DNA of 64,000 nucleotides from NCBI GenBank assembly GCA_009929375.1, contig SAAO01000006.1, positions 1 through 64,000 on the forward strand, read 5' to 3'. Made by a program: the position numbers and the translations under genes. Under the pieces are notes generated by a model, which saw only the letters and a list, made by a program, of their open reading frames with translations, searched no databases and was not told the origin of the DNA. Below are positions 1 through 64,000 of the stretch, piece after piece; position 1 is the first letter of the stretch; every line of letters starts with the position of its first letter. The stretch is from Bacteroidia bacterium (GTDB lineage Bacteria > Bacteroidota > Bacteroidia > Bacteroidales > Paludibacteraceae).

Positions 1-59
1 CAGAGCCAGGAGGAATAACTCCCCCTTGTCCTGATGGAAAAAATGAACTATATTGGCAG

Positions 60-107
60 TCCTCACGGATATGTCCTTTAAATGAGCAAATGATGGCGTA
101 CGTTCGA
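60..107. repeat. 48-bp direct repeat, copy 1
   Basis: This 48-bp stretch recurs at 840-887 in the same orientation with three mismatches (positions 74, 80 and 100). The copies bracket the small AT-rich gene at 376-831, the second starting eight bases after its stop codon. A shared CCCCTTGTCCT precedes both (around 22-32 and 833-843). The arrangement suggests a duplicated or inserted gene cassette; no transposase is visible. Confidence 0.8.
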
Positions 108-278
108 CGGGATTTCCGAATCCCGTCGGAATGTAATATCAGGATTTTTTAATCCGCTAAGCTACAATTGTAAATTAAGAATATATTCATAATTTTGTCG
201 CAGTAAAAATTAATCGGTATCATATCGGAACACAGTTCCTTATAATATATTCCGACGGGATTCGGAAATCCCGTCGGA
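104..278. repeat. Inverted pair of CGACGGGATT palindromes
   Basis: Two hairpin-forming palindromes lie at 104-130 and 251-278. The second is a perfect 12-bp stem (251-262 with 267-278) and a four-base loop. The reverse complement of the first matches the second over 26 contiguous bases, and about ten bases of flank on one side match at roughly 70 percent, so the unit is repeated in inverted orientation. The 375 bases before the first gene hold these palindromes, one direct-repeat copy and a short tandem repeat. No gene was recognised there. Confidence 0.7.
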
Positions 279-290
279 CGTGTGCGAAGA

Positions 291-362
291 TAGTACTTTA
301 TGATAGCATATACGTTTGGTCGGGGAACTTAGTGCTTTGGATAGCATATCCGTTTGGCCGAG
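291..362. repeat. Imperfect tandem repeat before first gene
   Basis: Bases 291-324 and 330-362 are two diverged copies of one unit sharing GATAGCATATACGTTTGG-like sequence (ATAGCATATmCGTTTGGyCG). They end 14 bases before the start codon at 376, so they form the 5' leader or promoter of that gene. The function is unknown. Confidence 0.6.
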
Positions 363-375
363 TAAATAAATAACG

Positions 376-831
376 ATGAAAATAGAAAAACAAACAAAAG
401 ATAAAAAGTTCTTACAAATATACTTACCTATAATATTGTGCATATGCGGCATAGTTTATATAGTAAGTGATAAGGATATTACGGTTAATTCAATTGCAAA
501 AAATCGGGAATATGCAATAGCAACAATAATTAAATATTCCGGGCCAGGTATAAAACACAGCAGCTCGAGTTTACGCATTGCATTTTATGATAGTAATAGG
601 AGTGCAGATATTGAGACTGTAGCATACTTAGGTACAACACCGCGTGATGTTAAAAACAAAATTGGGGATAGATATGTGGTAATTTATAATAGAAATAATC
701 CTGAACAATGTATATTGCTTGCTGAATATCCGATAATTGATAGTTTGGATTTTATGCAGTACAAAGAAAGCTTTAAATCTTCCCCGCCAGATTTAAATAA
801 ATATTATAAGCTTTGGTGGAACAAGAAATAA
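376..831 (+). CDS. Hypothetical membrane-anchored protein, AT-rich
   Basis: I do not recognise a family for this 151-residue protein. Residues about 13-32 form one hydrophobic segment after a lysine-rich start, giving an inner-membrane anchor or uncleaved signal. The rest is a soluble domain with beta-like segments (IAFYDS, YVVIYNRNNPEQC), loosely reminiscent of small DUF3592-type domains; that resemblance is weak. Ile ATA and Leu TTA codons are frequent, unlike the neighbouring genes, and the gene lies between 48-bp direct repeats, both suggesting acquisition or a duplicating accessory cassette. The ATG at 376 follows an A/T-rich leader without a Shine-Dalgarno site. Confidence 0.6.
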   Translation: MKIEKQTKDKKFLQIYLPIILCICGIVYIVSDKDITVNSIAKNREYAIATIIKYSGPGIKHSSSSLRIAFYDSNRSADIETVAYLGTTPRDVKNKIGDRYVVIYNRNNPEQCILLAEYPIIDSLDFMQYKESFKSSPPDLNKYYKLWWNKK

Positions 832-839
832 TCCCCTTG

Positions 840-887
840 TCCTCACGGATATGCCCTTTTAATGAGCAAATGATGGCGTGCGTTCGA
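840..887. repeat. 48-bp direct repeat, copy 2
   Basis: Second copy of the repeat at 60-107, with three mismatches. It starts just after the stop codon of the small membrane-protein gene and ends 43 bases before the convergent gene at 931. Confidence 0.8.
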
Positions 888-930
888 GACTATGCCGAAC
901 ATAGGAATTAAAAACAGAAAAAGCTTCACC

Positions 931-2130
931 TTACTTCCCTATCGGCTGAATATTACGGCGCACATCTTTCGATATTTCCAGAAACATAAAGTTTTGCTTG
1001 CCCGAATGTACACCTGATTTATTCTGTTCGTATTTTTTTCGGGCATATTCTTTGGATTTATCGAAAGTGATTCGCGACATTTGGTTTTGCGATTTGCCAA
1101 CCATAGTGGAATCGAGTTGCTCATCGGGGAAGAAATCGTCGAGATCGACATCGCCGATCATTGTGGTTTCCAGAAAATTAATGTCTTTTTGATTCGAGTC
1201 GGTATAATAACCCACAAACATATGTCCGGGAGTGCGCACCAGCACGGGCAAGATATTAATGGCCCGGAGCAGTGACGCAAAAAGCACACTTCCGTCCACG
1301 CAATTGATTTGCGAGGAATTGAGGGCATCTTCGAAAGTGCGCACACGCTGCGAAAAAACCACATTGCTCGACAAGCTGGTATTGGCCACCGAGCTATAGC
1401 GGAATTGTCGTTTTTGCAACACATTCCACAAAGCATACACCTGACGATCGACTGCATCGGCCTTACCTGCCTGATAACCCAAAAAGCGGTTTACAATACG
1501 TGTGTTCAGTGCTTCGCGCAGCACCTGATCGATCATGGGATGATCTTCGTTGACATAAGCTGCAAAGAAAATTCCGGTATCGTGGTATTTTTTTCCATTG
1601 CTCACATAGCCCAGCAAACACTCGTTAATGCTTCGTACCGAAAAGGTTCTGACTTTTTGACCAAGGTCTTTGCCATTCATTTCGGCAGTTATCAATACAC
1701 TTATCGGCTCGGCCTGCAGGTTGTTTTTCAATGCTTCGTAATTCCAGACTATATCAGGATAAATCACGTAATTGGTATGCGCTCTGTCGAGTACAAATTC
1801 GGACACCGAGCGTGCATAGAAACGCGATTCAGCCACTTCCACCCGCACCCGGCTCAAAGCCTTAGCAGAACGAACACGCACCGCAATGGTCGATTTGGGA
1901 TTGCCCACATACATTGTGTCCGAAGGCTGAATGACCTGCGCATCGGTAGTAGCTACCGAAAGAATGGCCGAAGGGAAGATATTTCCACCAAGATCGTCGG
2001 TTATTTCAAATCCCAACCGGAAAGGTGAGGGAACAAACCAAAAGAGAATTCCTCCTGCAATTACCAACATCAATACGATAAGCAACCACCATTTCCTTGC
2101 GCCATTTCGGGCTTCCTGTATTTTATTCAT
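931..2130 (-). CDS. Membrane-anchored transglutaminase-like protein
   Basis: The 399-residue protein has one N-terminal transmembrane segment (about residues 14-33), a roughly 130-residue exported region, then a papain-like transglutaminase core. The visible core is INCVDGSVLFASLLRA with candidate catalytic Cys277, followed by RTPGHMFVGYY with candidate His303; Asp316 or a nearby acidic residue could complete the triad. Bacterial members of this fold are peptidases or cross-linking enzymes of unknown substrate, and whether this one is active cannot be told. It is transcribed alone, convergent with the upstream cassette gene. An A/T-rich leader and no Shine-Dalgarno site precede the ATG. Confidence 0.7.
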   Translation of the reverse strand: MNKIQEARNGARKWWLLIVLMLVIAGGILFWFVPSPFRLGFEITDDLGGNIFPSAILSVATTDAQVIQPSDTMYVGNPKSTIAVRVRSAKALSRVRVEVAESRFYARSVSEFVLDRAHTNYVIYPDIVWNYEALKNNLQAEPISVLITAEMNGKDLGQKVRTFSVRSINECLLGYVSNGKKYHDTGIFFAAYVNEDHPMIDQVLREALNTRIVNRFLGYQAGKADAVDRQVYALWNVLQKRQFRYSSVANTSLSSNVVFSQRVRTFEDALNSSQINCVDGSVLFASLLRAINILPVLVRTPGHMFVGYYTDSNQKDINFLETTMIGDVDLDDFFPDEQLDSTMVGKSQNQMSRITFDKSKEYARKKYEQNKSGVHSGKQNFMFLEISKDVRRNIQPIGK

Positions 2131-2221
2131 TGTAAGCGGGAATTATTTAATTTGAATTGACATTAGATAATATATAAGTTATATGTATCTGATAAATTGA
2201 ATTTTATATATAAGAAATAAA

Positions 2222-2457
2222 ATAGGAACGCGGATTCACGCAGAATAAGCGGATTTTAAAACGGATTTATATTATCTCCCTTTGGTCGATGACCGTTGGT
2301 TCCGACAAGTCGGAATTGAGGATCAACGAAGTTAATGATTAAGATATCACTCTTAAATCTTCCCCGATTTATCGGGGATTAAATCCGTTTTTAGACCCAC
2401 TTTTTAAATATCTATTTAATGAACATCAGCTTTATCTGTGTGAATCCGCGTTCCTAT
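2222..2457. repeat. Palindromic intergenic element, 18-bp perfect ends
   Basis: The ends are perfect inverted repeats, ATAGGAACGCGGATTCAC at 2222-2239 and its complement at 2440-2457, with a weaker match extending inward about 17 bases. Smaller hairpins sit inside (TTCCGACAAGTCGGAA and CCCCGATTTATCGGGG). It fills most of the gap 2131-2509, which holds no recognisable gene. Repeats of this appearance are common between genes in Bacteroidetes. No target-site duplication was seen. Confidence 0.75.
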
Positions 2458-2509
2458 ATCTCCGTAATATTTTCACATTAACAAATACTATTATTCGATT
2501 AAATAAAAC

Positions 2510-3793
2510 TTACTTCACATTCAAAATATAGCACTTTTCGGGTTGCGAAGCCGCCACACCTTCGCCATCCACCTGTGTCACTTTTTGCACAAACAAATGC
2601 AGCTTGCCTCTGTTGCGCCAGAGTTCAGTGTCGTACGAAGGTTCCCACGCATTGACGCTAAAGGTGGTCAGGTCTGTGATTTTCCAAACGTTATTCTGTA
2701 AATTACAACAAGTGGCTTTCGAAACTACCGAACCACGTTCACTGTCGCGGAAAATCAGCGTTACTTTTGCTTTCTCTCCTTTTCCCTTTATCAGGATTTG
2801 TGGACGGGAAACAGGAATGCTTTTCGTGCCACCTCCACTTAGCGAAAAGGCTGTGGTTCTGAAACCTGTATTATTGGTTTTCCATTCGCCATTTATGTTG
2901 TAGATAATTCTGTATTGAGGAATTTCCGAGTCTGCATCGCGCCAGTAAGTGGCAATAAAGGGATTTCCTTCACGATCGGTAGTCATTGAGGTCTGATTCA
3001 TCAGTTCGCTCCGTTGTGGAATACGAAGTGCATATTCGGCATTTGCAGCGTTTATGGGCATTGGATACTTTTCACCATTTGATTTTTCCCAGCTCCGACC
3101 GCCATCGGTCGATCGCGCATAACACATGGAATGATTGGTAGATACGTCCCAGGTGGCTCGCCACACCCACGACACATGAATAACACCCTTATGATCGACA
3201 CAGGCCTGCCAGTATGCATTTTGTTTGTTTTCACCATCAATCAGATTAGCATGCAGTTGCGACCATTTTTGCGATTGCGTATTGTAACTGTTCAGCACCA
3301 GATTTCCGCGTCCCGATTGTCCGTCGCGATACATAAAAATCAGATTACCGTCGGGCATTCTGAAAAATTCGGGATAAGTAACATTGGTTTCGTGACTTCC
3401 GGTCATGGGCATTTTATCGGAGAGTTGCAGCGAAAGCGGTTCTACCGAACGTGCGTAATTCAGTCTGTGACCGTGATGATCCCACGACACATGCAGAAAT
3501 CCATTGCCGTCGGCCATTATGCTGATGGTATTGTGTGCATCACGAATATTCCCGCTGTATTGCGTTTCGCTGATTTCCCATTCTTCTGAATTAAGTATTC
3601 TTTTGACCAAAACCAGTTTGCCCTGCTGATTGTAGAAGGCAGCAAACTGTGTTTTTGCGTGTGTGACAATTGAATTTTTCCGAAATACCACTGCATTTAC
3701 CGAGTTTCCGGCCCAGGCATCGGCTATTGGAGTCAGTTTTTGAGAAAAAACAGACACGGAGAAAAACAGCGTAATAAACAAGAAATATTTCAT
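2510..3793 (-). CDS. Secreted BNR_4-type beta-propeller protein
   Basis: From the ATG at 3793 the product is 427 residues with a clear signal peptide (MKYFLFITLFFSVSVFSQ). A longer reading starting at 3826 would add 11 polar residues and overlap the upstream gene, so I reject it. The motif HVSWDHHGH, the repeated short beta blades and one Asp-box-like stretch (STDGGRSWE) fit the BNR_4 seven-blade propellers found in some polysaccharide lyases and uncharacterised glycan-binding enzymes. There is no FRIP arginine motif, so it is probably not a sialidase. It follows the serine hydrolase gene by 13 bases and is presumably co-transcribed with it and the alpha/beta hydrolase. Confidence 0.75.
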   Translation of the reverse strand: MKYFLFITLFFSVSVFSQKLTPIADAWAGNSVNAVVFRKNSIVTHAKTQFAAFYNQQGKLVLVKRILNSEEWEISETQYSGNIRDAHNTISIMADGNGFLHVSWDHHGHRLNYARSVEPLSLQLSDKMPMTGSHETNVTYPEFFRMPDGNLIFMYRDGQSGRGNLVLNSYNTQSQKWSQLHANLIDGENKQNAYWQACVDHKGVIHVSWVWRATWDVSTNHSMCYARSTDGGRSWEKSNGEKYPMPINAANAEYALRIPQRSELMNQTSMTTDREGNPFIATYWRDADSEIPQYRIIYNINGEWKTNNTGFRTTAFSLSGGGTKSIPVSRPQILIKGKGEKAKVTLIFRDSERGSVVSKATCCNLQNNVWKITDLTTFSVNAWEPSYDTELWRNRGKLHLFVQKVTQVDGEGVAASQPEKCYILNVK

Positions 3794-3806
3794 ACCAAAA
3801 TAAACA

Positions 3807-5129
3807 TCAGAACATTTCATACACATTTTTCAAAAAGACAGGATATAGATTGTCGCGTTTAAACATGTTCATGTAAAAAAGCACAATCATATCATTTTCA
3901 GGATCAATAATATATTCGGTGCCGAGCATTCCACCCCAGGCATAAGCCGTATTCGAAACTGCCGGAACGGGTTTCTTCAGTTTATTGTAAAGTTCAAAGC
4001 CAAGCCCGAACTGAAAACCTTTGCCTCCCGAATTTCTCTCAGGCAAACGATTGATAGTGGTCATAAGTGTCACAGTTTCGGGTTTCAAAATCCGGCGACC
4101 GTTGAACTCTCCTTTGTTCAGAAGCATTTGGCAGAATTTGGCATAATCTTCAATAGGACCGTTCAATCCAATCGCACCTTCGCAATAAGTTTGCTCGCCA
4201 CTCACAGCTCCTTCGGCATACATGGTGGTTCCGGGAGTGAGGACACCATCGGCAGCCACATAAGGTTTTACAAAACGGGTCAGCGCCTCCGGACCGTAAT
4301 ACCAGTCGGTATTGTTCATGCCAAGTGGTTGAAGAATTGTTTCCTTCACATATTCGCGCAAAAGTTTTCCTGAAATAATTTCGACCATATAACCCAGCAT
4401 ATTGGTGCTGATATGATAATTCCATTCAGTTCCGGGGTCGAAGCCAAGCGGATATTTTGCAAGAGCCAGCATTTCATCTTTGAGATATGGAGTTTTACCT
4501 GCAACGCCAAAAGTTCGTTGTCCTGAAGGCTTTTGATTTGGAATATCGGCTCCGAAACCTGCAGGAGCTCCGGCTTTCATGCCTTCGGCACGTCGGATTT
4601 TGCCCACTAGTCCGGCATTTAAGCCTGAAGAATGCGACATCAGATGTGCAAAAGTCATGGGCGTGGTTACAGGACGTGTTTCGTAAGTACCATCTTCGTT
4701 TACTTTTGTCACTACTTTGTCCGGAATTTCAGGAAAATACTTCGACACCGGATCGTCCACCGAAACCAGACCTTTTTCAACCAAAGTCATAAATGCCACA
4801 GTAGTTATTGCTTTGGTTTGTGAAAACAGCACATAATAATCGTCGGGAGTAGCCGGAACGCCCTTTTCCACATCTTTCAGACCAAAGGATTTTTTGTAAA
4901 TCACATTGCCACCTTTAGCTACGAAGGCCGTTACACAATTCAGCTTTTTATTGTCCACAAAAGATTGCAGCAGTGAATCGACGCCTTTTATTTCGTCAGC
5001 CTGCACGCCGGACTTTGCGGGATTCTGTTTGTAGTTGAACTTCTGAGGAATGGCTTTTTTTTGCGAAAACAAATTTGCTGATACGCAAATTAGTGCTAAA
5101 AGAATGATTTGAAATGTGATTTTTTTCAT
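3807..5129 (-). CDS. Exported serine hydrolase, beta-lactamase/PBP4-like
   Basis: The 440-residue protein starts at the ATG at 5129, giving a signal peptide (MKKITFQIILLALICVSANLFSQ); an upstream ATG at 5195 would place 22 polar residues ahead of it. The class C beta-lactamase/esterase fold is visible: SQTK as the S-x-x-K nucleophile motif, MSHSSGL, WNYHIST as the Tyr-containing second motif, and WGGMLGT as the third box replacing HTG. Such proteins are exported esterases or D-amino-acid peptidases; resistance is not implied. It lies 72 bases after the alpha/beta hydrolase and 13 bases before the BNR_4 gene, so an operon of exported hydrolases is likely. Confidence 0.85.
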   Translation of the reverse strand: MKKITFQIILLALICVSANLFSQKKAIPQKFNYKQNPAKSGVQADEIKGVDSLLQSFVDNKKLNCVTAFVAKGGNVIYKKSFGLKDVEKGVPATPDDYYVLFSQTKAITTVAFMTLVEKGLVSVDDPVSKYFPEIPDKVVTKVNEDGTYETRPVTTPMTFAHLMSHSSGLNAGLVGKIRRAEGMKAGAPAGFGADIPNQKPSGQRTFGVAGKTPYLKDEMLALAKYPLGFDPGTEWNYHISTNMLGYMVEIISGKLLREYVKETILQPLGMNNTDWYYGPEALTRFVKPYVAADGVLTPGTTMYAEGAVSGEQTYCEGAIGLNGPIEDYAKFCQMLLNKGEFNGRRILKPETVTLMTTINRLPERNSGGKGFQFGLGFELYNKLKKPVPAVSNTAYAWGGMLGTEYIIDPENDMIVLFYMNMFKRDNLYPVFLKNVYEMF

Positions 5130-5201
5130 CTGTGTGATTTTTAAATATCGTGAACACTCAGGGTTGAATAGTAATTTTCCGATGAAGTAAAACATGCTCT
5201 T

Positions 5202-6095
5202 CTAAGGCATATTCTTTTTCTGAACCGTCCATACTTTATCAAGAGAAAGCTTACAGGGGTTTCCAGTGAACATTTTGCCTGCTTTGCGATCGTTTTTCAG
5301 TTGCCACCGGAACCATGCAGTTGCCACACGGGCAAATTCACCACCATGAGGCTGACCGTAAGTGCCACCATGTCCCACATCCATATTTCCCACAAAAACA
5401 GGTACATGATTTATACGTGAATAATCGTCCATTCCATTGTTGTAGGCAATATCTTTTGGTCCACCCAGCAAATAAAGCGTTGGCGTATGGATTTTATTCA
5501 ACTGTTCTTTCCCGATTTGTGGCATTCCGGAGCGACTGCCTGCGGGATTAGTGAATAAACCGCTGTTGCAAACCACAAGCGTGGAAATTCGTGGATCACC
5601 ACACACTTCGAGTGCCTGTAAACCGCCACACGACATGCCACTTACAGCAATTTTTGAGCAGTCAATTTTCCCGAAGTACACACTGTTTTTGTTTTTATTC
5701 TGCGCCAGAGCCCAGTCTATTGCATCTGTCAGCTGCGAAGCCTGCGATCTGTCCTTCATCTTTTCGCCATTTTCTTCAGGCATAATACCAATGGCAATGA
5801 CCATAAAGCCATGCGACGCAATTTCATTCAGAAAGTTGACATGCTCCCATGGCGAATTGAAACAGGCGCCATTTCCCCACACAATAAGTGGAAGTTTGTG
5901 TTTTTTTGTAAAAGTTGAAATATCGGCCGGACGAAAAATTGTATGAGTGGGCAATGATGCATCGCTCAGCATAATGGCACTGTACTTTCCGGTGCCTCCG
6001 TTTTCAATGATGCGGGATTTTGTTTGTTGTGAAAATAAAGCAGAAATGCTGAACATAACAGCCAGCAGCAAAAGCACAATCCGGTTAGTTTTCAT
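5202..6095 (-). CDS. Exported alpha/beta hydrolase (dienelactone hydrolase-like)
   Basis: The 297-residue product has a signal peptide (MKTNRIVLLLLAVMFSISALFSQ). The nucleophile elbow is GMSCGG, the acid is probably within LLGGPKD or its surroundings, and the late His is in MDVGHGG. The core strand LPLIVWGNGACFNSPWEH is the usual oxyanion-side loop of PET-hydrolase and chlorophyllase-like enzymes. The substrate is unknown. It is the first gene of an apparent three-gene operon ending with the BNR_4 protein. Confidence 0.8.
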   Translation of the reverse strand: MKTNRIVLLLLAVMFSISALFSQQTKSRIIENGGTGKYSAIMLSDASLPTHTIFRPADISTFTKKHKLPLIVWGNGACFNSPWEHVNFLNEIASHGFMVIAIGIMPEENGEKMKDRSQASQLTDAIDWALAQNKNKNSVYFGKIDCSKIAVSGMSCGGLQALEVCGDPRISTLVVCNSGLFTNPAGSRSGMPQIGKEQLNKIHTPTLYLLGGPKDIAYNNGMDDYSRINHVPVFVGNMDVGHGGTYGQPHGGEFARVATAWFRWQLKNDRKAGKMFTGNPCKLSLDKVWTVQKKNMP

Positions 6096-6123
6096 TTTGC
6101 TGAATAATTTATGAGTGACGAAA

Positions 6124-6597
6124 CTATCTTTTTCGTTTAAAAAAATCCTTCATCAAAGCGCTGCAATCCTCTTCGAGCACTCCTGAAACTACTTCGGTTT
6201 TAGGATGCAATGCCAATGGAGCAAAACGGGCGAAACCACGCTTTTCATCGGCAGCGCCATACACAATGCGACTTATCTGCGACCAGCCAAGTGCTCCGGC
6301 GCACATCACACAGGGTTCCACAGTCACGTAAAGCGTACAATCCACCAGATACTTTCCGCCCAGAAAACCTGCTGCTGCAGTTATTGCCTGCATTTCGGCA
6401 TGAGCAGTCACGTCGGTAAGCGTTTCGGTGAGGTTGTGTCCGCGCGCAATAATCCGTCCCTGACAAACCACCACAGCACCCACAGGCACTTCGTCGCGCT
6501 GTGCAGCCTTTTGAGCCTCCAGCAAAGCCTGACGCATAAAGTAAATATCAGGATTTGAGTCCTTTGTTTCGTTTTCGGAATAGTAATTCAGAGGCAT
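6124..6597 (-). CDS. tadA: tRNA adenosine(34) deaminase
   Basis: TadA deaminates adenosine 34 of tRNA-Arg(ACG) to inosine in the cytoplasm. The zinc site is HAE (His66, Glu68 as proton shuttle) and PCVMC (Cys96, Cys99), followed by ISRIVYGAADEKRG, close to the TadA consensus rather than to cytosine or guanine deaminases. At 157 residues it is the usual length. An internal Met21 (6537) could also start the protein, since family N-termini vary; I keep the upstream ATG. It lies between the exported-hydrolase operon and parE on the same strand. Confidence 0.9.
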   Translation of the reverse strand: MPLNYYSENETKDSNPDIYFMRQALLEAQKAAQRDEVPVGAVVVCQGRIIARGHNLTETLTDVTAHAEMQAITAAAGFLGGKYLVDCTLYVTVEPCVMCAGALGWSQISRIVYGAADEKRGFARFAPLALHPKTEVVSGVLEEDCSALMKDFFKRKR

Positions 6598-6678
6598 AAT
6601 ATTATCAAAGCATTAGACAAACAGAACTTAATGTACAGGAATCCAACTGTCAACTATCAATTGTCAACGGTACATTGA

Positions 6679-8556
6679 TCACACATCCTCTTCCACCACC
6701 AGATTGTCGATAATAAAAGTCTGACGTTCGGAAGTATTTTTACCCATATAGAACGAAAGTAAATCCTGCACAGCATCTTCCTTACGCAGACTTACCTGAT
6801 CGAGGCGAATGTCTTTTCCGATAAAGTGCTTGAACTCATCAGGCGAAATTTCACCCAAACCTTTAAACCTGGTAATTTCAGGGTTCGCACCCAGTTTGGC
6901 TAATGCTGCAATACGTTCTTCTTCGGAATAACAATAAATAGTTTCCTTCTTGTTACGAACACGGAAAAGCGGCGTTTGCAGAATATACACATGTCCTTTC
7001 TTGATCAAATCGGGGAAAAACTGCAAAAAGAAAGTGATAAGCAACAAACGAATGTGCATTCCGTCCACGTCGGCATCGGTAGCCACAATGACCTTGTTGT
7101 AACGCAAACCTTCGATACCATCCTCGATATTGAGTGCAGCCTGCAGCAGGTTGAACTCTTCGTTTTCGTACACAATTTTCTTTGTAAGTCCGTAACTATT
7201 GAGCGGTTTTCCACGCAAGCTGAATACTGCCTGAGTATTTACATCGCGGCTTTTGGTAATGGAACCACTGGCCGAGTCACCCTCGGTGATGAACAGACTT
7301 GAATTTTCGATCAGCTCATTTTTTTTCTCGTCTTTGGTAAGCGTATCGTTGAAATGATAACGGCAATCGCGGAGTTTTTTGTTGTGAAGATTCACTTTTT
7401 TAGCACGTTCGCGGGCCAATTTTGTTACTCCGGCAATGGCTTTGCGCTCTTTTTCAGAATCCTGAATTTTCTGAAGCATTATTTCAGAAGTCTCACTGTT
7501 GCGGTGCAGATAGTTGTCGAGCTCTTTTTTCAGAAAATCGGAAATAAACTTATTCACCGACAGGCCACCCGTAGGCGACATATCGCGCGATCCGAGTTTA
7601 GTTTTTGTCTGACTTTCGAACACAGGCTCTTCCACGCTGATAGCTATGGCCGCAATAATCCCGTTACGAATGTCGGTAAACTCCTGATTTTTATTATAGA
7701 ATTCCTTGATAGTTCGCGCCACGGCTTCGCGGAAAGCACTTTGATGTGTTCCGCCCTGCGTGGTATGTTGTCCGTTCACAAACGAATAATACTCTTCGCC
7801 ATACTGATCGCTGTGGGTAAATGCAATTTCGATGTCCTCGCCTTTGAGATGAATAATCGGATAAAGCGGGTCGGAAGTCATATTTTCGTTCAACAGGTCG
7901 AGCAAACCGTTGCGCGACAGAATACGTTTTCCGTTGAAATTGATCGAAAGTCCGGTATTGAGATACGCATAATTGCGCAACATGGTTTCGATATAGTCTT
8001 CCTTGTACACATAGTTTCCGAACATTTCCTTATCGGGCACGAAATACACATAAGTACCACGCTCAGAACTTGCATCGGCAAAAATTTCGCTGTCGGCCTG
8101 CAGTTTTCCCTGCATAAATTCAGCCCTGCGGGTTTGTCCGTCGCGATAACTCTGCACTACAAACTGCGACGAAAGTGCATTCACAGCTTTTGTACCCACA
8201 CCGTTCAGACCAACCGACTTCTTAAACGCTTTCGAGTCGTATTTTCCACCTGTATTCATAATAGACACAGCGTCAATCATTTTCCCCAAAGGAATACCAC
8301 GCCCGTAGTCGCGCACTTCCACATGTCCGTCTTTCACGCGCACTTCCACATTTTTACCCATTCCCATTCGGTACTCGTCGATACAGTTGTCGAGCACTTC
8401 CTTGAGCAACACATAAATACCATCGTCGGCATGGCTTCCATCTCCAAGCTTTCCAATGTACATTCCGGGACGGCGACGCACATGTTCGAGTCCTTCGAGG
8501 GTTATAATATTGCTGTCGCCATAATCAACCTGTTGAACAATTTCTAATTCTTCCAT
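6679..8556 (-). CDS. parE: DNA topoisomerase IV subunit B
   Basis: This is the ATPase subunit of topoisomerase IV, which unlinks daughter chromosomes. The GHKL ATPase domain shows EVLDNCIDE (Glu53, Asn57) and GLNGVG; the TOPRIM domain shows EGDSASG (425-431) and DADVDG (494-499). The length of 625 residues and the C-terminal [11 protein letters not shown] are typical of the Bacteroidetes ParE branch rather than GyrB. The parC partner is not in the window. A short gap upstream (8557-8648) with GGTAAACGGTTAGCAGTAAG-like low-complexity sequence separates it from the EnvC-like gene. Confidence 0.93.
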
Positions 8557-8648
8557 AAAAATAACAGTAAGCGGTAAACGGTTAGCAGTAAGCGTATTCC
8601 TTTTACCTTCTATTTTATTTCAAATAAATTTATAAATAAAACTACGAA

Positions 8649-9965
8649 CTAACGGGCCACCCAGCTTTCAGGATTCTGGAGGGCTTTTCCTTTCCACACC
8701 TGAAAATAAAGTTCCGTTTTGTTGTCGTTTTCGCCATCGGTATAAATTTTTCCAATGGATTGTTTGGCACTCACTTTGTCGCCCACATTTACATAAATGC
8801 TGGTGAGATTAGCATATACAGTACGGAATTCTCCATGCTTAATAATCACTGCATTGTTGCTGCCGGGAATCGAAAAGCGCTGAGTCACTTCCCCTTCGAA
8901 TACCGCACGGGCATTTGTTCCGGCCGGTGTTTGAATGTAAATACCTTTGTTGTTGGTGGTCACATGTTTCAACACGGGATGCGGATGCACGCCATAACGT
9001 CCGCTGATAAAACCCTTGTCGGTTGGCCACGGAAGTCGTCCCTGATTGGCCGCAAAGTTACCTGAAATCAGTTTTTCTTCTTTGGTCAAAGTACTCACCG
9101 AACCCGATGGTTTTGCCACAGCTGTTTCGGTTTTATCCTTTGTTCCGGCATCTTTATCTTTCGGTGTTCCCTGTTTTTTCTGCTCCGCAATACGGCGTTT
9201 ACGTTCTTCTTCGGCCCTTTTGGCCTCAGCCTTACGTATTTCCTCTGCAATGATACGGGCAATTTTATTATTCAGATCGTTGGCAATTTTTTGTTGCTTT
9301 TTAATGTCATCGCGCAGTTTACGCTCTTTTTTCTGAAGGTCGGTCAGCAAAACCTTTTCCTTTTTCTGATCGTTGGTCAATTTTTGGGCTTCCACTTCCT
9401 TCTGTTTTACCACTTCCTCTTTGGTCACCTTGTGTTTATTCAGACTGTCGGCTTTTTCGACAATCTGCGTTTTTACCTTTTCAATTTTTTTGACCTGATC
9501 CTTTCTGTAATCAGTATATTCCTGCAGATAACGAAGCCTGCGATACGACTGGTCGAAATTGTCGGCCGAAAGCACAAACATTATTTTGGAATAAATGCTT
9601 CTGTTGATATGCGCTTCCTGTACAAGACGTGCATAGTCGCGCTTGAGTATTGTCAGGCGGTTTTCGAGCATGCGTTTTTCCTGATTCAGACGCTGCATTT
9701 CGCTGTCGAGTTCATTAATTTCCTTGCTTATGTTGGAAATCAGTGTTTTTCGCTCATTGATATTTTTATTGATAATGGTCAGTTTGTTGAGCGAACTGCG
9801 TTGCGATTTTTTAGTCTCATTCAGCATTTTGTTGGTCGACTCAAGCAATTGCAGTGTTTTTTTACGCTGTGCTTCGAGTTGCTTCACAGACTGTGCGGTT
9901 ACCGGACTTATTGTACCAAGCAACAAAATGATGATAAGGACTTTAGATAATAATGTTCGAAACAT
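8649..9965 (-). CDS. EnvC-like murein hydrolase activator (degenerate M23)
   Basis: The 438-residue periplasmic protein has a signal peptide (to about residue 24), a long coiled coil rich in Lys, Glu and Gln (about 25-260), a linker, then a LytM/M23 domain (about 320-435). The zinc ligands are missing: NKGIYI stands where H-x-G-x-D is expected, VYANL replaces the Y-x-H-L motif, and LYFQVW replaces L-H-F. That is the pattern of EnvC-type proteins, which activate amidases at the division site instead of cutting peptidoglycan. It lies ten bases downstream of the DUF4292 lipoprotein gene and belongs to the dut-TPR-DUF4292-envC operon. Confidence 0.85.
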   Translation of the reverse strand: MFRTLLSKVLIIILLLGTISPVTAQSVKQLEAQRKKTLQLLESTNKMLNETKKSQRSSLNKLTIINKNINERKTLISNISKEINELDSEMQRLNQEKRMLENRLTILKRDYARLVQEAHINRSIYSKIMFVLSADNFDQSYRRLRYLQEYTDYRKDQVKKIEKVKTQIVEKADSLNKHKVTKEEVVKQKEVEAQKLTNDQKKEKVLLTDLQKKERKLRDDIKKQQKIANDLNNKIARIIAEEIRKAEAKRAEEERKRRIAEQKKQGTPKDKDAGTKDKTETAVAKPSGSVSTLTKEEKLISGNFAANQGRLPWPTDKGFISGRYGVHPHPVLKHVTTNNKGIYIQTPAGTNARAVFEGEVTQRFSIPGSNNAVIIKHGEFRTVYANLTSIYVNVGDKVSAKQSIGKIYTDGENDNKTELYFQVWKGKALQNPESWVAR

Positions 9966-9975
9966 GGCTAAATGT

Positions 9976-10779
9976 TTATTTTTTCAACAACTGGTCAATA
10001 CTTGCTTTTGTAAAACGACTGCGATCAATGGGTTGTAACTGTACATTTTCATTGAAAGTAACACGGTTTATCGTAAAATCGGCGTTAAATGTACGTCGGT
10101 TTCCAGATACACTGATATTTATTTTTCGTGGAAATACAATTTCGCCTGCCGGCTCAAAAGTATCGTACAAAGCATTTAAAACATAATTACTTTTCTTTGC
10201 CACAATATTCTGTTTGGTAATACGGCTGAGTTCATTACTGTATGTGAGCTGCTGCATTACATTTCCCTTGTAATTAATAACCGACCCTAAACCTTCGCTT
10301 GCAGCAGTCATTAACTCCGGATCGGGATTCTGCTCACCTGCAATAAAAAAGCGGTTTGTGATAAGTGCTTCGACAGACTGATAGTTGAGTTCCACCGCAA
10401 ATTTGTCGGCCAGATATTTATAATCAACCGAATAACTACGACGATTAAACTTATCGAACACATGCAAACTGTCGCGGTTGACTTCCACTTTAAAAAGCTC
10501 AATACCAAGCGCAGGCATAATTGAAATATGCATGACCGAATCCTTTATCAACCTGCAACTTGCCGAAACCGACATCGACCGACCATTGAGCTCGAAGTTC
10601 ACATTCATTTTACTTACATTGGCCGAATTGAACTGTGGTTCGGCCTGTTTCAGTTTTTCAACAAGCAATTCCACCGGTTTTCGTTCGGATTTTTGCTTTG
10701 TGACAACCTGTTGCTTGGTTTTACAGGCAAAACTGACACATGCAACAGCCAGAATATAAATGAAATGTTTCGTTCGCAT
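9976..10779 (-). CDS. DUF4292 lipoprotein
   Basis: The 267-residue product starts with a lipoprotein signal ending at SFAC (lipidated Cys19). The body (NVSKMNVNFELNGRSMSVS, then alternating beta strands ending ITINRVTFNENVQLQP-like) matches the Bacteroidetes family DUF4292, thought to resemble LolA/LolB-type half-barrels; that fold link is inference. It lies between a TPR lipoprotein gene (24 bases upstream) and the EnvC-like gene. A role in outer-membrane lipoprotein handling or cell-envelope assembly is plausible but not shown. Confidence 0.8.
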   Translation of the reverse strand: MRTKHFIYILAVACVSFACKTKQQVVTKQKSERKPVELLVEKLKQAEPQFNSANVSKMNVNFELNGRSMSVSASCRLIKDSVMHISIMPALGIELFKVEVNRDSLHVFDKFNRRSYSVDYKYLADKFAVELNYQSVEALITNRFFIAGEQNPDPELMTAASEGLGSVINYKGNVMQQLTYSNELSRITKQNIVAKKSNYVLNALYDTFEPAGEIVFPRKINISVSGNRRTFNADFTINRVTFNENVQLQPIDRSRFTKASIDQLLKK

Positions 10780-10803
10780 AGTGTTTTCAATTAAAATGTC
10801 TTT

Positions 10804-12534
10804 CTACAAAATTCCCTCTTCAATTTTAATTTTCAGCAAGGGAGTGTCCATACCCTTTTCCAGAGCTTTTTTCCACATTTCCTTTGCTTTTTCAGGGTTG
10901 TTTGATTTCCAAAGTATATCGCCGTAATGATCGTAGATAACCGAAGCATCGTAATCAGGTTTCAGATTGTCGATAGCCCTTTCGATATAAAATTTTGCCA
11001 GCGAATAATTTCCCTGTATATAAAAAATCCAGGCATAAGTATCGAGATAAGTACTGTTAGACGGTTCTTTCTCAACCGTTTTGGCACTCATCAGTTCGGC
11101 CTTTTTCAAATCGGTATTCAGTTCCGAAAGATAATATGCGTAATTGTTCATCACATAGACATTCGCAGGATTGGCTTTCAACGAGAGTTCATAAGCATCA
11201 AAAGCCTCTTTGTGATTGCCCATTTTATAATTCAAATCGCCAATCTGCGCATAAAAATCGCTCCGGAGCTGCGCCTGATTGTCGGGCACAAGAGTCACTC
11301 CTGTTTTATTCACTTCCAGTGCTTCGCTGAACTTTTCCTGCTGAAAAAGTACAATTCCCTTAAAAAAATACCATTGTGGCATGTTGGGTATTTGCGAAAT
11401 AGCCCTGTCGGCCGTTGCAATTACCTCGTCGAATTTCTCCTGACTCATGTACAATTGCAGCATCTGCAACCAGGTCTGCTCATTTTTGGGATTGATATTG
11501 AGCATCGACTCAAGTTCGTTGATCGCTTCGGCATTCCGACCGCGATACTGCAAAAACAGACTGTAATATCCATGTACCTGCTCCTCGAGCGGATAGTGTT
11601 CCACAAGCAGTTTGAAAAGCGATTCGGTTTCGTCGAGACGGGTGGAATCGCGAAGAATTTTAGGTACAAACTGCCCCATAATTTCCATTTTCTCCTCCAC
11701 TGCCAGTTGCGGATTTTTAAGCGCAGTCACAATGGAACCTGTAGCTTTATCGGGCTGCCCTACAGCCTCGTAATACTCCGAAAGCGACATGTAAATATAA
11801 GGATTTTCCGGATCGGTTTCGAGCACTTTCTGATAAATAGCAAAAGCTTCGGGATACATTTTTTGTTGCATGTAAATGTCGCCACGAATCACTTTGTAAC
11901 GCGAATTAGCAGGATAACGCCCAATGAGTCTGTCGATTTCGAAAACAGCTTTTTTAATTTTATTCTGACTTGCATAAAGGTAAAATTTCTCAAAAGCCAC
12001 CGATTCCTCAATTCCGGTAATTTTTTCGAGCGCATTGTATACTTCAATCGCTTTTGCGGTTTCCCCTTTTTGTTTGTAAAGCGTTCCTAAAAGCTGGTAA
12101 GCCTCTTCCTTTTCAGGGAAATTTCGCAGCAGATTTTGCGCAACCACTATGGCTTCGTCCACCTGCTTATTGTCGGCATACATAGCCACCAATCGCCTGT
12201 GATACCACCAGTTAAGCGGATCGGCATCGCTGGCTTTTTGCATAAACTGAACGGCCTGTTCCTTTTCGCCCAAAGCAAGATGCAAACCGCTAAGCTCCGC
12301 AAGTAGCCCCGCGTCGAGCGAATCGATGGCATAGCTCATGCGATAACTTTCGAACGCCTGATCGTAAAAGCCAGCATCCTTCAGCCGCAGACCTTCGTAA
12401 AAAAAGTAACTGAACCCGCGTTGTAAAGAGTCAGACAAAGCAGGCGACTCAGCAACAGTCACTTTTTTTGTTCCGGCACAGGCTCCGAATATCAGTAAAA
12501 TAAATGAATATAATAAAAACCTTTTTGCAGTCAT
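10804..12534 (-). CDS. Tetratricopeptide-repeat lipoprotein
   Basis: From the ATG at 12534 the product has 576 residues, with a lipoprotein signal (MTAKRFLLYSFILLIFGAC). An ATG at 12570 overlaps the dut stop codon and could start the protein by translational coupling, but it would bury the signal behind 12 residues. The body is a run of about a dozen TPR units (for example ALLAELSGLHLALGEKEQA, NPYIYMSLSEYYEAVGQPDKA), a scaffold for protein contacts. It is located between dut and the DUF4292 gene, an order seen in many Bacteroidales. Confidence 0.88.
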   Translation of the reverse strand: MTAKRFLLYSFILLIFGACAGTKKVTVAESPALSDSLQRGFSYFFYEGLRLKDAGFYDQAFESYRMSYAIDSLDAGLLAELSGLHLALGEKEQAVQFMQKASDADPLNWWYHRRLVAMYADNKQVDEAIVVAQNLLRNFPEKEEAYQLLGTLYKQKGETAKAIEVYNALEKITGIEESVAFEKFYLYASQNKIKKAVFEIDRLIGRYPANSRYKVIRGDIYMQQKMYPEAFAIYQKVLETDPENPYIYMSLSEYYEAVGQPDKATGSIVTALKNPQLAVEEKMEIMGQFVPKILRDSTRLDETESLFKLLVEHYPLEEQVHGYYSLFLQYRGRNAEAINELESMLNINPKNEQTWLQMLQLYMSQEKFDEVIATADRAISQIPNMPQWYFFKGIVLFQQEKFSEALEVNKTGVTLVPDNQAQLRSDFYAQIGDLNYKMGNHKEAFDAYELSLKANPANVYVMNNYAYYLSELNTDLKKAELMSAKTVEKEPSNSTYLDTYAWIFYIQGNYSLAKFYIERAIDNLKPDYDASVIYDHYGDILWKSNNPEKAKEMWKKALEKGMDTPLLKIKIEEGIL

Positions 12535-12569
12535 CAAATTTAATTTTTCATTAGCCAAACCAATAGCCA

Positions 12570-13004
12570 TCAGTGCTTTCCGGTATGTCCGAAACCACCT
12601 GCACCACGTTCGGTATCTCCAAGCTCCTCCACTTCAATCCAGTTGGCCTGCTCATGTCGTGCAATAACCATTTGGCAAATACGCTCTCCATCCTGAACCT
12701 CGAAAGCTTCGGACGAGAGATTTACCAAAATCACACATATTTCGCCACGATAGTCGGCATCGATAGTACCCGGCGAATTCAGTAGTGTAATTCCCTTTTT
12801 TATAGCCAAACCGCTGCGCGGACGCATTTGAGCTTCGTACCCTTCAGGAAGTTCTATATATAAACCTGTGGGTATCAGCTTACGTTCGAGCGGTTGGAGT
12901 ACTACCGGCGATTCGAGATTGGCTCTTATGTCCATACCGGCCGACAAGGGAGTTGCGTATTGAGGAAGTGTATGTTTCGATTTGTTTACAACTTTGATTT
13001 TCAT
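12570..13004 (-). CDS. dut: dUTP diphosphatase
   Basis: Dut hydrolyses dUTP to dUMP and pyrophosphate, keeping uracil out of DNA and feeding dTMP synthesis. All five trimeric-dUTPase motifs are visible in 144 residues: [27 protein letters not shown] with the catalytic Asp, ERICQMVI, and the C-terminal [10 protein letters not shown] arm. It is the first gene of the minus-strand envelope operon; its stop codon overlaps a possible ATG of the TPR gene. A TATTTTTG -7 element lies about 50 bases upstream. Confidence 0.95.
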
Positions 13005-13055
13005 CAGAATTACCTTGTGAATAATTTATATGTATTAAAAAATTTACCTAAGCCA

Positions 13056-13063
13056 CAAAAATA
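13056..13063 (-). promoter_or_regulatory. dut operon -7 element (TATTTTTG)
   Basis: On the minus strand the octamer TATTTTTG matches the Bacteroidetes -7 consensus TAnnTTTG, about 50 bases upstream of the dut ATG. No clear -33 TTG was found at the usual distance. Confidence 0.55.
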
Positions 13064-13281
13064 CAATTTTTTATTGTGATGACTCCGACATAAGTTGCTA
13101 AAAAATAATATTTTCTGTTTTGTAAAATAAGTTATCAAAGTCATTGTAGCTCTGTTTCCTGATTAAAAACCGAAATATACCCTGAAACAATTGTTGCGTA
13201 AATATTTTGATAAATTCATTCTCCTGACTAAATAACGCCAATAAAACCAATTAACATCCGATTTTATGAATTTTTACCACA

Positions 13282-13307
13282 GAATTAAAGAAAAATTTCT
13301 TTAATTC
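13282..13307. promoter_or_regulatory. Perfect 26-bp palindrome, probable pckA operator
   Basis: GAATTAAAGAAA at 13282-13293 and its exact complement at 13296-13307 are separated by two bases. The centre is about 50 bp upstream of the start site predicted from the -7 box at 13333-13340, an activator-like position, and the promoter has no recognisable -33 TTG. The rest of the 406-base gap 13005-13410 is AT-rich and holds the two divergent promoters but no gene. Confidence 0.6.
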
Positions 13308-13332
13308 CTTTCTCCTGTAGAAAAAAATATAG

Positions 13333-13340
13333 TACTTTTG
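13333..13340 (+). promoter_or_regulatory. pckA -7 element (TACTTTTG)
   Basis: TACTTTTG fits TAnnTTTG; transcription would begin near 13346, giving a leader of about 65 bases before pckA. The missing -33 box suggests dependence on a factor, in keeping with the palindrome just upstream. Confidence 0.65.
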
Positions 13341-13410
13341 TAGCGCTGAAACAGCGTCTAAACTTGAAGAGATAGTAAAAGTTAAAATAAATCACTTAAT
13401 TTAAAAACAA

Positions 13411-15006
13411 ATGGCAAACTTGGATTTAAAAAAGTATGGAATTTCGGGTAATTTCGAAGTTCTGCACAACCCTACTTACGAAGAACTGTTCCAGGCAGAA
13501 ATTGATCCTGCAAACGAAGGTTTTGAGAAAGGAGTACTCACCAACACAGGAGCAGTATCAGTAGATACAGGAAAATTCACCGGACGCTCACCTAAGGACA
13601 AATTTATTGTTCTTGACGATACTACACGTGATACAATGTGGTGGGATGGCAACATCAACAAACCAACAACTCCGGAAGTATTCGATCATTGTAAAGATCT
13701 TGTTACAAAACAACTTTCAACTGCCAAAAAACTATATGTAGTTGACACATTCTGCGGCACAAACGAAGACACACGCATGAAAGTGCGATTCATTATGGAA
13801 GTAGCATGGCAGGCACACTTTGTGACCAACATGTTTATCCGTCCTTCGCACTACGAACTGGCTAACTACGGCGAACCTGATTTTGTAAGTCTGAACGGAT
13901 CAAAAACAGTGAATCCAAACTGGAAAGAACAAGGTTTACACTCTGAAGTATTTACACTGTTCGATCTTACACGTAAAATGCAGGTAATTGGTGGTACCTG
14001 GTATGGTGGCGAGATGAAAAAAGGTATTTTTGCTTTGATGAACTACTATCTGCCATTACGCGGAATCGCTTCAATGCACTGCTCGGCTAACGTAGGTGCT
14101 GAAGGCGATGTAGCCATCTTCTTCGGTCTTTCCGGAACCGGCAAAACGACTCTTTCGGCTGACCCGAAACGTTATCTGATTGGTGACGACGAACATGGCT
14201 GGGACAATCATGGTGTATTTAACTACGAAGGTGGTTGCTACGCAAAAGTAATTGACCTGGAAAAAGACAAAGAACCAGACATCTGGAGAGCTATCCGTCG
14301 TGATGCATTGCTCGAAAACGTAACCGTAAAAGAAGATGGTACTCCTGATTACACTGCTGCTGCGTCAAAAACCGAAAACACACGTGTTTCGTATCCGATT
14401 TACCACATCAACAAAATTGTTGCTCCTTCTCGCGCAGGACACGCTAAGAAAATTATTTACCTGTCGGCTGACGCATTCGGTGTATTGCCTCCGGTATCAA
14501 TTCTTGACGAAAAATCAGCTCAGTACCACTTCCTTTCAGGCTTTACTTCAAAATTAGCCGGAACAGAACGCGGTATCACTGAACCGGTTCCTTCTTTCTC
14601 GCCTGCATTTGGTGAAGCGTTCTTAACCCTGCATCCAACAATGTATGCCAAAACACTGATAGGTAAAGCTCAGGAACACAATGCTAAAGTTTATTTGGTA
14701 AACACAGGCTGGAACGGAACAGGAAAACGTATTTCGTTGAAAAACACACGTGCTATCATCGACGCTATCATCGACGGTTCAATCGAAAATGCTCCAACAA
14801 TTCACGTTCCAATTCTGAACCTGGTAGCTCCAACTGAATTGAACAATGTGGATACTGAAATTCTTGACCCACGTAACACTTATGCTGATGTAGCTGAATG
14901 GGAAACCAAAGCTAAATCGCTTGCTGCTAAATACATCAAGAACTTCGAACAGTATTGCGACAACGACGATGCAAAAGCATTGATTCCTTCGGGACCACAA
15001 CTCTAA
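13411..15006 (+). CDS. pckA: Phosphoenolpyruvate carboxykinase (ATP)
   Basis: PckA interconverts oxaloacetate plus ATP and phosphoenolpyruvate plus CO2. In fermentative Bacteroidetes it often runs toward oxaloacetate as the CO2-fixing step of succinate or propionate formation (family knowledge). Visible motifs: [10 protein letters not shown], the kinase-1a P-loop GLSGTGKTT (239-247) and [11 protein letters not shown] with metal-binding Asp pair. The 531 residues are the normal length. The gene is monocistronic, with its own promoter and a strong terminator at 15042, and its codon use looks highly expressed. Confidence 0.96.
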
Positions 15007-15041
15007 GAGTTGCACATACTCTCTGATAAAAATTTGGAAAT

Positions 15042-15074
15042 GAGCTGTACGGTTTCTCGTACAGCTCTTTTTTT
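15042..15074 (+). terminator. pckA intrinsic terminator
   Basis: A 10-bp stem, GAGCTGTACG (15042-15051) with CGTACAGCTC (15058-15067), a six-base loop and a run of Ts follow the pckA stop codon by 36 bases. Confidence 0.9.
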
Positions 15075-15091
15075 ATATAGAAAATAGTCAT

Positions 15092-15237
15092 TATATAAGT
15101 TATTGGATTTCCTTAGAATTCACAAATAAACGCAAAGTGCGCAAAGTGAAAAACTTAAAAGTTTTTCTTTGTGTCTTAAAAACTTTGCGTTCTTAGCGTT
15201 TAAGAAAATATTTTTCAAGAAGTGACTAACTTATATA
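15092..15237. repeat. Palindromic intergenic element
   Basis: TATATAAGTTA at 15092-15102 is mirrored at 15227-15237. Inside, AACGCAAAGTGCGCAAAGT-like and AACTTTGCGTTCTTAGCGTT-like arms face each other around a small hairpin (AAAAACTTAAAAGTTTTT). It lies between the convergent pckA and mutarotase genes and belongs to the same class of gene-free palindromic units seen at 2222-2457 and 50343-50458. Confidence 0.6.
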
Positions 15238-15275
15238 AACTCTATTAAAGGAAGGTTCAAAAAAAGAGAGTGATC

Positions 15276-16418
15276 TCAGAGACTAAACTTTGAAATTCCG
15301 GCGCTTCTGATGCCCGGTTTAATCTCGCCATTGATATAAAATATGGTGTCACCATGTTTCACAATAGCTGCACCGGCACGTGCCAGCAGGGGATTTTTTG
15401 CAGCTACACGCCATTTTCCGGTATTTACATTAAACACAAAAGCAGTCTGATTAAAACGGTACCATTCAGCCGGTTGAGACAAGTATATTTTTGCGCGGCG
15501 GGCTGCCTCAGCTCCTTTATATTTCTGCTCACGTTTAAGGGCGTCCATAAAAATTCCGGCATTTACACCTCCGACACAAAGAATTTCATTCTCATTTAAA
15601 GCAATGGCAGCAGCTCCGGTAAAGGAACTGGATGGGCGAAATTTTTCACGGGGCGCAGGTAATTTTTTCCAAAGTCCGGTTTGAGGATTGAAACACCAGC
15701 CATTGTTCGACACTGAAGGTTTATTTTTGCCAATAGCAGGTGAAAAGCCTCCCCAGATATACAAACAACCATTTGCAGCAGACATAACAGGCTGTACGCG
15801 CGGGTTTCCGGGAAAAACAGTCAATCGTTTCCAGCCTTTGCTATAATCGGTAAGATTTAAAGAAAAAACTTCATTCGACGGAATTCCGTTTACTTTACCT
15901 CCGGCTATATACAATATTCCATCGAGCACAGCTCCGGCCATATTATCAATTGTGACAGGCAGCGAAGGCAAAGAATCGATCAAAAAGCCGGTTTCGTTGC
16001 CGTATGAAATTGTAAATACACTGCGAAGGGCTGAACTTTCGTTCTGCCCTCCGGCAATGATTATTTTATTATTGTAATTAACCGCAACACCATAAGCCGA
16101 ATTTTGTGGCAAATCGCCAATCTTTTTCCATTCCGGAACATTATCCAACTTAATATCAGCCACATATACTCCTTTATAGAAACGCTTTTTACCACCTTCA
16201 GCAGCAGGCACATCCGGAAAATTGCAACCACCTGCAAGTATGAGTTTGTCATTCAATATCCCTGCATAAGCAGCCGACACTCCCTTTTCGTAGCCCTTTT
16301 CTCCATCAGGTGATTTTGCAACAAGCTCAATTTTCGGTTGATTTGTTTGAGAAAAAACATAAGAAAGATCTGATAAATCAGCTATCAATACAGTAAATAA
16401 AAAAATGACAAAGCGCAT
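15276..16418 (-). CDS. Cyclically permuted sialate mutarotase (NanM-like Kelch)
   Basis: The 380-residue exported protein is a Kelch-type six-blade propeller: repeated GG pairs followed by aromatic residues (KLILAGGCNFPD, KIIIAGGQNES, ILYIAGGKVNG, CLYIWGGFSP, EILCVGGVNAG). The N-terminal GVSAAYAGILNDKLILAGGC matches the permuted branch of the N-acetylneuraminate epimerase/mutarotase family common in Bacteroidetes. Its role would be to speed conversion of the alpha anomer released by sialidase into the beta anomer. A hydrophobic signal sequence spans residues 1-24. It is the last gene of the sialoglycan operon, 27 bases after the GH20 gene. Confidence 0.85.
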   Translation of the reverse strand: MRFVIFLFTVLIADLSDLSYVFSQTNQPKIELVAKSPDGEKGYEKGVSAAYAGILNDKLILAGGCNFPDVPAAEGGKKRFYKGVYVADIKLDNVPEWKKIGDLPQNSAYGVAVNYNNKIIIAGGQNESSALRSVFTISYGNETGFLIDSLPSLPVTIDNMAGAVLDGILYIAGGKVNGIPSNEVFSLNLTDYSKGWKRLTVFPGNPRVQPVMSAANGCLYIWGGFSPAIGKNKPSVSNNGWCFNPQTGLWKKLPAPREKFRPSSSFTGAAAIALNENEILCVGGVNAGIFMDALKREQKYKGAEAARRAKIYLSQPAEWYRFNQTAFVFNVNTGKWRVAAKNPLLARAGAAIVKHGDTIFYINGEIKPGIRSAGISKFSL

Positions 16419-16445
16419 AATTCCGGTTATTTTTAAAGCAACTGT

Positions 16446-18065
16446 TTATTTTACAACATGCTTTGCGTAATTATAATTATGAATTTTATACACTTCTACA
16501 AGCATTGGCAATCGTTTCAGGAAACTCTCATAATCCTTTTTGTACGACGGCGACCATTGTACTTCGCAAAGCGCAGCCATACGTGGCAAAACCATATATT
16601 CGGCATGACGGAAATTCGGTACATATTCGGTCCACAAATTTGCCTGGACACCAATAATTCGGCTTCTTTGAGCAGCATTGAGTTCAGCAGGTATCGGATT
16701 GAAGCTATAGACTTTTTCTACCGGAGAATTTCCGCCAATAGCCAAAGGTTCTGTATTAGCCTCTTTAGTCTGATAATGATCGAAATATAAATGAGAATTC
16801 GGTGTCATAATCACATCGTGATCCATTTTAGCAGCTGCAATTCCACCACTCATTCCACGCCACGACATTACGGTTGCATCAGGAGCCAAACCTCCTTCGA
16901 GAATCTCATCCCAACCAATCATGCGACGACCTTTTTTATTGACAACTTTTTCGGCATAACTGATAAAATAGCTTTGCAAACGCTCTTCTGCTGAATGATG
17001 TTCGTCGGCTTTCAGACCCAGTGAGGCAATGCGTGCCTGACATTTTTCACATTTTTTCCAATTTGTTTTCGGACATTCGTCACCACCAATATGAATGTAT
17101 TTAGATGGAAATATATCCATAATTTCGTTCAGTACATCGGTAATAAACTCAAAGGTTTTGTCGTTACCCATGCAAAGCACATCATCAGACACACCCCACT
17201 GACGCCAAACCTGATAAGGACCACCCGTACAACCCAACTCAGGATACGAGGCAAGAGCACCAAGCATGTGACCGGGCATATCAATTTCGGGAACTACATT
17301 GATATAACGTTGGGCAGCATAAGCTACAATTTCGCGTGCTTCTGCCTGAGTGTAAAAACCTCCGTGCGGTTTACCATCATATTTTCCAGTATTACGGCCA
17401 ATTACAGTTTCAGTACGCTTCGAACCTATTTCGGTAAGACGCGGATATTTTTTTATTTCGATACGCCAGCCCTGATCTTCGGTAAGATGCCAGTGAAAAG
17501 TATTTACATTGTGCAGCGCAAGCATATCAATCCAGCGTTTAACCGAGTCCACAGTGCAGAAATGACGCGACACATCGAGCATCATACCACGATAAGCAAA
17601 TGCCGGAGCATCAGAGATTTTCACTGCTGGCATCTTTACTTTTTGAACCTTAGCCACAGGAATTGATTTTCGCAGTGTTTGAATGCCGTAAAAAACACCC
17701 GCTTCGGAAGCTCCTATAATCACAATTCCTTTCGCTGAGACTTCGATTTCGTAGGCTTCACTATTTTTCGAAACTAAACCGGTTTTCAGCAAAATAGCTT
17801 TTCCACCCGACTTGGCCGCTTTCATTTTCAGTTGAAGTCCTGTATTTTCTTTCAGATACTCACTCAGGAAAGCAGCATTGCGCTTCATTTTTTCATTTCC
17901 GGCTGTGTACAGAATTTTTGTGCCTTTACTGATTACAAAGCCTTCTCCCCTTTGAATATCAATTCGTTCCGGAATGGGAATTACCTGATAATCCACATTA
18001 GATGCCTTTGGTTGAAATACAGCAATACAGAACATTGCTGCAAATAATAAAACTGTTTTTTTCAT
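16446..18065 (-). CDS. Beta-N-acetylhexosaminidase, GH20
   Basis: This enzyme removes terminal beta-linked GlcNAc or GalNAc by substrate-assisted catalysis. The 539-residue protein has a signal peptide, a GH20b N-terminal domain (about 25-150) and the catalytic barrel. The catalytic pair Asp329-Glu330 sits in HIGGDECPK; other barrel motifs are HWHLTEDQGWR and EIDMPGHMLGA. The gene is 21 bases after the beta-mannosidase and 27 before the mutarotase. In this locus it would act after the sialidase and galactose removal, on glycan antennae. Confidence 0.94.
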   Translation of the reverse strand: MKKTVLLFAAMFCIAVFQPKASNVDYQVIPIPERIDIQRGEGFVISKGTKILYTAGNEKMKRNAAFLSEYLKENTGLQLKMKAAKSGGKAILLKTGLVSKNSEAYEIEVSAKGIVIIGASEAGVFYGIQTLRKSIPVAKVQKVKMPAVKISDAPAFAYRGMMLDVSRHFCTVDSVKRWIDMLALHNVNTFHWHLTEDQGWRIEIKKYPRLTEIGSKRTETVIGRNTGKYDGKPHGGFYTQAEAREIVAYAAQRYINVVPEIDMPGHMLGALASYPELGCTGGPYQVWRQWGVSDDVLCMGNDKTFEFITDVLNEIMDIFPSKYIHIGGDECPKTNWKKCEKCQARIASLGLKADEHHSAEERLQSYFISYAEKVVNKKGRRMIGWDEILEGGLAPDATVMSWRGMSGGIAAAKMDHDVIMTPNSHLYFDHYQTKEANTEPLAIGGNSPVEKVYSFNPIPAELNAAQRSRIIGVQANLWTEYVPNFRHAEYMVLPRMAALCEVQWSPSYKKDYESFLKRLPMLVEVYKIHNYNYAKHVVK

Positions 18066-18086
18066 GATATTTATAATATTATTGAA

Positions 18087-20657
18087 TTATTTGCCAATTA
18101 TTGTTTTTTGAATATGCTGAATTTCGAAATTATATGTTCTATTTTTTAGTATCTGTGGCGAAGATATAATAATTTTTTTATTTTCTCCGGGCAACAGATC
18201 AAAAAAGTTGTCGCTAAACCGTGCTCCGTGCACTGGAAACTCTACAAAAAGATCTTTGACCAATTTATCGGACCGAAGAGTTAATTCACATAGACCATCC
18301 TTATATTTGACTGTATAATCTATTTTCGGTTCGGGCAGAAGCAGGTCTTTGGTTTTATTTACAAAATATATTTGTTGATTTATAAGCTTACCTTTATTGT
18401 TAGTTAAGCTTAGTTTTACAAAGGTGCTTTTACGTTCAGCATCCGATAATAGTTCGCTGACTTTCTCTTTCCAAATAACTTTAGATACATTGGCTTCGAT
18501 ATTGGTTTTCTTCTGAAAACGACGAATTATTTTACCTGAAAAATCAGTTACTTCAGCTTTTAAAGTCAGGTCAGGAGAATTTGTAATTAAATCGGAAACG
18601 AGATACACAACAAGAGAATCATTGCGTTGAACGGGACTTACGAGCAAAGGTTCGAATGCGCGTTTCGCCTGATAGTGCAGTGCTTTCCAGTTACCAAAAT
18701 AATCGATTCCGGACCACGACACCACAGGCCAGCTATCGTTTAACTGCCAGTACAAAGTCCCCATACAATAAGGTTTGTTGCGTCGTTGTGCTTCGAATCC
18801 ATACCTCATTCCCTGCCCCTGAAGCACAAGGCCTACATACACAAAGTCTTCAAACTTTTCGGGCACTACATAGTCACGCTCCATATAAGTTCGAATCAAC
18901 GAATTACCAATACTGCTCTTTTGATGCGCATTCATCACTTCCGACTCAAGCTGGTAATCTGCAGGATTTGCAAAACGGGCAATTGTTTTCATTTCGGGGA
19001 AAGACTGGAATCCGAATTCGCTCATAAAACGACCCGTTTCGGTATCGAAACTTTCGAACTTCTTGCGACCATACCAAACTCCCCAGTTATGACTGTCGCC
19101 AAAAGCCCACGAGTCGGGTTTTCCCCAGGTGGACGAAAGTGGTGAGCCGTGAATATACGATCGGCCCAGATCGAACTTATCGACCTGTGAAGGCAACAAT
19201 TCCCGGAAAAGAAGATCATATCCTCTGAACATTTCGCTGTACACCGAAGCCGGAAATCGTTTACTCCAGCCCCACTGATGCATGCCTTCGAGAATCTCGT
19301 TATTGCCGCACCAAAGCGCCAGACAAGCGTGATTGCGAAGCCGTTTGATATTATACTCAGTCTCTTCGCGAACTCTGTTCAGAAATGTATCATCGTGTGG
19401 ATATGTGGTACAACCAAACATAAAATCCTGCCAAACCAGAATGCCATTTTCATCGGCGAGATTGTAAAAAAGGTCCGATTCATAAGTTCCGCCACCCCAC
19501 ACGCGCACCATATTCATATTGGCAGCCAATATATTGCTGAAAAGCTCACGATAACGAGCTTCAGTTACATTGGGCAACATGGCATCCTGCGGAATGTAAT
19601 TGGCTCCCTTTGCATACATTGGCATACCGTTTACTTCGAAGTAAAACGATTCGCCATGCTCGTCTTTTTCGTTTACAAGACGTATCGTACGAAATCCGTA
19701 TCGTTGCGACTTTTCCGACAAAACTGAATTCCCTTTGCTCAGAGTGGTTTTTACAGTATAAAGTACAGGTTTTCCCCAACCATGAGGCATCCAGAGTTCT
19801 GGCTTGTCAATTGTCAGATTTACAGCCAGAATATTCCTGCCAGGTGCAAGCAAAGTATCTTTTATTTTTGTCAATACTGTTTTTCCGTTCAGCAGATATT
19901 CTACAGTTAGCTTCACACTATCGGAAGTGAGAGCGGAAATTTCGGTCGTATGATTCACATCGGCCTTCATGCCCGAAAGTGACATTTGACGGATATGGAC
20001 ATCCTCAATTTTGGCTGTATTATAAAAGTGCAAAGCAACCGGCCGCCAAACGCCACTGGTTACCATGCGGATTCCCCAATCCCAACCATAACTGTAAGGA
20101 GCCTTACGGGAGAAAATACTTAGTTTCTTTTCGTGATGATCGTTATCGGCAGGATAGTTTATGCCTGAGGATTCCCATTGCGGAAGAAGCGATGTGATGG
20201 GTGAATGGAACAGAATGTACATTCTGTTTTCTCCTTTTCGCAAAAGCTTTTTTACATCAGCCTGATATCCTCTGAACATATTGTCCGCTTTCAAAATAAG
20301 CGAACCGTTGAGATACACGTCTGCATAAGTGTCCAACCCTTCGAAGATGATTTCAGCTCCATTATGCTTTAAATCATCTTCCGAAAGCTGAAATATAGTT
20401 CTGTATTCCCAATCACGGTTTTCGACCCATTGAATCTGTTTTTCGTTAGTACCAAAAAAAGGATTGGGAATAAGACTGTGCCTGATAAGATCGTTGTGGA
20501 CAGTACCCGGAACCCGTGCATCGAGCCATTTTCCGGTTCCCGATTCGCAAAACTGCCAATTACTGTGTAAGGCCAGAGTAAAATCTGTCCGATTCTGAGC
20601 CTGTATTGAGAATATCAGTGTCAGTAATACAATGAATGTCAGTCTTGTTTTCTTCAT
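18087..20657 (-). CDS. Beta-mannosidase, GH2
   Basis: The 856-residue exported protein has the GH2 layout: sugar-binding jelly roll (about 25-205), immunoglobulin-like domain (about 210-325), TIM barrel, and C-terminal beta domains. The acid/base is Glu454 in WCGNNEILEG and the nucleophile is Glu547 in MSEFGFQS; VRVWGGGTYESD and LVWQDFMFGCTTYP are specific to beta-mannosidases rather than beta-galactosidases. It would cleave the Man-beta-1,4-GlcNAc bond in N-glycan cores, which fits the locus. A signal peptide ends near residue 21. It is 58 bases after the sialidase gene. Confidence 0.92.
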   Translation of the reverse strand: MKKTRLTFIVLLTLIFSIQAQNRTDFTLALHSNWQFCESGTGKWLDARVPGTVHNDLIRHSLIPNPFFGTNEKQIQWVENRDWEYRTIFQLSEDDLKHNGAEIIFEGLDTYADVYLNGSLILKADNMFRGYQADVKKLLRKGENRMYILFHSPITSLLPQWESSGINYPADNDHHEKKLSIFSRKAPYSYGWDWGIRMVTSGVWRPVALHFYNTAKIEDVHIRQMSLSGMKADVNHTTEISALTSDSVKLTVEYLLNGKTVLTKIKDTLLAPGRNILAVNLTIDKPELWMPHGWGKPVLYTVKTTLSKGNSVLSEKSQRYGFRTIRLVNEKDEHGESFYFEVNGMPMYAKGANYIPQDAMLPNVTEARYRELFSNILAANMNMVRVWGGGTYESDLFYNLADENGILVWQDFMFGCTTYPHDDTFLNRVREETEYNIKRLRNHACLALWCGNNEILEGMHQWGWSKRFPASVYSEMFRGYDLLFRELLPSQVDKFDLGRSYIHGSPLSSTWGKPDSWAFGDSHNWGVWYGRKKFESFDTETGRFMSEFGFQSFPEMKTIARFANPADYQLESEVMNAHQKSSIGNSLIRTYMERDYVVPEKFEDFVYVGLVLQGQGMRYGFEAQRRNKPYCMGTLYWQLNDSWPVVSWSGIDYFGNWKALHYQAKRAFEPLLVSPVQRNDSLVVYLVSDLITNSPDLTLKAEVTDFSGKIIRRFQKKTNIEANVSKVIWKEKVSELLSDAERKSTFVKLSLTNNKGKLINQQIYFVNKTKDLLLPEPKIDYTVKYKDGLCELTLRSDKLVKDLFVEFPVHGARFSDNFFDLLPGENKKIIISSPQILKNRTYNFEIQHIQKTIIGK

Positions 20658-20715
20658 GGAACCATATTTTTAATTTTTCAGTGAAGTAACTATTTTATTT
20701 CGGAATATGGATGAG

Positions 20716-22344
20716 TTATTTCAGAATATCTTTAATTTTCACCGCCTGAAAGGTCATATGAGCCACAGAACTTTCGTATAGAATACCAATTGTTTCACTA
20801 TCGATCAGAGTCAGACAGGAATATCCCCAGTTATTATCTTCATCGAGCAAAAGCTGATTTGCTTCTGGCCAGGTTACACCGCCATCTGTACTTATTTTAA
20901 TGGTGGTATTGTAACGACCTTTTGTTACATTCGGATTTGAAAAAATGAGTAAATCCTTTCCGGTAACATTGTCCGCAGCATTCACCATAAGCAAACTGGC
21001 CTGACAAACCGACTCAGGCAAGGCCGATCTGTTTGAACTGTGTTCAGACCATGTTTTACCAAAATCACGCGTTATGCTTACAGCACGGCTTCCTCCACGA
21101 TTGTCGCGCATGTTGAGCATAAGCATTCCCGGTTCTGTTTCGGCAACCTGCGCTTCAGTGGTATTGGTACGGGCATAATTATGAATATGCCAGTTTTTTC
21201 CACGGTCATTACTGTACATAATGCCGGCATTGGGTACACGGGTTGAATCGATAAACTGAATAGGAAACACGAGTGTACCATCTTTCATGGTAATACCACG
21301 ACCAGGTCCCTGAAGCAGGAAATACCACGAAGGATCTTTTACCTGTTGTGTGATATTTATTGGTTCCGACCATGTTTTTCCATCGTCATCGCTCTTCACC
21401 AGCATCAGCTGAGCTGTTTCGTGAAGTGTCATTCCTTTTTGTGAACTCCACCAGGCACGCTGATTGCCCATTCCGTGTGTCCATGCAGCAATTATCCATA
21501 CTGTTCCGGTCACTTCATCAACCAGAATAGCCGGATCGCCCACTCCGTTCTGAGCGGTTGGCAATCCACCTTCATTGGCGAACGTCATTGGAATACGCAT
21601 TTTCTCCCAGATTCTTCCTCCGTTTGTACTGCGGCTGAGACCTATGTCAACCCTTTCCTGCAAATCAACGCTACTGTTATAGCGCACATCGTAAACTCCA
21701 AGCAGAGAACCTTTTTTGGTAGTCACCAAACCCGGAATACGATAAGCTTTAGAACCGCTGCTTCCTGCATGACGAACACCCACACCCACACGATGTACAA
21801 TATCAGACTGACTGACAGTTTGAAGCGGAAGTTGCGAATTGGCCGAACGGGCTGAAACCACTTTTGCAGTGATTTTTGTATTGAGCTTGCTGTTCTTTTT
21901 CAGTTGAAGACTCACCCAGAAAAAATTACGTCCGGGGAAAAGCTGCTGATTAGCTTTCAGCGTTACCGTGTTTTTAGGTTTCGGTACACGATCTTTCAGA
22001 ACAGAATAAGATGGATTTGCTTTCAATGTATTACCCGGATCGTGCGATGAAACATATTCAACCGGTGCAAAGCGATTCTTTGCATAATCCTGACGAGCTT
22101 CGGTTCCGCTGTAATACAAGCTCAGAGCTGCCACTGATGACAAATCGGTTTCCGGCCCGAATTCGATCTGAATATCACCGAGCGAGTTGACTTTGTCGGC
22201 ATCCAACCGCAGCAAGAACAGCACATTATCAACTCTTTCGATGAGCAAAGGTATACGCGTTTGTTTTATTTCGAGCGTATCGGCAGCTTTGATTGTTGTA
22301 AAAAAAGCAACAAGAGTCAGTGCCAGCGTTATTTTAATCTTCAT
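20716..22344 (-). CDS. nanH: Exo-alpha-sialidase, GH33
   Basis: Sialidase releases terminal sialic acid from glycoconjugates. After the signal peptide comes an N-terminal BNR-associated domain (about 25-185), then a six-blade propeller with YRIPGL (the arginine-bearing FRIP motif, near residue 202) and five Asp boxes (STNGGRIW, DDDGKTW, NDRGKNW, RDFGKTW, TDGGVTW). Other triad arginines are probably in NMRDN and KGRYNTT; the nucleophile Tyr is probably in WGYSCLTLID and its partner Glu in AETEPGM. I start it at the second of two adjacent ATGs (22347 also possible). It follows susD after a 150-base gap containing a hairpin. Confidence 0.94.
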   Translation of the reverse strand: MKIKITLALTLVAFFTTIKAADTLEIKQTRIPLLIERVDNVLFLLRLDADKVNSLGDIQIEFGPETDLSSVAALSLYYSGTEARQDYAKNRFAPVEYVSSHDPGNTLKANPSYSVLKDRVPKPKNTVTLKANQQLFPGRNFFWVSLQLKKNSKLNTKITAKVVSARSANSQLPLQTVSQSDIVHRVGVGVRHAGSSGSKAYRIPGLVTTKKGSLLGVYDVRYNSSVDLQERVDIGLSRSTNGGRIWEKMRIPMTFANEGGLPTAQNGVGDPAILVDEVTGTVWIIAAWTHGMGNQRAWWSSQKGMTLHETAQLMLVKSDDDGKTWSEPINITQQVKDPSWYFLLQGPGRGITMKDGTLVFPIQFIDSTRVPNAGIMYSNDRGKNWHIHNYARTNTTEAQVAETEPGMLMLNMRDNRGGSRAVSITRDFGKTWSEHSSNRSALPESVCQASLLMVNAADNVTGKDLLIFSNPNVTKGRYNTTIKISTDGGVTWPEANQLLLDEDNNWGYSCLTLIDSETIGILYESSVAHMTFQAVKIKDILK

Positions 22345-22413
22345 CATATGTGTTTAAGTATCTGATTTTTTTAATTTTGATTTCTAAATTATTGAAAAGT
22401 TTTGAAAAAACAA

Positions 22414-22441
22414 GAAACTGTCTTTTCACAAAGACAGTTTC
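22414..22441 (-). terminator. Hairpin after susD (partial terminator)
   Basis: A 12-bp perfect stem (22414-22425 with 22430-22441) with a TCAC loop is followed on the minus strand by a T-rich stretch. It lies between susD and the sialidase gene and could stop part of the transcripts, keeping susCD expression above that of the downstream enzymes, as often seen in polysaccharide loci. Confidence 0.65.
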
Positions 22442-22500
22442 CCTGAAATAAACTGATCTATGAGAAACATCATTTCAGCTTTTTACCAAAAAAAATCTAA

Positions 22501-24096
22501 TTACCATTCTTCTTCCACCTGATCGGCAACCTTATAACCCGGTGTTTGTTTCAGGGTTGGGTCACCATTCAGAGTATTTTTATCAACCGGCCAAAGCAGT
22601 TTATGAGTTTCGGTAGCTTTCAGAACCGAAGTAGTTCCGTAGGCCGAAGCTGCATCAAATGCCAGCGATTGTCCGTTTGCAGCATCTTTCATACGAACAA
22701 CATCGTACCAGCGTTTGCCTTCGTAAACAAATTCTTTATCGCGTTCGGACAGAATAGCAAATTCGTTGTCTTTGAATCCGGCATTTGTATAAGCATCAGT
22801 TAGTGCATTATAGTCGGCACCGTAAGCTCTCTGACGAATTTGATTAATGTATGTTGCAGGATCGCCACCTTTCATATTTTCAACTTCGGCAAGCATAAGC
22901 AATACATCAGCATATCGATACATTGGCTCGTTGGTATCGTAAACTCTTGCACCTGTTGAGCTTATTGATCCGGTGAATTTTTTCAACACAGTTCCTTTAA
23001 GCACATTATCCTTGTCGTAATACGCCATGAAAGTTGCGTTTCTGCGTTTATCTTTTGCATTAAAAGAATTCCAGAAATTCAGAGTGTATTCGTAACGTTG
23101 AATAGCTGTACCTTTCAGGTTGAGCGGATCGGCAAGCTTTACACCGCTTGCATCGTAGAACGACACAATATTAGCATCGGCATAAAGAAAGTTCGAAACT
23201 TTGCTGGTAGCTTCGCCATCGGCATAATTGATTCCAAAAATAATTTCTTTGTTATTTTCGTTTGTAGTGGCAAACACCGATGCAAAGTCATCCAAAAGTC
23301 CGAATTTTGTATTGTTTTTCACTTCAGTCAGATATCCTTCAGCTGTTGCAAGATCGGTGGCAGCAGGAACCTGATCGCCCAGACTCACTTTTGCCGACCA
23401 GAGATAAACTTCGGCTGCAAGCATTTGAGTTGCAGCTTTCGACCATGTTACGTTGTTAGTCCACTCAGTACCTGAAGATGCAAAGTATTCGAACGCTTTA
23501 GTGATATCAGCTTTGATAAAGTCCATTACCTGTTTCGGAGTTGAACGCGGAGTGTACAATTGCGATTGTTCTACAGCTCCGTTCAGTACTTTTACTTCTT
23601 TTACAATAGGTACACCACCATAAGCTCTGTAAAGAGTAAAGTAGTAAAGCGCACGTATTGAATAGGTTTGTGCCAGAAGATAATCAACTGCTTTTTGATT
23701 CTCAGTATGTAAGGGTTTTCCTTCCACCTGCTGAATTAGTAAATTGCAATCAAAAATGTTTCCATAAAGACCTCCCCAGCCACTTAAACCTGTATTGTCT
23801 CCGGTAAGTGTATTACCTTTAATTACATCACTATAAGTTGAAACCCCCTGCGAACTTGTACCTGTAACCTGAAGTCCACCTCTGGCCTCGCCAAGAATGA
23901 ATGTACGGTTGAAAGAGTTTGATCTCAGATCGAGATGCATACCGTTGACATAAGTCTGCACCTGAGGAAGTGTTTTCCAGTAGTTTGTACTACCATAATA
24001 ATCGATAGGACCAAGTTCAAGACTGTCGCAGCTTGAGAAAACCACAGCCGAGAAAGCAAATATGCCTACCATGTATTTAATGATATTTGTTTTCAT
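22501..24096 (-). CDS. SusD/RagB family outer-membrane glycan-binding lipoprotein
   Basis: SusD-like lipoproteins cap the SusC transporter and bind incoming oligosaccharides. From the ATG at 24096 the product is 531 residues with a lipoprotein signal (MKTNIIKYMVGIFAFSAVVFSSC); an earlier ATG at 24120 is less likely. The TPR-like core (ALYYFTLYRAYGGVPIV) and the C-terminal block ERDKEFVYEGKRWYDVVRMK are diagnostic. The specific ligand cannot be read from sequence; the neighbours suggest sialylated glycans. The gene follows susC by 30 bases. Confidence 0.94.
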   Translation of the reverse strand: MKTNIIKYMVGIFAFSAVVFSSCDSLELGPIDYYGSTNYWKTLPQVQTYVNGMHLDLRSNSFNRTFILGEARGGLQVTGTSSQGVSTYSDVIKGNTLTGDNTGLSGWGGLYGNIFDCNLLIQQVEGKPLHTENQKAVDYLLAQTYSIRALYYFTLYRAYGGVPIVKEVKVLNGAVEQSQLYTPRSTPKQVMDFIKADITKAFEYFASSGTEWTNNVTWSKAATQMLAAEVYLWSAKVSLGDQVPAATDLATAEGYLTEVKNNTKFGLLDDFASVFATTNENNKEIIFGINYADGEATSKVSNFLYADANIVSFYDASGVKLADPLNLKGTAIQRYEYTLNFWNSFNAKDKRRNATFMAYYDKDNVLKGTVLKKFTGSISSTGARVYDTNEPMYRYADVLLMLAEVENMKGGDPATYINQIRQRAYGADYNALTDAYTNAGFKDNEFAILSERDKEFVYEGKRWYDVVRMKDAANGQSLAFDAASAYGTTSVLKATETHKLLWPVDKNTLNGDPTLKQTPGYKVADQVEEEW

Positions 24097-24126
24097 ATAC
24101 TTAATTGTTTTGTTTAACATAGATTA

Positions 24127-25488
24127 TCAGAAGGTAATATTTAATCCAAACAACACAGTTCTTGGCAGACTATATCCGGCATCCTGAACACCACCAGCTT
24201 CGGGGTTGCTCAAAGTTTTAGCCTGAGTCAGATAGCCTAAGTTCTGACCTGTAACAGAAACATCCATTTTGGTCATTCTGAGAGCCTTTACAACTGCTGT
24301 AGGCATGTTATAAGTAAGAGTCAACTGACGTAAAGACACATAGTCTCCACGGTGAGTAAATAATGTAGAGTTACGATAGTTACCTTTACCAAGCTGGTCA
24401 GCCCACTGATATGTAGGATATTTAGCATTTGGGTTTTCAGGTGTCCAGGTGTTAGTTACATCCATTGTAGTACTGTAAGAACCCTGCATTACACCAAGTA
24501 TCCATGGCAAACGATAATCCAGTACGTGGAAACCTAAAGCATAGTCAAGAGCTGTGTAAAGACTGAAGTTTTTGTAGCTCAGCGAAGTATTGAAACCACC
24601 AACCCAATGCGGAGTTGTATTACCAATTTTCACAAGATCGTAATCATCAATTACATTATCACCATTCACATCTTTCCATCTTACATCACCCGGCAAAATA
24701 GGTAAGCCTTTGCTTGCTACTTTTTCAGCTTCAGTCATTGCATTCCAGTTATTTACTCCATAAAGTGTACGTGTGGTAGCTCCCTGGAAAGAAATTGGTT
24801 TTACAACGCGATCAGTCGGAATTTCAGAAGCATCTTTGTATAATCCATCGGCCTGCCATGCATAAAGTACGCCCGGCTCCTGACCTTCCTGATATCCACC
24901 TACCCAAATAAGATCGGTAGCATCTTTGCCTGAATATACCTGATATGCACCCTGACGATTTCTCTCCAAACCATTTTCAGGTAATTTTACGATAGTATTT
25001 TTGTTGTACGAAATGTTTGCACCAATATTCCATTTGAAATCTTTAGTGTGAATAGGTTTTGCACTTAATTCAATTTCGACACCACGGTTACGGAACTGTC
25101 CGTTGTTGGTTCTGATTGATCTGATACCTGAAGAAACAGGAAGTGTCAGTGAAGCAAACTTATCATCAGTCAAACGATCGTAGAAAGTAAAATTAGCCGA
25201 ATACTTATTGTCTACAAAACTCAGGTCCAAACCACCTTCCAAAGTGCGTGTTTTTTCCCAAAGCAGACCAGGATTAGGTACTGAACCCAATACAAATGTC
25301 GACAAACCATTGTATTTTGCTGCACCCACATAACTTCCCTGAAGTTCGTAAGCTCCAATTCCCGAAACGTTTCCGTTCAAACCGTAACTTGTGCGAACTT
25401 TACCATAAGAAAGTATATCTTCAAAATCGTTCATGAAGGATTCCTTGCTGAAAACCCAACCTGCAGAAACACCTGGGAAGTACCCCAA
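24127..25488 (-). pseudogene. SusC-like transporter, C-terminal part after frameshift
   Basis: This reading frame carries the last 453 residues of a SusC-type barrel, beginning exactly where the upstream frame ends (WGYFPGVSAGWVFSKESF is the normal continuation of NNRWG). It ends in LPRTVLFGLNITF, a typical barrel-closing aromatic terminus. It has no plausible start codon of its own at the junction (only TTG at 25488), so it would be translated only if the shift is a sequencing error or is bypassed. See the entry at 25431-27479. Confidence 0.85.
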
Positions 25489-27479
25489 CGATTATTAATA
25501 AGTCTTGAATAACCGTCGCGACGCATAACCATCGACAGCAGATATTTACCTTCATAATCGTAATTTACCCTTCCAAAGAACGACAAAATGCGTTGCTGGG
25601 TATGATATGAATCAATACTTCTTTTATCTTTATCAGATGAAGTCAGTGCTAAATCGCGGAAGTCGTCGGTAGCAGCACCTGATCCTGATGCGGAGAAACC
25701 ATACATATAAGTATCGTAATACTCAATACCGCCAAGAGCAGTTACATAATGATCGCCAAATGCTTTCTGATAATTCAATACAGCATTGTAAGTCTGATCA
25801 AACAAACGATCGAATCCGGCATAAGAATTACGGGTAGTATTCATTGCGGTAGCCGATGTTTTGAAGTCTCTGTTGAAAGTTTCGTTGTATCCTTCGCTGT
25901 AGAACCAGTTTGCAGTTAATTTCAGGAACAATGATTTGCTGAAATCAACTTTAAATGCCTGCGAGAAGGTAAATTTATCAGTTTGATTGAATACAAAGAA
26001 TTTGTCATCCTGGAAATTCTGGTTACCATCACCACTGTTGTTACCCAAAAGCGGAGTACCATCTTCAGTTTCGAAGCGTACGGTTGGAGGCAACGACAAT
26101 ACGCGGCTGAAATAATTGGCTTCACTCCCCTGCGAACCCGGCATCGATTGCCAGTTTGCTCTGTTGAAGTTGAAACTTGAGATTGAAGTCAACCATGGTT
26201 TAATTTTGTAATCACCATTAAAGATAAACGAGTAACGTTTGTAGAATGATGATACAGGCAAACCCTGTGAGTTATTGTAACCAATACCAGCATAGTAATG
26301 TCCGTTGTCATTACCGCCTGACATATTCAGGTTATAATCCTGAGTATATGAAGGATTAATAAAGTTGTAGTCAGCAGGATTTGTGTTCTTAAAAATAAGA
26401 TCTTCCTTGATGTTTGGATCATTAGGGTACTTATTTTTCAAAAAGTCATACACAGGATCCTTCATTGTTTGCCAGCCTTTATCCAAAAGAAATCTGTTCT
26501 GGTCATTCAGATACATTGTACTCCAGATAGAGTTGGTTGTGTTAGCAAGCGGAGTAACACCATCGGCAGCAAAGTATGCATTACCGGTTCCGAAAGGCTG
26601 AGTTCCCTGCAGGAAGCCAATGTTAGTTGCGTAACCAACACCAGTTCCATCGTTTTTAAACCATACGTTATTAGCTTTTACATAAGCAGGACGCATCCAT
26701 GTCAGATAAGTCTGAGCATCAGCAAATTCGTAAGGATTATTCAGAAAGTTTGCACCCACTTTTACTTTCAGGTTAATTTCTGAAGTTCCGGCTTTTCCCG
26801 ATTTTGTTTTAATCAGAATTACCCCGTTGTTTGCACGTGCACCATAAATTGCGGTAGCACCAGCATCCTTCATAACCTGCATATCTTCAATATCTTCAGG
26901 GTTAATGTCCGACATGCTGCCACGAATCTGACCATCCACAATTACGAGCGGCGATCCAGAACCATCGAGGTTTGTACCACCACGAAGTGTAATGGAAGGA
27001 GTTGCACCGGGATTACCGGAGTTCTGCACCACACGGAGTCCGCTGACAGCACCCGAAAGAGCCTGAGCCGGATTTGAGAAAACCCCCGAAGAAAGTTTTT
27101 GGTTATCTACCTTAGCAATCGAGTTAGTGCTTCGGGCGCGGGTTTGTGAGCTACCGTAACCTGTTACAACAACTTCGTCAAGTTTCTGAGCATCTTCTTC
27201 TAATACTACATTAAAAAAATTACCCGTTTTTACGTCAACAATCATTGATTTGTAACCAATATAGGAAACCTGAACATTGTTTCCTGCATTGATTTTCAAT
27301 GAAAAATTACCATCAATATCTGTGATTGTACCATTACCAGCAGTACCAAGTTCAATCACACTAGCGCCAATTACCGGTTCGGAGGCTTTGTCAACCACAC
27401 GCCCGGAAATAGTTTTGGTTTGTGCCGATAGATTAACGCACAAAGCCAAGCCTAATAAAAAAGAAAGTGCTTTTTTCAT
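25431..27479 (-). pseudogene. SusC-like TonB-dependent transporter, N-terminal part (frameshifted)
   Basis: SusC-like proteins import glycans through the outer membrane using TonB energy. This part has a signal peptide (MKKALSFLLGLALCVNLSAQ), a carboxypeptidase-regulatory-like domain (about 22-100), the TonB box region DEVVVTGYG, a plug domain (about 115-225) and part of the barrel. After NNRWG the frame breaks: the minus strand reads TGGGGTAC where TGGGGTTAC would keep the frame, a one-base deletion near 25480-25485. Corrected, the gene would span 24127-27479 and encode about 1117 residues, the normal length. It lies 42 bases after the epimerase gene and 30 before susD. Confidence 0.9.
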
Positions 27480-27521
27480 TTTTTTCGTGTTTGTTTATTA
27501 TTTGTGAATTTTGAAAGGTGT

Positions 27522-28712
27522 TTACTTAATAATCTCTGATGAGAGCGAATAACTCATTATCAACATTCTTGGTATATGGAAGGGGCCTTTAAAAAGATTT
27601 CCCTTTGCATGTTGCGATACAGTTCCGTCGCGATGCAAATATCCGTACCATTCGCCATATTCGCTATCCGGAAAGTATTTATACATATAATCATTTATTT
27701 TACGATACATTTCAAGGTATTTTTCATCGCCTGTAGCACGGTAAGCATACAAAGTGGCAATTACAGCTTCCGTCTGTGGCCACCAGAACTTCATGTCGTG
27801 TGCGTAATCCTGACAGGGTTTATTTTTGCAATCTCTGAAATTTATTATTCCTCCGAATTCTTCATCCCAACCCCACTCCCACGACCAGTCAAGAATTGTG
27901 GTAGCCATTTTTACAAGTTCAGGATCCCAGTTGCGGGCACGCGCCTCTTCAAGAATAAACCATGAAGTTTCGATAGCATGACCGGGATTTATCAGACGAC
28001 CCATTCCGGTGTCTAAAAATTCTCCATTCGCACCTACCGTTTCAAGCACTGCTTTAAATTCTGGTTTCATAAAGTAAGATGCTATTTCTTTGATCGATTC
28101 GTCAATCTGACGATCGAGCACATCACTTTTAATTGCCTTTCTGATCTGTGATGCTGTATTAATAAGTATCATGCACAACGAATGTCCTCTCACATCCAGG
28201 TTAGCGGTATATTTTGGCTGAAGCAAGCCCGGTGTATTCTTATAATGAAGTATCAGTTCGAAAATGTCGAGTGCTTTTTTGGCATACGACATATCGCCCG
28301 AAGCAATAGCATATTCTGACATTGCAATAGCAGCAAAACCTTCCGAGAACAAATATCTGCGTTTTCTTAAAGGTTTTCCATCGGCAGTTACTTCAAAAAA
28401 CATTCGTCCATCAGTATCGAAACAATAGCTCTCAATGAATCTGATTGCTGAAGCCGAAGCTTCGAGCCACTCGGCCTTTTTTTCAATCTGGTTATAGGCA
28501 AATGCATATATAAAACCAGCTCTTCCCTGAAACCATACAGACTTGGTACTATCAATAAGACTTCCATCGCGATCGACACAGGTATAAAATCCCCCATTTA
28601 CTTTATCCAAACCATTATTCAACCAAAAAGGAAGAATGTTATTAACAAGATCGTTCAGGTATTGTGTATTATATCTGTTCAAATAGTCGGTATAATCAGG
28701 TTCTGTATTCAT
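27522..28712 (-). CDS. N-acylglucosamine 2-epimerase (AGE family)
   Basis: The 396-residue cytoplasmic protein is an (alpha/alpha)6 barrel of the AGE family. It would convert ManNAc, the product of the sialic acid lyase, to GlcNAc. Visible family blocks: FQGRAGFIYAFAYNQ, SEGFAAIAMSEYA, RGHSLCMILINTA, NPGHAIETSWFILEE with the active-site His, and KFWWPQTEAV with a second catalytic His region. There is no signal peptide. It is the first gene of the minus-strand operon, 42 bases upstream of susC, with a long leader. Cellobiose epimerases share the fold, but the context favours ManNAc. Confidence 0.87.
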   Translation of the reverse strand: MNTEPDYTDYLNRYNTQYLNDLVNNILPFWLNNGLDKVNGGFYTCVDRDGSLIDSTKSVWFQGRAGFIYAFAYNQIEKKAEWLEASASAIRFIESYCFDTDGRMFFEVTADGKPLRKRRYLFSEGFAAIAMSEYAIASGDMSYAKKALDIFELILHYKNTPGLLQPKYTANLDVRGHSLCMILINTASQIRKAIKSDVLDRQIDESIKEIASYFMKPEFKAVLETVGANGEFLDTGMGRLINPGHAIETSWFILEEARARNWDPELVKMATTILDWSWEWGWDEEFGGIINFRDCKNKPCQDYAHDMKFWWPQTEAVIATLYAYRATGDEKYLEMYRKINDYMYKYFPDSEYGEWYGYLHRDGTVSQHAKGNLFKGPFHIPRMLIMSYSLSSEIIK

Positions 28713-28760
28713 ACTTATATTTTGCTTAATGAAGAGCTGGGTTTTACTTTACAAAGATTG

Positions 28761-28770
28761 CTTTTGAAAC
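28761..28770. promoter_or_regulatory. CTTTTGAAAC element, copy 1
   Basis: Ten-base element CTTTTGAAAC, also at 29007-29016 and inverted at 29105-29114. This copy lies downstream of the -7 box of the epimerase-susCD promoter, within its transcribed leader. Confidence 0.45.
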
Positions 28771-28791
28771 GATATTATTTTATTAATGCAG

Positions 28792-28825
28792 CAAATGTAC
28801 TATATTTTATTTTATTATCACACAA
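28792..28825 (-). promoter_or_regulatory. Promoter of the epimerase-susCD-sialidase operon
   Basis: On the minus strand TACATTTG (28799-28792) matches TAnnTTTG, with a TTG 23 bases upstream (28825-28823). Transcription would start near 28785, a 70-base leader. The whole 465-base gap 28713-29177 is an AT-rich divergent control region without a gene. Confidence 0.6.
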
Positions 28826-29006
28826 AAAAATATGTGTTTTTTTACAAACATGTTGTAAAACATATTTTTGGTCGATTTTTTTGCGGAGATGCTTAACAAT
28901 AAACACGATTATCTACATTTTGTAAAACAAATTACAATCAAAACCAAAATAAACGTTATAATTCGCCGGATTTAATGCTTCTAAAAAACAAAAAAACTAA
29001 ATTATA

Positions 29007-29114
29007 CTTTTGAAACAAAAAATTCAAGTCTTGCATAAATATATACCACAGCTCATAAATCCGGATACTAAAAGAAAAAAAACCAACAGAATATCCAATT
29101 TTTTGTTTCAAAAG
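29007..29114. promoter_or_regulatory. 18-bp inverted repeat, probable operator of both nan arms
   Basis: CTTTTGAAACAAAAAATT at 29007-29024 is exactly mirrored at 29097-29114 (AATTTTTTGTTTCAAAAG), 72 bases apart. The right arm sits about 38-55 bases upstream of the predicted nanA start site, where a -33 box would normally be but is absent. The left arm faces the divergent operon. A third partial copy is at 28761-28770. I infer a shared regulator. Confidence 0.6.
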
Positions 29115-29137
29115 AGTATTTAATAAAATTATTTATT

Positions 29138-29145
29138 TATCTTTG
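29138..29145 (+). promoter_or_regulatory. nanA -7 element (TATCTTTG)
   Basis: TATCTTTG fits TAnnTTTG; the start codon of nanA is 32 bases further. No -33 TTG is present, which fits a promoter needing an activator at the adjacent inverted-repeat arm. Confidence 0.65.
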
Positions 29146-29177
29146 TCGCATTAATATTCAATTAAAAAATTAGAAGT

Positions 29178-30095
29178 ATGGAAAAGATCACCGGACTAAT
29201 CAACGCACCGTTTACACCATTTTATCCAAACGGTGAAGTAAATCTGGAACCAATACCTGCTTATGCAGCCATGTTGGCAAAAAATGGTATAAAAGGCGTA
29301 TTCATCAATGGCTCATCAGGCGAAGGCTATATGCTCACTGAGGAAGAAAGAATGCTGCTCACTGAAAAATGGATTGAATCAGCTCCCGAAAATTTTAAAG
29401 TCATTGTACACGTTGGAAGTACATGTGTAAAACAAAGCAACAAACTGGCTGCTCATGCACAGGAAGCCGGAGCATGGGGAATTGGCGCTATGGCAAGTCC
29501 GTTTCCAAAAGCAGGAAGAATTGAAGAACTGGTAAAATACTGCGAAGAAATTGCCTGTGGAGCACCAAAGCTTCCTTTTTACTTTTATCACATTCCGGCA
29601 TTAAGCGGTGTTTTTTTGCCAATGTTGCCATTTCTGAAAGCTGTAGATGGACGAATTCCTAATTTTGCAGGAATTAAATATACTTTCGAAAGTATTTACG
29701 AATACAACCAATGCCGTCTTTACAAAAACAATAAGTTCGACATGCTTCACGGACAGGACGAAACAATTCTTCCTTCGCTGGCCATGGGTGGTGCTCAGGG
29801 GGGAATTGGTGGAACTACCAATTATAATGGTCGCGAACTGGTGGGCATTATCGATGCATGGAATGCCGGTGACATCGAAACAGCCCGCGAAAAACAGAAT
29901 TTCTCGCAGGAAGTAATCAATGTTATTGTAAACTACCGCGGAAATATTGTGGGAGGAAAACGTATCATGAAACTTATTGGCCTCGACCTTGGAAAAAACA
30001 GAACTCCTTTCCAAAACATGTCGGACGAGGAAGAAGCTGCAATGAAGAAAGAACTCGAAGCCATTGGCTTTTTCGAACGTTGTAATAAATTCTGA
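29178..30095 (+). CDS. nanA: N-acetylneuraminate lyase
   Basis: NanA splits N-acetylneuraminate into pyruvate and ManNAc in the cytoplasm. The 305-residue protein is a DHDPS-fold aldolase: GSSGEGYMLTEEER contains the carboxylate-binding GSSGE loop, YFYHIPALSG contains Tyr137, and FAGIKYT contains Schiff-base Lys167. Tyr-His-Ile-Pro and the long tail distinguish it from dihydrodipicolinate synthase. It starts a plus-strand operon with the MFS gene, 26 bases apart, divergent from the epimerase-susCD operon. Confidence 0.94.
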   Translation: MEKITGLINAPFTPFYPNGEVNLEPIPAYAAMLAKNGIKGVFINGSSGEGYMLTEEERMLLTEKWIESAPENFKVIVHVGSTCVKQSNKLAAHAQEAGAWGIGAMASPFPKAGRIEELVKYCEEIACGAPKLPFYFYHIPALSGVFLPMLPFLKAVDGRIPNFAGIKYTFESIYEYNQCRLYKNNKFDMLHGQDETILPSLAMGGAQGGIGGTTNYNGRELVGIIDAWNAGDIETAREKQNFSQEVINVIVNYRGNIVGGKRIMKLIGLDLGKNRTPFQNMSDEEEAAMKKELEAIGFFERCNKF

Positions 30096-30121
30096 TACTA
30101 TTAACTATATGTAATACATCT

Positions 30122-31357
30122 ATGAGAAATTCAAAATTCTATAGCTGGGTAGTAGTAGCATTACTTTGGGTGGTCGCTCTGCTGAACTATATGGATCGCC
30201 AAATGCTTTCAACCATGAAATCGGCTATGATGATTGACATTGCCGAACTTCAGAAAGCAGAACATTTTGGAAATCTGATGGCCGTGTTCCTGATTATCTA
30301 CGGATTTATGAGTCCGCTCTCAGGAATAATTGCCGACAGGGTAAACCGGAAATGGCTGATTGTGGGAAGCTTGTTTGTATGGTCAGGTGTGACTTACGGA
30401 ATGGGCCTGGCACAAACTTTCGACCAGATTTACTGGCTACGTGCAGTTATGGGCTTTAGCGAAGCACTTTATATTCCTGCAGCACTTTCGCTGATTACAG
30501 ATTATCATACTGGTAAAACACGTTCCCTCGCTATCGGAATTCACATGACCGGACTTTACATGGGTCAGGCAATTGGAGGTTTCGGAGCTACAGTTGCGGC
30601 TGCATTCAGCTGGAACACTACTTTCCACTGGTTTGGAATTATCGGAATTGCATACTCTGCAGTTCTGGTTTTTATGCTTTACGAAAAGAAAGCTGATAAA
30701 ACAGCTGAGATTAAGGAAAATGTCAGTACAACGGAAAAAATTCCATTTTTCAAAGGTCTCAGCATGATTTTCTCAATGATGGCATTTTGGGTTATCTTAT
30801 TTTATTTTGCAGCTCCAAGCTTGCCTGGTTGGGCTACCAAAAACTGGCTTCCTACCTTGTTTGCCGAAAGCCTCAACATACCCATGTCGCAGGCCGGACC
30901 TGTTTCGACTATAACCATTGCGTTTTCTTCATTTATTGGTGTAATCTTCGGGGGAATTATTTCCGACCGCTGGGTACAGACTAATATTCGTGGACGCATA
31001 TATACAAGTGCAATAGGACTTTCGCTGACAATTCCATCACTGATTCTTCTTGGTTTTGGCCACTCGTTTGCTACCGTTGTGGGTGCTGCTCTGCTCTTTG
31101 GTATTGGCTACGGAGCTTTCGATGCCAACAACATGCCTATTCTTTGTCAGTTTGTTCCCGCCAAACTCCGTGCTACAGCATACGGATTTATGAATATGGT
31201 AGGCGTTTTTGCCGGTGCGGGAGTAACTTCAGTATTAGGAAAAATGACGGATAACGGAGATCTTGGACTTGGTTTTGCAGTATTAGCAGGCATAGTTGCA
31301 TTGGCACTTCTGCTTCAGCTAACAACTCTCAAACCTAAAGTTCAGGACATGAAGTAA
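30122..31357 (+). CDS. MFS transporter, probable sialic acid importer
   Basis: The 411-residue protein has twelve predicted membrane helices and MFS signatures: NYMDRQMLSTM in helix 1, GIIADRVNRKWLIVG as the A motif in the loop 2-3, and a long central loop (about 195-212). Position right after nanA suggests inner-membrane uptake of free sialic acid, the role of MFS NanT carriers in Bacteroides (family knowledge). Substrate is inferred from context; hexuronate or other anion carriers of the same ACS-like group look similar. Confidence 0.85.
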   Translation: MRNSKFYSWVVVALLWVVALLNYMDRQMLSTMKSAMMIDIAELQKAEHFGNLMAVFLIIYGFMSPLSGIIADRVNRKWLIVGSLFVWSGVTYGMGLAQTFDQIYWLRAVMGFSEALYIPAALSLITDYHTGKTRSLAIGIHMTGLYMGQAIGGFGATVAAAFSWNTTFHWFGIIGIAYSAVLVFMLYEKKADKTAEIKENVSTTEKIPFFKGLSMIFSMMAFWVILFYFAAPSLPGWATKNWLPTLFAESLNIPMSQAGPVSTITIAFSSFIGVIFGGIISDRWVQTNIRGRIYTSAIGLSLTIPSLILLGFGHSFATVVGAALLFGIGYGAFDANNMPILCQFVPAKLRATAYGFMNMVGVFAGAGVTSVLGKMTDNGDLGLGFAVLAGIVALALLLQLTTLKPKVQDMK

Positions 31358-31382
31358 GAGCCTATAGCTGTAATCAAACATA

Positions 31383-31412
31383 AGAAGGGTTGATCTCACG
31401 ATCAACCCTTCT
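31383..31412. terminator. Hairpin between convergent genes
   Basis: AGAAGGGTTGAT (31383-31394) pairs perfectly with ATCAACCCTTCT (31401-31412) around a six-base loop. The T-tract is weak on both sides. It probably ends transcription of the MFS gene and perhaps of the convergent lipoprotein gene. Confidence 0.65.
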
Positions 31413-31460
31413 GTTCTAATGTAAACAAACGCAAACTGTTAAGAGAAAATCATCATTATT

Positions 31461-32378
31461 CTAATTCCAATATGTGATAGTTCTGTTTTCTGTCGTAATG
31501 TCTGACCATTCTGATTCAGCACCATTTTTGTATTTATATTTTCTGCTCGTCCAGTTTCCCTTATCATCATACACGTAATCAGAATATACCTGTTCGTAAC
31601 CTTCTTCTATATCAGTCAGAACATCTTTTTTATCATTGTAAGTAATAGCACGTGTTGTAACTGTCAGCTCTTCTCCGTTCAAATTTTCATATCTCACACT
31701 TTTCAGAAGCTGATATTCATCATCTTTTTCGAAAGAATAAATACGGGTACTCTGATAACCCTGACCCATAAAACCTTCAGTATATTTGGCAAACATACCG
31801 TTTGATGCAAACTCAATGTCTTTGATAAAACTCCAACTCGTAGTACAGCTTACCGGATATTTACCATCATACTTTACAATCATCGTATCCTTTTCTTCTT
31901 CGTAAGTACTGATGACAAGCAAATCATTACCCTTAAACACATAATCTGTCCGGCTACCATCACTTGATATCGACTTCAGATTAGGTGTAAGGCCGGATTC
32001 GGGTAAATGAAACGTAGTATTTACCACATACCTTCCATGTGTATCATAAGCATAAGTACTTGTAACAGCTCCATTTTTATTAGTGCTAGTGGTGCTTAAC
32101 AGCTTTCCATCCGAGTCGTAATTATAAACAGTAGAAGTACTGTAATTTTCAGATGTATATGAGTCACTTGTCATGAATCCCTTTTCATTAAATTCGATTC
32201 GAAATTCGATTCGCCTGTCTTCGGTCTGTACCGATTTTACCTTGCCACGCAGTTTAAGTCGAACCAAACTGTTCGACGACCAGTAGTTCTTAAAATCTGT
32301 GTTTACATCTGTGGGTTCGCAACCGCTAAACACAATTGCAGTTACGATAAATAATACCCATAATAGTTTTGTTTTCAT
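31461..32378 (-). CDS. Lipoprotein with RHS/YD-like repeats
   Basis: The 305-residue product has a lipoprotein signal (MKTKLLWVLFIVTAIVFSGC). The body holds beta-hairpin units of the YD type (YNYDSDGKLLSTTSTN, YAYDTHGRYVVN, YVYDDKGNWTSRKYKY), like small RHS-type lipoproteins of Bacteroidetes. There is no toxin domain or RHS core-end motif, so I do not call it a polymorphic toxin. The function is unknown. It diverges from the AraC-type regulator gene. Confidence 0.7.
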   Translation of the reverse strand: MKTKLLWVLFIVTAIVFSGCEPTDVNTDFKNYWSSNSLVRLKLRGKVKSVQTEDRRIEFRIEFNEKGFMTSDSYTSENYSTSTVYNYDSDGKLLSTTSTNKNGAVTSTYAYDTHGRYVVNTTFHLPESGLTPNLKSISSDGSRTDYVFKGNDLLVISTYEEEKDTMIVKYDGKYPVSCTTSWSFIKDIEFASNGMFAKYTEGFMGQGYQSTRIYSFEKDDEYQLLKSVRYENLNGEELTVTTRAITYNDKKDVLTDIEEGYEQVYSDYVYDDKGNWTSRKYKYKNGAESEWSDITTENRTITYWN

Positions 32379-32472
32379 AATGTATTACATTTAAGAGTTG
32401 TTTATGTGTTGCATAAATAATTCAATCATAGCTTCGCTGCAAAATTACATTCAAACCAATATTCGGGGGTAT

Positions 32473-32511
32473 GCAAAACGTAAATTTTATTACGCAAAAC
32501 GTACAAATTTT
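32473..32511. promoter_or_regulatory. 21-bp-spaced direct repeats, AraC-type operator
   Basis: GCAAAACGTAAATTTT at 32473 and GCAAAACGTACAAATTTT at 32494 are direct repeats 21 bp apart, that is two helical turns, the usual spacing of AraC half-sites. They lie in the gap between the RHS-like lipoprotein and the AraC-type gene, upstream of the latter's -7 box, suggesting autoregulation. Confidence 0.55.
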
Positions 32512-32546
32512 CAAATTAAACTCTTTTTAGTAACACTTTTTTACAT

Positions 32547-32554
32547 TATTTTTG
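32547..32554 (+). promoter_or_regulatory. -7 element of the AraC-type gene (TATTTTTG)
   Basis: TATTTTTG fits TAnnTTTG and lies 20 bases before the ATG at 32575. It therefore argues against the longer reading that would start at 32398, upstream of the promoter. Confidence 0.55.
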
Positions 32555-32574
32555 TACAAAAATTTAAGAACACT

Positions 32575-33750
32575 ATGCTAAAGACCATTCTTTTACTCAC
32601 ACCGGTTTATGTAACACTGTTTTGGTCTGTAGTGCTGCTAAGCGACAAATCTAACTATAGCATACCGCGATCTTTTCTTTCAAAATTCATGATAGCAGCT
32701 TTTGTGGTTTATCTCTCTCACTTTTTTTTCTATTCCGGCCTTGAAAACATTTACATTGCTATTGACCCGATTTATCAGCTCAGCTCATTACTGGTATACC
32801 CGCTATATCACATCTACTTCCGGTTACTTACAATTGACCAGACATTCAGCATAAGAAAACACTGGCACCTTCTGTTGGCTCCTTTTATGTGTTTTATACT
32901 TTATTCAATTGGAGTAATTGTGGCCGATAATAATGAATATAAAATGTGGCTATTCAACCGTAATCTTAATTTTACATCATCGGCGATGCTATATCTCAAA
33001 ACAATAGATCAACTTATACGTGTATGCTTTATCATACAGGTTGTTTATGTAGTCGTTAGCAATTTTCGGCTTATTACGAAATACGGGCACAAAGCCAGTC
33101 ACTTTTATTCAAACGCAACCGATAGCTCCACAATCCGCATTACCCTGCTGAATTATTCAATGATTTTCACTGCAATTTCATCTATCACACTCGCTACACT
33201 CGGGCGCGACTTCTTCAAAAATGAATACACCGGCATTATCATTGCAGCTGTAATTTTCTCATCCATGCTTTTTTTGATTGGATGGCTGGGCGACCGGCAA
33301 AAAGTCCTGAACCCGGCTTTTGAAAGTGAGAACAGTCACGAAGAAGAAACTCAAAACGACAATTCATCTGACAACCAGCACCTTTTGATCGACAAAATTG
33401 AAACCCTGTTTACAGAACAACAACTTTTCCTCAACAGCAAACTTAACATTCTCGACATAGCATCTGCATTAGGCAGCAACCGAACCTACATTTCATATCT
33501 TATCAACAAAAACTTTAATCAGAATTTCTGTAGCTATGTAAATCAATACCGCATTCAGTATCTCGAAGAAAAAATGCACGAACAGCCGGAACTACCTAAT
33601 CAGCAACTTGCAGAACTGTGCGGATTCGGTTCTACAGATTCCATGAAACGTGCTGTGCTCAACAAAACAGGAATGTCGATACAGGAATGGAAGTCGAAAC
33701 TCCACAACTCAATCATAAAAAAACAGTTAATAGACGATTCAAATCACTGA
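32575..33750 (+). CDS. Seven-helix membrane AraC-family regulator
   Basis: From the ATG at 32575 the protein is 391 residues. The N-terminal half has seven predicted hydrophobic helices (first MLKTILLLTPVYVTLFWSVVLL, last TGIIIAAVIFSSMLFLIGWLG), then a charged linker and a C-terminal AraC DNA-binding domain with two helix-turn-helix units (LDIASALGSNRTYISYLINK and LPNQQLAELCGFGSTDSMKR). An open frame continues upstream to 32398 but includes the promoter. This is a one-component membrane regulator that may sense an extracellular or membrane signal. It is 1.2 kb from nanT, so it could control the sialic acid locus, but the direct-repeat site seen is at its own promoter. Confidence 0.8.
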   Translation: MLKTILLLTPVYVTLFWSVVLLSDKSNYSIPRSFLSKFMIAAFVVYLSHFFFYSGLENIYIAIDPIYQLSSLLVYPLYHIYFRLLTIDQTFSIRKHWHLLLAPFMCFILYSIGVIVADNNEYKMWLFNRNLNFTSSAMLYLKTIDQLIRVCFIIQVVYVVVSNFRLITKYGHKASHFYSNATDSSTIRITLLNYSMIFTAISSITLATLGRDFFKNEYTGIIIAAVIFSSMLFLIGWLGDRQKVLNPAFESENSHEEETQNDNSSDNQHLLIDKIETLFTEQQLFLNSKLNILDIASALGSNRTYISYLINKNFNQNFCSYVNQYRIQYLEEKMHEQPELPNQQLAELCGFGSTDSMKRAVLNKTGMSIQEWKSKLHNSIIKKQLIDDSNH

Positions 33751-33763
33751 AAATCCTATAAAA

Positions 33764-33779
33764 TATGTTATATAACATA
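33764..33779. promoter_or_regulatory. Palindrome TATGTTATATAACATA upstream of small RNA 1
   Basis: This is a perfect 16-bp palindrome centred 59.5 bp upstream of the -7 box at 33831. A near-identical palindrome (TATGTTWTATAACATA type, one mismatch) lies at exactly the same distance before the second copy at 50713-50728. A transcription-factor site is likely. Confidence 0.65.
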
Positions 33780-33807
33780 ATTATTCAACATGTTTTCGTT
33801 GATTTTC

Positions 33808-33838
33808 TTGGTTGATATTGAAAAAAGCAATACTTTTG
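33808..33838 (+). promoter_or_regulatory. Promoter of small RNA 1
   Basis: TTG at 33808-33810, a 20-base spacer and TACTTTTG at 33831-33838 match the Bacteroidetes -33/-7 consensus. The copy-2 promoter has the same boxes and spacing with an unrelated spacer sequence. Confidence 0.75.
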
Positions 33839-33844
33839 TACTGT

Positions 33845-33992
33845 GATTTTTTCATAGTATTAGATTTAAGGTTAACAAAGATTGGTAGTAAAGCGTTACT
33901 ACCTTTCGCGTTTTTATAGGGTAGGTATTTCCATTTAAACTCTATATATTTTCAGGGCTGTTCGGATTTTTCCGAATGGCTTTTTTATTTTG
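33845..33992 (+). ncRNA. Putative structured small RNA, copy 1
   Basis: About 148 nt are bounded by a consensus promoter and a terminator (stem 33957-33966 with 33971-33980, then a T-run). No ORF was found. The first 39 nt after the promoter (33841-33879) are identical to the second copy at 50613-50651. Next comes a hairpin GGTAGTAA-AGCG-TTACTACC (33884-33903); in copy 2 the lower GGTAG/CTACC stem is kept while the upper stem is different but still paired, which supports an RNA structure. Then come CTACCTTTCGC and TATAGGG blocks shared by both copies. It lies in the 297-base gap between the AraC-type gene and purD. I cannot match it to a named RNA family. Confidence 0.62.
33957..33992 (+). 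terminator. Small RNA 1 terminator
   Basis: GCTGTTCGGA pairs with TCCGAATGGC (two G-U pairs) around TTTT and is followed by TTTTTTATTTT. The same hairpin, inverted, ends copy 2 at 50272-50299. Confidence 0.8.
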
Positions 33993-34020
33993 GTAAAAAA
34001 CTAAAAAATAGCTACTTTTG
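33990..34020 (+). promoter_or_regulatory. purD promoter
   Basis: TTG at 33990-33992, 20-base spacer, and TACTTTTG at 34013-34020 match the consensus. The -33 box overlaps the end of the small-RNA terminator, so purD has its own promoter 28 bases before its ATG. Confidence 0.75.
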
Positions 34021-34047
34021 TAACCCGAAACATAATCCACAACCACA

Positions 34048-35316
34048 ATGAATATTCTTCTCCTCGGTTCGGGCGGTCGCGAACATGCACTCGCCTGGAA
34101 AATTGCTCAAAGCCCACGTCTTACAAAACTTTTTATCGCTCCAGGAAATCCCGGAACAGCAACAGTTGGAACAAATCTTCCTATTGCGGCCGACGATTTT
34201 ACTGCGATTAAGCAGGCTGTCATACAACACAACATTGAACTTGTACTCGTTGGTCCGGAAGATCCGCTGGTGAAAGGTGTCGCCGATTTTTTTGCTGCAG
34301 ATGCACAAATAGCACATATTCCTGTTGTTGGACCTGATAAACAGGGTGCACAACTCGAAGGAAGTAAGGATTTCTCGAAGCAATTCATGATGCGTCACAA
34401 TATTCCGACTGCCGGCTATCTGAGCGTAAATGCACTAAACCTGGATGAAGGAATTGAGTTTCTGAAAAAGCTAAATGCTCCATATGTACTAAAAGCCGAC
34501 GGCTTGGCTGCAGGGAAAGGAGTTCTGATAATCAATGACATAAACGAAGCTATAGCCGAACTTAAATCCATGCTCGATGGAAAATTCGGAGCTGCGAGTC
34601 AGACTGTGGTCATCGAAGAGTTTCTTTCAGGTATCGAATGCTCCGTATTCGTAATTACCGACGGTAAAAACTATAAAATACTGCCCGAAGCCAAAGATTA
34701 CAAACGCATTGGCGAGGGAGATAAAGGCCTGAATACAGGTGGTATGGGGGCTGTATCACCCGTTCCGTTTGCTACGGCCGACTTTATGAAAAAGGTGGAA
34801 GACCGCATTATTCGTCCCACTGTCGAAGGCCTGTATAACGAAGGAATTATATATAAAGGATTCATTTTCTTTGGTTTAATAAAAGTAAATGGCGAACCTT
34901 ACACCATAGAATACAACGCGCGAATGGGAGATCCTGAGACTGAAGTTGTTATGCTTCGGTTGAAGTCCGATTTCGTGGAATTACTTGAGGGAGTTGCTCA
35001 TAGCAACCTGAACGAAAAAGAAGTGGAATTCGACGAACGGACCGCAGTCACAGTCATGCTGGTATCGGGTGGTTATCCCGAAGATTACGAAAAAGGAAAG
35101 ATTATCAGCGGGTTAGACAAAACCAAAGACAGTATCATTTTCCACGCAGGAACAAAACAGAAGGGTGACCAGATTGTTACAAACGGCGGACGCGTCATTG
35201 CCGTCAGCTCTTACGGAAATAGCAAAGACGAAGCACTTGCCACATCGTTCAGAAATGCTCAGCAAATCGATTTTGATAAAAAATACTTCAGAAGCGATAT
35301 CGGTTTCGATTTATAA
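34048..35316 (+). CDS. purD: Phosphoribosylamine-glycine ligase
   Basis: PurD joins phosphoribosylamine and glycine using ATP, the second step of purine synthesis. The 422-residue protein starts with the family signature [15 protein letters not shown] and has the ATP-grasp core ([42 protein letters not shown]). The length is normal. It starts a plus-strand group with the NtrC-like regulator gene 90 bases downstream; no functional link between them is evident. Confidence 0.96.
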
Positions 35317-35406
35317 TCCGAATTGCGTGCTGCAAACAGGAATAATTCACAGAGAATAATCAGGCTTACTAACTAAATTTACCCTTCCGGGGATTAAAGA
35401 GTTCTT

Positions 35407-36558
35407 ATGGCAAAAATACTTGTTATCGACGACGAACGAAGTATCCGCAATACTTTGAAAGATATTCTTGAGTTCGAAAAGCATCAGGTTGTATTGGCCG
35501 GAGATGGCAAACAAGGCCTTGAAGCTGCTCAAAGTGAAAACTTCGATATCATTTTTTCGGACATAAAAATGCCTGAAATGGATGGTATAGAACTCCTTAC
35601 ACTGCTGAAAGAAAAGGAAATAGAAGCTCCCGTGGTGATGATTTCAGGACATGGCAACATCGAAACGGCCGTGGAATGTATTAAAAAAGGAGCTTTCGAT
35701 TTTATTGAAAAACCAATCGATCTGAACAGATTGCTCATCACTGTTCGCAATGCACTCGACAAAAACATACTTGTAACCGAGACAAAAAATCTGAAAAAGA
35801 AGATTGCCAAACGACATCAAATGATTGGCTCTTCGCAGGCCATTGAAAAAGTCAGAATGATGATCGATCGCGTGGCCCCCACCGATGCACGTGTTTTGAT
35901 TACAGGCGAAAACGGAACAGGTAAAGAAGTGGTTGCACGCTTACTTTACGAGCAAAGTACAAGGGTAAACGCTCCTTTTGTAGAAGTAAACTGCGCTGCC
36001 ATACCATCAGAACTAATTGAAAGTGAGCTATTCGGACACGAAAAAGGAGCCTTTACTTCGGCTATTAAACAACGAATCGGAAAGTTCGAACAAGCCGACA
36101 ATGGCACTATCTTTCTCGACGAAATTGGCGATATGAGTCTTTCGGCTCAAACAAAAGTGCTTCGTGTACTTCAGGAAAACGAATTGACACGCGTAGGTAG
36201 CGATAAAAGTATAAAGGTCAATGTCAGGGTGCTGGCTGCTACTAATAAAAATCTGAAAAAGGAAATTGAAGCCGGAAATTTCAGAGAAGATCTTTTTCAC
36301 CGGCTTAATGTAATTCCGATTCACGTACCTTCGCTCGACGACCGAAAAGAAGATATTCCACTATTAATCAACCATTTTTGCGAACTTATTTGCAACGAGC
36401 AGGGTATTCAGCTTAAAAAATTTGATGCTGCTGCAGTCGAATTTTTGCAGCAACGTTCATGGACAGGAAATATCCGTGAACTTCGTAATGTGGTAGAACG
36501 TTTGATAATTTTAGGCGGACGTACAATTTCGAAAAACGATGTCGAAATGTTTGCCTGA
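35407..36558 (+). CDS. NtrC-like response regulator lacking DNA-binding domain
   Basis: The 383-residue protein has a receiver domain (1-120) with phospho-acceptor Asp52 in FSDIKMP, then a sigma-54 AAA+ domain (about 138-370) with Walker A GENGTGKE (167-174), Walker [10 protein letters not shown] and a GAFTSA loop at 214-219 in place of GAFTGA. It ends soon after the sensor-2 region [13 protein letters not shown], so the usual Fis-type helix-turn-helix is absent. It may activate sigma-54 promoters from solution or through a partner. No histidine kinase gene is adjacent. rpiB follows 32 bases later. Confidence 0.88.
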
Positions 36559-36590
36559 TAATTACTATTTTTTCAAAAAACACATTGATT

Positions 36591-37043
36591 ATGAAGGCTA
36601 TTCACGAACTTAAGATTGCTATTTGCAGCGATCATGCAGGTTTTGAACTTAAACAGGTTGTAAATCAGTATCTGCTTGATAAAAACCCTGTTGCTTATCA
36701 CGATTTTGGCACTTACACTGCCGAGAGTTGCGATTATGCTGATTTTGCACATCCAATGGCCTCAGCTGTAGAGCATGGTGAATTCGATTTTGGCATTTCA
36801 ATCTGCGGAAGCGGAAACGGAATCAGTATGACTGTGAATAAACATCAGGGAATACGTGCCGCACTATGCTGGAACGAGGAAATTGCCCGTCTTGGACGAC
36901 TTCACAACAATGCGAATATATTATCACTACCCGCACGTTTTGTATCGGTGGAAGAAGCTCTGAAAATGGTGGACGCGTTTTTTTCAACCGATTTTGAAGG
37001 TGGTCGCCATCAGGGACGAATTGATAAAATTCCACATTGCTGA
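36591..37043 (+). CDS. rpiB: Ribose-5-phosphate isomerase B
   Basis: RpiB interconverts ribose 5-phosphate and ribulose 5-phosphate. The 150-residue protein shows ICSDHAGFELK, SCDYADFAHPMA and ICGSGNGISMTVNKHQGIRAA with catalytic Cys72. I start it at the ATG at 36591; a TTG two codons upstream is not needed. The related LacA/B isomerases share the fold, but the RpiB motifs fit well. Confidence 0.93.
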   Translation: MKAIHELKIAICSDHAGFELKQVVNQYLLDKNPVAYHDFGTYTAESCDYADFAHPMASAVEHGEFDFGISICGSGNGISMTVNKHQGIRAALCWNEEIARLGRLHNNANILSLPARFVSVEEALKMVDAFFSTDFEGGRHQGRIDKIPHC

Positions 37044-37047
37044 CTTT

Positions 37048-37090
37048 TGAAGATTTGAAGATTTGAGATTTGAAAATTTGAAAATTATTT
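37048..37090. repeat. GATTTGAA low-complexity tract
   Basis: A run of near-repeats of GATTTGAA (GAAGATTTGAAGATTTGAGA and so on) fills part of the rpiB-thiL gap. Similar simple tracts appear at 6636-6664, 44099-44140 and 47490-47530. They look like Bacteroidetes intergenic low-complexity sequence. Confidence 0.5.
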
Positions 37091-37144
37091 TCAGAGGAAC
37101 ATCTAATTGATTTATAAAGAAATACATAAATATTTATACAAATA

Positions 37145-38170
37145 ATGTCGAGAACAGAGATTTCAAAATATGGCGAGTTTGGCCTCATAAAACATCTTAC
37201 CGAAAATTTTCCTATAAAAAACGAATCAACTCTGAAAGGAGTAGGTGACGATGCGGCTGTGCTCGATTATTCAAAAGCCAAAACACTTGTAACTACCGAT
37301 TTGCTGCTCGAAGGAGTGCATTTCGACCTTATATACGTACCTATCCGACATCTGGGTTACAAAGCTGCCGTAGTGAATTTTTCCGATATTTACGCCATGA
37401 ACGGACAACCAAAACAAATGACAGTGTCGCTTGGTGTCTCAAAACGTTTTTCGGTGGAAGATCTTGAAGAACTTTATGCCGGCTTTAAACTTGCCTGCGA
37501 TAATTACGGTGTGGATTTGATTGGTGGCGATACTTCAGCTTCGCTTACAGGGCTGACTATCAGCATTACATGCATTGGCGAAGGCGAAGATGGCAAAATT
37601 GTATATCGTAACGGAGCAAAACCCAATGATCTCATTTGCGTATCGGGCGATTTGGGCTCTGCATACATGGGATTGCAATTGCTTGAAAGAGAGAAGATTG
37701 TATTTACAGCCAACAGCGAGGCGCAACCCGATTTCGAAGGCAAGGACTACATATTACAACGTCAGCTTAAACCTGAAGCACGCAAAGACATTGTAGCTGC
37801 ACTGACTGAAAAAGGCATTGTACCCACAGCGATGATGGATATTTCAGACGGACTTTCGTCGGAACTTATGCATATTTGTTCGCAGAGCAATACCGGCTGT
37901 CGTGTGTACGAAGATAAAATTCCGATCAGTTATCAGGCAGCTGTAATGGCCGAAGAGCTGAATATGAACATAGTAACCTGCGCTTTGAATGGTGGAGAAG
38001 ACTATGAGTTGCTGTTTACTGTATCGATGGAAGATTACGATAAAATTGTAACGATGGAAGGTGTTGGCATTGTGGGACATATGACAAAACCTGAACTTGG
38101 ACTGAACCTTGTTGGTCGTGAAGGTGAGGAAATTACTTTACAGGCTCAGGGTTGGAATTCTTTAAAATAA
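37145..38170 (+). CDS. thiL: Thiamine-monophosphate kinase
   Basis: ThiL phosphorylates thiamine monophosphate to the active cofactor thiamine diphosphate. The 341-residue protein shows GVGDDAAVL, TTDLLLEGVHF, NFSDIYAMNGQP and DLIGGDTSAS, the ATP and metal-binding motifs of the PurM/ThiL fold, and DISDGLSSELMHI. The length is typical. It is the last gene of the plus-strand group and ends 37 bases before a terminator hairpin. Confidence 0.95.
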   Translation: MSRTEISKYGEFGLIKHLTENFPIKNESTLKGVGDDAAVLDYSKAKTLVTTDLLLEGVHFDLIYVPIRHLGYKAAVVNFSDIYAMNGQPKQMTVSLGVSKRFSVEDLEELYAGFKLACDNYGVDLIGGDTSASLTGLTISITCIGEGEDGKIVYRNGAKPNDLICVSGDLGSAYMGLQLLEREKIVFTANSEAQPDFEGKDYILQRQLKPEARKDIVAALTEKGIVPTAMMDISDGLSSELMHICSQSNTGCRVYEDKIPISYQAAVMAEELNMNIVTCALNGGEDYELLFTVSMEDYDKIVTMEGVGIVGHMTKPELGLNLVGREGEEITLQAQGWNSLK

Positions 38171-38207
38171 AAGCCCTGAAATTCAGACAAATACAGATTT
38201 AAAAAAC

Positions 38208-38251
38208 AAACCACATTAGATGACAGGAAATCTGTTCTTCTAATGTGGTTT
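38208..38251. terminator. Bidirectional terminator thiL/yidD
   Basis: AAACCACATTAGA (38208-38220) pairs with TCTAATGTGGTTT (38239-38251). A/T-rich tails lie on both sides, between the convergent thiL and yidD genes. Confidence 0.75.
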
Positions 38252-38257
38252 CTGTTT

Positions 38258-38479
38258 TTAAGGTACAGGATCGTAACCGCTTCCTCCCCACGGGTGACAA
38301 CTGAAAATCCGTTTTACAGCCAGCCAGCCACCTTTGAGTATTCCATGTTTCAGAACTGCCTCTACAGTGTATTGTGAACAGGTTGGCGTATACCGGCAAC
38401 GCGGCGGAATAAGAGGCGAAATGCTGTAGCGATAGAAATATACAGGAAGCAGAACAATATGACGCAGTATTTTTTTCAT
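38258..38479 (-). CDS. yidD: Membrane protein insertion efficiency factor
   Basis: YidD is a small, membrane-associated protein that helps YidC insert inner-membrane proteins. The 73 residues carry the family block [20 protein letters not shown] and a C-terminal [13 protein letters not shown]. Its ATG overlaps the rnpA stop codon by four bases (ATGA-type), the standard rnpA-yidD order. A longer reading in another frame from 38486 is spurious. Confidence 0.95.
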
Positions 38480-38904
38480 TCTTCAACTTTGTTTTCGTTG
38501 TTCTGAGCTAACAAATAATGCTGTACATTTGTTTCGAGGCGTTTGAGAGCAGCCTTCATTTTCAACTCCACAAAATCCCATTCCGGAATTGAATCACCGA
38601 CAAAACTAAACGCCACCTGTAACTGAAGATTATTGGCCTCACAAAATGCTTTTAATTCAAGCTTATTAAGCCTGTAGGCTTCGCGCATTAGTCGCTTGAT
38701 ATGGTTACGGGCAACAGCCCTTTTAAAGCGCTTCTTGGGCGCTGAAAAAAGCATTTTGGGAGTTTCTTCAGTATTACCGTTGCTGACTGAATACACAATT
38801 CTGAAAGGATAGGCAATAAAAGCCTCTCCTTCGCTAAAGAGTTTCCCTATACGAATTTCTCCGCACAGATGCTCTTTTTTAGGAAATGTGTATTTTCTAT
38901 TCAT
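38476..38904 (-). CDS. rnpA: Ribonuclease P protein component
   Basis: RnpA is the protein subunit of RNase P, which trims tRNA 5' ends. The 142-residue basic protein has the RNR motif as [19 protein letters not shown] and the N-terminal [20 protein letters not shown]. It is translationally coupled to yidD. rpmH is not next to it, as is common in Bacteroidetes. Confidence 0.94.
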
Positions 38905-38935
38905 TTGGAAAAAATTTATGCAGATATATCTAAAA

Positions 38936-38983
38936 AAACAATCCCAAAAGTACGGAAAAAGTCCGATACTTCAGGGATTGTTT
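38936..38983 (-). terminator. hemD terminator
   Basis: AAACAATCCC (38936-38945) pairs with GGGATTGTTT (38974-38983), with an inner AGTACGGA/TCCGATACT-type stem. A T-run follows on the minus strand. It lies between hemD and rnpA. Confidence 0.75.
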
Positions 38984-39004
38984 ATTTTGTAAGCCTTTCA
39001 GCAA

Positions 39005-39781
39005 TTATTTTTTTGTCTTTTTTGCGTTCTCTTTCAGGAAGTTGTCTAAAGCCATGGTCATAGAGGGTGCTCCGGGAAGCGGAGCCTCAATATCGAGACG
39101 AAGACCAGCATCGCGTACAGCCTGACAAGTCGTAGCTCCGAATGCACCGATATTCATTTCACCCTGAACATAATCAGGGAAGTTTTTAAGCAACGATGCC
39201 ACACCTACAGGGCTGAAGAAAATGATAAGATCATAATTAAATTCTTCATCAGGTCCGAAATCATTACTTACAGTTTTGTACATCACAGCTTTCTGGAAAG
39301 TAATTTTCGATTTTTCCAGAATCGACATAGTTTCTTCATTCTGAACATCCGAAGTGATAAGAAGGAATTTCTCATCAGCATGTTTATTCATAATCGTCAC
39401 TAATTCGTTCATTTTACCGGTAGCACCATAGAATACTTTACGTTTGCGGTAATGTATGTAATGCTGTAAATATACAGCCACCGACTCGGAAACACAGAAA
39501 TATTTCATTGTTTCGGGCACTGTAACACGCAATTCCTCGCAAAGACGGAAGAAATGGTCGATACCGTGACGGGCATTGAAAATAATAGCCGTATGATCGA
39601 GAATTGATATACGTTGTGTGCGAAATTCCTTTGCTAAAATAGGCTCAACTTTGATAAAAGGACGGAAATCGATTTTTACACCGTACTTTTCGCTGATATC
39701 AAAATAGGGCGATTTTTCGCTGGAAGGTTGTGGTTGAGAAACCAGTATCTTCTTAATTTTCAAAGCTATATACTTTAACAA
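39005..39781 (-). CDS. hemD: Uroporphyrinogen-III synthase
   Basis: HemD closes hydroxymethylbilane into uroporphyrinogen III with inversion of ring D, for heme or corrinoid synthesis. The 258-residue protein has two Rossmann-like halves (IKKILVSQPQP, IIFNARHGIDHFF, KYFCVSESVAVYLQ; IIFFSPVGVASLLKNF, IGAFGATTCQAVRDAG). Sequence in this family varies, but the SxxG and GxxTxxA features and the neighbouring DUF4271 gene, a standard Bacteroidetes pair, support it. It starts nine bases after the DUF4271 gene. Confidence 0.85.
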   Translation of the reverse strand: MLKYIALKIKKILVSQPQPSSEKSPYFDISEKYGVKIDFRPFIKVEPILAKEFRTQRISILDHTAIIFNARHGIDHFFRLCEELRVTVPETMKYFCVSESVAVYLQHYIHYRKRKVFYGATGKMNELVTIMNKHADEKFLLITSDVQNEETMSILEKSKITFQKAVMYKTVSNDFGPDEEFNYDLIIFFSPVGVASLLKNFPDYVQGEMNIGAFGATTCQAVRDAGLRLDIEAPLPGAPSMTMALDNFLKENAKKTKK

Positions 39782-39789
39782 TTAAACAT

Positions 39790-40608
39790 TTATATAATTG
39801 TCCGTATGATTGAATATAACAAAAACACGGGCAAAATTTCGAGGGTGCAAAGATACAACAATAAATAAAAACTTGTAACAGCTTTTTGGAAAAAAATCTG
39901 AAATAGTTTAAAAATCAACAGAAAAGCTACCAACACACACACTATCAAACTAATATAAACAGTGTAATCATTCAGCCAGAATGGAAAATAAATCTGGAAT
40001 ATCAATAAAGGAAAAAGAAGCATTCCAAGGTAAATCAAAAGATTAAAATAGCCTTCGATTGCAATTTTCAACGTTTGTTTTTCGAGAAAGACGTAGCCAA
40101 GAACTTCAATACTTGCAAATTTGAAAACATAGAACAATAAAAAAATTCCCAGGACAAAAACATATTGCAGTATTTCAACAGGTTTTCCGGCCGGAACCAG
40201 AAGAATATAACTATAAAGACTGAGCACTCCGATTGAAAAGAGAATAAGAATAAAACGCGATTGAAAATCGTTGATGGTGGTTTTACTGAAAATACTCGAA
40301 CGATCCTTTATTTGAAAAAACGTACGTACCGATTCGTAGAACCAACCCGAAGAACGGAGAAACGAAACCACCATCATCAGGAAAAGAAAAAGAATTGTGC
40401 CAAACACCCAGCTTTCCGATTCCGGAAAAGATGGATGCGGAATGCCCTCGAAACCACGAGTCAATTTTACAATTCTCAAACTATCGGCAAGTGCAATACT
40501 ATCAGCGCGCATAATACTATCAACCCTCTGCAGACTATCTGCTTTCAGCAAACTGTCGGCAAAAAGCGCACTGTCGGAAAGTATGTGTATGGAGTCGTTC
40601 AGAGGCAT
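39790..40608 (-). CDS. DUF4271 membrane protein
   Basis: The 272-residue protein has an unusual N-terminal stretch (about 8-45) with repeated xADSL/xxDSI units, then about six membrane helices (GTILFLFLMMVVSFL, FILILFSIGVLSLYSYILLV, YVFVLGIFLLFYVF and others). It matches the Bacteroidetes DUF4271 family, which is normally next to hemD. The function is unknown. The Asp/Ser-rich N-terminus presumably faces the periplasm or cytoplasm as a flexible arm. Confidence 0.82.
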   Translation of the reverse strand: MPLNDSIHILSDSALFADSLLKADSLQRVDSIMRADSIALADSLRIVKLTRGFEGIPHPSFPESESWVFGTILFLFLMMVVSFLRSSGWFYESVRTFFQIKDRSSIFSKTTINDFQSRFILILFSIGVLSLYSYILLVPAGKPVEILQYVFVLGIFLLFYVFKFASIEVLGYVFLEKQTLKIAIEGYFNLLIYLGMLLFPLLIFQIYFPFWLNDYTVYISLIVCVLVAFLLIFKLFQIFFQKAVTSFYLLLYLCTLEILPVFLLYSIIRTII

Positions 40609-40617
40609 GTAAAAGTA

Positions 40618-41196
40618 TTAAATAGCGGCAAATTTACGAATAGTACTATCCCAGTGTGGTGCATTCTTTATGGCATCGAGCACTTCTTCAGGTTCATTTA
40701 CAACTGTCCATATTTCGCGGTGAATGTCGCGCATAAAATTTTCGTCCACAGCACGATGCAAAACACTTATCAAACCATCGTAATATCCGTTGGTATTGAC
40801 AATTATGATCGGTTTGGTAAAAATACCGAGCTGTTTCCACGTAATTACCTCAAGAAGTTCTTCGAGTGTACCGCAACCTCCGGGAAGTGCAATAGCAGCA
40901 TCCGATAGAAAAGCCATTTTTTGCTTACGGTCGTGCATGGTTTCGGTAATCAGAAGCTCGGTAAGTCCTTTGTGCTGCCAGTTTTCGTCGCACATAAACC
41001 TTGGAATAATACCTGTCACTTCGCCACCAGCAGCCAGCGCACTGTCTGATAGTTGGGCCATAAGTCCCAGCGAGCCTCCGCCACAAATAATTCTGATTCC
41101 CTCTTTAGCCAGAATCCGTCCAAGCCGGTCGGCTGCATCAAAGTATTTCTGATCGATTTGAGTGCTCGAAGCACAATAAACACAAATATTCTGCAT
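40618..41196 (-). CDS. LOG-family phosphoribohydrolase (TIGR00730)
   Basis: From the ATG at 41196 the product is 192 residues. It shows ICVYCASS, IICGGGSLGLM and the LOG signature PGGCGTLEELLEVITWKQLG. Characterised members hydrolyse nucleoside or cytokinin 5'-monophosphates to the base and ribose 5-phosphate; bacterial members are often general nucleotide hydrolases. An open frame extends to 41286 but crosses the promoter, so I use the inner ATG. It diverges from the epimerase gene at 41294. Confidence 0.9.
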   Translation of the reverse strand: MQNICVYCASSTQIDQKYFDAADRLGRILAKEGIRIICGGGSLGLMAQLSDSALAAGGEVTGIIPRFMCDENWQHKGLTELLITETMHDRKQKMAFLSDAAIALPGGCGTLEELLEVITWKQLGIFTKPIIIVNTNGYYDGLISVLHRAVDENFMRDIHREIWTVVNEPEEVLDAIKNAPHWDSTIRKFAAI

Positions 41197-41236
41197 GTAA
41201 AACGAAAGTATTTTATTATTCAAAACATTAAGTATG

Positions 41237-41266
41237 CAAAAATACAGTTTTCTTTCCGTATTTTTG
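41237..41266. promoter_or_regulatory. Divergent -7 elements, LOG gene and epimerase
   Basis: TATTTTTG on the minus strand (41244-41237) serves the LOG-family gene and TATTTTTG on the plus strand (41259-41266) serves the epimerase gene. Leaders would be about 35 and 20 bases. Both lie inside the longer reading frames of their genes, supporting the inner starts. Confidence 0.5.
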
Positions 41267-41293
41267 ATTTTCAATATTAAAAACAATCAAAAA

Positions 41294-42295
41294 ATGATAC
41301 TTGTCACAGGAGCTACGGGACTGGTTGGAGGCCATTTAATATGGCATTTATTGCAGAAAAACGAAAGAATTGCCGCTATAAAACGCAGCTCGTCGAATCT
41401 TGAACCATTGAAAACAATTTTCAGATTTTACAATGCAAATCCCGAAGAACTGCTGAGCCGGATTGATTGGCGGATTGCCGATGTGCTCAACGCCGAAAGT
41501 CTGACCGTAGCCATGCAAGATGTGGAAATAATGTATCATTGTGCAGCGGTGGTTTCGCTCGGAAGTGGCAGCGATGTACTGACCGATACCAACGTAAGAG
41601 GAACCCGCAATGTAGTTCAGGCATGCTTATCCACTAAAATCAAAAAACTGTGTTTTGTAAGTTCGATAGCAGCCTGCGGAAAATACAAAGACGGAAAACC
41701 GGCTGACGAAAATGCAGAATGGACCGACGATGTATCGCGTTCGGCTTATTCGCGAAGCAAGTATTTTTCGGAACAGGAAGTCTGGAAAGGAATTCGGTCG
41801 GGCCTGAATGCTGTAATCGTGAATCCGGGCGTGATTTTGGGTGTTTCGGGACAGAATGCGGGCAGTTCGCAACTTTTTTATCAAATGCAAAAAGGACTTA
41901 TGTTTTACACCATGGGTGGTACTGGCTATGTGGATGTGCAGGATGTGGTGAGGGCAATGATAGTGTTGACTAAAAGCGGAATTTCAGGCGAGAGATTTGT
42001 GCTGGTGGGCGAGAACGCTTCAAACAGAGACATTTTGTGGTATATGGCCGATGGTTTTGGTCGTAAACGTCCGTTTATCAATGTACCAAAACCTGTGCTA
42101 CTGTTTGCAGGCGGCATGATGGAATTACTCGGAAAAGTTTTCGGGTTTCAGCCGCTTATCGACAGAGGAACAGCTCGTTCGGCTACTCACAGGGAGTTTT
42201 ACAGCAGTGCGAAAATTGAGAAAGCTATTGATTTTCAGTTCACAACAATGAATGAGACTATTTCGGGTATTTGTAGTTTTATGAGCAAAGAATAG
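41294..42295 (+). CDS. NAD(P)-dependent epimerase/dehydratase (extended SDR)
   Basis: From the ATG at 41294 the protein is 333 residues. It begins with the Rossmann motif VTGATGLVGGHL and has the catalytic YSRSKYFSE (YxxxK) and SSIAACG. The layout resembles 3-beta-hydroxysteroid dehydrogenase and dihydroflavonol reductase-like SDRs, which act on sugar nucleotides, isoprenoid or lipid alcohols. The substrate is unknown. It is convergent with aroK. Confidence 0.85.
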   Translation: MILVTGATGLVGGHLIWHLLQKNERIAAIKRSSSNLEPLKTIFRFYNANPEELLSRIDWRIADVLNAESLTVAMQDVEIMYHCAAVVSLGSGSDVLTDTNVRGTRNVVQACLSTKIKKLCFVSSIAACGKYKDGKPADENAEWTDDVSRSAYSRSKYFSEQEVWKGIRSGLNAVIVNPGVILGVSGQNAGSSQLFYQMQKGLMFYTMGGTGYVDVQDVVRAMIVLTKSGISGERFVLVGENASNRDILWYMADGFGRKRPFINVPKPVLLFAGGMMELLGKVFGFQPLIDRGTARSATHREFYSSAKIEKAIDFQFTTMNETISGICSFMSKE

Positions 42296-42309
42296 CAGAA
42301 AAAAAAACT

Positions 42310-42831
42310 TTATTCAGCATAGAAGTCACTAACTGCTTTTTCGATATTTGCCAGAATTTCATCGTCGGTACCGCTTACCGAAACCTTTGCCTGTTTGTAA
42401 AATGCTTCGCGAACCGACAGGCCATCGGCTATAAACTGCCGCAATTCGCTGCCTTTCTTGTTGGCAATAAGTGGTCGTTTTCCGGCACGCGACATTTCAA
42501 GACGTTCGGACAGCTGGTCAGGACTAAGATTCAGATAAACAGTAAGTCCGTGCGCATTCATAAATGTCATATTGTCGAAAAAACAAGGTGCACCACCTCC
42601 GGTTGCAATCACACAATTTTCGAATTCGGCCACTTCGTGCAGACAGTCTTGTTCCATTTTTCGAAAAGCATCCTGACCCGACTCTTCGAAAATCTGCGAA
42701 ACGGTTTTATGGTACTTTTCTTCGATATGATGATCCATATCCACAAAAGTAAGTCCCAGGTTTTCGGCAAGTTTTATGCCCATCGAGGTTTTGCCCGAAC
42801 CCATGTATCCTATCAGAAAAATTCGTTTCAT
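42310..42831 (-). CDS. aroK: Shikimate kinase
   Basis: AroK phosphorylates shikimate at the 3-hydroxyl, in aromatic amino acid synthesis. The 173-residue P-loop kinase has IGYMGSGKTSMG, the shikimate-binding DMDHHIE, and GGGAPC. The length is normal. A TATTTTTG -7 box lies at 42860-42853 on the minus strand, 22 bases before the ATG. Confidence 0.94.
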   Translation of the reverse strand: MKRIFLIGYMGSGKTSMGIKLAENLGLTFVDMDHHIEEKYHKTVSQIFEESGQDAFRKMEQDCLHEVAEFENCVIATGGGAPCFFDNMTFMNAHGLTVYLNLSPDQLSERLEMSRAGKRPLIANKKGSELRQFIADGLSVREAFYKQAKVSVSGTDDEILANIEKAVSDFYAE

Positions 42832-42852
42832 TAAAATGCTAAATTTGAGCTA

Positions 42853-42924
42853 CAAAAATACAATATCTTTTATACTGCCTTACTACATATATTCGATTTA
42901 TTGAAAAAAACTATTTTCAATAAA
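42853..42924. promoter_or_regulatory. aroK promoter and adjacent palindrome
   Basis: On the minus strand TATTTTTG (42860-42853) is the aroK -7 element. Upstream of it an 11-bp inverted repeat, TTTATTGAAAA (42897-42907) with TTTTCAATAAA (42914-42924), could be a regulator site for aroK or the divergent ansA. Confidence 0.45.
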
Positions 42925-43034
42925 TGATTTTTCAAAAAACACAGTCGGAAATTTCAATCTGACTTTTGATTTATAATGCCGGAAAATATTTTTGTAAATA
43001 TCATAATGAAAGCATGGAGTACAAATAATTCAAC

Positions 43035-43042
43035 TATATTTG
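43035..43042 (+). promoter_or_regulatory. ansA -7 element (TATATTTG)
   Basis: TATATTTG is a perfect TAnnTTTG. It overlaps a TTG at 43040 that could be mistaken for the start codon, so translation must start downstream. Confidence 0.6.
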
Positions 43043-43066
43043 CAAATAAATTCAACATTAGGTAGA

Positions 43067-44101
43067 GTGGAAAAAGAAAACGCTGTCTTATTGATATTCA
43101 CGGGTGGAACCATCAGCATGTCGGAAGATCCAGCAAACGGCGCTTTGAAGCCGATTGATTTCGACAGACTTCAGGAATATATGCCTGAATTAAAAAGAAC
43201 GGGAGTAAAAATTAAGAGCATTCCGTTTTTGCCACTGATTGATTCATCGGATGTGGACCCGGCCCTTTGGGAACGAATAGCCACTACAATTCAGGATAAT
43301 TACGAGGAGTACGATGGTTTTGTGGTATTGCATGGTACCGACACGATGGCTTACACAGCTTCGGCACTGAGTTTTATGCTCGAAAATCTGGCCAAACCGG
43401 TGATTCTTACAGGCGCACAGTTGCCTGTAGGTATGCTTCGCTCCGATGCAAAGGAAAACCTGCTGACAGCCATTGAAATTGCCACTGCGAAGGAAAATGG
43501 AGTTGCTCTTGTGCCCGAAGTATGTATTTTCTTCGAAGACACACTGTTTCGTGGCAACCGCACAACCAAGAAAAACGCCGAACATTTCAATGCATTCAAT
43601 TCATACAATTATCCGGCTTTGGCCAAAGCGGGTGTACACATAAAGTATTTCAGGACTTACATACACTATCCTACTCAAGGTTCGGCATTAAAAGTGCGCA
43701 CCAAAGTCGATCGTAATGTAGCCATTCTGAAACTTTTTCCCGGAATAACCTCTCACACGGTAGATGCTATACTGAACATTCCCGGCTTGCAAGCTGTGGT
43801 GCTCGAAACTTTTGGAGCCGGCAATGCTCCACGGCAGCTCTGGTTTTACGATGCGCTGAAAAAAGCTACCGGCAAAGGAATTCTGATTGTAAACAAAAGT
43901 CAGTGTGGCACCGGAAGCGTGGAAATGGGACGATACGAAACCAGTCTGAACCTTATGAGCGCAGGTGTAATCAGTGGTTTCGACATTACTACTGAGGCTA
44001 TTGTGACAAAACTAATGTACCTGCTCGGCGAATGCGCAAATATACAGGAAGTAAAACGAAAACTAAGTATTAGTTTGTGTGGAGAAATGACGGTTGGGTG
44101 A
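43067..44101 (+). CDS. ansA: Type I L-asparaginase
   Basis: AnsA hydrolyses asparagine to aspartate and ammonia in the cytoplasm. The protein starts in my reading with GTG at 43067 (344 residues), since a possible TTG at 43040 lies inside the -7 box. The catalytic threonines are in LLIFTGGTISM and VVLHGTDTMAYTASALSF, followed by LTGAQLP and DAKENLLTA, the type I pattern. There is no signal peptide. A terminator shared with tyrS follows. Confidence 0.93.
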   Translation: MEKENAVLLIFTGGTISMSEDPANGALKPIDFDRLQEYMPELKRTGVKIKSIPFLPLIDSSDVDPALWERIATTIQDNYEEYDGFVVLHGTDTMAYTASALSFMLENLAKPVILTGAQLPVGMLRSDAKENLLTAIEIATAKENGVALVPEVCIFFEDTLFRGNRTTKKNAEHFNAFNSYNYPALAKAGVHIKYFRTYIHYPTQGSALKVRTKVDRNVAILKLFPGITSHTVDAILNIPGLQAVVLETFGAGNAPRQLWFYDALKKATGKGILIVNKSQCGTGSVEMGRYETSLNLMSAGVISGFDITTEAIVTKLMYLLGECANIQEVKRKLSISLCGEMTVG

Positions 44102-44143
44102 TGTGATGATGTGGTGATGTGAGAATACGATGATATGATGATA

Positions 44144-44183
44144 AAAAAAAGATTTACCGACAAAATGTGGTAAATCTTTTTTT
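44144..44183. terminator. Bidirectional terminator ansA/tyrS
   Basis: AAAAAAGATTTACC and GGTAAATCTTTTTTT arms flank a loop around 44159-44168. A-runs and T-runs on both sides suit convergent ansA and tyrS. Confidence 0.8.
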
Positions 44184-44214
44184 AATTTATTATCACCCTT
44201 AGGGGTTGGAAATA

Positions 44215-45507
44215 TTACTCTACAATAAGCAGATAATAGTTTTTCTTGCCTTTTTGAGCCAGCAAATATTTTCCATTGAGCAGACTGTCGTAATTAATCA
44301 GAGCATCCTGATTTTCGAGCTTTTCCTTGTTGAGGCTCACACCACCCGACTGAACGAGTTTACGCATTTCTCCTTTCGAAGGGAAAACCGCAGCATGATC
44401 AACCAATAAATCAATTGCTTTTACTCCTTCATCAAAAACCGATTTAGCCACATTAAACTGTGGAACACCATCGAAAACTGCCAGCAAAGTATCTTCATCA
44501 AGCTTTTTCAATGCATCGGAAGTAGCATTTCCAAACAATATGTTCGAAGCTTCCACAGCAGCGTTGTAATCCTCTTCAGAATGCACCATACATGTCACTT
44601 CTTTGGCAAGGCGTTTCTGCAAACTGCGCAAATGAGGAGCAGCAGCATGTTCAGCGATCAGACTGTCGATTTCTTCTTTATCAATTGAAGTGAAAATTTT
44701 GATATATTTCTCAGCATCAGCATCACTTACATTCAACCAAAACTGGAAGAATTTATAAGGCGAAGTATAACGACGATCGAGCCACACATTTCCACTTTCT
44801 GTTTTTCCGAATTTTCCGCCATCGGCTTTGGTAATCAGCGGACAAACAAGCGCATATGCATCACCATCTGTCTTGCGGCGAATAAGTTCAGTTCCGGTGG
44901 TAATATTTCCCCACTGATCGGAACCACCCATTTGGAGTTTACAGTTTTTATTCTGATTGAGCCAGAGGAAGTCGTAGCCCTGAAGCAACTGGTAAGAAAA
45001 TTCAGTAAACGACATACCCACACTCGATTCAGCGCTGAGACGTTTTTTTACTGAATCCTTGGCCATCATATAGTTTACAGTAATGTGTTTACCGATGTCG
45101 CGGATAAAATCGAGGAAAGAATATTCCTTCATCCAATCGTAATTGTTCACCAATTCGGCAGCATTAGCAGCATCACTTTCGAAATCGAGAAATTTTGCCA
45201 GCTGTTTTTTTATGGATTCCTGATTATGGCGCAGGGTTTCTTCGTTGAGCAGATTACGTTCAGCCGATTTGCCCGAAGGGTCACCAATCATGCCTGTGGC
45301 ACCACCAATCAGAGCAATGGGTTTATGTCCGGCACGTTGAAAATGACGAAGCATCATCACGCTTACAAGGTGTCCGATGTGCAGCGAATCGGCTGTAGGG
45401 TCGATTCCCACATAGGCAGTTGTCATTTCTTTGGCAAGTTGTTCCTCGGTTCCCGGCATTACGGTATGTATCATACCACGCCATTGAAGTTCTTCAATAA
45501 AATTCAT
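44215..45507 (-). CDS. tyrS: Tyrosyl-tRNA synthetase
   Basis: TyrS charges tRNA-Tyr. The 430-residue class I enzyme has the HIGH motif in [11 protein letters not shown], the tyrosine pocket block [20 protein letters not shown], the KFGKT version of KMSKS, and a C-terminal S4-like RNA-binding domain ([16 protein letters not shown]). This is the TyrRS type with KFGKT found in Bacteroidetes and many others. The TATCTTTG at 45562-45555 on the minus strand is a plausible -7 element. Confidence 0.95.
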
Positions 45508-45640
45508 GCGTTTATATTTTTATGTCTTTATTATCAGCTTGTTTTTTCAGCCTGCAAAGATACAACTTTTTGGCATAGTGAGTGAAAGAAAATGACGGCT
45601 TTATTTGAAGGGCTACTTTTTTTTATTCAAAAAGTATTAC

Positions 45641-45648
45641 TAATTTTG
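45641..45648 (+). promoter_or_regulatory. -7 element of 5'-nucleotidase gene pair (TAATTTTG)
   Basis: TAATTTTG fits TAnnTTTG and lies 26 bases before the ATG at 45675. Confidence 0.5.
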
Positions 45649-45674
45649 AAAATCGATTTGCAATACACATCCAT

Positions 45675-46418
45675 ATGAAAAATAAAATTCTCCTTCCATT
45701 TATTTTGGTATTAATGAGTACCTCATGTATACAAAAACAATGGATTGTTTCCGAATCCACTTCCGTAAAAATTCCCATCGACAGCACTGCCGATAAAATT
45801 GCTGACAAAGCATACACCGAATGGCTTCAACCTTACAAACAAAAGGTGGATGCTCAAATGAACGAAGTAATCGGCTACTCAGCTGTAACCATGCGGGCAC
45901 ACAAACCCGAAAGCCTGCTCTCGAACTTTAGTGCTGATGTGTACCTGAAAGTAGCCTCTGATTATATTAAAACTCCGGTGGACATTGCTATCGTAAACCT
46001 CGGCGGACTGAGAACACAAGTGCCCGAAGGAGATATTACCGTAAGGAAAGTGTTTGAGCTTATGCCTTTCGAAAACGAACTTGTGGTACTGTGGCTTCGT
46101 GGCGATAAACTGCTCGATTTGCTCAATGGATTTGCTGCAGTGGGCGGTCAGGGTGTGGCAGGTTTACGCATGACTATTCAGGACGGAAAAGCCACTGATA
46201 TTACCATAGGCGGAAAAGCGCTGGACCCGCAAAAACTTTACAGCATTGCCACCAACGATTATCTGGCTGGCGGAAACGACAATATGCCACAACTTGCAAT
46301 GCACGAAAAACGTCAGAATACAAGTCTGAAAGTTCGAAATGTGCTACTCGATTACATAAAAGGTGAAACTGCAGCCGGCCGGAAAATTGAAAGCCGGTTG
46401 GATGGAAGAATCCGGTAA
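45675..46418 (+). CDS. Lipoprotein with 5'-nucleotidase C-terminal domain
   Basis: The 247-residue product has a lipoprotein signal (MKNKILLPFILVLMSTSC) and then only the substrate-binding domain of UshA-type 5'-nucleotidases: ESLLSNFSADVYL, VDIAIVNLGGLRTQVPEGDIT, PFENELVVLWLRGDKLLDLL, and LYSIATNDYLAGGNDNMP. The metallophosphatase half is encoded by the next gene (46636). The two together make one complete enzyme, split in reversed order, with separate export signals. Confidence 0.87.
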   Translation: MKNKILLPFILVLMSTSCIQKQWIVSESTSVKIPIDSTADKIADKAYTEWLQPYKQKVDAQMNEVIGYSAVTMRAHKPESLLSNFSADVYLKVASDYIKTPVDIAIVNLGGLRTQVPEGDITVRKVFELMPFENELVVLWLRGDKLLDLLNGFAAVGGQGVAGLRMTIQDGKATDITIGGKALDPQKLYSIATNDYLAGGNDNMPQLAMHEKRQNTSLKVRNVLLDYIKGETAAGRKIESRLDGRIR

Positions 46419-46439
46419 AACCCCTGACCTGCCCCCAAA

Positions 46440-46505
46440 CCCCCTAAAGGGGTGTTTTTGGAGCAATAATCAATATTTTTGCGCTTGAGTTTGGTTGTAC
46501 TTTTG
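46440..46505 (+). other. Terminator-like hairpin and promoter between nucleotidase genes
   Basis: A short CCCCTAAAGGGG hairpin followed by GTTTTTG (46440-46459) is a weak terminator after the first nucleotidase gene. TACTTTTG at 46498-46505 is a possible -7 element for the second, leaving a 130-base leader that ends in CCCCTTTAGGGG (46601-46612), the inverted match of the first hairpin core. Confidence 0.4.
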
Positions 46506-46635
46506 TATTAAAATCATTTTTTACGCTATATTTTTTCTGAAAACGTAATAGTATGCACTTCTTGAAGTGCGGAGTAGACAAAAACAATCCTATTCTCTAT
46601 TCCCCTTTAGGGGTTAGGGCTAAATTAAATACATT

Positions 46636-47475
46636 ATGAAACAGCTATATATACTAACATTCTTATTGTGTTTTCAGCTTGCAACATTTAGCGCTGATAA
46701 AGTAAAACTGGTAATTTTACACACAAACGACACTCACAGTCAGATAGAGCCGAGTGAGAAATCGTCGCTCGCCACTTCCGATATGGGTGGTTATGCACGT
46801 CGTATGGGCGTGATTGAAAAAATACGTTCAGAGGAGAAAAACGTACTTTTGTTCGATGCAGGCGATTATTCTCAGGGGTCACCATATTTTAATTTTTTCA
46901 ATGGTCGCATTGAAATTGACGCACTCAACCGCATGAAATACGATGCTGTGACCATGGGAAATCACGAGTTCGACAATGGAATTGACACTCTGGCTGCCAT
47001 TATTCAAAATCTCAGAGTACCACTAATCAGTTCAAATTACGATGTAACAAATTCTGTAATTCGGGATTTTGTGAAACCATGGATAGTAATCAAGAAAGCG
47101 GGACTAAAAATTGGTGTCATGGCTTTGAATGTAAACCCTGAAAGTCTTATTCTCGAAAGTAATATCAGGGACGTCAATTATATCGACCCGGTGGCAAAGG
47201 CTCAGGAAATATCTGAATATCTGAAAAACAAAGAAAAATGTGATCTGATTATCTGTCTCTCGCACCTTGGATCCGATAAGGACTCAAAATCCGTAAACGA
47301 CTTCGAAATTGCACGTAAAACAAAATTTATCGATGTGATTATCGGTGGTCATTCGCACACTATGCTCGAAAATACTAAAACCCAAAATGCAGCGGGCCGC
47401 GACGTTATCATTGCACAAATGGCCAAAAGCGGTTTCTATCTTGGGCGCATCGACTTATTGCTCACTAAAAAATGA
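46636..47475 (+). CDS. Exported metallophosphatase, 5'-nucleotidase N-terminal domain
   Basis: The 279-residue protein has a signal peptide (MKQLYILTFLLCFQLATFSA) and the calcineurin-like dimetal site: ILHTNDTHSQIEP, LLFDAGDYSQGSP, TMGNHEFDNG, CLSHLGSD and GGHSHT. It lacks the nucleotide-specificity domain, carried by the lipoprotein gene upstream. The pair probably hydrolyses nucleotides in the periplasm for nucleoside salvage. Confidence 0.9.
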   Translation: MKQLYILTFLLCFQLATFSADKVKLVILHTNDTHSQIEPSEKSSLATSDMGGYARRMGVIEKIRSEEKNVLLFDAGDYSQGSPYFNFFNGRIEIDALNRMKYDAVTMGNHEFDNGIDTLAAIIQNLRVPLISSNYDVTNSVIRDFVKPWIVIKKAGLKIGVMALNVNPESLILESNIRDVNYIDPVAKAQEISEYLKNKEKCDLIICLSHLGSDKDSKSVNDFEIARKTKFIDVIIGGHSHTMLENTKTQNAAGRDVIIAQMAKSGFYLGRIDLLLTKK

Positions 47476-47594
47476 ATAATTGAAATGCTCAGTTGTTAAC
47501 TATCAATTATGCATTATCAATTATCAACTACCTCCGATTTTATCCCATTTCATAAATTATTTATCGATAAAGAATAAATTATTATTGCAAAAGC

Positions 47595-47625
47595 TTGCAT
47601 TAATGAATTATTCCATATAATTTTG
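47595..47625 (+). promoter_or_regulatory. Promoter of the TonB-linked barrel gene
   Basis: TTG at 47595-47597, 20-base spacer and TAATTTTG at 47618-47625 match the -33/-7 consensus well; the ATG is 35 bases further. Confidence 0.7.
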
Positions 47626-47660
47626 CAGCAGATTTCGTTTACAAATAATAAAATAGAAAA

Positions 47661-50180
47661 ATGAAAAAACTGCTTTTGGCTTTATTAATATCCATTCCTG
47701 TTTTCGTAACAGGGCAAAATCAAAGCTCAAAATTTACGGTGACAGGTATTGCCACCGACTCGCTCACGCAGGAAACACTACCTTATGTAACCTGTTCGCT
47801 TGCTCCTGAGAAAAATCCTGCACAGATTTTCAGCCGCTTTGCCGGCGATTTGGATGGCAACTTCAGCGCCGAAATTAAAAATGCGGGCACTTATGTACTT
47901 GTTGTTTCGTGTGTGGGTCAGGAGCCTTATACCACCACCTTTACGGTATCGGAACAAATCAAAAAAGCTAATCTTGGCAAAATAAAACTTGCTCCTGCAC
48001 GGAAAGCGCTTAAAGATCTGGATGTCGTAGCTGTAAAACCACTTATCAAAGCCGAGGCCGACAAAATTACCTACGATGCCGAACAGGATCCGGAATCGAA
48101 ATCGTCGACAGTGCTCGATATGCTCCGTAAAGTACCAATGGTCACTGTGGATGGTCAGGATAATATTCAGCTGAAAGGCGCTTCGAATTTTAAATTTTTC
48201 CTCAACGGAAAGCCTACCAATATGTTTAATAATAATCCCGGAATGATTTTGAAAAGTATTCCGGCCAATATGGTGAAAACAGTAGAAGTAATTACTCAAC
48301 CCGGTGCAAAATACGACGCCGAAGGTGTGGGCGGTATCATTAATATTGTCACTGTACAACAAAGCTCGGCAAAAGGCTATTCGGCCACAATCAACGGTCA
48401 GGGTTCGTCACGCGGTTCGTATGGTGGTGGTTTGAACCTGATTTTACAAACCGGAAAATTCAGCTTTTCAGGAAATTACAATTACAGCGTTCAGAATGGT
48501 TTCCCTGTAAAAACCACAACCGTACGCGAGACTTATGTACCGACTCTTTATCCTTATGGTAACCAGGTGGCTACTGTCGAAAACCGCTCACCAATGCAGT
48601 TTGGAAGTGGTCAGCTTACCTACGAAGCTGATTCGATGAACCTGATTACTTTATCATTCAACAGGCATTTCGGGCGTCCGGAAATCACCAACGACGCTAA
48701 AACCAAAAACTACGACAATGTGGATCCGCTTGTTCGTAATCAGGTTTTTGGCTATACACAAGAAAGCACCCAAAATCAAACCTGGGGTGGAACCGATTTC
48801 GGACTCGATTATCAGCATTCGTTCCGCAAAAAGGCTGAAATGCTTACGGTTTCGTATCGTCTGAGCAACTCGCCCAACAGCAGCAATTATGATGCGACAA
48901 ATACACTCGATGCAAATTATGTATCTCAGCCTCAGCGCGGACTCGCTCAACACATCAAAAGCAACAATATAGCGAATACAAACGAGCACACCTTTCAGGC
49001 CGACTATACAAATCCTGTAGGCAAAGGGCAAACACTCGAAATGGGTGCAAAATATATTCGTCGTCTCAACAGCAGTCAAACCGACGAAACTTTTTATTAT
49101 TTTGATTTCGACCAGACCTATCCGTTCCCAACATATAAAGGCGATAGCGTAAGCTCTTTCAGCAACAATCAGGACATTGCGGGTGCATATGGTACTTACA
49201 CCGCTAACATTGGCAAATGGAGTCTGAAAGGTGGCTTACGTTACGAATATACATGGTTGAAAGCAAATTTCGATGATAATGCCCGCGACTTTGGCACTGA
49301 GTACGATTCGTGGGTTCCTTCTGCCATAGCTACTTATCGACTTACCGATATGCGCAACATGAAACTTGGTTACAATATGCGCATTCAGCGTCCCGGAATC
49401 GGCTATCTGAATCCTTATGTAAACCGCAGCGACCCTAATTATATAAATTATGGTAATCCGAACCTCGACCCGGAAAACAACCACAACATTACACTGGGCT
49501 ACAGCGATTTTTCGGCAAAATACAATCTGAACGCCGAACTTTCATATTCGTTTGTAAATAATGCCATTGAACAATATTCGTTTATCAACCCCGGAAGTAG
49601 TGTGCAGGAAATCACTTACGACAATATCGGAAAGCGCAACCAGATAGGCATGAACCTGTTCGGAAGTTATCGCGGCGTAAAATGGCTGAATCTTTATGCC
49701 AACGGAAGCGTAAATTATGTGGATTTGCGCAGCAACAATTCCGACATGGCAAATTCAGGATTCACCGGACGTGTGTTTATGGGCGGAACTATCACGCTGC
49801 CAAAAGATTTTCGTATCAGCACCGGAGCAGGTGGAAATCTGGCACAAATCAACCTTCAGGGAAGTCAGTCGGGCTTTATGTTTAGCTATATGGCATTGTC
49901 GAAAGATTTCTTCAAAAAACGCCTGAATGTGTCGTTGAGCGGAGTTTATTTGCCTTTCCCGAAAATTGAGGTTATTACGAATGGAGTGGACAGCAACACC
50001 GGCAACCCTACATTCTACCAGCGTACCGATGTGGATATTACGAAAAATGCAGAATTGCGCATGAACATTTCGTATCGTTTGGGTAGCATGAATATGCAGG
50101 CTAAGAAAACCAGCAAAACCATTTCGAACGACGACCAAAAAGAAAAACAAAATACAAGTTTCGGCGAATCGCCAATGTAA
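47661..50180 (+). CDS. Outer-membrane beta-barrel receptor, OMP_b-brl_3 type
   Basis: The 839-residue protein has a signal peptide (MKKLLLALLISIPVFVTGQ), a carboxypeptidase-regulatory-like domain (about 25-110), a plug-like region (LDMLRKVPMVTVDGQDNIQLKG, VEVITQPGAKYDAEGVGGIINI) and a long barrel with NPNLDPENNHNITLGYS. This is the TonB-receptor-like family with OMP_b-brl_3 barrels, not the SusC branch, and there is no SusD partner. The substrate is unknown; members often transport metals, peptides or siderophores. A strong terminator follows. Confidence 0.88.
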   Translation: MKKLLLALLISIPVFVTGQNQSSKFTVTGIATDSLTQETLPYVTCSLAPEKNPAQIFSRFAGDLDGNFSAEIKNAGTYVLVVSCVGQEPYTTTFTVSEQIKKANLGKIKLAPARKALKDLDVVAVKPLIKAEADKITYDAEQDPESKSSTVLDMLRKVPMVTVDGQDNIQLKGASNFKFFLNGKPTNMFNNNPGMILKSIPANMVKTVEVITQPGAKYDAEGVGGIINIVTVQQSSAKGYSATINGQGSSRGSYGGGLNLILQTGKFSFSGNYNYSVQNGFPVKTTTVRETYVPTLYPYGNQVATVENRSPMQFGSGQLTYEADSMNLITLSFNRHFGRPEITNDAKTKNYDNVDPLVRNQVFGYTQESTQNQTWGGTDFGLDYQHSFRKKAEMLTVSYRLSNSPNSSNYDATNTLDANYVSQPQRGLAQHIKSNNIANTNEHTFQADYTNPVGKGQTLEMGAKYIRRLNSSQTDETFYYFDFDQTYPFPTYKGDSVSSFSNNQDIAGAYGTYTANIGKWSLKGGLRYEYTWLKANFDDNARDFGTEYDSWVPSAIATYRLTDMRNMKLGYNMRIQRPGIGYLNPYVNRSDPNYINYGNPNLDPENNHNITLGYSDFSAKYNLNAELSYSFVNNAIEQYSFINPGSSVQEITYDNIGKRNQIGMNLFGSYRGVKWLNLYANGSVNYVDLRSNNSDMANSGFTGRVFMGGTITLPKDFRISTGAGGNLAQINLQGSQSGFMFSYMALSKDFFKKRLNVSLSGVYLPFPKIEVITNGVDSNTGNPTFYQRTDVDITKNAELRMNISYRLGSMNMQAKKTSKTISNDDQKEKQNTSFGESPM

Positions 50181-50213
50181 TTTTGATTATTTGATTTTGA
50201 TTTAATTTACGCT

Positions 50214-50248
50214 AAAGGCCTGACAGATTAAAAATCTGTCAGGCCTTT
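50214..50248 (+). terminator. Terminator of the barrel gene
   Basis: AAAGGCCTGACAGATT (50214-50229) pairs perfectly with its complement at 50233-50248 around AAA, followed by ATTTTACC. A 16-bp stem. Confidence 0.9.
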
Positions 50249-50271
50249 ATTTTACCTACTGAAAAATAAAA

Positions 50272-50299
50272 AGGCCATTCGGAAAAACCCGAACAGCCT
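50272..50299 (-). terminator. Small RNA 2 terminator
   Basis: AGGCCATTCGG (50272-50282) and CCGAACAGCCT (50289-50299) form the same hairpin as the copy-1 terminator, in inverted orientation, followed on the minus strand by TTTTTATTTTT. Confidence 0.75.
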
Positions 50300-50342
50300 G
50301 AAATTAAGTTTGTTGAAATATTTAATGATATATCTCTAACAC

Positions 50343-50458
50343 AATAGAACACATAGAAATAATTGAGGAAGAAGACTTAGTTCACATAGTAAAAGTATCT
50401 GACGATACTTTTATAGCTCTGAAATTATCCCGATATTCGGGATAATCCTATGTGTTCT
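50343..50458. repeat. Palindromic repeat inside small RNA copy 2
   Basis: AGAACACATAG (50346-50356) is mirrored at 50448-50458. Inner hairpins are AAAAGTATC/GATACTTTT (50391-50412) and ATTATCCCGA/TCGGGATAAT (50424-50446). Related arms (TTCACATAGT, TACTATGTGG) extend to about 50500. It belongs to the same class of gene-free palindromic units as 2222-2457. Confidence 0.6.
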
Positions 50459-50653
50459 TTGTCTTTTCTGTTGTTTTCAAAACTACTGTGTACTATGTGG
50501 TGAAAACATATCAACAATAATTATCGATTACTTATATAGTGTTAAAACGGGAAGATCAAACCCCTATAAAATGCGAAAGGTAGCTTTGTCTCACGACAAT
50601 CTACCAATCTTTTTTGTTAACCTTAAATCTAATACTATGAAAAAATCACAGAA

Positions 50654-50684
50654 CAAAGGTAAGGCTGTTTGAGAAAATATGCAA
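50654..50684 (-). promoter_or_regulatory. Promoter of small RNA 2
   Basis: On the minus strand TTG (50684-50682), a 20-base spacer and TACCTTTG (50661-50654) match the consensus, with the same geometry as copy 1. Confidence 0.7.
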
Positions 50685-50712
50685 GAGTTCGGCCTAAATA
50701 TTTGCTCAAAAT

Positions 50713-50728
50713 TATGTTTTATAACATA
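50713..50728. promoter_or_regulatory. Palindrome upstream of small RNA 2
   Basis: TATGTTTTATAACATA is a 16-bp palindrome with one mismatch, centred 59.5 bp from the -7 box, exactly as in copy 1 (33764-33779). Confidence 0.6.
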
Positions 50729-50787
50729 TTTTTCAACTTGCAGATAAGAAAGCATTTGGTTTTCACATATTTTTCAAAGCTCCAGCG

Positions 50788-53577
50788 CTATTTTCTCCGT
50801 TCGAGTATCACACAACCAACGGTTTCAACCTTCGCTTTATTCAGTTTTGCAGTGCCAATAAGCTTTGCAGGCGTAGGAATATCCTGAAAAACAGATTGAG
50901 CGTGAGCTTTGGTTACAATTAACTGTAATTCATTTCGCAAAGAACTTTCAAATCTCAGCGGAGACACACGCCATTCGGTATTGCTGTTGAAATTATCGGC
51001 CACAAGCTCATGTCCCGAATATATCCGCGCCACATCGCCCGTGTAATTCATGGCAAAAATAATATCACTCAAACCATTATTTTCTATAAGCGGTAATGTA
51101 ATGCTCCACTCTTTCCAGTCGGGACTGCTCAGTTTACTGAAAATTGCAGGTTCTGTAGTGATGACAGCCTCCGAAAAATCACCAATACTTTTCAACTCCG
51201 AAGGATATGTGTACGAATCCTTCAACAACCACGACCGGTCACTCAGGATTTCGGTTTTCTGCGTATTGTAATACTCCACGACAATGCGTGCTGCAAAACT
51301 TTTTATTCCTTCCGAAAAAGGAAAATCAAGATAAAGCGTGTTTTCGCCATTCTGAAGATAAGCAGTAAGATCGATAGTGTTGAGTGCCGAATCTCTGAAT
51401 TCCTGCTGTACCCAGCGATTGTTCAGGTTGATACGGCAATTGCTTTCGCTTGCCATATAAAGTGTAGCTTTGCGGATTTGTGAAGGATTTTCGAGACTGA
51501 ATTCCTTTATAAAAAAGCGATGCTGAAGCTGATTTTTTTCCGTAAGCTTAGTCTGGCTATTTGCCTGAAGCCATTTGGCATCGCTAAAGAGTGTTTTTTC
51601 AGTCAGCAACGGTTTTACAACCGGAAGATTTTGCTGAATATCATATCGCACATACAGCCCTTCTTTGGTAGTTGACATTTGCTTATCAGGCAGACTGAAA
51701 CCGGCATCCGGGCCATATTTCAAAACTGAAAATTTCGGATTAGCACTGTAAATCTGAAGATTTCCGTTTTTCATCGCGAGTGACTGACCCGAAATGTAAA
51801 GTTCATTTTCGCCATTCTGCTCAAAAACCCATGCATTCAGGGCTTCTTTTTCGGAAAGTACTGTGATAAAATGCGATTTCCCAGAGCTGTTTGTTATTTT
51901 AATATGACTATGAATGCCCGGACGACGTACATTCACCACATATTGATTTCCCTCAGGTTTAATCCTGCGTCCATCGTATTCGACAGTTGAAATTCCTTTG
52001 GCTTCGAAGCAAAATTCGGCCGGAATGTCGCCGTTGGCATAAAACACAGTCCCACCCTTTACTTTGCAAAGTGCTTGTGCAGTGGCATATTTAAGCGTAA
52101 ATGCATCGAGCGAAAGGTTTACAGGCCAGATAAAAACCGAGCTATCAGGAATCTGAATATCCTTTTTCGGAAAAATAAAACTCTCATTTTCATTCAGTTT
52201 CACTTCGAAACGAATATTTTTACGCATTTCGCGTGGCATATATCGGCAGTAATTTATTCCGAACAGAAAGGCTGAATTTACATTTTTGCGCAAAGCAATC
52301 TGAAGTTCGCCGGGTTTATTGTTGATAATGTGCGTTGCAGTCACAGCCAGTTCAGCGCCAAAATCTCGCAGAAAGTAATGCAGCTTTTTCACTTCACGAT
52401 AAGCCTGCGAGACTTCGCCCGATTCGCCGATAGCAGCCTGAAAATCGTACGATTTATCGGGATTTTGGTTTTGATAGCCCGTTTCGTCGCGGTCTTCGGT
52501 TTGCGAATGCAGCAGGCCCTGTGGATTTTTGCCACCTGCAAACACATAATATCCGGGCAAGTTGCTTCCCGAACCAATTTTAGCCGTCACCATGGCCAAA
52601 CCATCTTTGGGACTAATCACCAATCGGCGATGATATGTATTTTGAATGCCAATACCCATTTCGCAGGTAAAATACGGATATTCATCATAACTCATATATT
52701 GTTTCTGAGTTGCTGTTTCGTCGCCTATTTTTTCATTTCCCCTGAAATTATCGAACAGAAAATTCTCTTCGCTCACCTCAGGCCGCACATGACTTGCCCA
52801 GGGTGCATCAGGATAAGCACCAAAAAGCGGAATCACTTCGAATGGAGGCACAGAACCGTTTTTCCACCCTGTGACTGTGTAAAGCGGCACATCCATTCCG
52901 AGCGATTGAGCCAGTTGCTTCAGCCACAGAATATGCGCTTCACCCGATTTAGCACGCCAATACTCGTTTTCGAGCTGCACACCAATCACCGGACCTCCAT
53001 CTTTATAATATAATCCCTGTAACTGTTTGGAAATTTCAGAGAAAAAACGCTTCACATATTCTTCATACACAGGATGATTTACGCGCGTTTTGATTTGTTT
53101 TTTTCTTAGCAGCCAATCGGGGAAACCTCCGTTACGGGCTTCGCCATGCGCCCATGGGCCGATACGCGGATAAGCATAAAGTCCGTTTGCCGCACAAAGT
53201 TTCACAAACTCGCGTACATCATACAATCCGCTCCAATTAAATTGCCCTTCCACTTCCTCGTGATGATTCCAGAACACATAAAAAGCGACAATATTCACGC
53301 CTCCGGCTTTCATTTTCAGCAGTGTTTCTTCCCATTTCTGACGGGGTACACGGGTAAAATGCATTTCGCCCATTACCGGCACCACAGGTTTGCCGGCAAT
53401 GGTCAGATAGCGACTGTTTACAAGGATTTCCTTTCCGGCAGGTCCGGCATTTCCCATTTTAAAAACTGTTTGTGGAGCCACATCAGCAGGCTTCGACAAA
53501 TCGAGCAAATAGGGATTGGCCGCAAACAGGGCAGCTGTAAGACACATTCCGGCTATAAGAGCACACACTTTTTTCAT
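50788..53577 (-). CDS. Beta-galactosidase, GH35
   Basis: From the ATG at 53577 the product is 929 residues with a signal peptide (MKKVCALIAGMCLTAALFA); a longer frame to 53649 adds 24 unlikely residues. The catalytic barrel has GEMHFTRVPRQKWEETL, FYVFWNHHE, YPRIGPWAHGEARNGGFPDWL and GVQLENEYW with acid/base Glu205; the nucleophile is probably Glu306 in FTCEMGIG. Several C-terminal beta-sandwich domains follow. It would remove terminal beta-galactose, for example from plant cell-wall side chains. It is separate from the GH5/GH31 pair by 4.4 kb. Confidence 0.9.
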   Translation of the reverse strand: MKKVCALIAGMCLTAALFAANPYLLDLSKPADVAPQTVFKMGNAGPAGKEILVNSRYLTIAGKPVVPVMGEMHFTRVPRQKWEETLLKMKAGGVNIVAFYVFWNHHEEVEGQFNWSGLYDVREFVKLCAANGLYAYPRIGPWAHGEARNGGFPDWLLRKKQIKTRVNHPVYEEYVKRFFSEISKQLQGLYYKDGGPVIGVQLENEYWRAKSGEAHILWLKQLAQSLGMDVPLYTVTGWKNGSVPPFEVIPLFGAYPDAPWASHVRPEVSEENFLFDNFRGNEKIGDETATQKQYMSYDEYPYFTCEMGIGIQNTYHRRLVISPKDGLAMVTAKIGSGSNLPGYYVFAGGKNPQGLLHSQTEDRDETGYQNQNPDKSYDFQAAIGESGEVSQAYREVKKLHYFLRDFGAELAVTATHIINNKPGELQIALRKNVNSAFLFGINYCRYMPREMRKNIRFEVKLNENESFIFPKKDIQIPDSSVFIWPVNLSLDAFTLKYATAQALCKVKGGTVFYANGDIPAEFCFEAKGISTVEYDGRRIKPEGNQYVVNVRRPGIHSHIKITNSSGKSHFITVLSEKEALNAWVFEQNGENELYISGQSLAMKNGNLQIYSANPKFSVLKYGPDAGFSLPDKQMSTTKEGLYVRYDIQQNLPVVKPLLTEKTLFSDAKWLQANSQTKLTEKNQLQHRFFIKEFSLENPSQIRKATLYMASESNCRINLNNRWVQQEFRDSALNTIDLTAYLQNGENTLYLDFPFSEGIKSFAARIVVEYYNTQKTEILSDRSWLLKDSYTYPSELKSIGDFSEAVITTEPAIFSKLSSPDWKEWSITLPLIENNGLSDIIFAMNYTGDVARIYSGHELVADNFNSNTEWRVSPLRFESSLRNELQLIVTKAHAQSVFQDIPTPAKLIGTAKLNKAKVETVGCVILERRK

Positions 53578-53773
53578 TGTAATAAAACGCTGATTAAATT
53601 TATTTTTACAAAGAAACAAATAACGTTCGAAAGAGATGAGCTTAATCATCTCAAATACATGTAACTATCTTCGTTTTAATGTATTATTATACAAGTACAG
53701 GGTTAAACAAAAAACATTATCCGTTGTTTTAATCCAGTGACAGTCAATATAAAAAAAAAAAGAATTATAAACA

Positions 53774-54328
53774 ATGAAAACAATAACAACCTCCGAAGCA
53801 GCCGGACTATTGAATACTCTCGAAGACCGGTTCGAAAAAAACAAACAAAGACATACCGGCATAAAATGGGAAAATGTGAATGCTAAGCTTCTGAAAATGC
53901 CTGAAAAACTGATTTCGCTGAAAGCTATGGAAGATACAGGCGGAGAGCCCGATGTAATTGGTTACGATGCTGCGACAGGCGAATATATTTTCTGCGATTG
54001 TTCGGCTGAAACGCCTGAAGGTCGCAGAAACGTATGTTACGACCGTGAAGCTCTGGACGCCCGAAAAGAACATAAACCATGGCACAATGCCTTTGATCTT
54101 GCTAAAGAAATTGGCGTTGAAATACTGGACGAAAATCAATACCGCGAACTGCAAAAACTCGGAAAGTTCGATGCCAAAACTTCGAGCTGGATTGCCACTC
54201 CTGCCGATGTACGTAAACTCGGCGGAGCTATGTTTGCCGATTTTCGTTACGGGCGTGTATTTGTGTATCACAATGGCGCTCAATCGTATTACGGCGTGAG
54301 AGGCTTCAGAGGATTGCTCAGAGTTTAA
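53774..54328 (+). CDS. DUF4256 protein
   Basis: The 184-residue cytoplasmic protein matches family DUF4256: KWENVNAKLL, MEDTGGEPDVIGYD, YIFCDCSAETPEGRRNVCYDREAL, and the C-terminal FRYGRVFVYHNGAQSYYGVRGFRG. It has no signal peptide or known catalytic motif. The family has no assigned function. It sits alone between GH35 and the T9SS-exported protein gene. Confidence 0.88.
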   Translation: MKTITTSEAAGLLNTLEDRFEKNKQRHTGIKWENVNAKLLKMPEKLISLKAMEDTGGEPDVIGYDAATGEYIFCDCSAETPEGRRNVCYDREALDARKEHKPWHNAFDLAKEIGVEILDENQYRELQKLGKFDAKTSSWIATPADVRKLGGAMFADFRYGRVFVYHNGAQSYYGVRGFRGLLRV

Positions 54329-54600
54329 ATACATAGGATCGGGATTAATCAATACTCTCCCTATCCAGGCTCATTGCCCTCACATTTTTTTTAGTTTCAA
54401 TTGGATATGATTAACCGGCTATTTCTTTTATAACCGACTGGGAGTTAATTTATTTTTTTCATTCATATACAGTCAAATAAGACATAGCCAATCACTACAG
54501 AAAGTATTTTCTTAACTCATTTGCATAGGGTTTATTACAGTGTATATTTTTACTGATTAAAAAAGTTTAGTTATGTGTGAACTTTTTTAAAAATTAATTT

Positions 54601-54635
54601 GTTTACTTATTTGTAATAATTACAAATAAGTAAAC
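54601..54635. promoter_or_regulatory. Perfect 35-bp hairpin upstream of T9SS protein
   Basis: GTTTACTTATTTGTAA (54601-54616) and its exact complement (54620-54635) are separated by TAA. It lies 17 bases before the ATG at 54653, so it is either an operator or a 5'-UTR hairpin. There is no T-run after it, so a terminator is unlikely. The rest of the 324-base gap 54329-54652 is AT-rich without a gene. Confidence 0.6.
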
Positions 54636-54652
54636 TCCTAATTTAAAACCAC

Positions 54653-56572
54653 ATGCAAAAAACAAAACTACTCTTTTTATTTCTATTGTTTTTAGGAACA
54701 ATCCAAGCACAAACTCTTTCATACAGAGCCAGTAATGCGGGAGGTGGCTACACCAATGTAACTGCTGAAATCAATGGTTATCTGAGCACCGATCAACAAA
54801 GTGTAATGCTGCAAATGTACAGCGACATCTATAATGGTATAAATTGGACAGGTACAGGCAATTATGATTATTATGTAAACAATACCTTAATTGGCTCGAG
54901 TACATCGTCTACAACAAACATTGACATCTCAGCTTATATTCCGGTAAGTTCCGTAAAAATTGTATCGAAAGCACATACATGGTCTACAGTATTGGCCAAT
55001 CTAACCATAACGCCGGGCACAGCACTTACAAGTGGACCGGTCGTTAGCAATGTCACTTATTGCAAAGATGCAACCGCCCAGCCTTTACTGGCATCTCTTT
55101 CGGGTAACGGTGTCGCGCTGAAATGGTATACATCGGCATTGGGCGATGGATATTCAGCATCAGCACCAACACCCTCGACCACAACAGTCGGAACCACCAC
55201 TTATTTTGTATCGCAAACAGACAATGCTGGAGTAGAATCGCAACGCTCTGTCATTACAGTAACTGTGGAAGATCAGCTTGTGCTTACATGCCCCGAAGAT
55301 AAAACTTTGACAAACCCTGCAAGTCAGGAACAGATTGAAACTGAATTTCTGTCGTTCCTGAACGGATTCAGCAATAATTCAGCGAATACATCATCAGGTA
55401 CATTCAGCTCAAACAATGATGGTTTTAACGGTGCTTATGCAGTCAGCAACTGGTCGAATGCAGCCCAGTCGCCAAGTAGCTATGCAAACCATTCGGCATC
55501 CACACTAAATATCGGAGCAAATGAAGGTGGTGCAGGCACAACCCGACAGATAACTATTCCGGCTAATGGAGTTATCAGCTTTGACTGGTCAGCAACATAC
55601 ACAGGGTCGGGTGGCTACACATTCGAATATATTGTCAATGGTAATACAACTTCAATTTCAGGCGGAACTGGATCAGGGTCGAAAACCGATATTGCTGTAA
55701 ATGCCGGAGATATATTTCAATTCAGGACCTGGGGTTTTACACAACACTCTACTTACAGCGTTACAGTTACAAACTTTAAAGTAAAATCGGCTCTTCCTTC
55801 GAAAAATGTGACAGAAAATGGATTTGTAAATTCTTTAGCTACAGCCAAATGGTCGAATGCTGCTCAATCTGCCAGCAGCTATATCAATCACTCAGCCTCC
55901 GCATTGAATATCGGCGCAAATGCAGGCGGTGGAGGATCAGCACGTCAGATTACAATTCCTGCAGATGGCGTCATTAGCTTCGATTGGTCAGGTACTTTTA
56001 CCGGATCAGGAGGTTACGAATTTGCCTACTACATTAACAACACAGAAACCGTAATCACAAACGGAAATGGGTCAGGATCAAAAACAAATATTACTGTAAA
56101 TGAAGGAGATGTATTTAAAATTAGCACATGGGGTTACACACAACACTCCACTTACTCTACAACAATTACAAATTTCAGTTTTGAGTATTCTCAACCCAAT
56201 ATTGGTGCAGTTGAAGGTTTCTTCACCAACAATGGCTCTATTGCAGTAACTTATACAGCGGAAAATAGCTGTGGCGGAACAGAAAGTTGTACAAAAACAT
56301 TCAGTACGGTAAAAAACACCACAGCCAGCAGTCAACTGAGTAATAAAGAATCAGTGCGCTACTATCCTAATCCTACAAAAGGAGAAGTGAGTTTAGATAT
56401 TGAGGAAAATGCTTCGCTATATATTTATAGTATAGAAGGCAAAGTAATGAAAACACAGCGCCTTACCGAAGGAACAAACAGTGTAGATATGTACGATTTC
56501 AAAGCAGGGATTTACAGTTTCAGAGTCATTACAAACAACGATGTAAAAACATTTAAAATAATAAAAGAATAA
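54653..56572 (+). CDS. T9SS-exported protein with duplicated beta domains
   Basis: The 639-residue protein has a signal peptide (MQKTKLLFLFLLFLGTIQAQ) and a type IX secretion type A C-terminal signal (about 570-639: YYPNPTKGEVSLDIEENA, KAGIYSFRVITNNDVKTFKI). Between are an N-terminal beta domain, an Ig-like stretch, and two tandem copies of a domain of about 115 residues (near 262-380 and 398-510) sharing WSNAAQS, LNIGAN, RQITIP, GVISFDWS, GSGSKT and TQHSTYS. The repeats look like lectin- or carbohydrate-binding modules, but I do not recognise a family. It would be released or fixed on the cell surface. The T9SS machinery is outside the window. Confidence 0.83.
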   Translation: MQKTKLLFLFLLFLGTIQAQTLSYRASNAGGGYTNVTAEINGYLSTDQQSVMLQMYSDIYNGINWTGTGNYDYYVNNTLIGSSTSSTTNIDISAYIPVSSVKIVSKAHTWSTVLANLTITPGTALTSGPVVSNVTYCKDATAQPLLASLSGNGVALKWYTSALGDGYSASAPTPSTTTVGTTTYFVSQTDNAGVESQRSVITVTVEDQLVLTCPEDKTLTNPASQEQIETEFLSFLNGFSNNSANTSSGTFSSNNDGFNGAYAVSNWSNAAQSPSSYANHSASTLNIGANEGGAGTTRQITIPANGVISFDWSATYTGSGGYTFEYIVNGNTTSISGGTGSGSKTDIAVNAGDIFQFRTWGFTQHSTYSVTVTNFKVKSALPSKNVTENGFVNSLATAKWSNAAQSASSYINHSASALNIGANAGGGGSARQITIPADGVISFDWSGTFTGSGGYEFAYYINNTETVITNGNGSGSKTNITVNEGDVFKISTWGYTQHSTYSTTITNFSFEYSQPNIGAVEGFFTNNGSIAVTYTAENSCGGTESCTKTFSTVKNTTASSQLSNKESVRYYPNPTKGEVSLDIEENASLYIYSIEGKVMKTQRLTEGTNSVDMYDFKAGIYSFRVITNNDVKTFKIIKE

Positions 56573-56608
56573 AAAATCCGATTGTTTACAGGCAGAAGCC
56601 TTAATGAA

Positions 56609-56645
56609 AAAACCGCCCGTGGGAATACATTCCCCGGGCGGTTTT
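56609..56645. terminator. Strong terminator after T9SS protein
   Basis: AAAACCGCCCG (56609-56619) pairs with CGGGCGGTTTT (56635-56645), with an inner GGGA/TCCC stem. The T- and A-tails make it usable in both directions between convergent genes. Confidence 0.85.
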
Positions 56646-56667
56646 ATATTTAACTGAAACGGCGCTT

Positions 56668-57225
56668 CTATCTGTACAAATTATCAGAAGTTGCATTTGC
56701 AAAATCGCAAATAAACTCCGCCACTACATTGCTGACAGCTTCGGCAAAAAGTTTTCCGTTTTCGGCACTTGCATGTTGCGGGTTACCAATCCCTGTATCT
56801 TCGCTCACACGCTGCCAGTTGCGCGGAAGCCAAAATGAACGGTTATTCAAACCTGAAATTGCGAACTGACGCGTCGCACCCGTTCCGTAAGTTTCCTGAG
56901 GTTTCACATACTCAGGGTAATAATGCAGCATCATCGAAGTTTCAAGTTCGCCGGCATGATCGCCCGGCTCGGTAAAGAAACTGCGCGCATCCACCACTTT
57001 GTACCAATCGGTAGTAACGATCAGAAAATCGGGATAGATTTCGTTGTAGATAAGCGCAGCCAGGTTTTTGAGATCGGTGAGATTGTTTACACCGTTTTTC
57101 AGATAAGTTTCGTTACTCTCCATCAACACGGTATATCCGTATTTACGGGTGTATGGCGCATATCGTTCACTTTTGATACTGGTAATAAGCGCATTTTCGA
57201 GTTCGGCGGCATAGGCAGGAGTCAT
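56668..57225 (-). pseudogene. Fasciclin/creatininase chimera, C-terminal part
   Basis: The first about 50 residues (YTRKYGYTVLMESNETYLKN, NNLTDLKNLA) are the start of a second fasciclin domain, continuing the frame broken in the upstream gene. The remainder is the C-terminal third of a creatininase-family amidohydrolase: FLIVTTDWYKVVDA, PGDHAGELETSMML, WLPRNWQRVSEDTGIGNP. The metal-binding N-terminal half of creatininase is absent, so no activity is expected. This looks like the product of a deletion that fused two genes. Its ATG at 57225 is internal to the original protein. Confidence 0.7.
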
Positions 57226-57872
57226 TTGATAATTTTCGTCAACTGTTTTGAGCAGTGAATCGACGAGACCTGTAGCTTCAAGCCCTCATAAAACAGACTA
57301 AATTTTGTATCCTGCGCAATCACTTCGGCAATTCCCGAGCGGATAGGATCGAGTACACGGTTTATTTTATGAATGACCCCGTTGTGTACATTGATATCCT
57401 TGCCAATGATTTGAGCTGTTTTATTTACATAGGATTTCCCATCGTCGCTGAATGAAATGGCCAGGTAACGATCGCTCATGGTAAGATTAAACAAACGTCC
57501 GGTGTTGAACTGCACGTAATTGATGACAGCTCCATTGATAATATGATCGTAGGCAATCATTTTAAGCGAATCGCCGGTAAATTCGTCGAGCGAATGTTTT
57601 GATTTTTGTGCATAAAATGCCCTCATGGCATTATTGTCGGGCGCAAAGCAGGTGTATTTACCATAGGAATTGAGCAAACCGGCCATTCCCGATCGTTCGA
57701 TAAGGGCCGAAAATTCGGTGAGGCTTGTGTCGGCCGCAAGTTGCTGAGCAAGCATTTTGCCTGTAAAAGTATAAAGATTGTCGCCTACCTCGTCGGAGTT
57801 ACAGGAGCTGAATGCGGTTAATAGCTCTATGATTAGAGCCATGAATACAAACAACCTGGCTTTGGCAGTCAT
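57222..57872 (-). pseudogene. Fasciclin-domain lipoprotein, frameshifted
   Basis: A lipoprotein signal (LLTAFSSC, Cys near residue 24) is followed by a fasciclin domain: YTCFAPDNNAMRAF, YDHIINGAV and DINVHNGVIHKINRVLDP, typical of surface adhesion proteins. After FSLFYEGLK the frame changes and the protein ends in an aberrant tail. Adding one base in the minus-strand GGCTTGAAGCTAC (near 57280-57285) restores ATGLVDSLLKTVDENYQ and runs into the next ORF, giving one protein of about 401 residues (56668-57872). Confidence 0.8.
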
Positions 57873-58021
57873 AGTATTATCTTTAAAATGGTTATTGTGT
57901 TTTATTCATTGCAAAGATAAATGGTTTAGGACAACTGATTGATAAAAAATCAATCAATAATGTAGAAAAAAAGATAGAAGTTATCTGTCTTTCAGAACGA
58001 TTACCTGTAAAAAAACGGTCC

Positions 58022-59518
58022 TCAAAAAGGGAATGTTGCTTCAGCTGCACCTTTCATAAGTGCATTATAAGCCTGACGATCGCCAATAGCACCGGAGCTA
58101 CGCACAAAAATGCCCATATTGTTGTTGGCATGTATGCCGGTGTCCCACAGACAGGGAATCATGCCACTGTTACGACCTTCGCGGGCCACACATTCATAAA
58201 AATAAGCACGCGAGGCAAGATGCCTGGTCAGGTTATCGCCTGTAAGCTGATTGCGACTTAAAGCACCAAATTCACCCAGAATAATAGGTATACCTTTGTC
58301 GGTAAAGCGGGTTTTCATTAAGCCGAAAAGTCTTTTAAGCTCAGCCTCTTCGCCCCATGTGGCATTACGTGTGGCATCGGTGCTGGAATGGTTGTCTGCT
58401 CCCCAGTAATAAAACATTTTACCCCAGCTTTCATCCTTGTCCATGCCACAGAAATTCCATGGTGTATAATAATGCACTTCGGCCATCAGGCGGTTGGGCA
58501 CTTCATCGTTCGGCATGCGGTTCATTAGCTGATTGGTTTTGGTCATATCGGTACCCGGTCCCTGCACCACAAGAGTGCGGTAAGCGTTACGACCGCCTGT
58601 TTGGCGCACAGCATCGATAAAGGTTTGCAGATAACTGTAAAGGACTGTCATTTGCGTTTCATTTTCCACATTGGGCTCATTCGTTCCTGCAAAGAGCAAA
58701 TGATCGTCGTAGTCGCGAAACTGCATGGCTATTTGCTGCCAAATGGCTTTTTGTTTGGCATTATTTTCAGCCTGTTTAGCAATAGTTACATTGTTTTCAA
58801 GCCAGCCACCATCCCAGTGGATATTCAGAATGACATACATATTGTTTTTTACGCAATAATCCACTACTTCCTTCACACGCGACATCCACGAAGCGCTGAC
58901 TTTGGCAGTATTACGATCTTCGAGATAGCTGTCCCATGCGCAGGGAAGGCGTATAGTATTGAATCCGGCAGCTTTCACAGAATCAATCAGAAGCTGTGTG
59001 GCTTTGGGATTTCCCCAGCCTGTTTCGTTGCCCGGTACTTCGAGCGTATTACCAAGATTCCAGCCCATATACATTTCTCTGGCAATTTGCGTAGCCGTAC
59101 GACTCATGCCAGAAGCATCGGGAGCAATGGGTTGGCTGTAATCAGGATAAAGCGAAGCAGGCACGGCATCCTGCTTTATAAACACATATACTGTATCGGC
59201 ATCAGGAGCCGAAATGGTGAGTTTTGCTGAACGCAAATGCGAAACGTCGTTGGCTGCCACAGTAACGATAATATCTTTTTCTCTGGCTACTCCGAAACCA
59301 ACAGAAATGCTTACCCAGCTTTCGGAAGCTTCGATACGCCATTCACTGGCATCTGTACTGAGGTGAATGGTATCAATACCGCCATTGGCACTGAATAAAA
59401 GCGAATCGGGCGCCACAGTTAGCGTTTTACCGACAGGCTGAGGCTCCGGCCCTTTGCAGGAACATGAAAGATACAGAACGCTGAAAAGTACGGCTTGTAA
59501 GAATAAACCTGTTTTCAT
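58022..59518 (-). CDS. BACON plus GH5 endoglucanase lipoprotein
   Basis: The 498-residue protein has a lipoprotein signal (VLYLSCSCKG), a BACON beta-sandwich (about 31-118) that spaces the enzyme from the membrane, and a GH5 barrel with GWNLGNTLE, FNTIRLPCAWD, LNIHWDGGW, acid/base Glu281 in GTNEPN and nucleophile Glu416 in LGEFGAL. BACON plus GH5 (subfamily-4-like) is the layout of surface endo-xyloglucanases and related beta-glucanases in Bacteroides (family knowledge). It lies just downstream of the GH31 gene on the same strand, 35 bases apart. Confidence 0.9.
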   Translation of the reverse strand: MKTGLFLQAVLFSVLYLSCSCKGPEPQPVGKTLTVAPDSLLFSANGGIDTIHLSTDASEWRIEASESWVSISVGFGVAREKDIIVTVAANDVSHLRSAKLTISAPDADTVYVFIKQDAVPASLYPDYSQPIAPDASGMSRTATQIAREMYMGWNLGNTLEVPGNETGWGNPKATQLLIDSVKAAGFNTIRLPCAWDSYLEDRNTAKVSASWMSRVKEVVDYCVKNNMYVILNIHWDGGWLENNVTIAKQAENNAKQKAIWQQIAMQFRDYDDHLLFAGTNEPNVENETQMTVLYSYLQTFIDAVRQTGGRNAYRTLVVQGPGTDMTKTNQLMNRMPNDEVPNRLMAEVHYYTPWNFCGMDKDESWGKMFYYWGADNHSSTDATRNATWGEEAELKRLFGLMKTRFTDKGIPIILGEFGALSRNQLTGDNLTRHLASRAYFYECVAREGRNSGMIPCLWDTGIHANNNMGIFVRSSGAIGDRQAYNALMKGAAEATFPF

Positions 59519-59553
59519 AAAAGTGTATTATTTATCTGATTTTCCCTATGACT

Positions 59554-62397
59554 TTACAAACTCACACTGGTTTTGCTTCCGTCGTATTGAATGGTTTGCA
59601 CTTTCTGAGGAAAATTATCATTTCCAAAGGCCGATTTCTCATTTACAAATACAATCTTAAAGGTTCGTTTCGGAGTCATTCCTTCGAAATCACCCTTTCG
59701 TTGAGATATGTAAAGCATTTTGTCGGCTTCGGAATAGCGGAATGCAATTTCGGAATGTTTGCCGTTTTGGTAATTGTAATTCAGCCCTTCGTCTTCGTAA
59801 AGATTAAACGATCCATCCTTTCCGCCATACACAAAAATTGTAAGCTCGTCCTGCTTCATATGTGTGTGCTGAACGGTTTCGCCCATTGGCACAATACTTC
59901 CGGCAGGCACGTAAAGCGGCATACGGTTGTATGGAGCTTCCACAGTGAGTTTCTGTCCGCCTTTTATCATTTTTCCGCTGTAAAAGTCGTACCAGTTGGT
60001 TCCGGCAGGGAAATATACTTCGCGGCTACGCGCTTTGAATTCGTAAACCGGACAAACCATCAACGAACTACCAAACATATACTGATCACCAATGTTGCGC
60101 ACATTTTTATCCTCTGGAAAATCCATTATCAGTCCGCGCATCATGCTGTAATCGTCGAAATACGAACGGGCAGCTTGTGTGTAAATATATGGCATAAGCT
60201 TGTAGCGCAACTGTGTGTAGTACAGCATGGTTTTGTAAGCAGGATGCGTTTCGGGTGCAATGTTCCATATTTCACGGAAAGGAAACTGTCCGTGTGTACG
60301 GAAAATGGGAACTAACGCACCAAACTGATGCCAGCGAGCGTTCAGTTCGCGCCATTCTTCGCGGTCGGCCGAACCTTCTGGAGCCTGTTCGTAGCGTTTT
60401 TCCACACAGAAACCTCCATTATCCATTGTCCAGTACGGAATTCCGCTCATCGAAAAGTTGATACCGGCAGGAATCTGCGCTTTCATATCTTCCCAGCGTG
60501 TGGCAATGTCGCCACTCCATGTGGCCGTACTGTAACGTTGCAAACCTGCAAATCCCGAACGTGTAAGCTGAAAAACGCGTTTATTTTTGTCCACGCTTCG
60601 CAAACCTTCGTAAATAGCTTTGGCATTCATCAACGCATAAGCATTGAAGTATTCGGTAGAAGGACCAAGTGCTGTGGGACCACACAAAGCTTTGCGGTAA
60701 TCCATGTCGGTACAGTCGCGTACATTGGGTTCGCTGGCATCCATCCACCATGCATCCATACCCAGCGGATAAAGTTTTTCGTAAAGCTGACTCCAGAAAA
60801 GTTTTTGCGCTTTCTCATTATAAGCATCGTAAAACGAGCCCACATAACCCGGACCCACCCAGTCGCGGATACTGTCTTCCACAGCACGCATATACATGGC
60901 GTCCATGTCTTTGAAAGCTTTAAAATTAGCAGTAGTATGATAAAACTTGGGCCAAACCGAAATCATAATCTGAGCATTCATGCTGTGAATGGAATCCACC
61001 ATGGCTTTGGGATTAGGAAAACGATTTTTGTCGAAATCGTGACTTCCCCACGCATTTTCAGGCCAGTAATTCCAGTCGAGCACAATGTTGTCGATAGGAA
61101 TCTGACGCTGACGGAATTCAGCCAGAGCACCCAGAATTTCTTCCTGTGTTTTGTAGCGTTCGCGGCTTTGCCAAAAGCCCATCGCCCATTTTGGCATCAA
61201 TTCGGCCTTTCCGGTAATGGTGCGATAGCCTGCAATCACTTCGTCGGAATTATTGCCACGTACAAAATAATAATCCATGTAAGGGCCCATTTCCGACCAC
61301 AACGATAGTTTCTGCTGTTCTTCGTCGGGGACAGGCGAAAGCGCTTTCAGGCCAATGTATGAAGTGCCTCCATCGGGCTGCCATTCGATACGCAATTTGT
61401 GATGACGGGTGCTGTCGAGCGGAAGTTCGAACTTATAGCTATTCGGATTCCAGGCTGTACGCCAGCGTTCGGCCACCACCAGACTATCGTCGAGATACAC
61501 GCTGGTATATCCTGCATAATACAAATTAAATCGGTAAATGCCTGTTTCGTGCGGTTGAATCTCGCCTTCCCAACGAATAGCGGCATTATTAAACGGGAAA
61601 TCTTTCGGGAAATTTAAAATGGTTTGAATATTCTCGTAATCCACATTGCTTTCGCGACGACTGACAAAAACGTTCTTCGGATCTTTGTTCACCATATAAG
61701 TGGCTGTAAGTCCGCCTTTATCGCCATCTTTACCAAATACTTCGAACATTTCGCTCAGGTTGGCATAAGGTCGCGGATCGCCAAAGCGCGAAAGGGAATA
61801 ATTATCCCAAAGAATACCGTAATTACGGCTCGACACCACAAAAGGAATGGAAACTTTAGTATTATACTGAAAAAGTTCCTCGTTGCGGCCTTTCCAGTTG
61901 AATTCGTCGGACTGATGTTGTCCGAGGCCATAGAAAGCCTCATCCGAAGGCGATTCGAAAACCTGACGGAATGAAAAGCCTTTTTTACCTTCCACTTCAA
62001 TGGATTCGAAAGTTTTGCCACCTCCGTTTTGCTCGGCAAGAATAATGCGTCCGACACTGTCGGTAAAACATATTTCGCCGGTACTAAGCCTTACAATGGC
62101 TTGAGTGGTGGCTGTTTTAAGTATAATGCTATCGCCCGATTGTGTGGCAGTCCATTTGGTTTGGTGAGCAGGTTCAAGCGCAATAAGACTTTTACGTTCT
62201 GTAATGTTTTTTTCGGGAGAGGCAATCACGCGGATAATGTCGTCGTTAATCACCTGAAGGCGGATGGTTTTCACGTCATTTTTGTTTTTCTGAGCCAGCG
62301 AAATAAGGATTCCATCCTGTTTTTTCTGAAAGTTATCACTGCCGCAGCCATAGAGTGCGACAAACAAAAACACTACAATTGTTTTTAAGCTTTTCAT
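59554..62397 (-). CDS. GH31 glycosidase with PA14 insert, alpha-xylosidase-like
   Basis: The 947-residue lipoprotein (ALYGC lipobox) has an N-terminal galactose-mutarotase-like domain with a PA14 insertion (about 228-365: GIYRFNLYYAGYTSVYLDDSLV), then a GH31 barrel and C-terminal sheets. The nucleophile is Asp553 in WWMDASEPN and the acid/base Asp630 in WSGDIATRWEDM. PA14-bearing GH31 enzymes of this length include xyloglucan alpha-xylosidases; alpha-glucosidases without PA14 are shorter. The substrate is inferred. It is the first gene of a GH31-GH5 operon divergent from the HTCS gene. Confidence 0.9.
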   Translation of the reverse strand: MKSLKTIVVFLFVALYGCGSDNFQKKQDGILISLAQKNKNDVKTIRLQVINDDIIRVIASPEKNITERKSLIALEPAHQTKWTATQSGDSIILKTATTQAIVRLSTGEICFTDSVGRIILAEQNGGGKTFESIEVEGKKGFSFRQVFESPSDEAFYGLGQHQSDEFNWKGRNEELFQYNTKVSIPFVVSSRNYGILWDNYSLSRFGDPRPYANLSEMFEVFGKDGDKGGLTATYMVNKDPKNVFVSRRESNVDYENIQTILNFPKDFPFNNAAIRWEGEIQPHETGIYRFNLYYAGYTSVYLDDSLVVAERWRTAWNPNSYKFELPLDSTRHHKLRIEWQPDGGTSYIGLKALSPVPDEEQQKLSLWSEMGPYMDYYFVRGNNSDEVIAGYRTITGKAELMPKWAMGFWQSRERYKTQEEILGALAEFRQRQIPIDNIVLDWNYWPENAWGSHDFDKNRFPNPKAMVDSIHSMNAQIMISVWPKFYHTTANFKAFKDMDAMYMRAVEDSIRDWVGPGYVGSFYDAYNEKAQKLFWSQLYEKLYPLGMDAWWMDASEPNVRDCTDMDYRKALCGPTALGPSTEYFNAYALMNAKAIYEGLRSVDKNKRVFQLTRSGFAGLQRYSTATWSGDIATRWEDMKAQIPAGINFSMSGIPYWTMDNGGFCVEKRYEQAPEGSADREEWRELNARWHQFGALVPIFRTHGQFPFREIWNIAPETHPAYKTMLYYTQLRYKLMPYIYTQAARSYFDDYSMMRGLIMDFPEDKNVRNIGDQYMFGSSLMVCPVYEFKARSREVYFPAGTNWYDFYSGKMIKGGQKLTVEAPYNRMPLYVPAGSIVPMGETVQHTHMKQDELTIFVYGGKDGSFNLYEDEGLNYNYQNGKHSEIAFRYSEADKMLYISQRKGDFEGMTPKRTFKIVFVNEKSAFGNDNFPQKVQTIQYDGSKTSVSL

Positions 62398-62455
62398 TCG
62401 TATTATCTTTTATCAATGAAATTTGAATATGCCATTTCAATGTTTTAAGGCATTA

Positions 62456-62463
62456 CAAAAATA
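62456..62463 (-). promoter_or_regulatory. GH31-GH5 operon -7 element (TATTTTTG)
   Basis: TATTTTTG on the minus strand (62463-62456) fits TAnnTTTG, about 58 bases before the GH31 ATG. No -33 TTG at the usual distance, suggesting an activator such as the divergent HTCS. Confidence 0.55.
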
Positions 62464-62602
62464 CATTTAAGTTGTGGGTTATGTTCAGAAAAATGTACTG
62501 CAAACCACCCGTAATTGATAACCTGAAGGGTTGAAATGTTACTTCGATGGGCGCCTAATGATAACCGGAATAAAATCAGAGTAGTTAAACGGTTTTATTT
62601 TC

Positions 62603-62610
62603 TATTTTTG
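62603..62610 (+). promoter_or_regulatory. HTCS -7 element (TATTTTTG)
   Basis: TATTTTTG fits TAnnTTTG; the ATG of the sensor gene is at 62679. Confidence 0.5.
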
Positions 62611-62678
62611 TAATGCTAAAAAACAGCTTTGATCTTTGTTTCGGGCTGTTTTGAAAAAAATCATATCAGCAAAAGTAT

Positions 62679-64000
62679 ATGAAAAAAATCACCATCGGTT
62701 TTCTGTTGTTTTTATGTGTCGCTGTGCAGGCCCGAAATTATCAGTTTACCCGTCTCGACAACACAAACGGACTCACGAACAATCAGATAGAAAGTATCTT
62801 TCGTGATTCGAGAGGTTTTATGTGGTTTGGTACCAATTACGGAATCAACCGCTACGATGGCTATAGTGTAAAAACCTACAAAGCTGATAAAAACGACAGT
62901 ACCACTCTGCTCTATAACGTCATTTCCGAAATGCAAGAAGATTATCAGGGAAATCTCTGGCTGAAAGGAAATCCTCATTATGTACTTTACGATGTTCGCA
63001 AAGAAACATTTATCCGCAACATTTCGGTATGGCTCAGTCAGCGCGGCATTCACTTTCAGCCCTTACTTGTAGATATCGACAACGAAAAAAACATGTATTT
63101 CTACAACCTTAACAAAGGCGTTTACAAATACGAGCCAGCTACAGGTAAAGTGTCGGCCTTTCTGCAAAACACGGGTGGAAATTCGCTCTCGAAAGGCACA
63201 ATTACCGGGCTCCGGGCTTCGGAAAATTCATTCTGGGTACTTTTTCAGTCGGGATTAGTTGAACGATTCAACGAAAAAACACAATCGGTGGACTTTCGCA
63301 GTACCAAAGTGCTCGAAAATGCTGCTGGTGCCACCATTCCCAGAAATTTATATGTCGACCGCAACGGCTGCCCCTGGATTTACCCCGGAATAGGCGACAA
63401 AGGAGTGTTCACTTATGACTTCAAAAAAGCAAAATGGATTTATTTTGGGGCAAACCGCAGAGATTTTACTTCGTCTTCCGATAAATTACTGACAAATGAC
63501 TTTGTTCGCGACATTGTGCAGGATCAGAACGGCCTTGTGTGGATTGGAACCGATCATGGCGGAGTAAATATCTATGATAAAAAAACAGGGCAAACAGAAG
63601 CACTGCTCAACGATCCGAACAATCCGAACTCCATTAGCCAGAATTCTGTTATCAGCCTTTTTTCGGACAACACAGGCATTATGTGGGTGGGAACCTACAA
63701 AAACGGTGTTTCTTACTATCACGAGGGAATGTTTAAGTTCGGAAAATCGCCTTTGTTTTATTTCAACCATCCACAACTCGAAAATAAGGATTGTAATACC
63801 CTTTACGAAGATTCGAAAGGCAACCTGTGGATAGGCACAAACGGCAGCGGCCTTTTACGTTATCAGAAATCCACTGGAGCGTTTAAAGTATATCGTCACG
63901 ATAAAAACAATCCGGCTTCACTCTCGTCGGACATAGTGATTTCGGCACTCGAAGATCGCAGTGGAGCACTGTGGTTCGGTACTTTTCTGGGCGGGCTTAA
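62679..64000 (+). CDS. Hybrid two-component system sensor (HTCS), N-terminal part
   Basis: An open frame runs from the ATG at 62679 to the end of the window, at least 440 codons with no stop. It begins with a signal peptide (MKKITIGFLLFLCVAVQA) and then shows two-component-regulator propeller repeats: LTNNQIESIFRDSRGFMWFG, VRDIVQDQNGLVWIGTDHGG, VISLFSDNTGIMWVGTYKNG, NTLYEDSKGNLWIGTNGSG, VISALEDRSGALWFGTFLGG. HTCS proteins bind oligosaccharides in the periplasm and control nearby glycan-degradation genes. The kinase, receiver and AraC domains would lie beyond the window. It is divergent from the GH31-GH5 operon. Confidence 0.93.
   Translation, partial: MKKITIGFLLFLCVAVQARNYQFTRLDNTNGLTNNQIESIFRDSRGFMWFGTNYGINRYDGYSVKTYKADKNDSTTLLYNVISEMQEDYQGNLWLKGNPHYVLYDVRKETFIRNISVWLSQRGIHFQPLLVDIDNEKNMYFYNLNKGVYKYEPATGKVSAFLQNTGGNSLSKGTITGLRASENSFWVLFQSGLVERFNEKTQSVDFRSTKVLENAAGATIPRNLYVDRNGCPWIYPGIGDKGVFTYDFKKAKWIYFGANRRDFTSSSDKLLTNDFVRDIVQDQNGLVWIGTDHGGVNIYDKKTGQTEALLNDPNNPNSISQNSVISLFSDNTGIMWVGTYKNGVSYYHEGMFKFGKSPLFYFNHPQLENKDCNTLYEDSKGNLWIGTNGSGLLRYQKSTGAFKVYRHDKNNPASLSSDIVISALEDRSGALWFGTFLGGL

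Follow-up and report, generated by a model that had tools for sequence, protein, structure and literature searches.

FopS small RNAs (sRNAs), recently described in gut Bacteroides as a brake on the import of polysaccharides, repress the translation of susC in Bacteroides thetaiotaomicron (PMC11697453). In the parts of that paper covered here, FopS transcripts are 65–70 nt long, sORFs are excluded for its FopS copies, Bacteroides species carry 12–15 copies, and FopS is induced by bile salts, with the regulator termed an ‘unknown transcriptional regulator’; Cur is named there once outside the references, on the fitness of a mutant. Cur (BT4338) is a Crp-type regulator for which the covered part of a 2013 regulon study gives the consensus wwwTATGTTnTAnAACATAwww (PMC3878776), and that of a 2020 study provides ChIP-seq and a promoter deletion for the BT4338 site at fusA2 (PMC6989115). 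According to these sections of the two studies, fusA2, ara and pfl genes belong to the Bacteroides Cur regulon (PMC3878776, PMC6989115). MasB of B. thetaiotaomicron is described as a Cur-activated sRNA (PMC10994844), and some sRNAs have been noted close to Cur sites in the covered part of a further study (PMC10294740). In the literature that we searched, partly as excerpts and with supplements and subscription journals outside the scope, we found no publication linking Cur to FopS.

Here, we analyze two sRNA loci in a 64,000-nucleotide stretch of DNA, hereafter the window, from a genome (3.87 Mb, 122 contigs) of the GTDB genus of Paludibacter propionicigenes. As far as sequence can tell, the new elements are a Cur-type site at FopS promoters and the occurrence of FopS outside the Bacteroidaceae.

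Family and anatomy of the two window loci

Copy 1 (33764–33992, + strand) and copy 2 (50258–50728, − strand) have a promoter, a 39-nt block, a hairpin and a terminator in common, and all the recurring parts that a sequence-only reading had reported for them are present, on opposite strands. That reading found no known family assignable. However, cmscan places copy 1 (33843–33920, +) in Rfam family RF04319 (FopS) at 59.6 bits against a cut-off of 56, covering model positions 1–71; a hit of this kind had been named beforehand as counting against the claim, and an unknown family is thereby ruled out. Copy 2 (50565–50649, −) matches the same model over its full length at 52.9 bits, just under the cut-off of 56. 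On these matches, both window loci are FopS genes, copies of a known Bacteroidales sRNA family. The genome holds five FopS loci at E < 0.001, four of them above the cut-off, and the expectation of a structured small RNA with its own promoter in several copies was borne out, with five loci instead of two. GibS (RF04182) shares the start of the seed with the window RNAs (38.4 and 45.3 bits), far below its 115-bit cut-off, and membership of that family was rejected, as were NrrF, TD-2, MIR7504, IS128, Yfr8, L20_leader, snoR110 and BTnc231, for which the Rfam matches of both pieces were all below cut-off.

Among 393 genomes of the order, 83 have a match to RF04319, which is above the cut-off in 76, and these matches span 23 family codes; FopS thus extends beyond the Bacteroidaceae, its previously reported range. 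Since 12 candidates were scored per genome, copy numbers from this survey are to be read as ‘at least’. A tandem array of three FopS genes occupies approximately 670 bases of P. propionicigenes (2632332–2632998; L176, L170 and L172 are listed), and two other species of the genus also carry tandem arrays of three genes each. In two near-alike RNAs that score under the FopS cut-off (L012 1501–1570 and L015 1501–1570), the seed is rearranged to TTTTTCATAGTTAAGGTTTAGGTTAA and the hairpin is centred on GTGGCTGTGAAGTTAC; they are perhaps a sister family of FopS.

The promoter described earlier, TTG-N20-TAnnTTTG, is found at both copies with a spacer of 20 nt in each. It is of the sigma-ABfr type and adjoins the RNA start, the position of which is taken from the covariance model. 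In copy 1 the −33 box TTG lies at 33808–33810 (+) and the −7 box TACTTTTG at 33831–33838 (+), and in copy 2 the corresponding boxes are TTG at 50682–50684 (−) and TACCTTTG at 50654–50661 (−). In correction of the sequence-only reading, the −7 box of copy 2 is TACCTTTG and not TACTTTTG. The common 5′ block is exactly 39 nt long, as had been stated, and occupies 33841–33879 in copy 1. It contains the 5′ seed region of the R1′ type (33843–33879, +), which was used for the target test below and is mostly open in the predicted fold, where pairing is confined to a stem of four pairs at the beginning and to the last three pairs.

The hairpins of copy 1 (33884–33903, +) and copy 2 (50579–50605, −) have the same lower stem, GGTAG/CTACC, and an upper stem that has changed yet still pairs, in agreement with the sequence-only reading. 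We compared 19 distinct hairpin forms from 45 of the 48 genus copies of the window class, excluding three copies with another hairpin. Stem pairs 1–3 and 5 are invariant across these forms; pair 4 is A-T in 17, G-C in one and T-A in one, and pair 7, in the seven short forms, is A-T in two and C-G in five. Owing to the asymmetry of the longer forms at this point, 6 of 19 lack pair 6 when pairs are counted straight from the ends. Compensatory changes in homologues are therefore present at pairs 4 and 7, but they are few.

Downstream of the hairpin, GGCTGTTCGGNTTTTTCCGAATGGC is found at 33956–33980 and 50274–50298 and nowhere else in the genome within three mismatches. It belongs to a second terminator hairpin with a T tail, at 33954–33992 (+) in copy 1 and 50262–50298 (−) in copy 2, which in this genome only these two copies share. 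With two places in this genome, the downstream terminator was ruled out as a feature of the family. A terminator scan of the copy 1 strand reports the second hairpin and no other, and the U tract after the first hairpin is interrupted. In the 48 genus copies, conservation stops approximately 80 nt into the RNA, directly behind the U-rich tail of the first hairpin. The transcript of about 150 nt that had been proposed is therefore doubtful, having the terminator scan on its side and the extent of conservation against it, and an end of conservation near nucleotide 80 appears to fit the B. thetaiotaomicron RNAs of 65–70 nt, as given in the covered part of PMC11697453, better than 150 nt. The two copies do share the second terminator, and none of 200 shuffles folds as well as the 150-nt copy 1 sequence (z = −3.79), both of which would suit an undescribed sRNA family with a transcript of approximately 150 nt; given a match to RF04319 above its cut-off and conservation that ends near nucleotide 80, we regard such a family as highly improbable and treat both loci as FopS.

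Copy 2 spans 470 nt because it is interrupted, between hairpin and second terminator, by an interspersed repeat of approximately 230 bp (50305–50534, −; ends set by eye). This repeat has 43 listed matches in the genome, of which 40, its own included, are longer than 85 bp and three are just 23–24 bp, and on that ground the middle part of copy 2 was ruled out as sRNA structure. The repeat contains nested palindromes and occurs at approximately 40 places of the genome with 79–100% identity.

Cur-type sites in the genome and across FopS promoters

At each of the two copies, a perfect palindrome, TATGTTNTANAACATA, has its centre at −71 and equals the published Cur/BT4338 consensus. It reads TATGTTATATAACATA at 33764–33779 (+) in copy 1 and TATGTTATAAAACATA at 50713–50728 (−) in copy 2, with no mismatch to the 16-bp core of the consensus in either. 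The range 33764–33992 delimited in the sequence-only reading begins at this palindrome, which went unnamed there. With at most one mismatch the core occurs 16 times in 3.87 Mb and the backward pattern twice. Four of the 16 sites belong to FopS promoters; at the remaining one of the five FopS promoters the site has two mismatches. Cur-type sites also precede an araD/araA pair and a divergent aldose epimerase gene, EF-G2 (NF058620, 835 bits over 465 residues) and pyruvate formate lyase. The site is centred at −70 for both the aldose epimerase and the sialic-acid epimerase, at −54 on the araD side and at −35 for pyruvate formate lyase, and on the EF-G2 side no TAnnTTTG box was found near the Cur-type site; with the −54 and −35 positions and the missing EF-G2 box, these sites do not establish a single fixed activating distance.

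The sialic-acid epimerase site is in the window itself (28849–28864, no strand assigned, one mismatch), between divergent sialic-acid-type epimerase and lyase genes, with its centre at approximately −70 from a TACATTTG box on the − strand; the matches of the window epimerase, lyase and NanU-like genes are below their NCBIfam cut-offs. A SusC gene at window positions 24127–27479 runs in two overlapping frames (25431–27479 and 24127–25488), owing to a frameshift or an assembly error, and adjoins a NanU-like SusD gene and genes of sialic-acid type. Further matches to the Cur motif, none with more than one mismatch, are found at G000 C3:57517, C3:57677, C4:2308, C40:82488, C42:99, C76:49641 and C113:8296. 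The C40 and C42 sites have the same flanking sequence and both face contig ends; a pectate lyase gene was ruled out as a Cur target, since it ends before the C40 site and the gene faced lies beyond the contig end.

Three proteins of the genome pass the HTH_Crp_2 cut-off. One of them, a Crp-type protein of 233 aa encoded on contig C38, was compared with two Bacteroides genomes and has a single clear counterpart per genome (58% and 57% identity), the next best protein reaching 23%. Argued through these two relatives, the C38 protein is likely the orthologue of Cur (BT4338). Its gene and those of its Bacteroides relatives have weaker palindromes (three mismatches) just 3′ of the −7 box, in accord with the site reported upstream of BT4338 orthologues in the covered part of PMC3878776. 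The other two proteins above the HTH_Crp_2 cut-off, together with decayed sites at many Bacteroides copies, leave room for the FopS palindrome to be bound by another Crp-type protein or to be a functionless relic. We consider this improbable: in the window-copy class of the genus the palindrome columns hold 1.32 bits each, as against 0.73 in the neighbouring stretch between palindrome and promoter, and the same motif stands ahead of the EF-G2, ara and pfl genes.

The link between Cur-type sites and FopS was surveyed in 167 distinct FopS promoters and eight GibS promoters, counting sites with at most two mismatches. FopS matches that failed the seed expression or had less than 130 nt upstream were left out (for example, L038, L040, L042, L043, L159 and L162), and the 40 order-level stretches in the sample were hand-picked from the RF04319 list, not drawn at random. 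A Cur-type site is present in 111 of 167 FopS promoters and the reversed motif in 4 of 167, with none in 164 downstream control stretches and none in the eight GibS promoters. By group, the site is found in 5/5 promoters of the genome itself, 54/63 of the genus, 6/9 of family f3 and 38/66 of other families of the order. In B. fragilis Q1F2 and B. xylanisolvens XB1A, which form the Bacteroides sample and stand in for B. thetaiotaomicron, 8 of 24 FopS promoters keep it (GibS removed). These 111 promoters name a candidate for the regulator missing from the FopS family.

The sites are at −71/−72 in 39 promoters, at −60/−61 in 13, at −27 to −31 in 56 and elsewhere in three. A TTG box between −36 and −32 is found in 51 of the 52 promoters with an upstream site (−60/−71 type), in 52 of the 59 remaining promoters, which are without a site, and in 26 of the 56 whose site falls at −27 to −31. 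In this last third of the sample the site covers the −33 box and could mean repression. In a rival reading, Cur would repress FopS, so that with plentiful sugars Cur would be off, FopS on and importers silenced. Cur is known from the covered part of PMC6989115 to repress genes too, and the Cur gene itself seems to have its weaker sites right after the −7 box. We nevertheless judge repression unlikely, given that the window copies combine a −71 site with an intact TTG box, like 51/52 promoters of their type, and that a TTG box in just 26/56 of the −29 type is more in keeping with promoters that depend on an activator than with a strong promoter being covered. At the window copies, activation is the preferred reading, because the −71 site lies upstream of an intact promoter and near the −70 of both epimerase sites.

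Predicted pairing with susC start regions

Pairing was computed between the seed, taken as the initial 37 nt of the copy 1 RNA, and start regions from −30 to +20. Start codons were assigned by a fixed rule that took no account of pairing. The SusC set consisted of 17 genes above the family cut-off with a start (L103 was dropped). Of 45 SusC matches listed, 28 were examined in this fixed-rule test and 26 in a first run with hand-set starts. For the 17 SusC starts, pairing with the copy 1 seed averages −14.5 kcal/mol, as against a mean of −8.3 (sd 0.8) for 200 dinucleotide-shuffled seeds, none of which came down to −14.5. The pairing of these starts is also stronger than that of 42 window genes (p = 0.0006) and of 10 SusC matches below the cut-off (p = 0.004), and a FopS seed of the other class gives p = 0.02 and p = 0.01 for the same two comparisons. 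The first run used 18 genes, including one below the SusC cut-off (L117), with starts set by hand after viewing the best-pairing sites, and it gave the same picture.

The best SusC sites overlap the start codon (−23.5 for L100 and −21.6 for L107 with the class A seed; −20.2 for L109 with that of copy 1). Pairing is poor at several SusC starts, including the window’s own, and for five window genes other than susC the copy 1 seed gives values of −17 kcal/mol or below. As a set, the window genes are also below their own shuffles (−10.5 versus −9.0, 0/200 as low), which means that the pairing signal is in part a general property of the start regions in this genome. By these comparisons, the FopS seed is predicted to pair with susC starts above chance.

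The exact FopS seed was also found in 24 IMG/VR contigs. In 12 of the 24 (L263, L267, L268, L273, L275–L279, L281, L282 and L286) neither a −33/−7 promoter nor a Cur site was found, and in the same 12 a GC-rich hairpin follows the seed. Eight of these 12 contigs have ORFs listed, and there the seed falls between other genes or a short way 3′ of them; terminase-like genes are near it in L263, L275 and L276 and, weakly, in L281. Such seeds could belong to FopS mimics that phages carry and produce as the 3′ ends of their mRNAs. Bacteroides phage BX-TP2 (L287, PQ571285.1), induced from B. xylanisolvens, has a FopS seed at 974–1019, in an unannotated stretch approximately 300 bp from a DNA methyltransferase gene.

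Proposed role and relation to described systems

We consider it probable that the window loci encode FopS sRNAs under the control of Cur, by which sugar importers are silenced when carbon is limiting. The elements that the sequence supports are the FopS family, the promoter, Cur-type sites that are perfect and fixed in position, the likely Cur orthologue, and a predicted complementarity of the seed to susC starts that exceeds chance. From the −33/−7 Bacteroidetes promoter a short RNA would be made that consists mainly of a single-stranded 5′ seed and a terminator-type hairpin. Cur, the Crp-type BT4338, would bind the −71 palindrome, and when preferred sugars are exhausted it would most likely raise FopS transcription. 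The seed would then bind around the start codons of several mRNAs for susC-type importers and block their translation, and importers without substrate would thereby be turned off. RRM-1 proteins of the RbpB type may counter FopS action, and the genome has three RRM-1 genes. We infer three of these steps, namely the binding of Cur at FopS in the cell, activation rather than repression, and lower susC translation.

A wider and more tentative view, which we rate as possible and still rather doubtful, is that FopS forms the RNA arm of Cur in the Bacteroidales, with two promoter types through which one signal can swap FopS sets. Cur would activate from −60/−71 and act otherwise from −27 to −31, over the −33 box, and the swapped sets would differ slightly in their seeds, CATAG versus CATGG. 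A link to Cur would tie the FopS RNA layer to a carbon-starvation master switch, and for B. thetaiotaomicron a cur deletion mutant, ChIP-seq of Cur and a Northern probe for FopS are already available, according to the covered parts of PMC6989115, PMC10994844 and PMC11697453.

Among described systems, the window loci resemble the FopS genes of B. thetaiotaomicron in having a 5′ seed, a hairpin, multiple copies, a −33/−7 promoter, RRM-1 proteins in the genome and predicted targets at susC starts. They differ from them in lying outside the Bacteroidaceae, in their perfect −71 Cur-type site and in a copy number of five, as well as in an RNA that starts GTGATTTTTTCATAG, an interrupted U tract (TTTCGCG, TTTCGCA) and a second terminator downstream. 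The eight GibS promoters, unlike those of the window FopS genes, have neither a Cur site nor a TAnnTTTG box. In Escherichia coli, Spot 42 is an sRNA under CRP, a Crp-type regulator, that tunes sugar genes; it would parallel the reading in which Cur represses FopS, and its family is a different one. MasB (PMC10994844), likened here by its description in the covered part of that paper, is also an sRNA gene with a Cur site and acts near the start of its mRNA, but it is another RNA with another target, and a single gene as against the paralogous FopS family.
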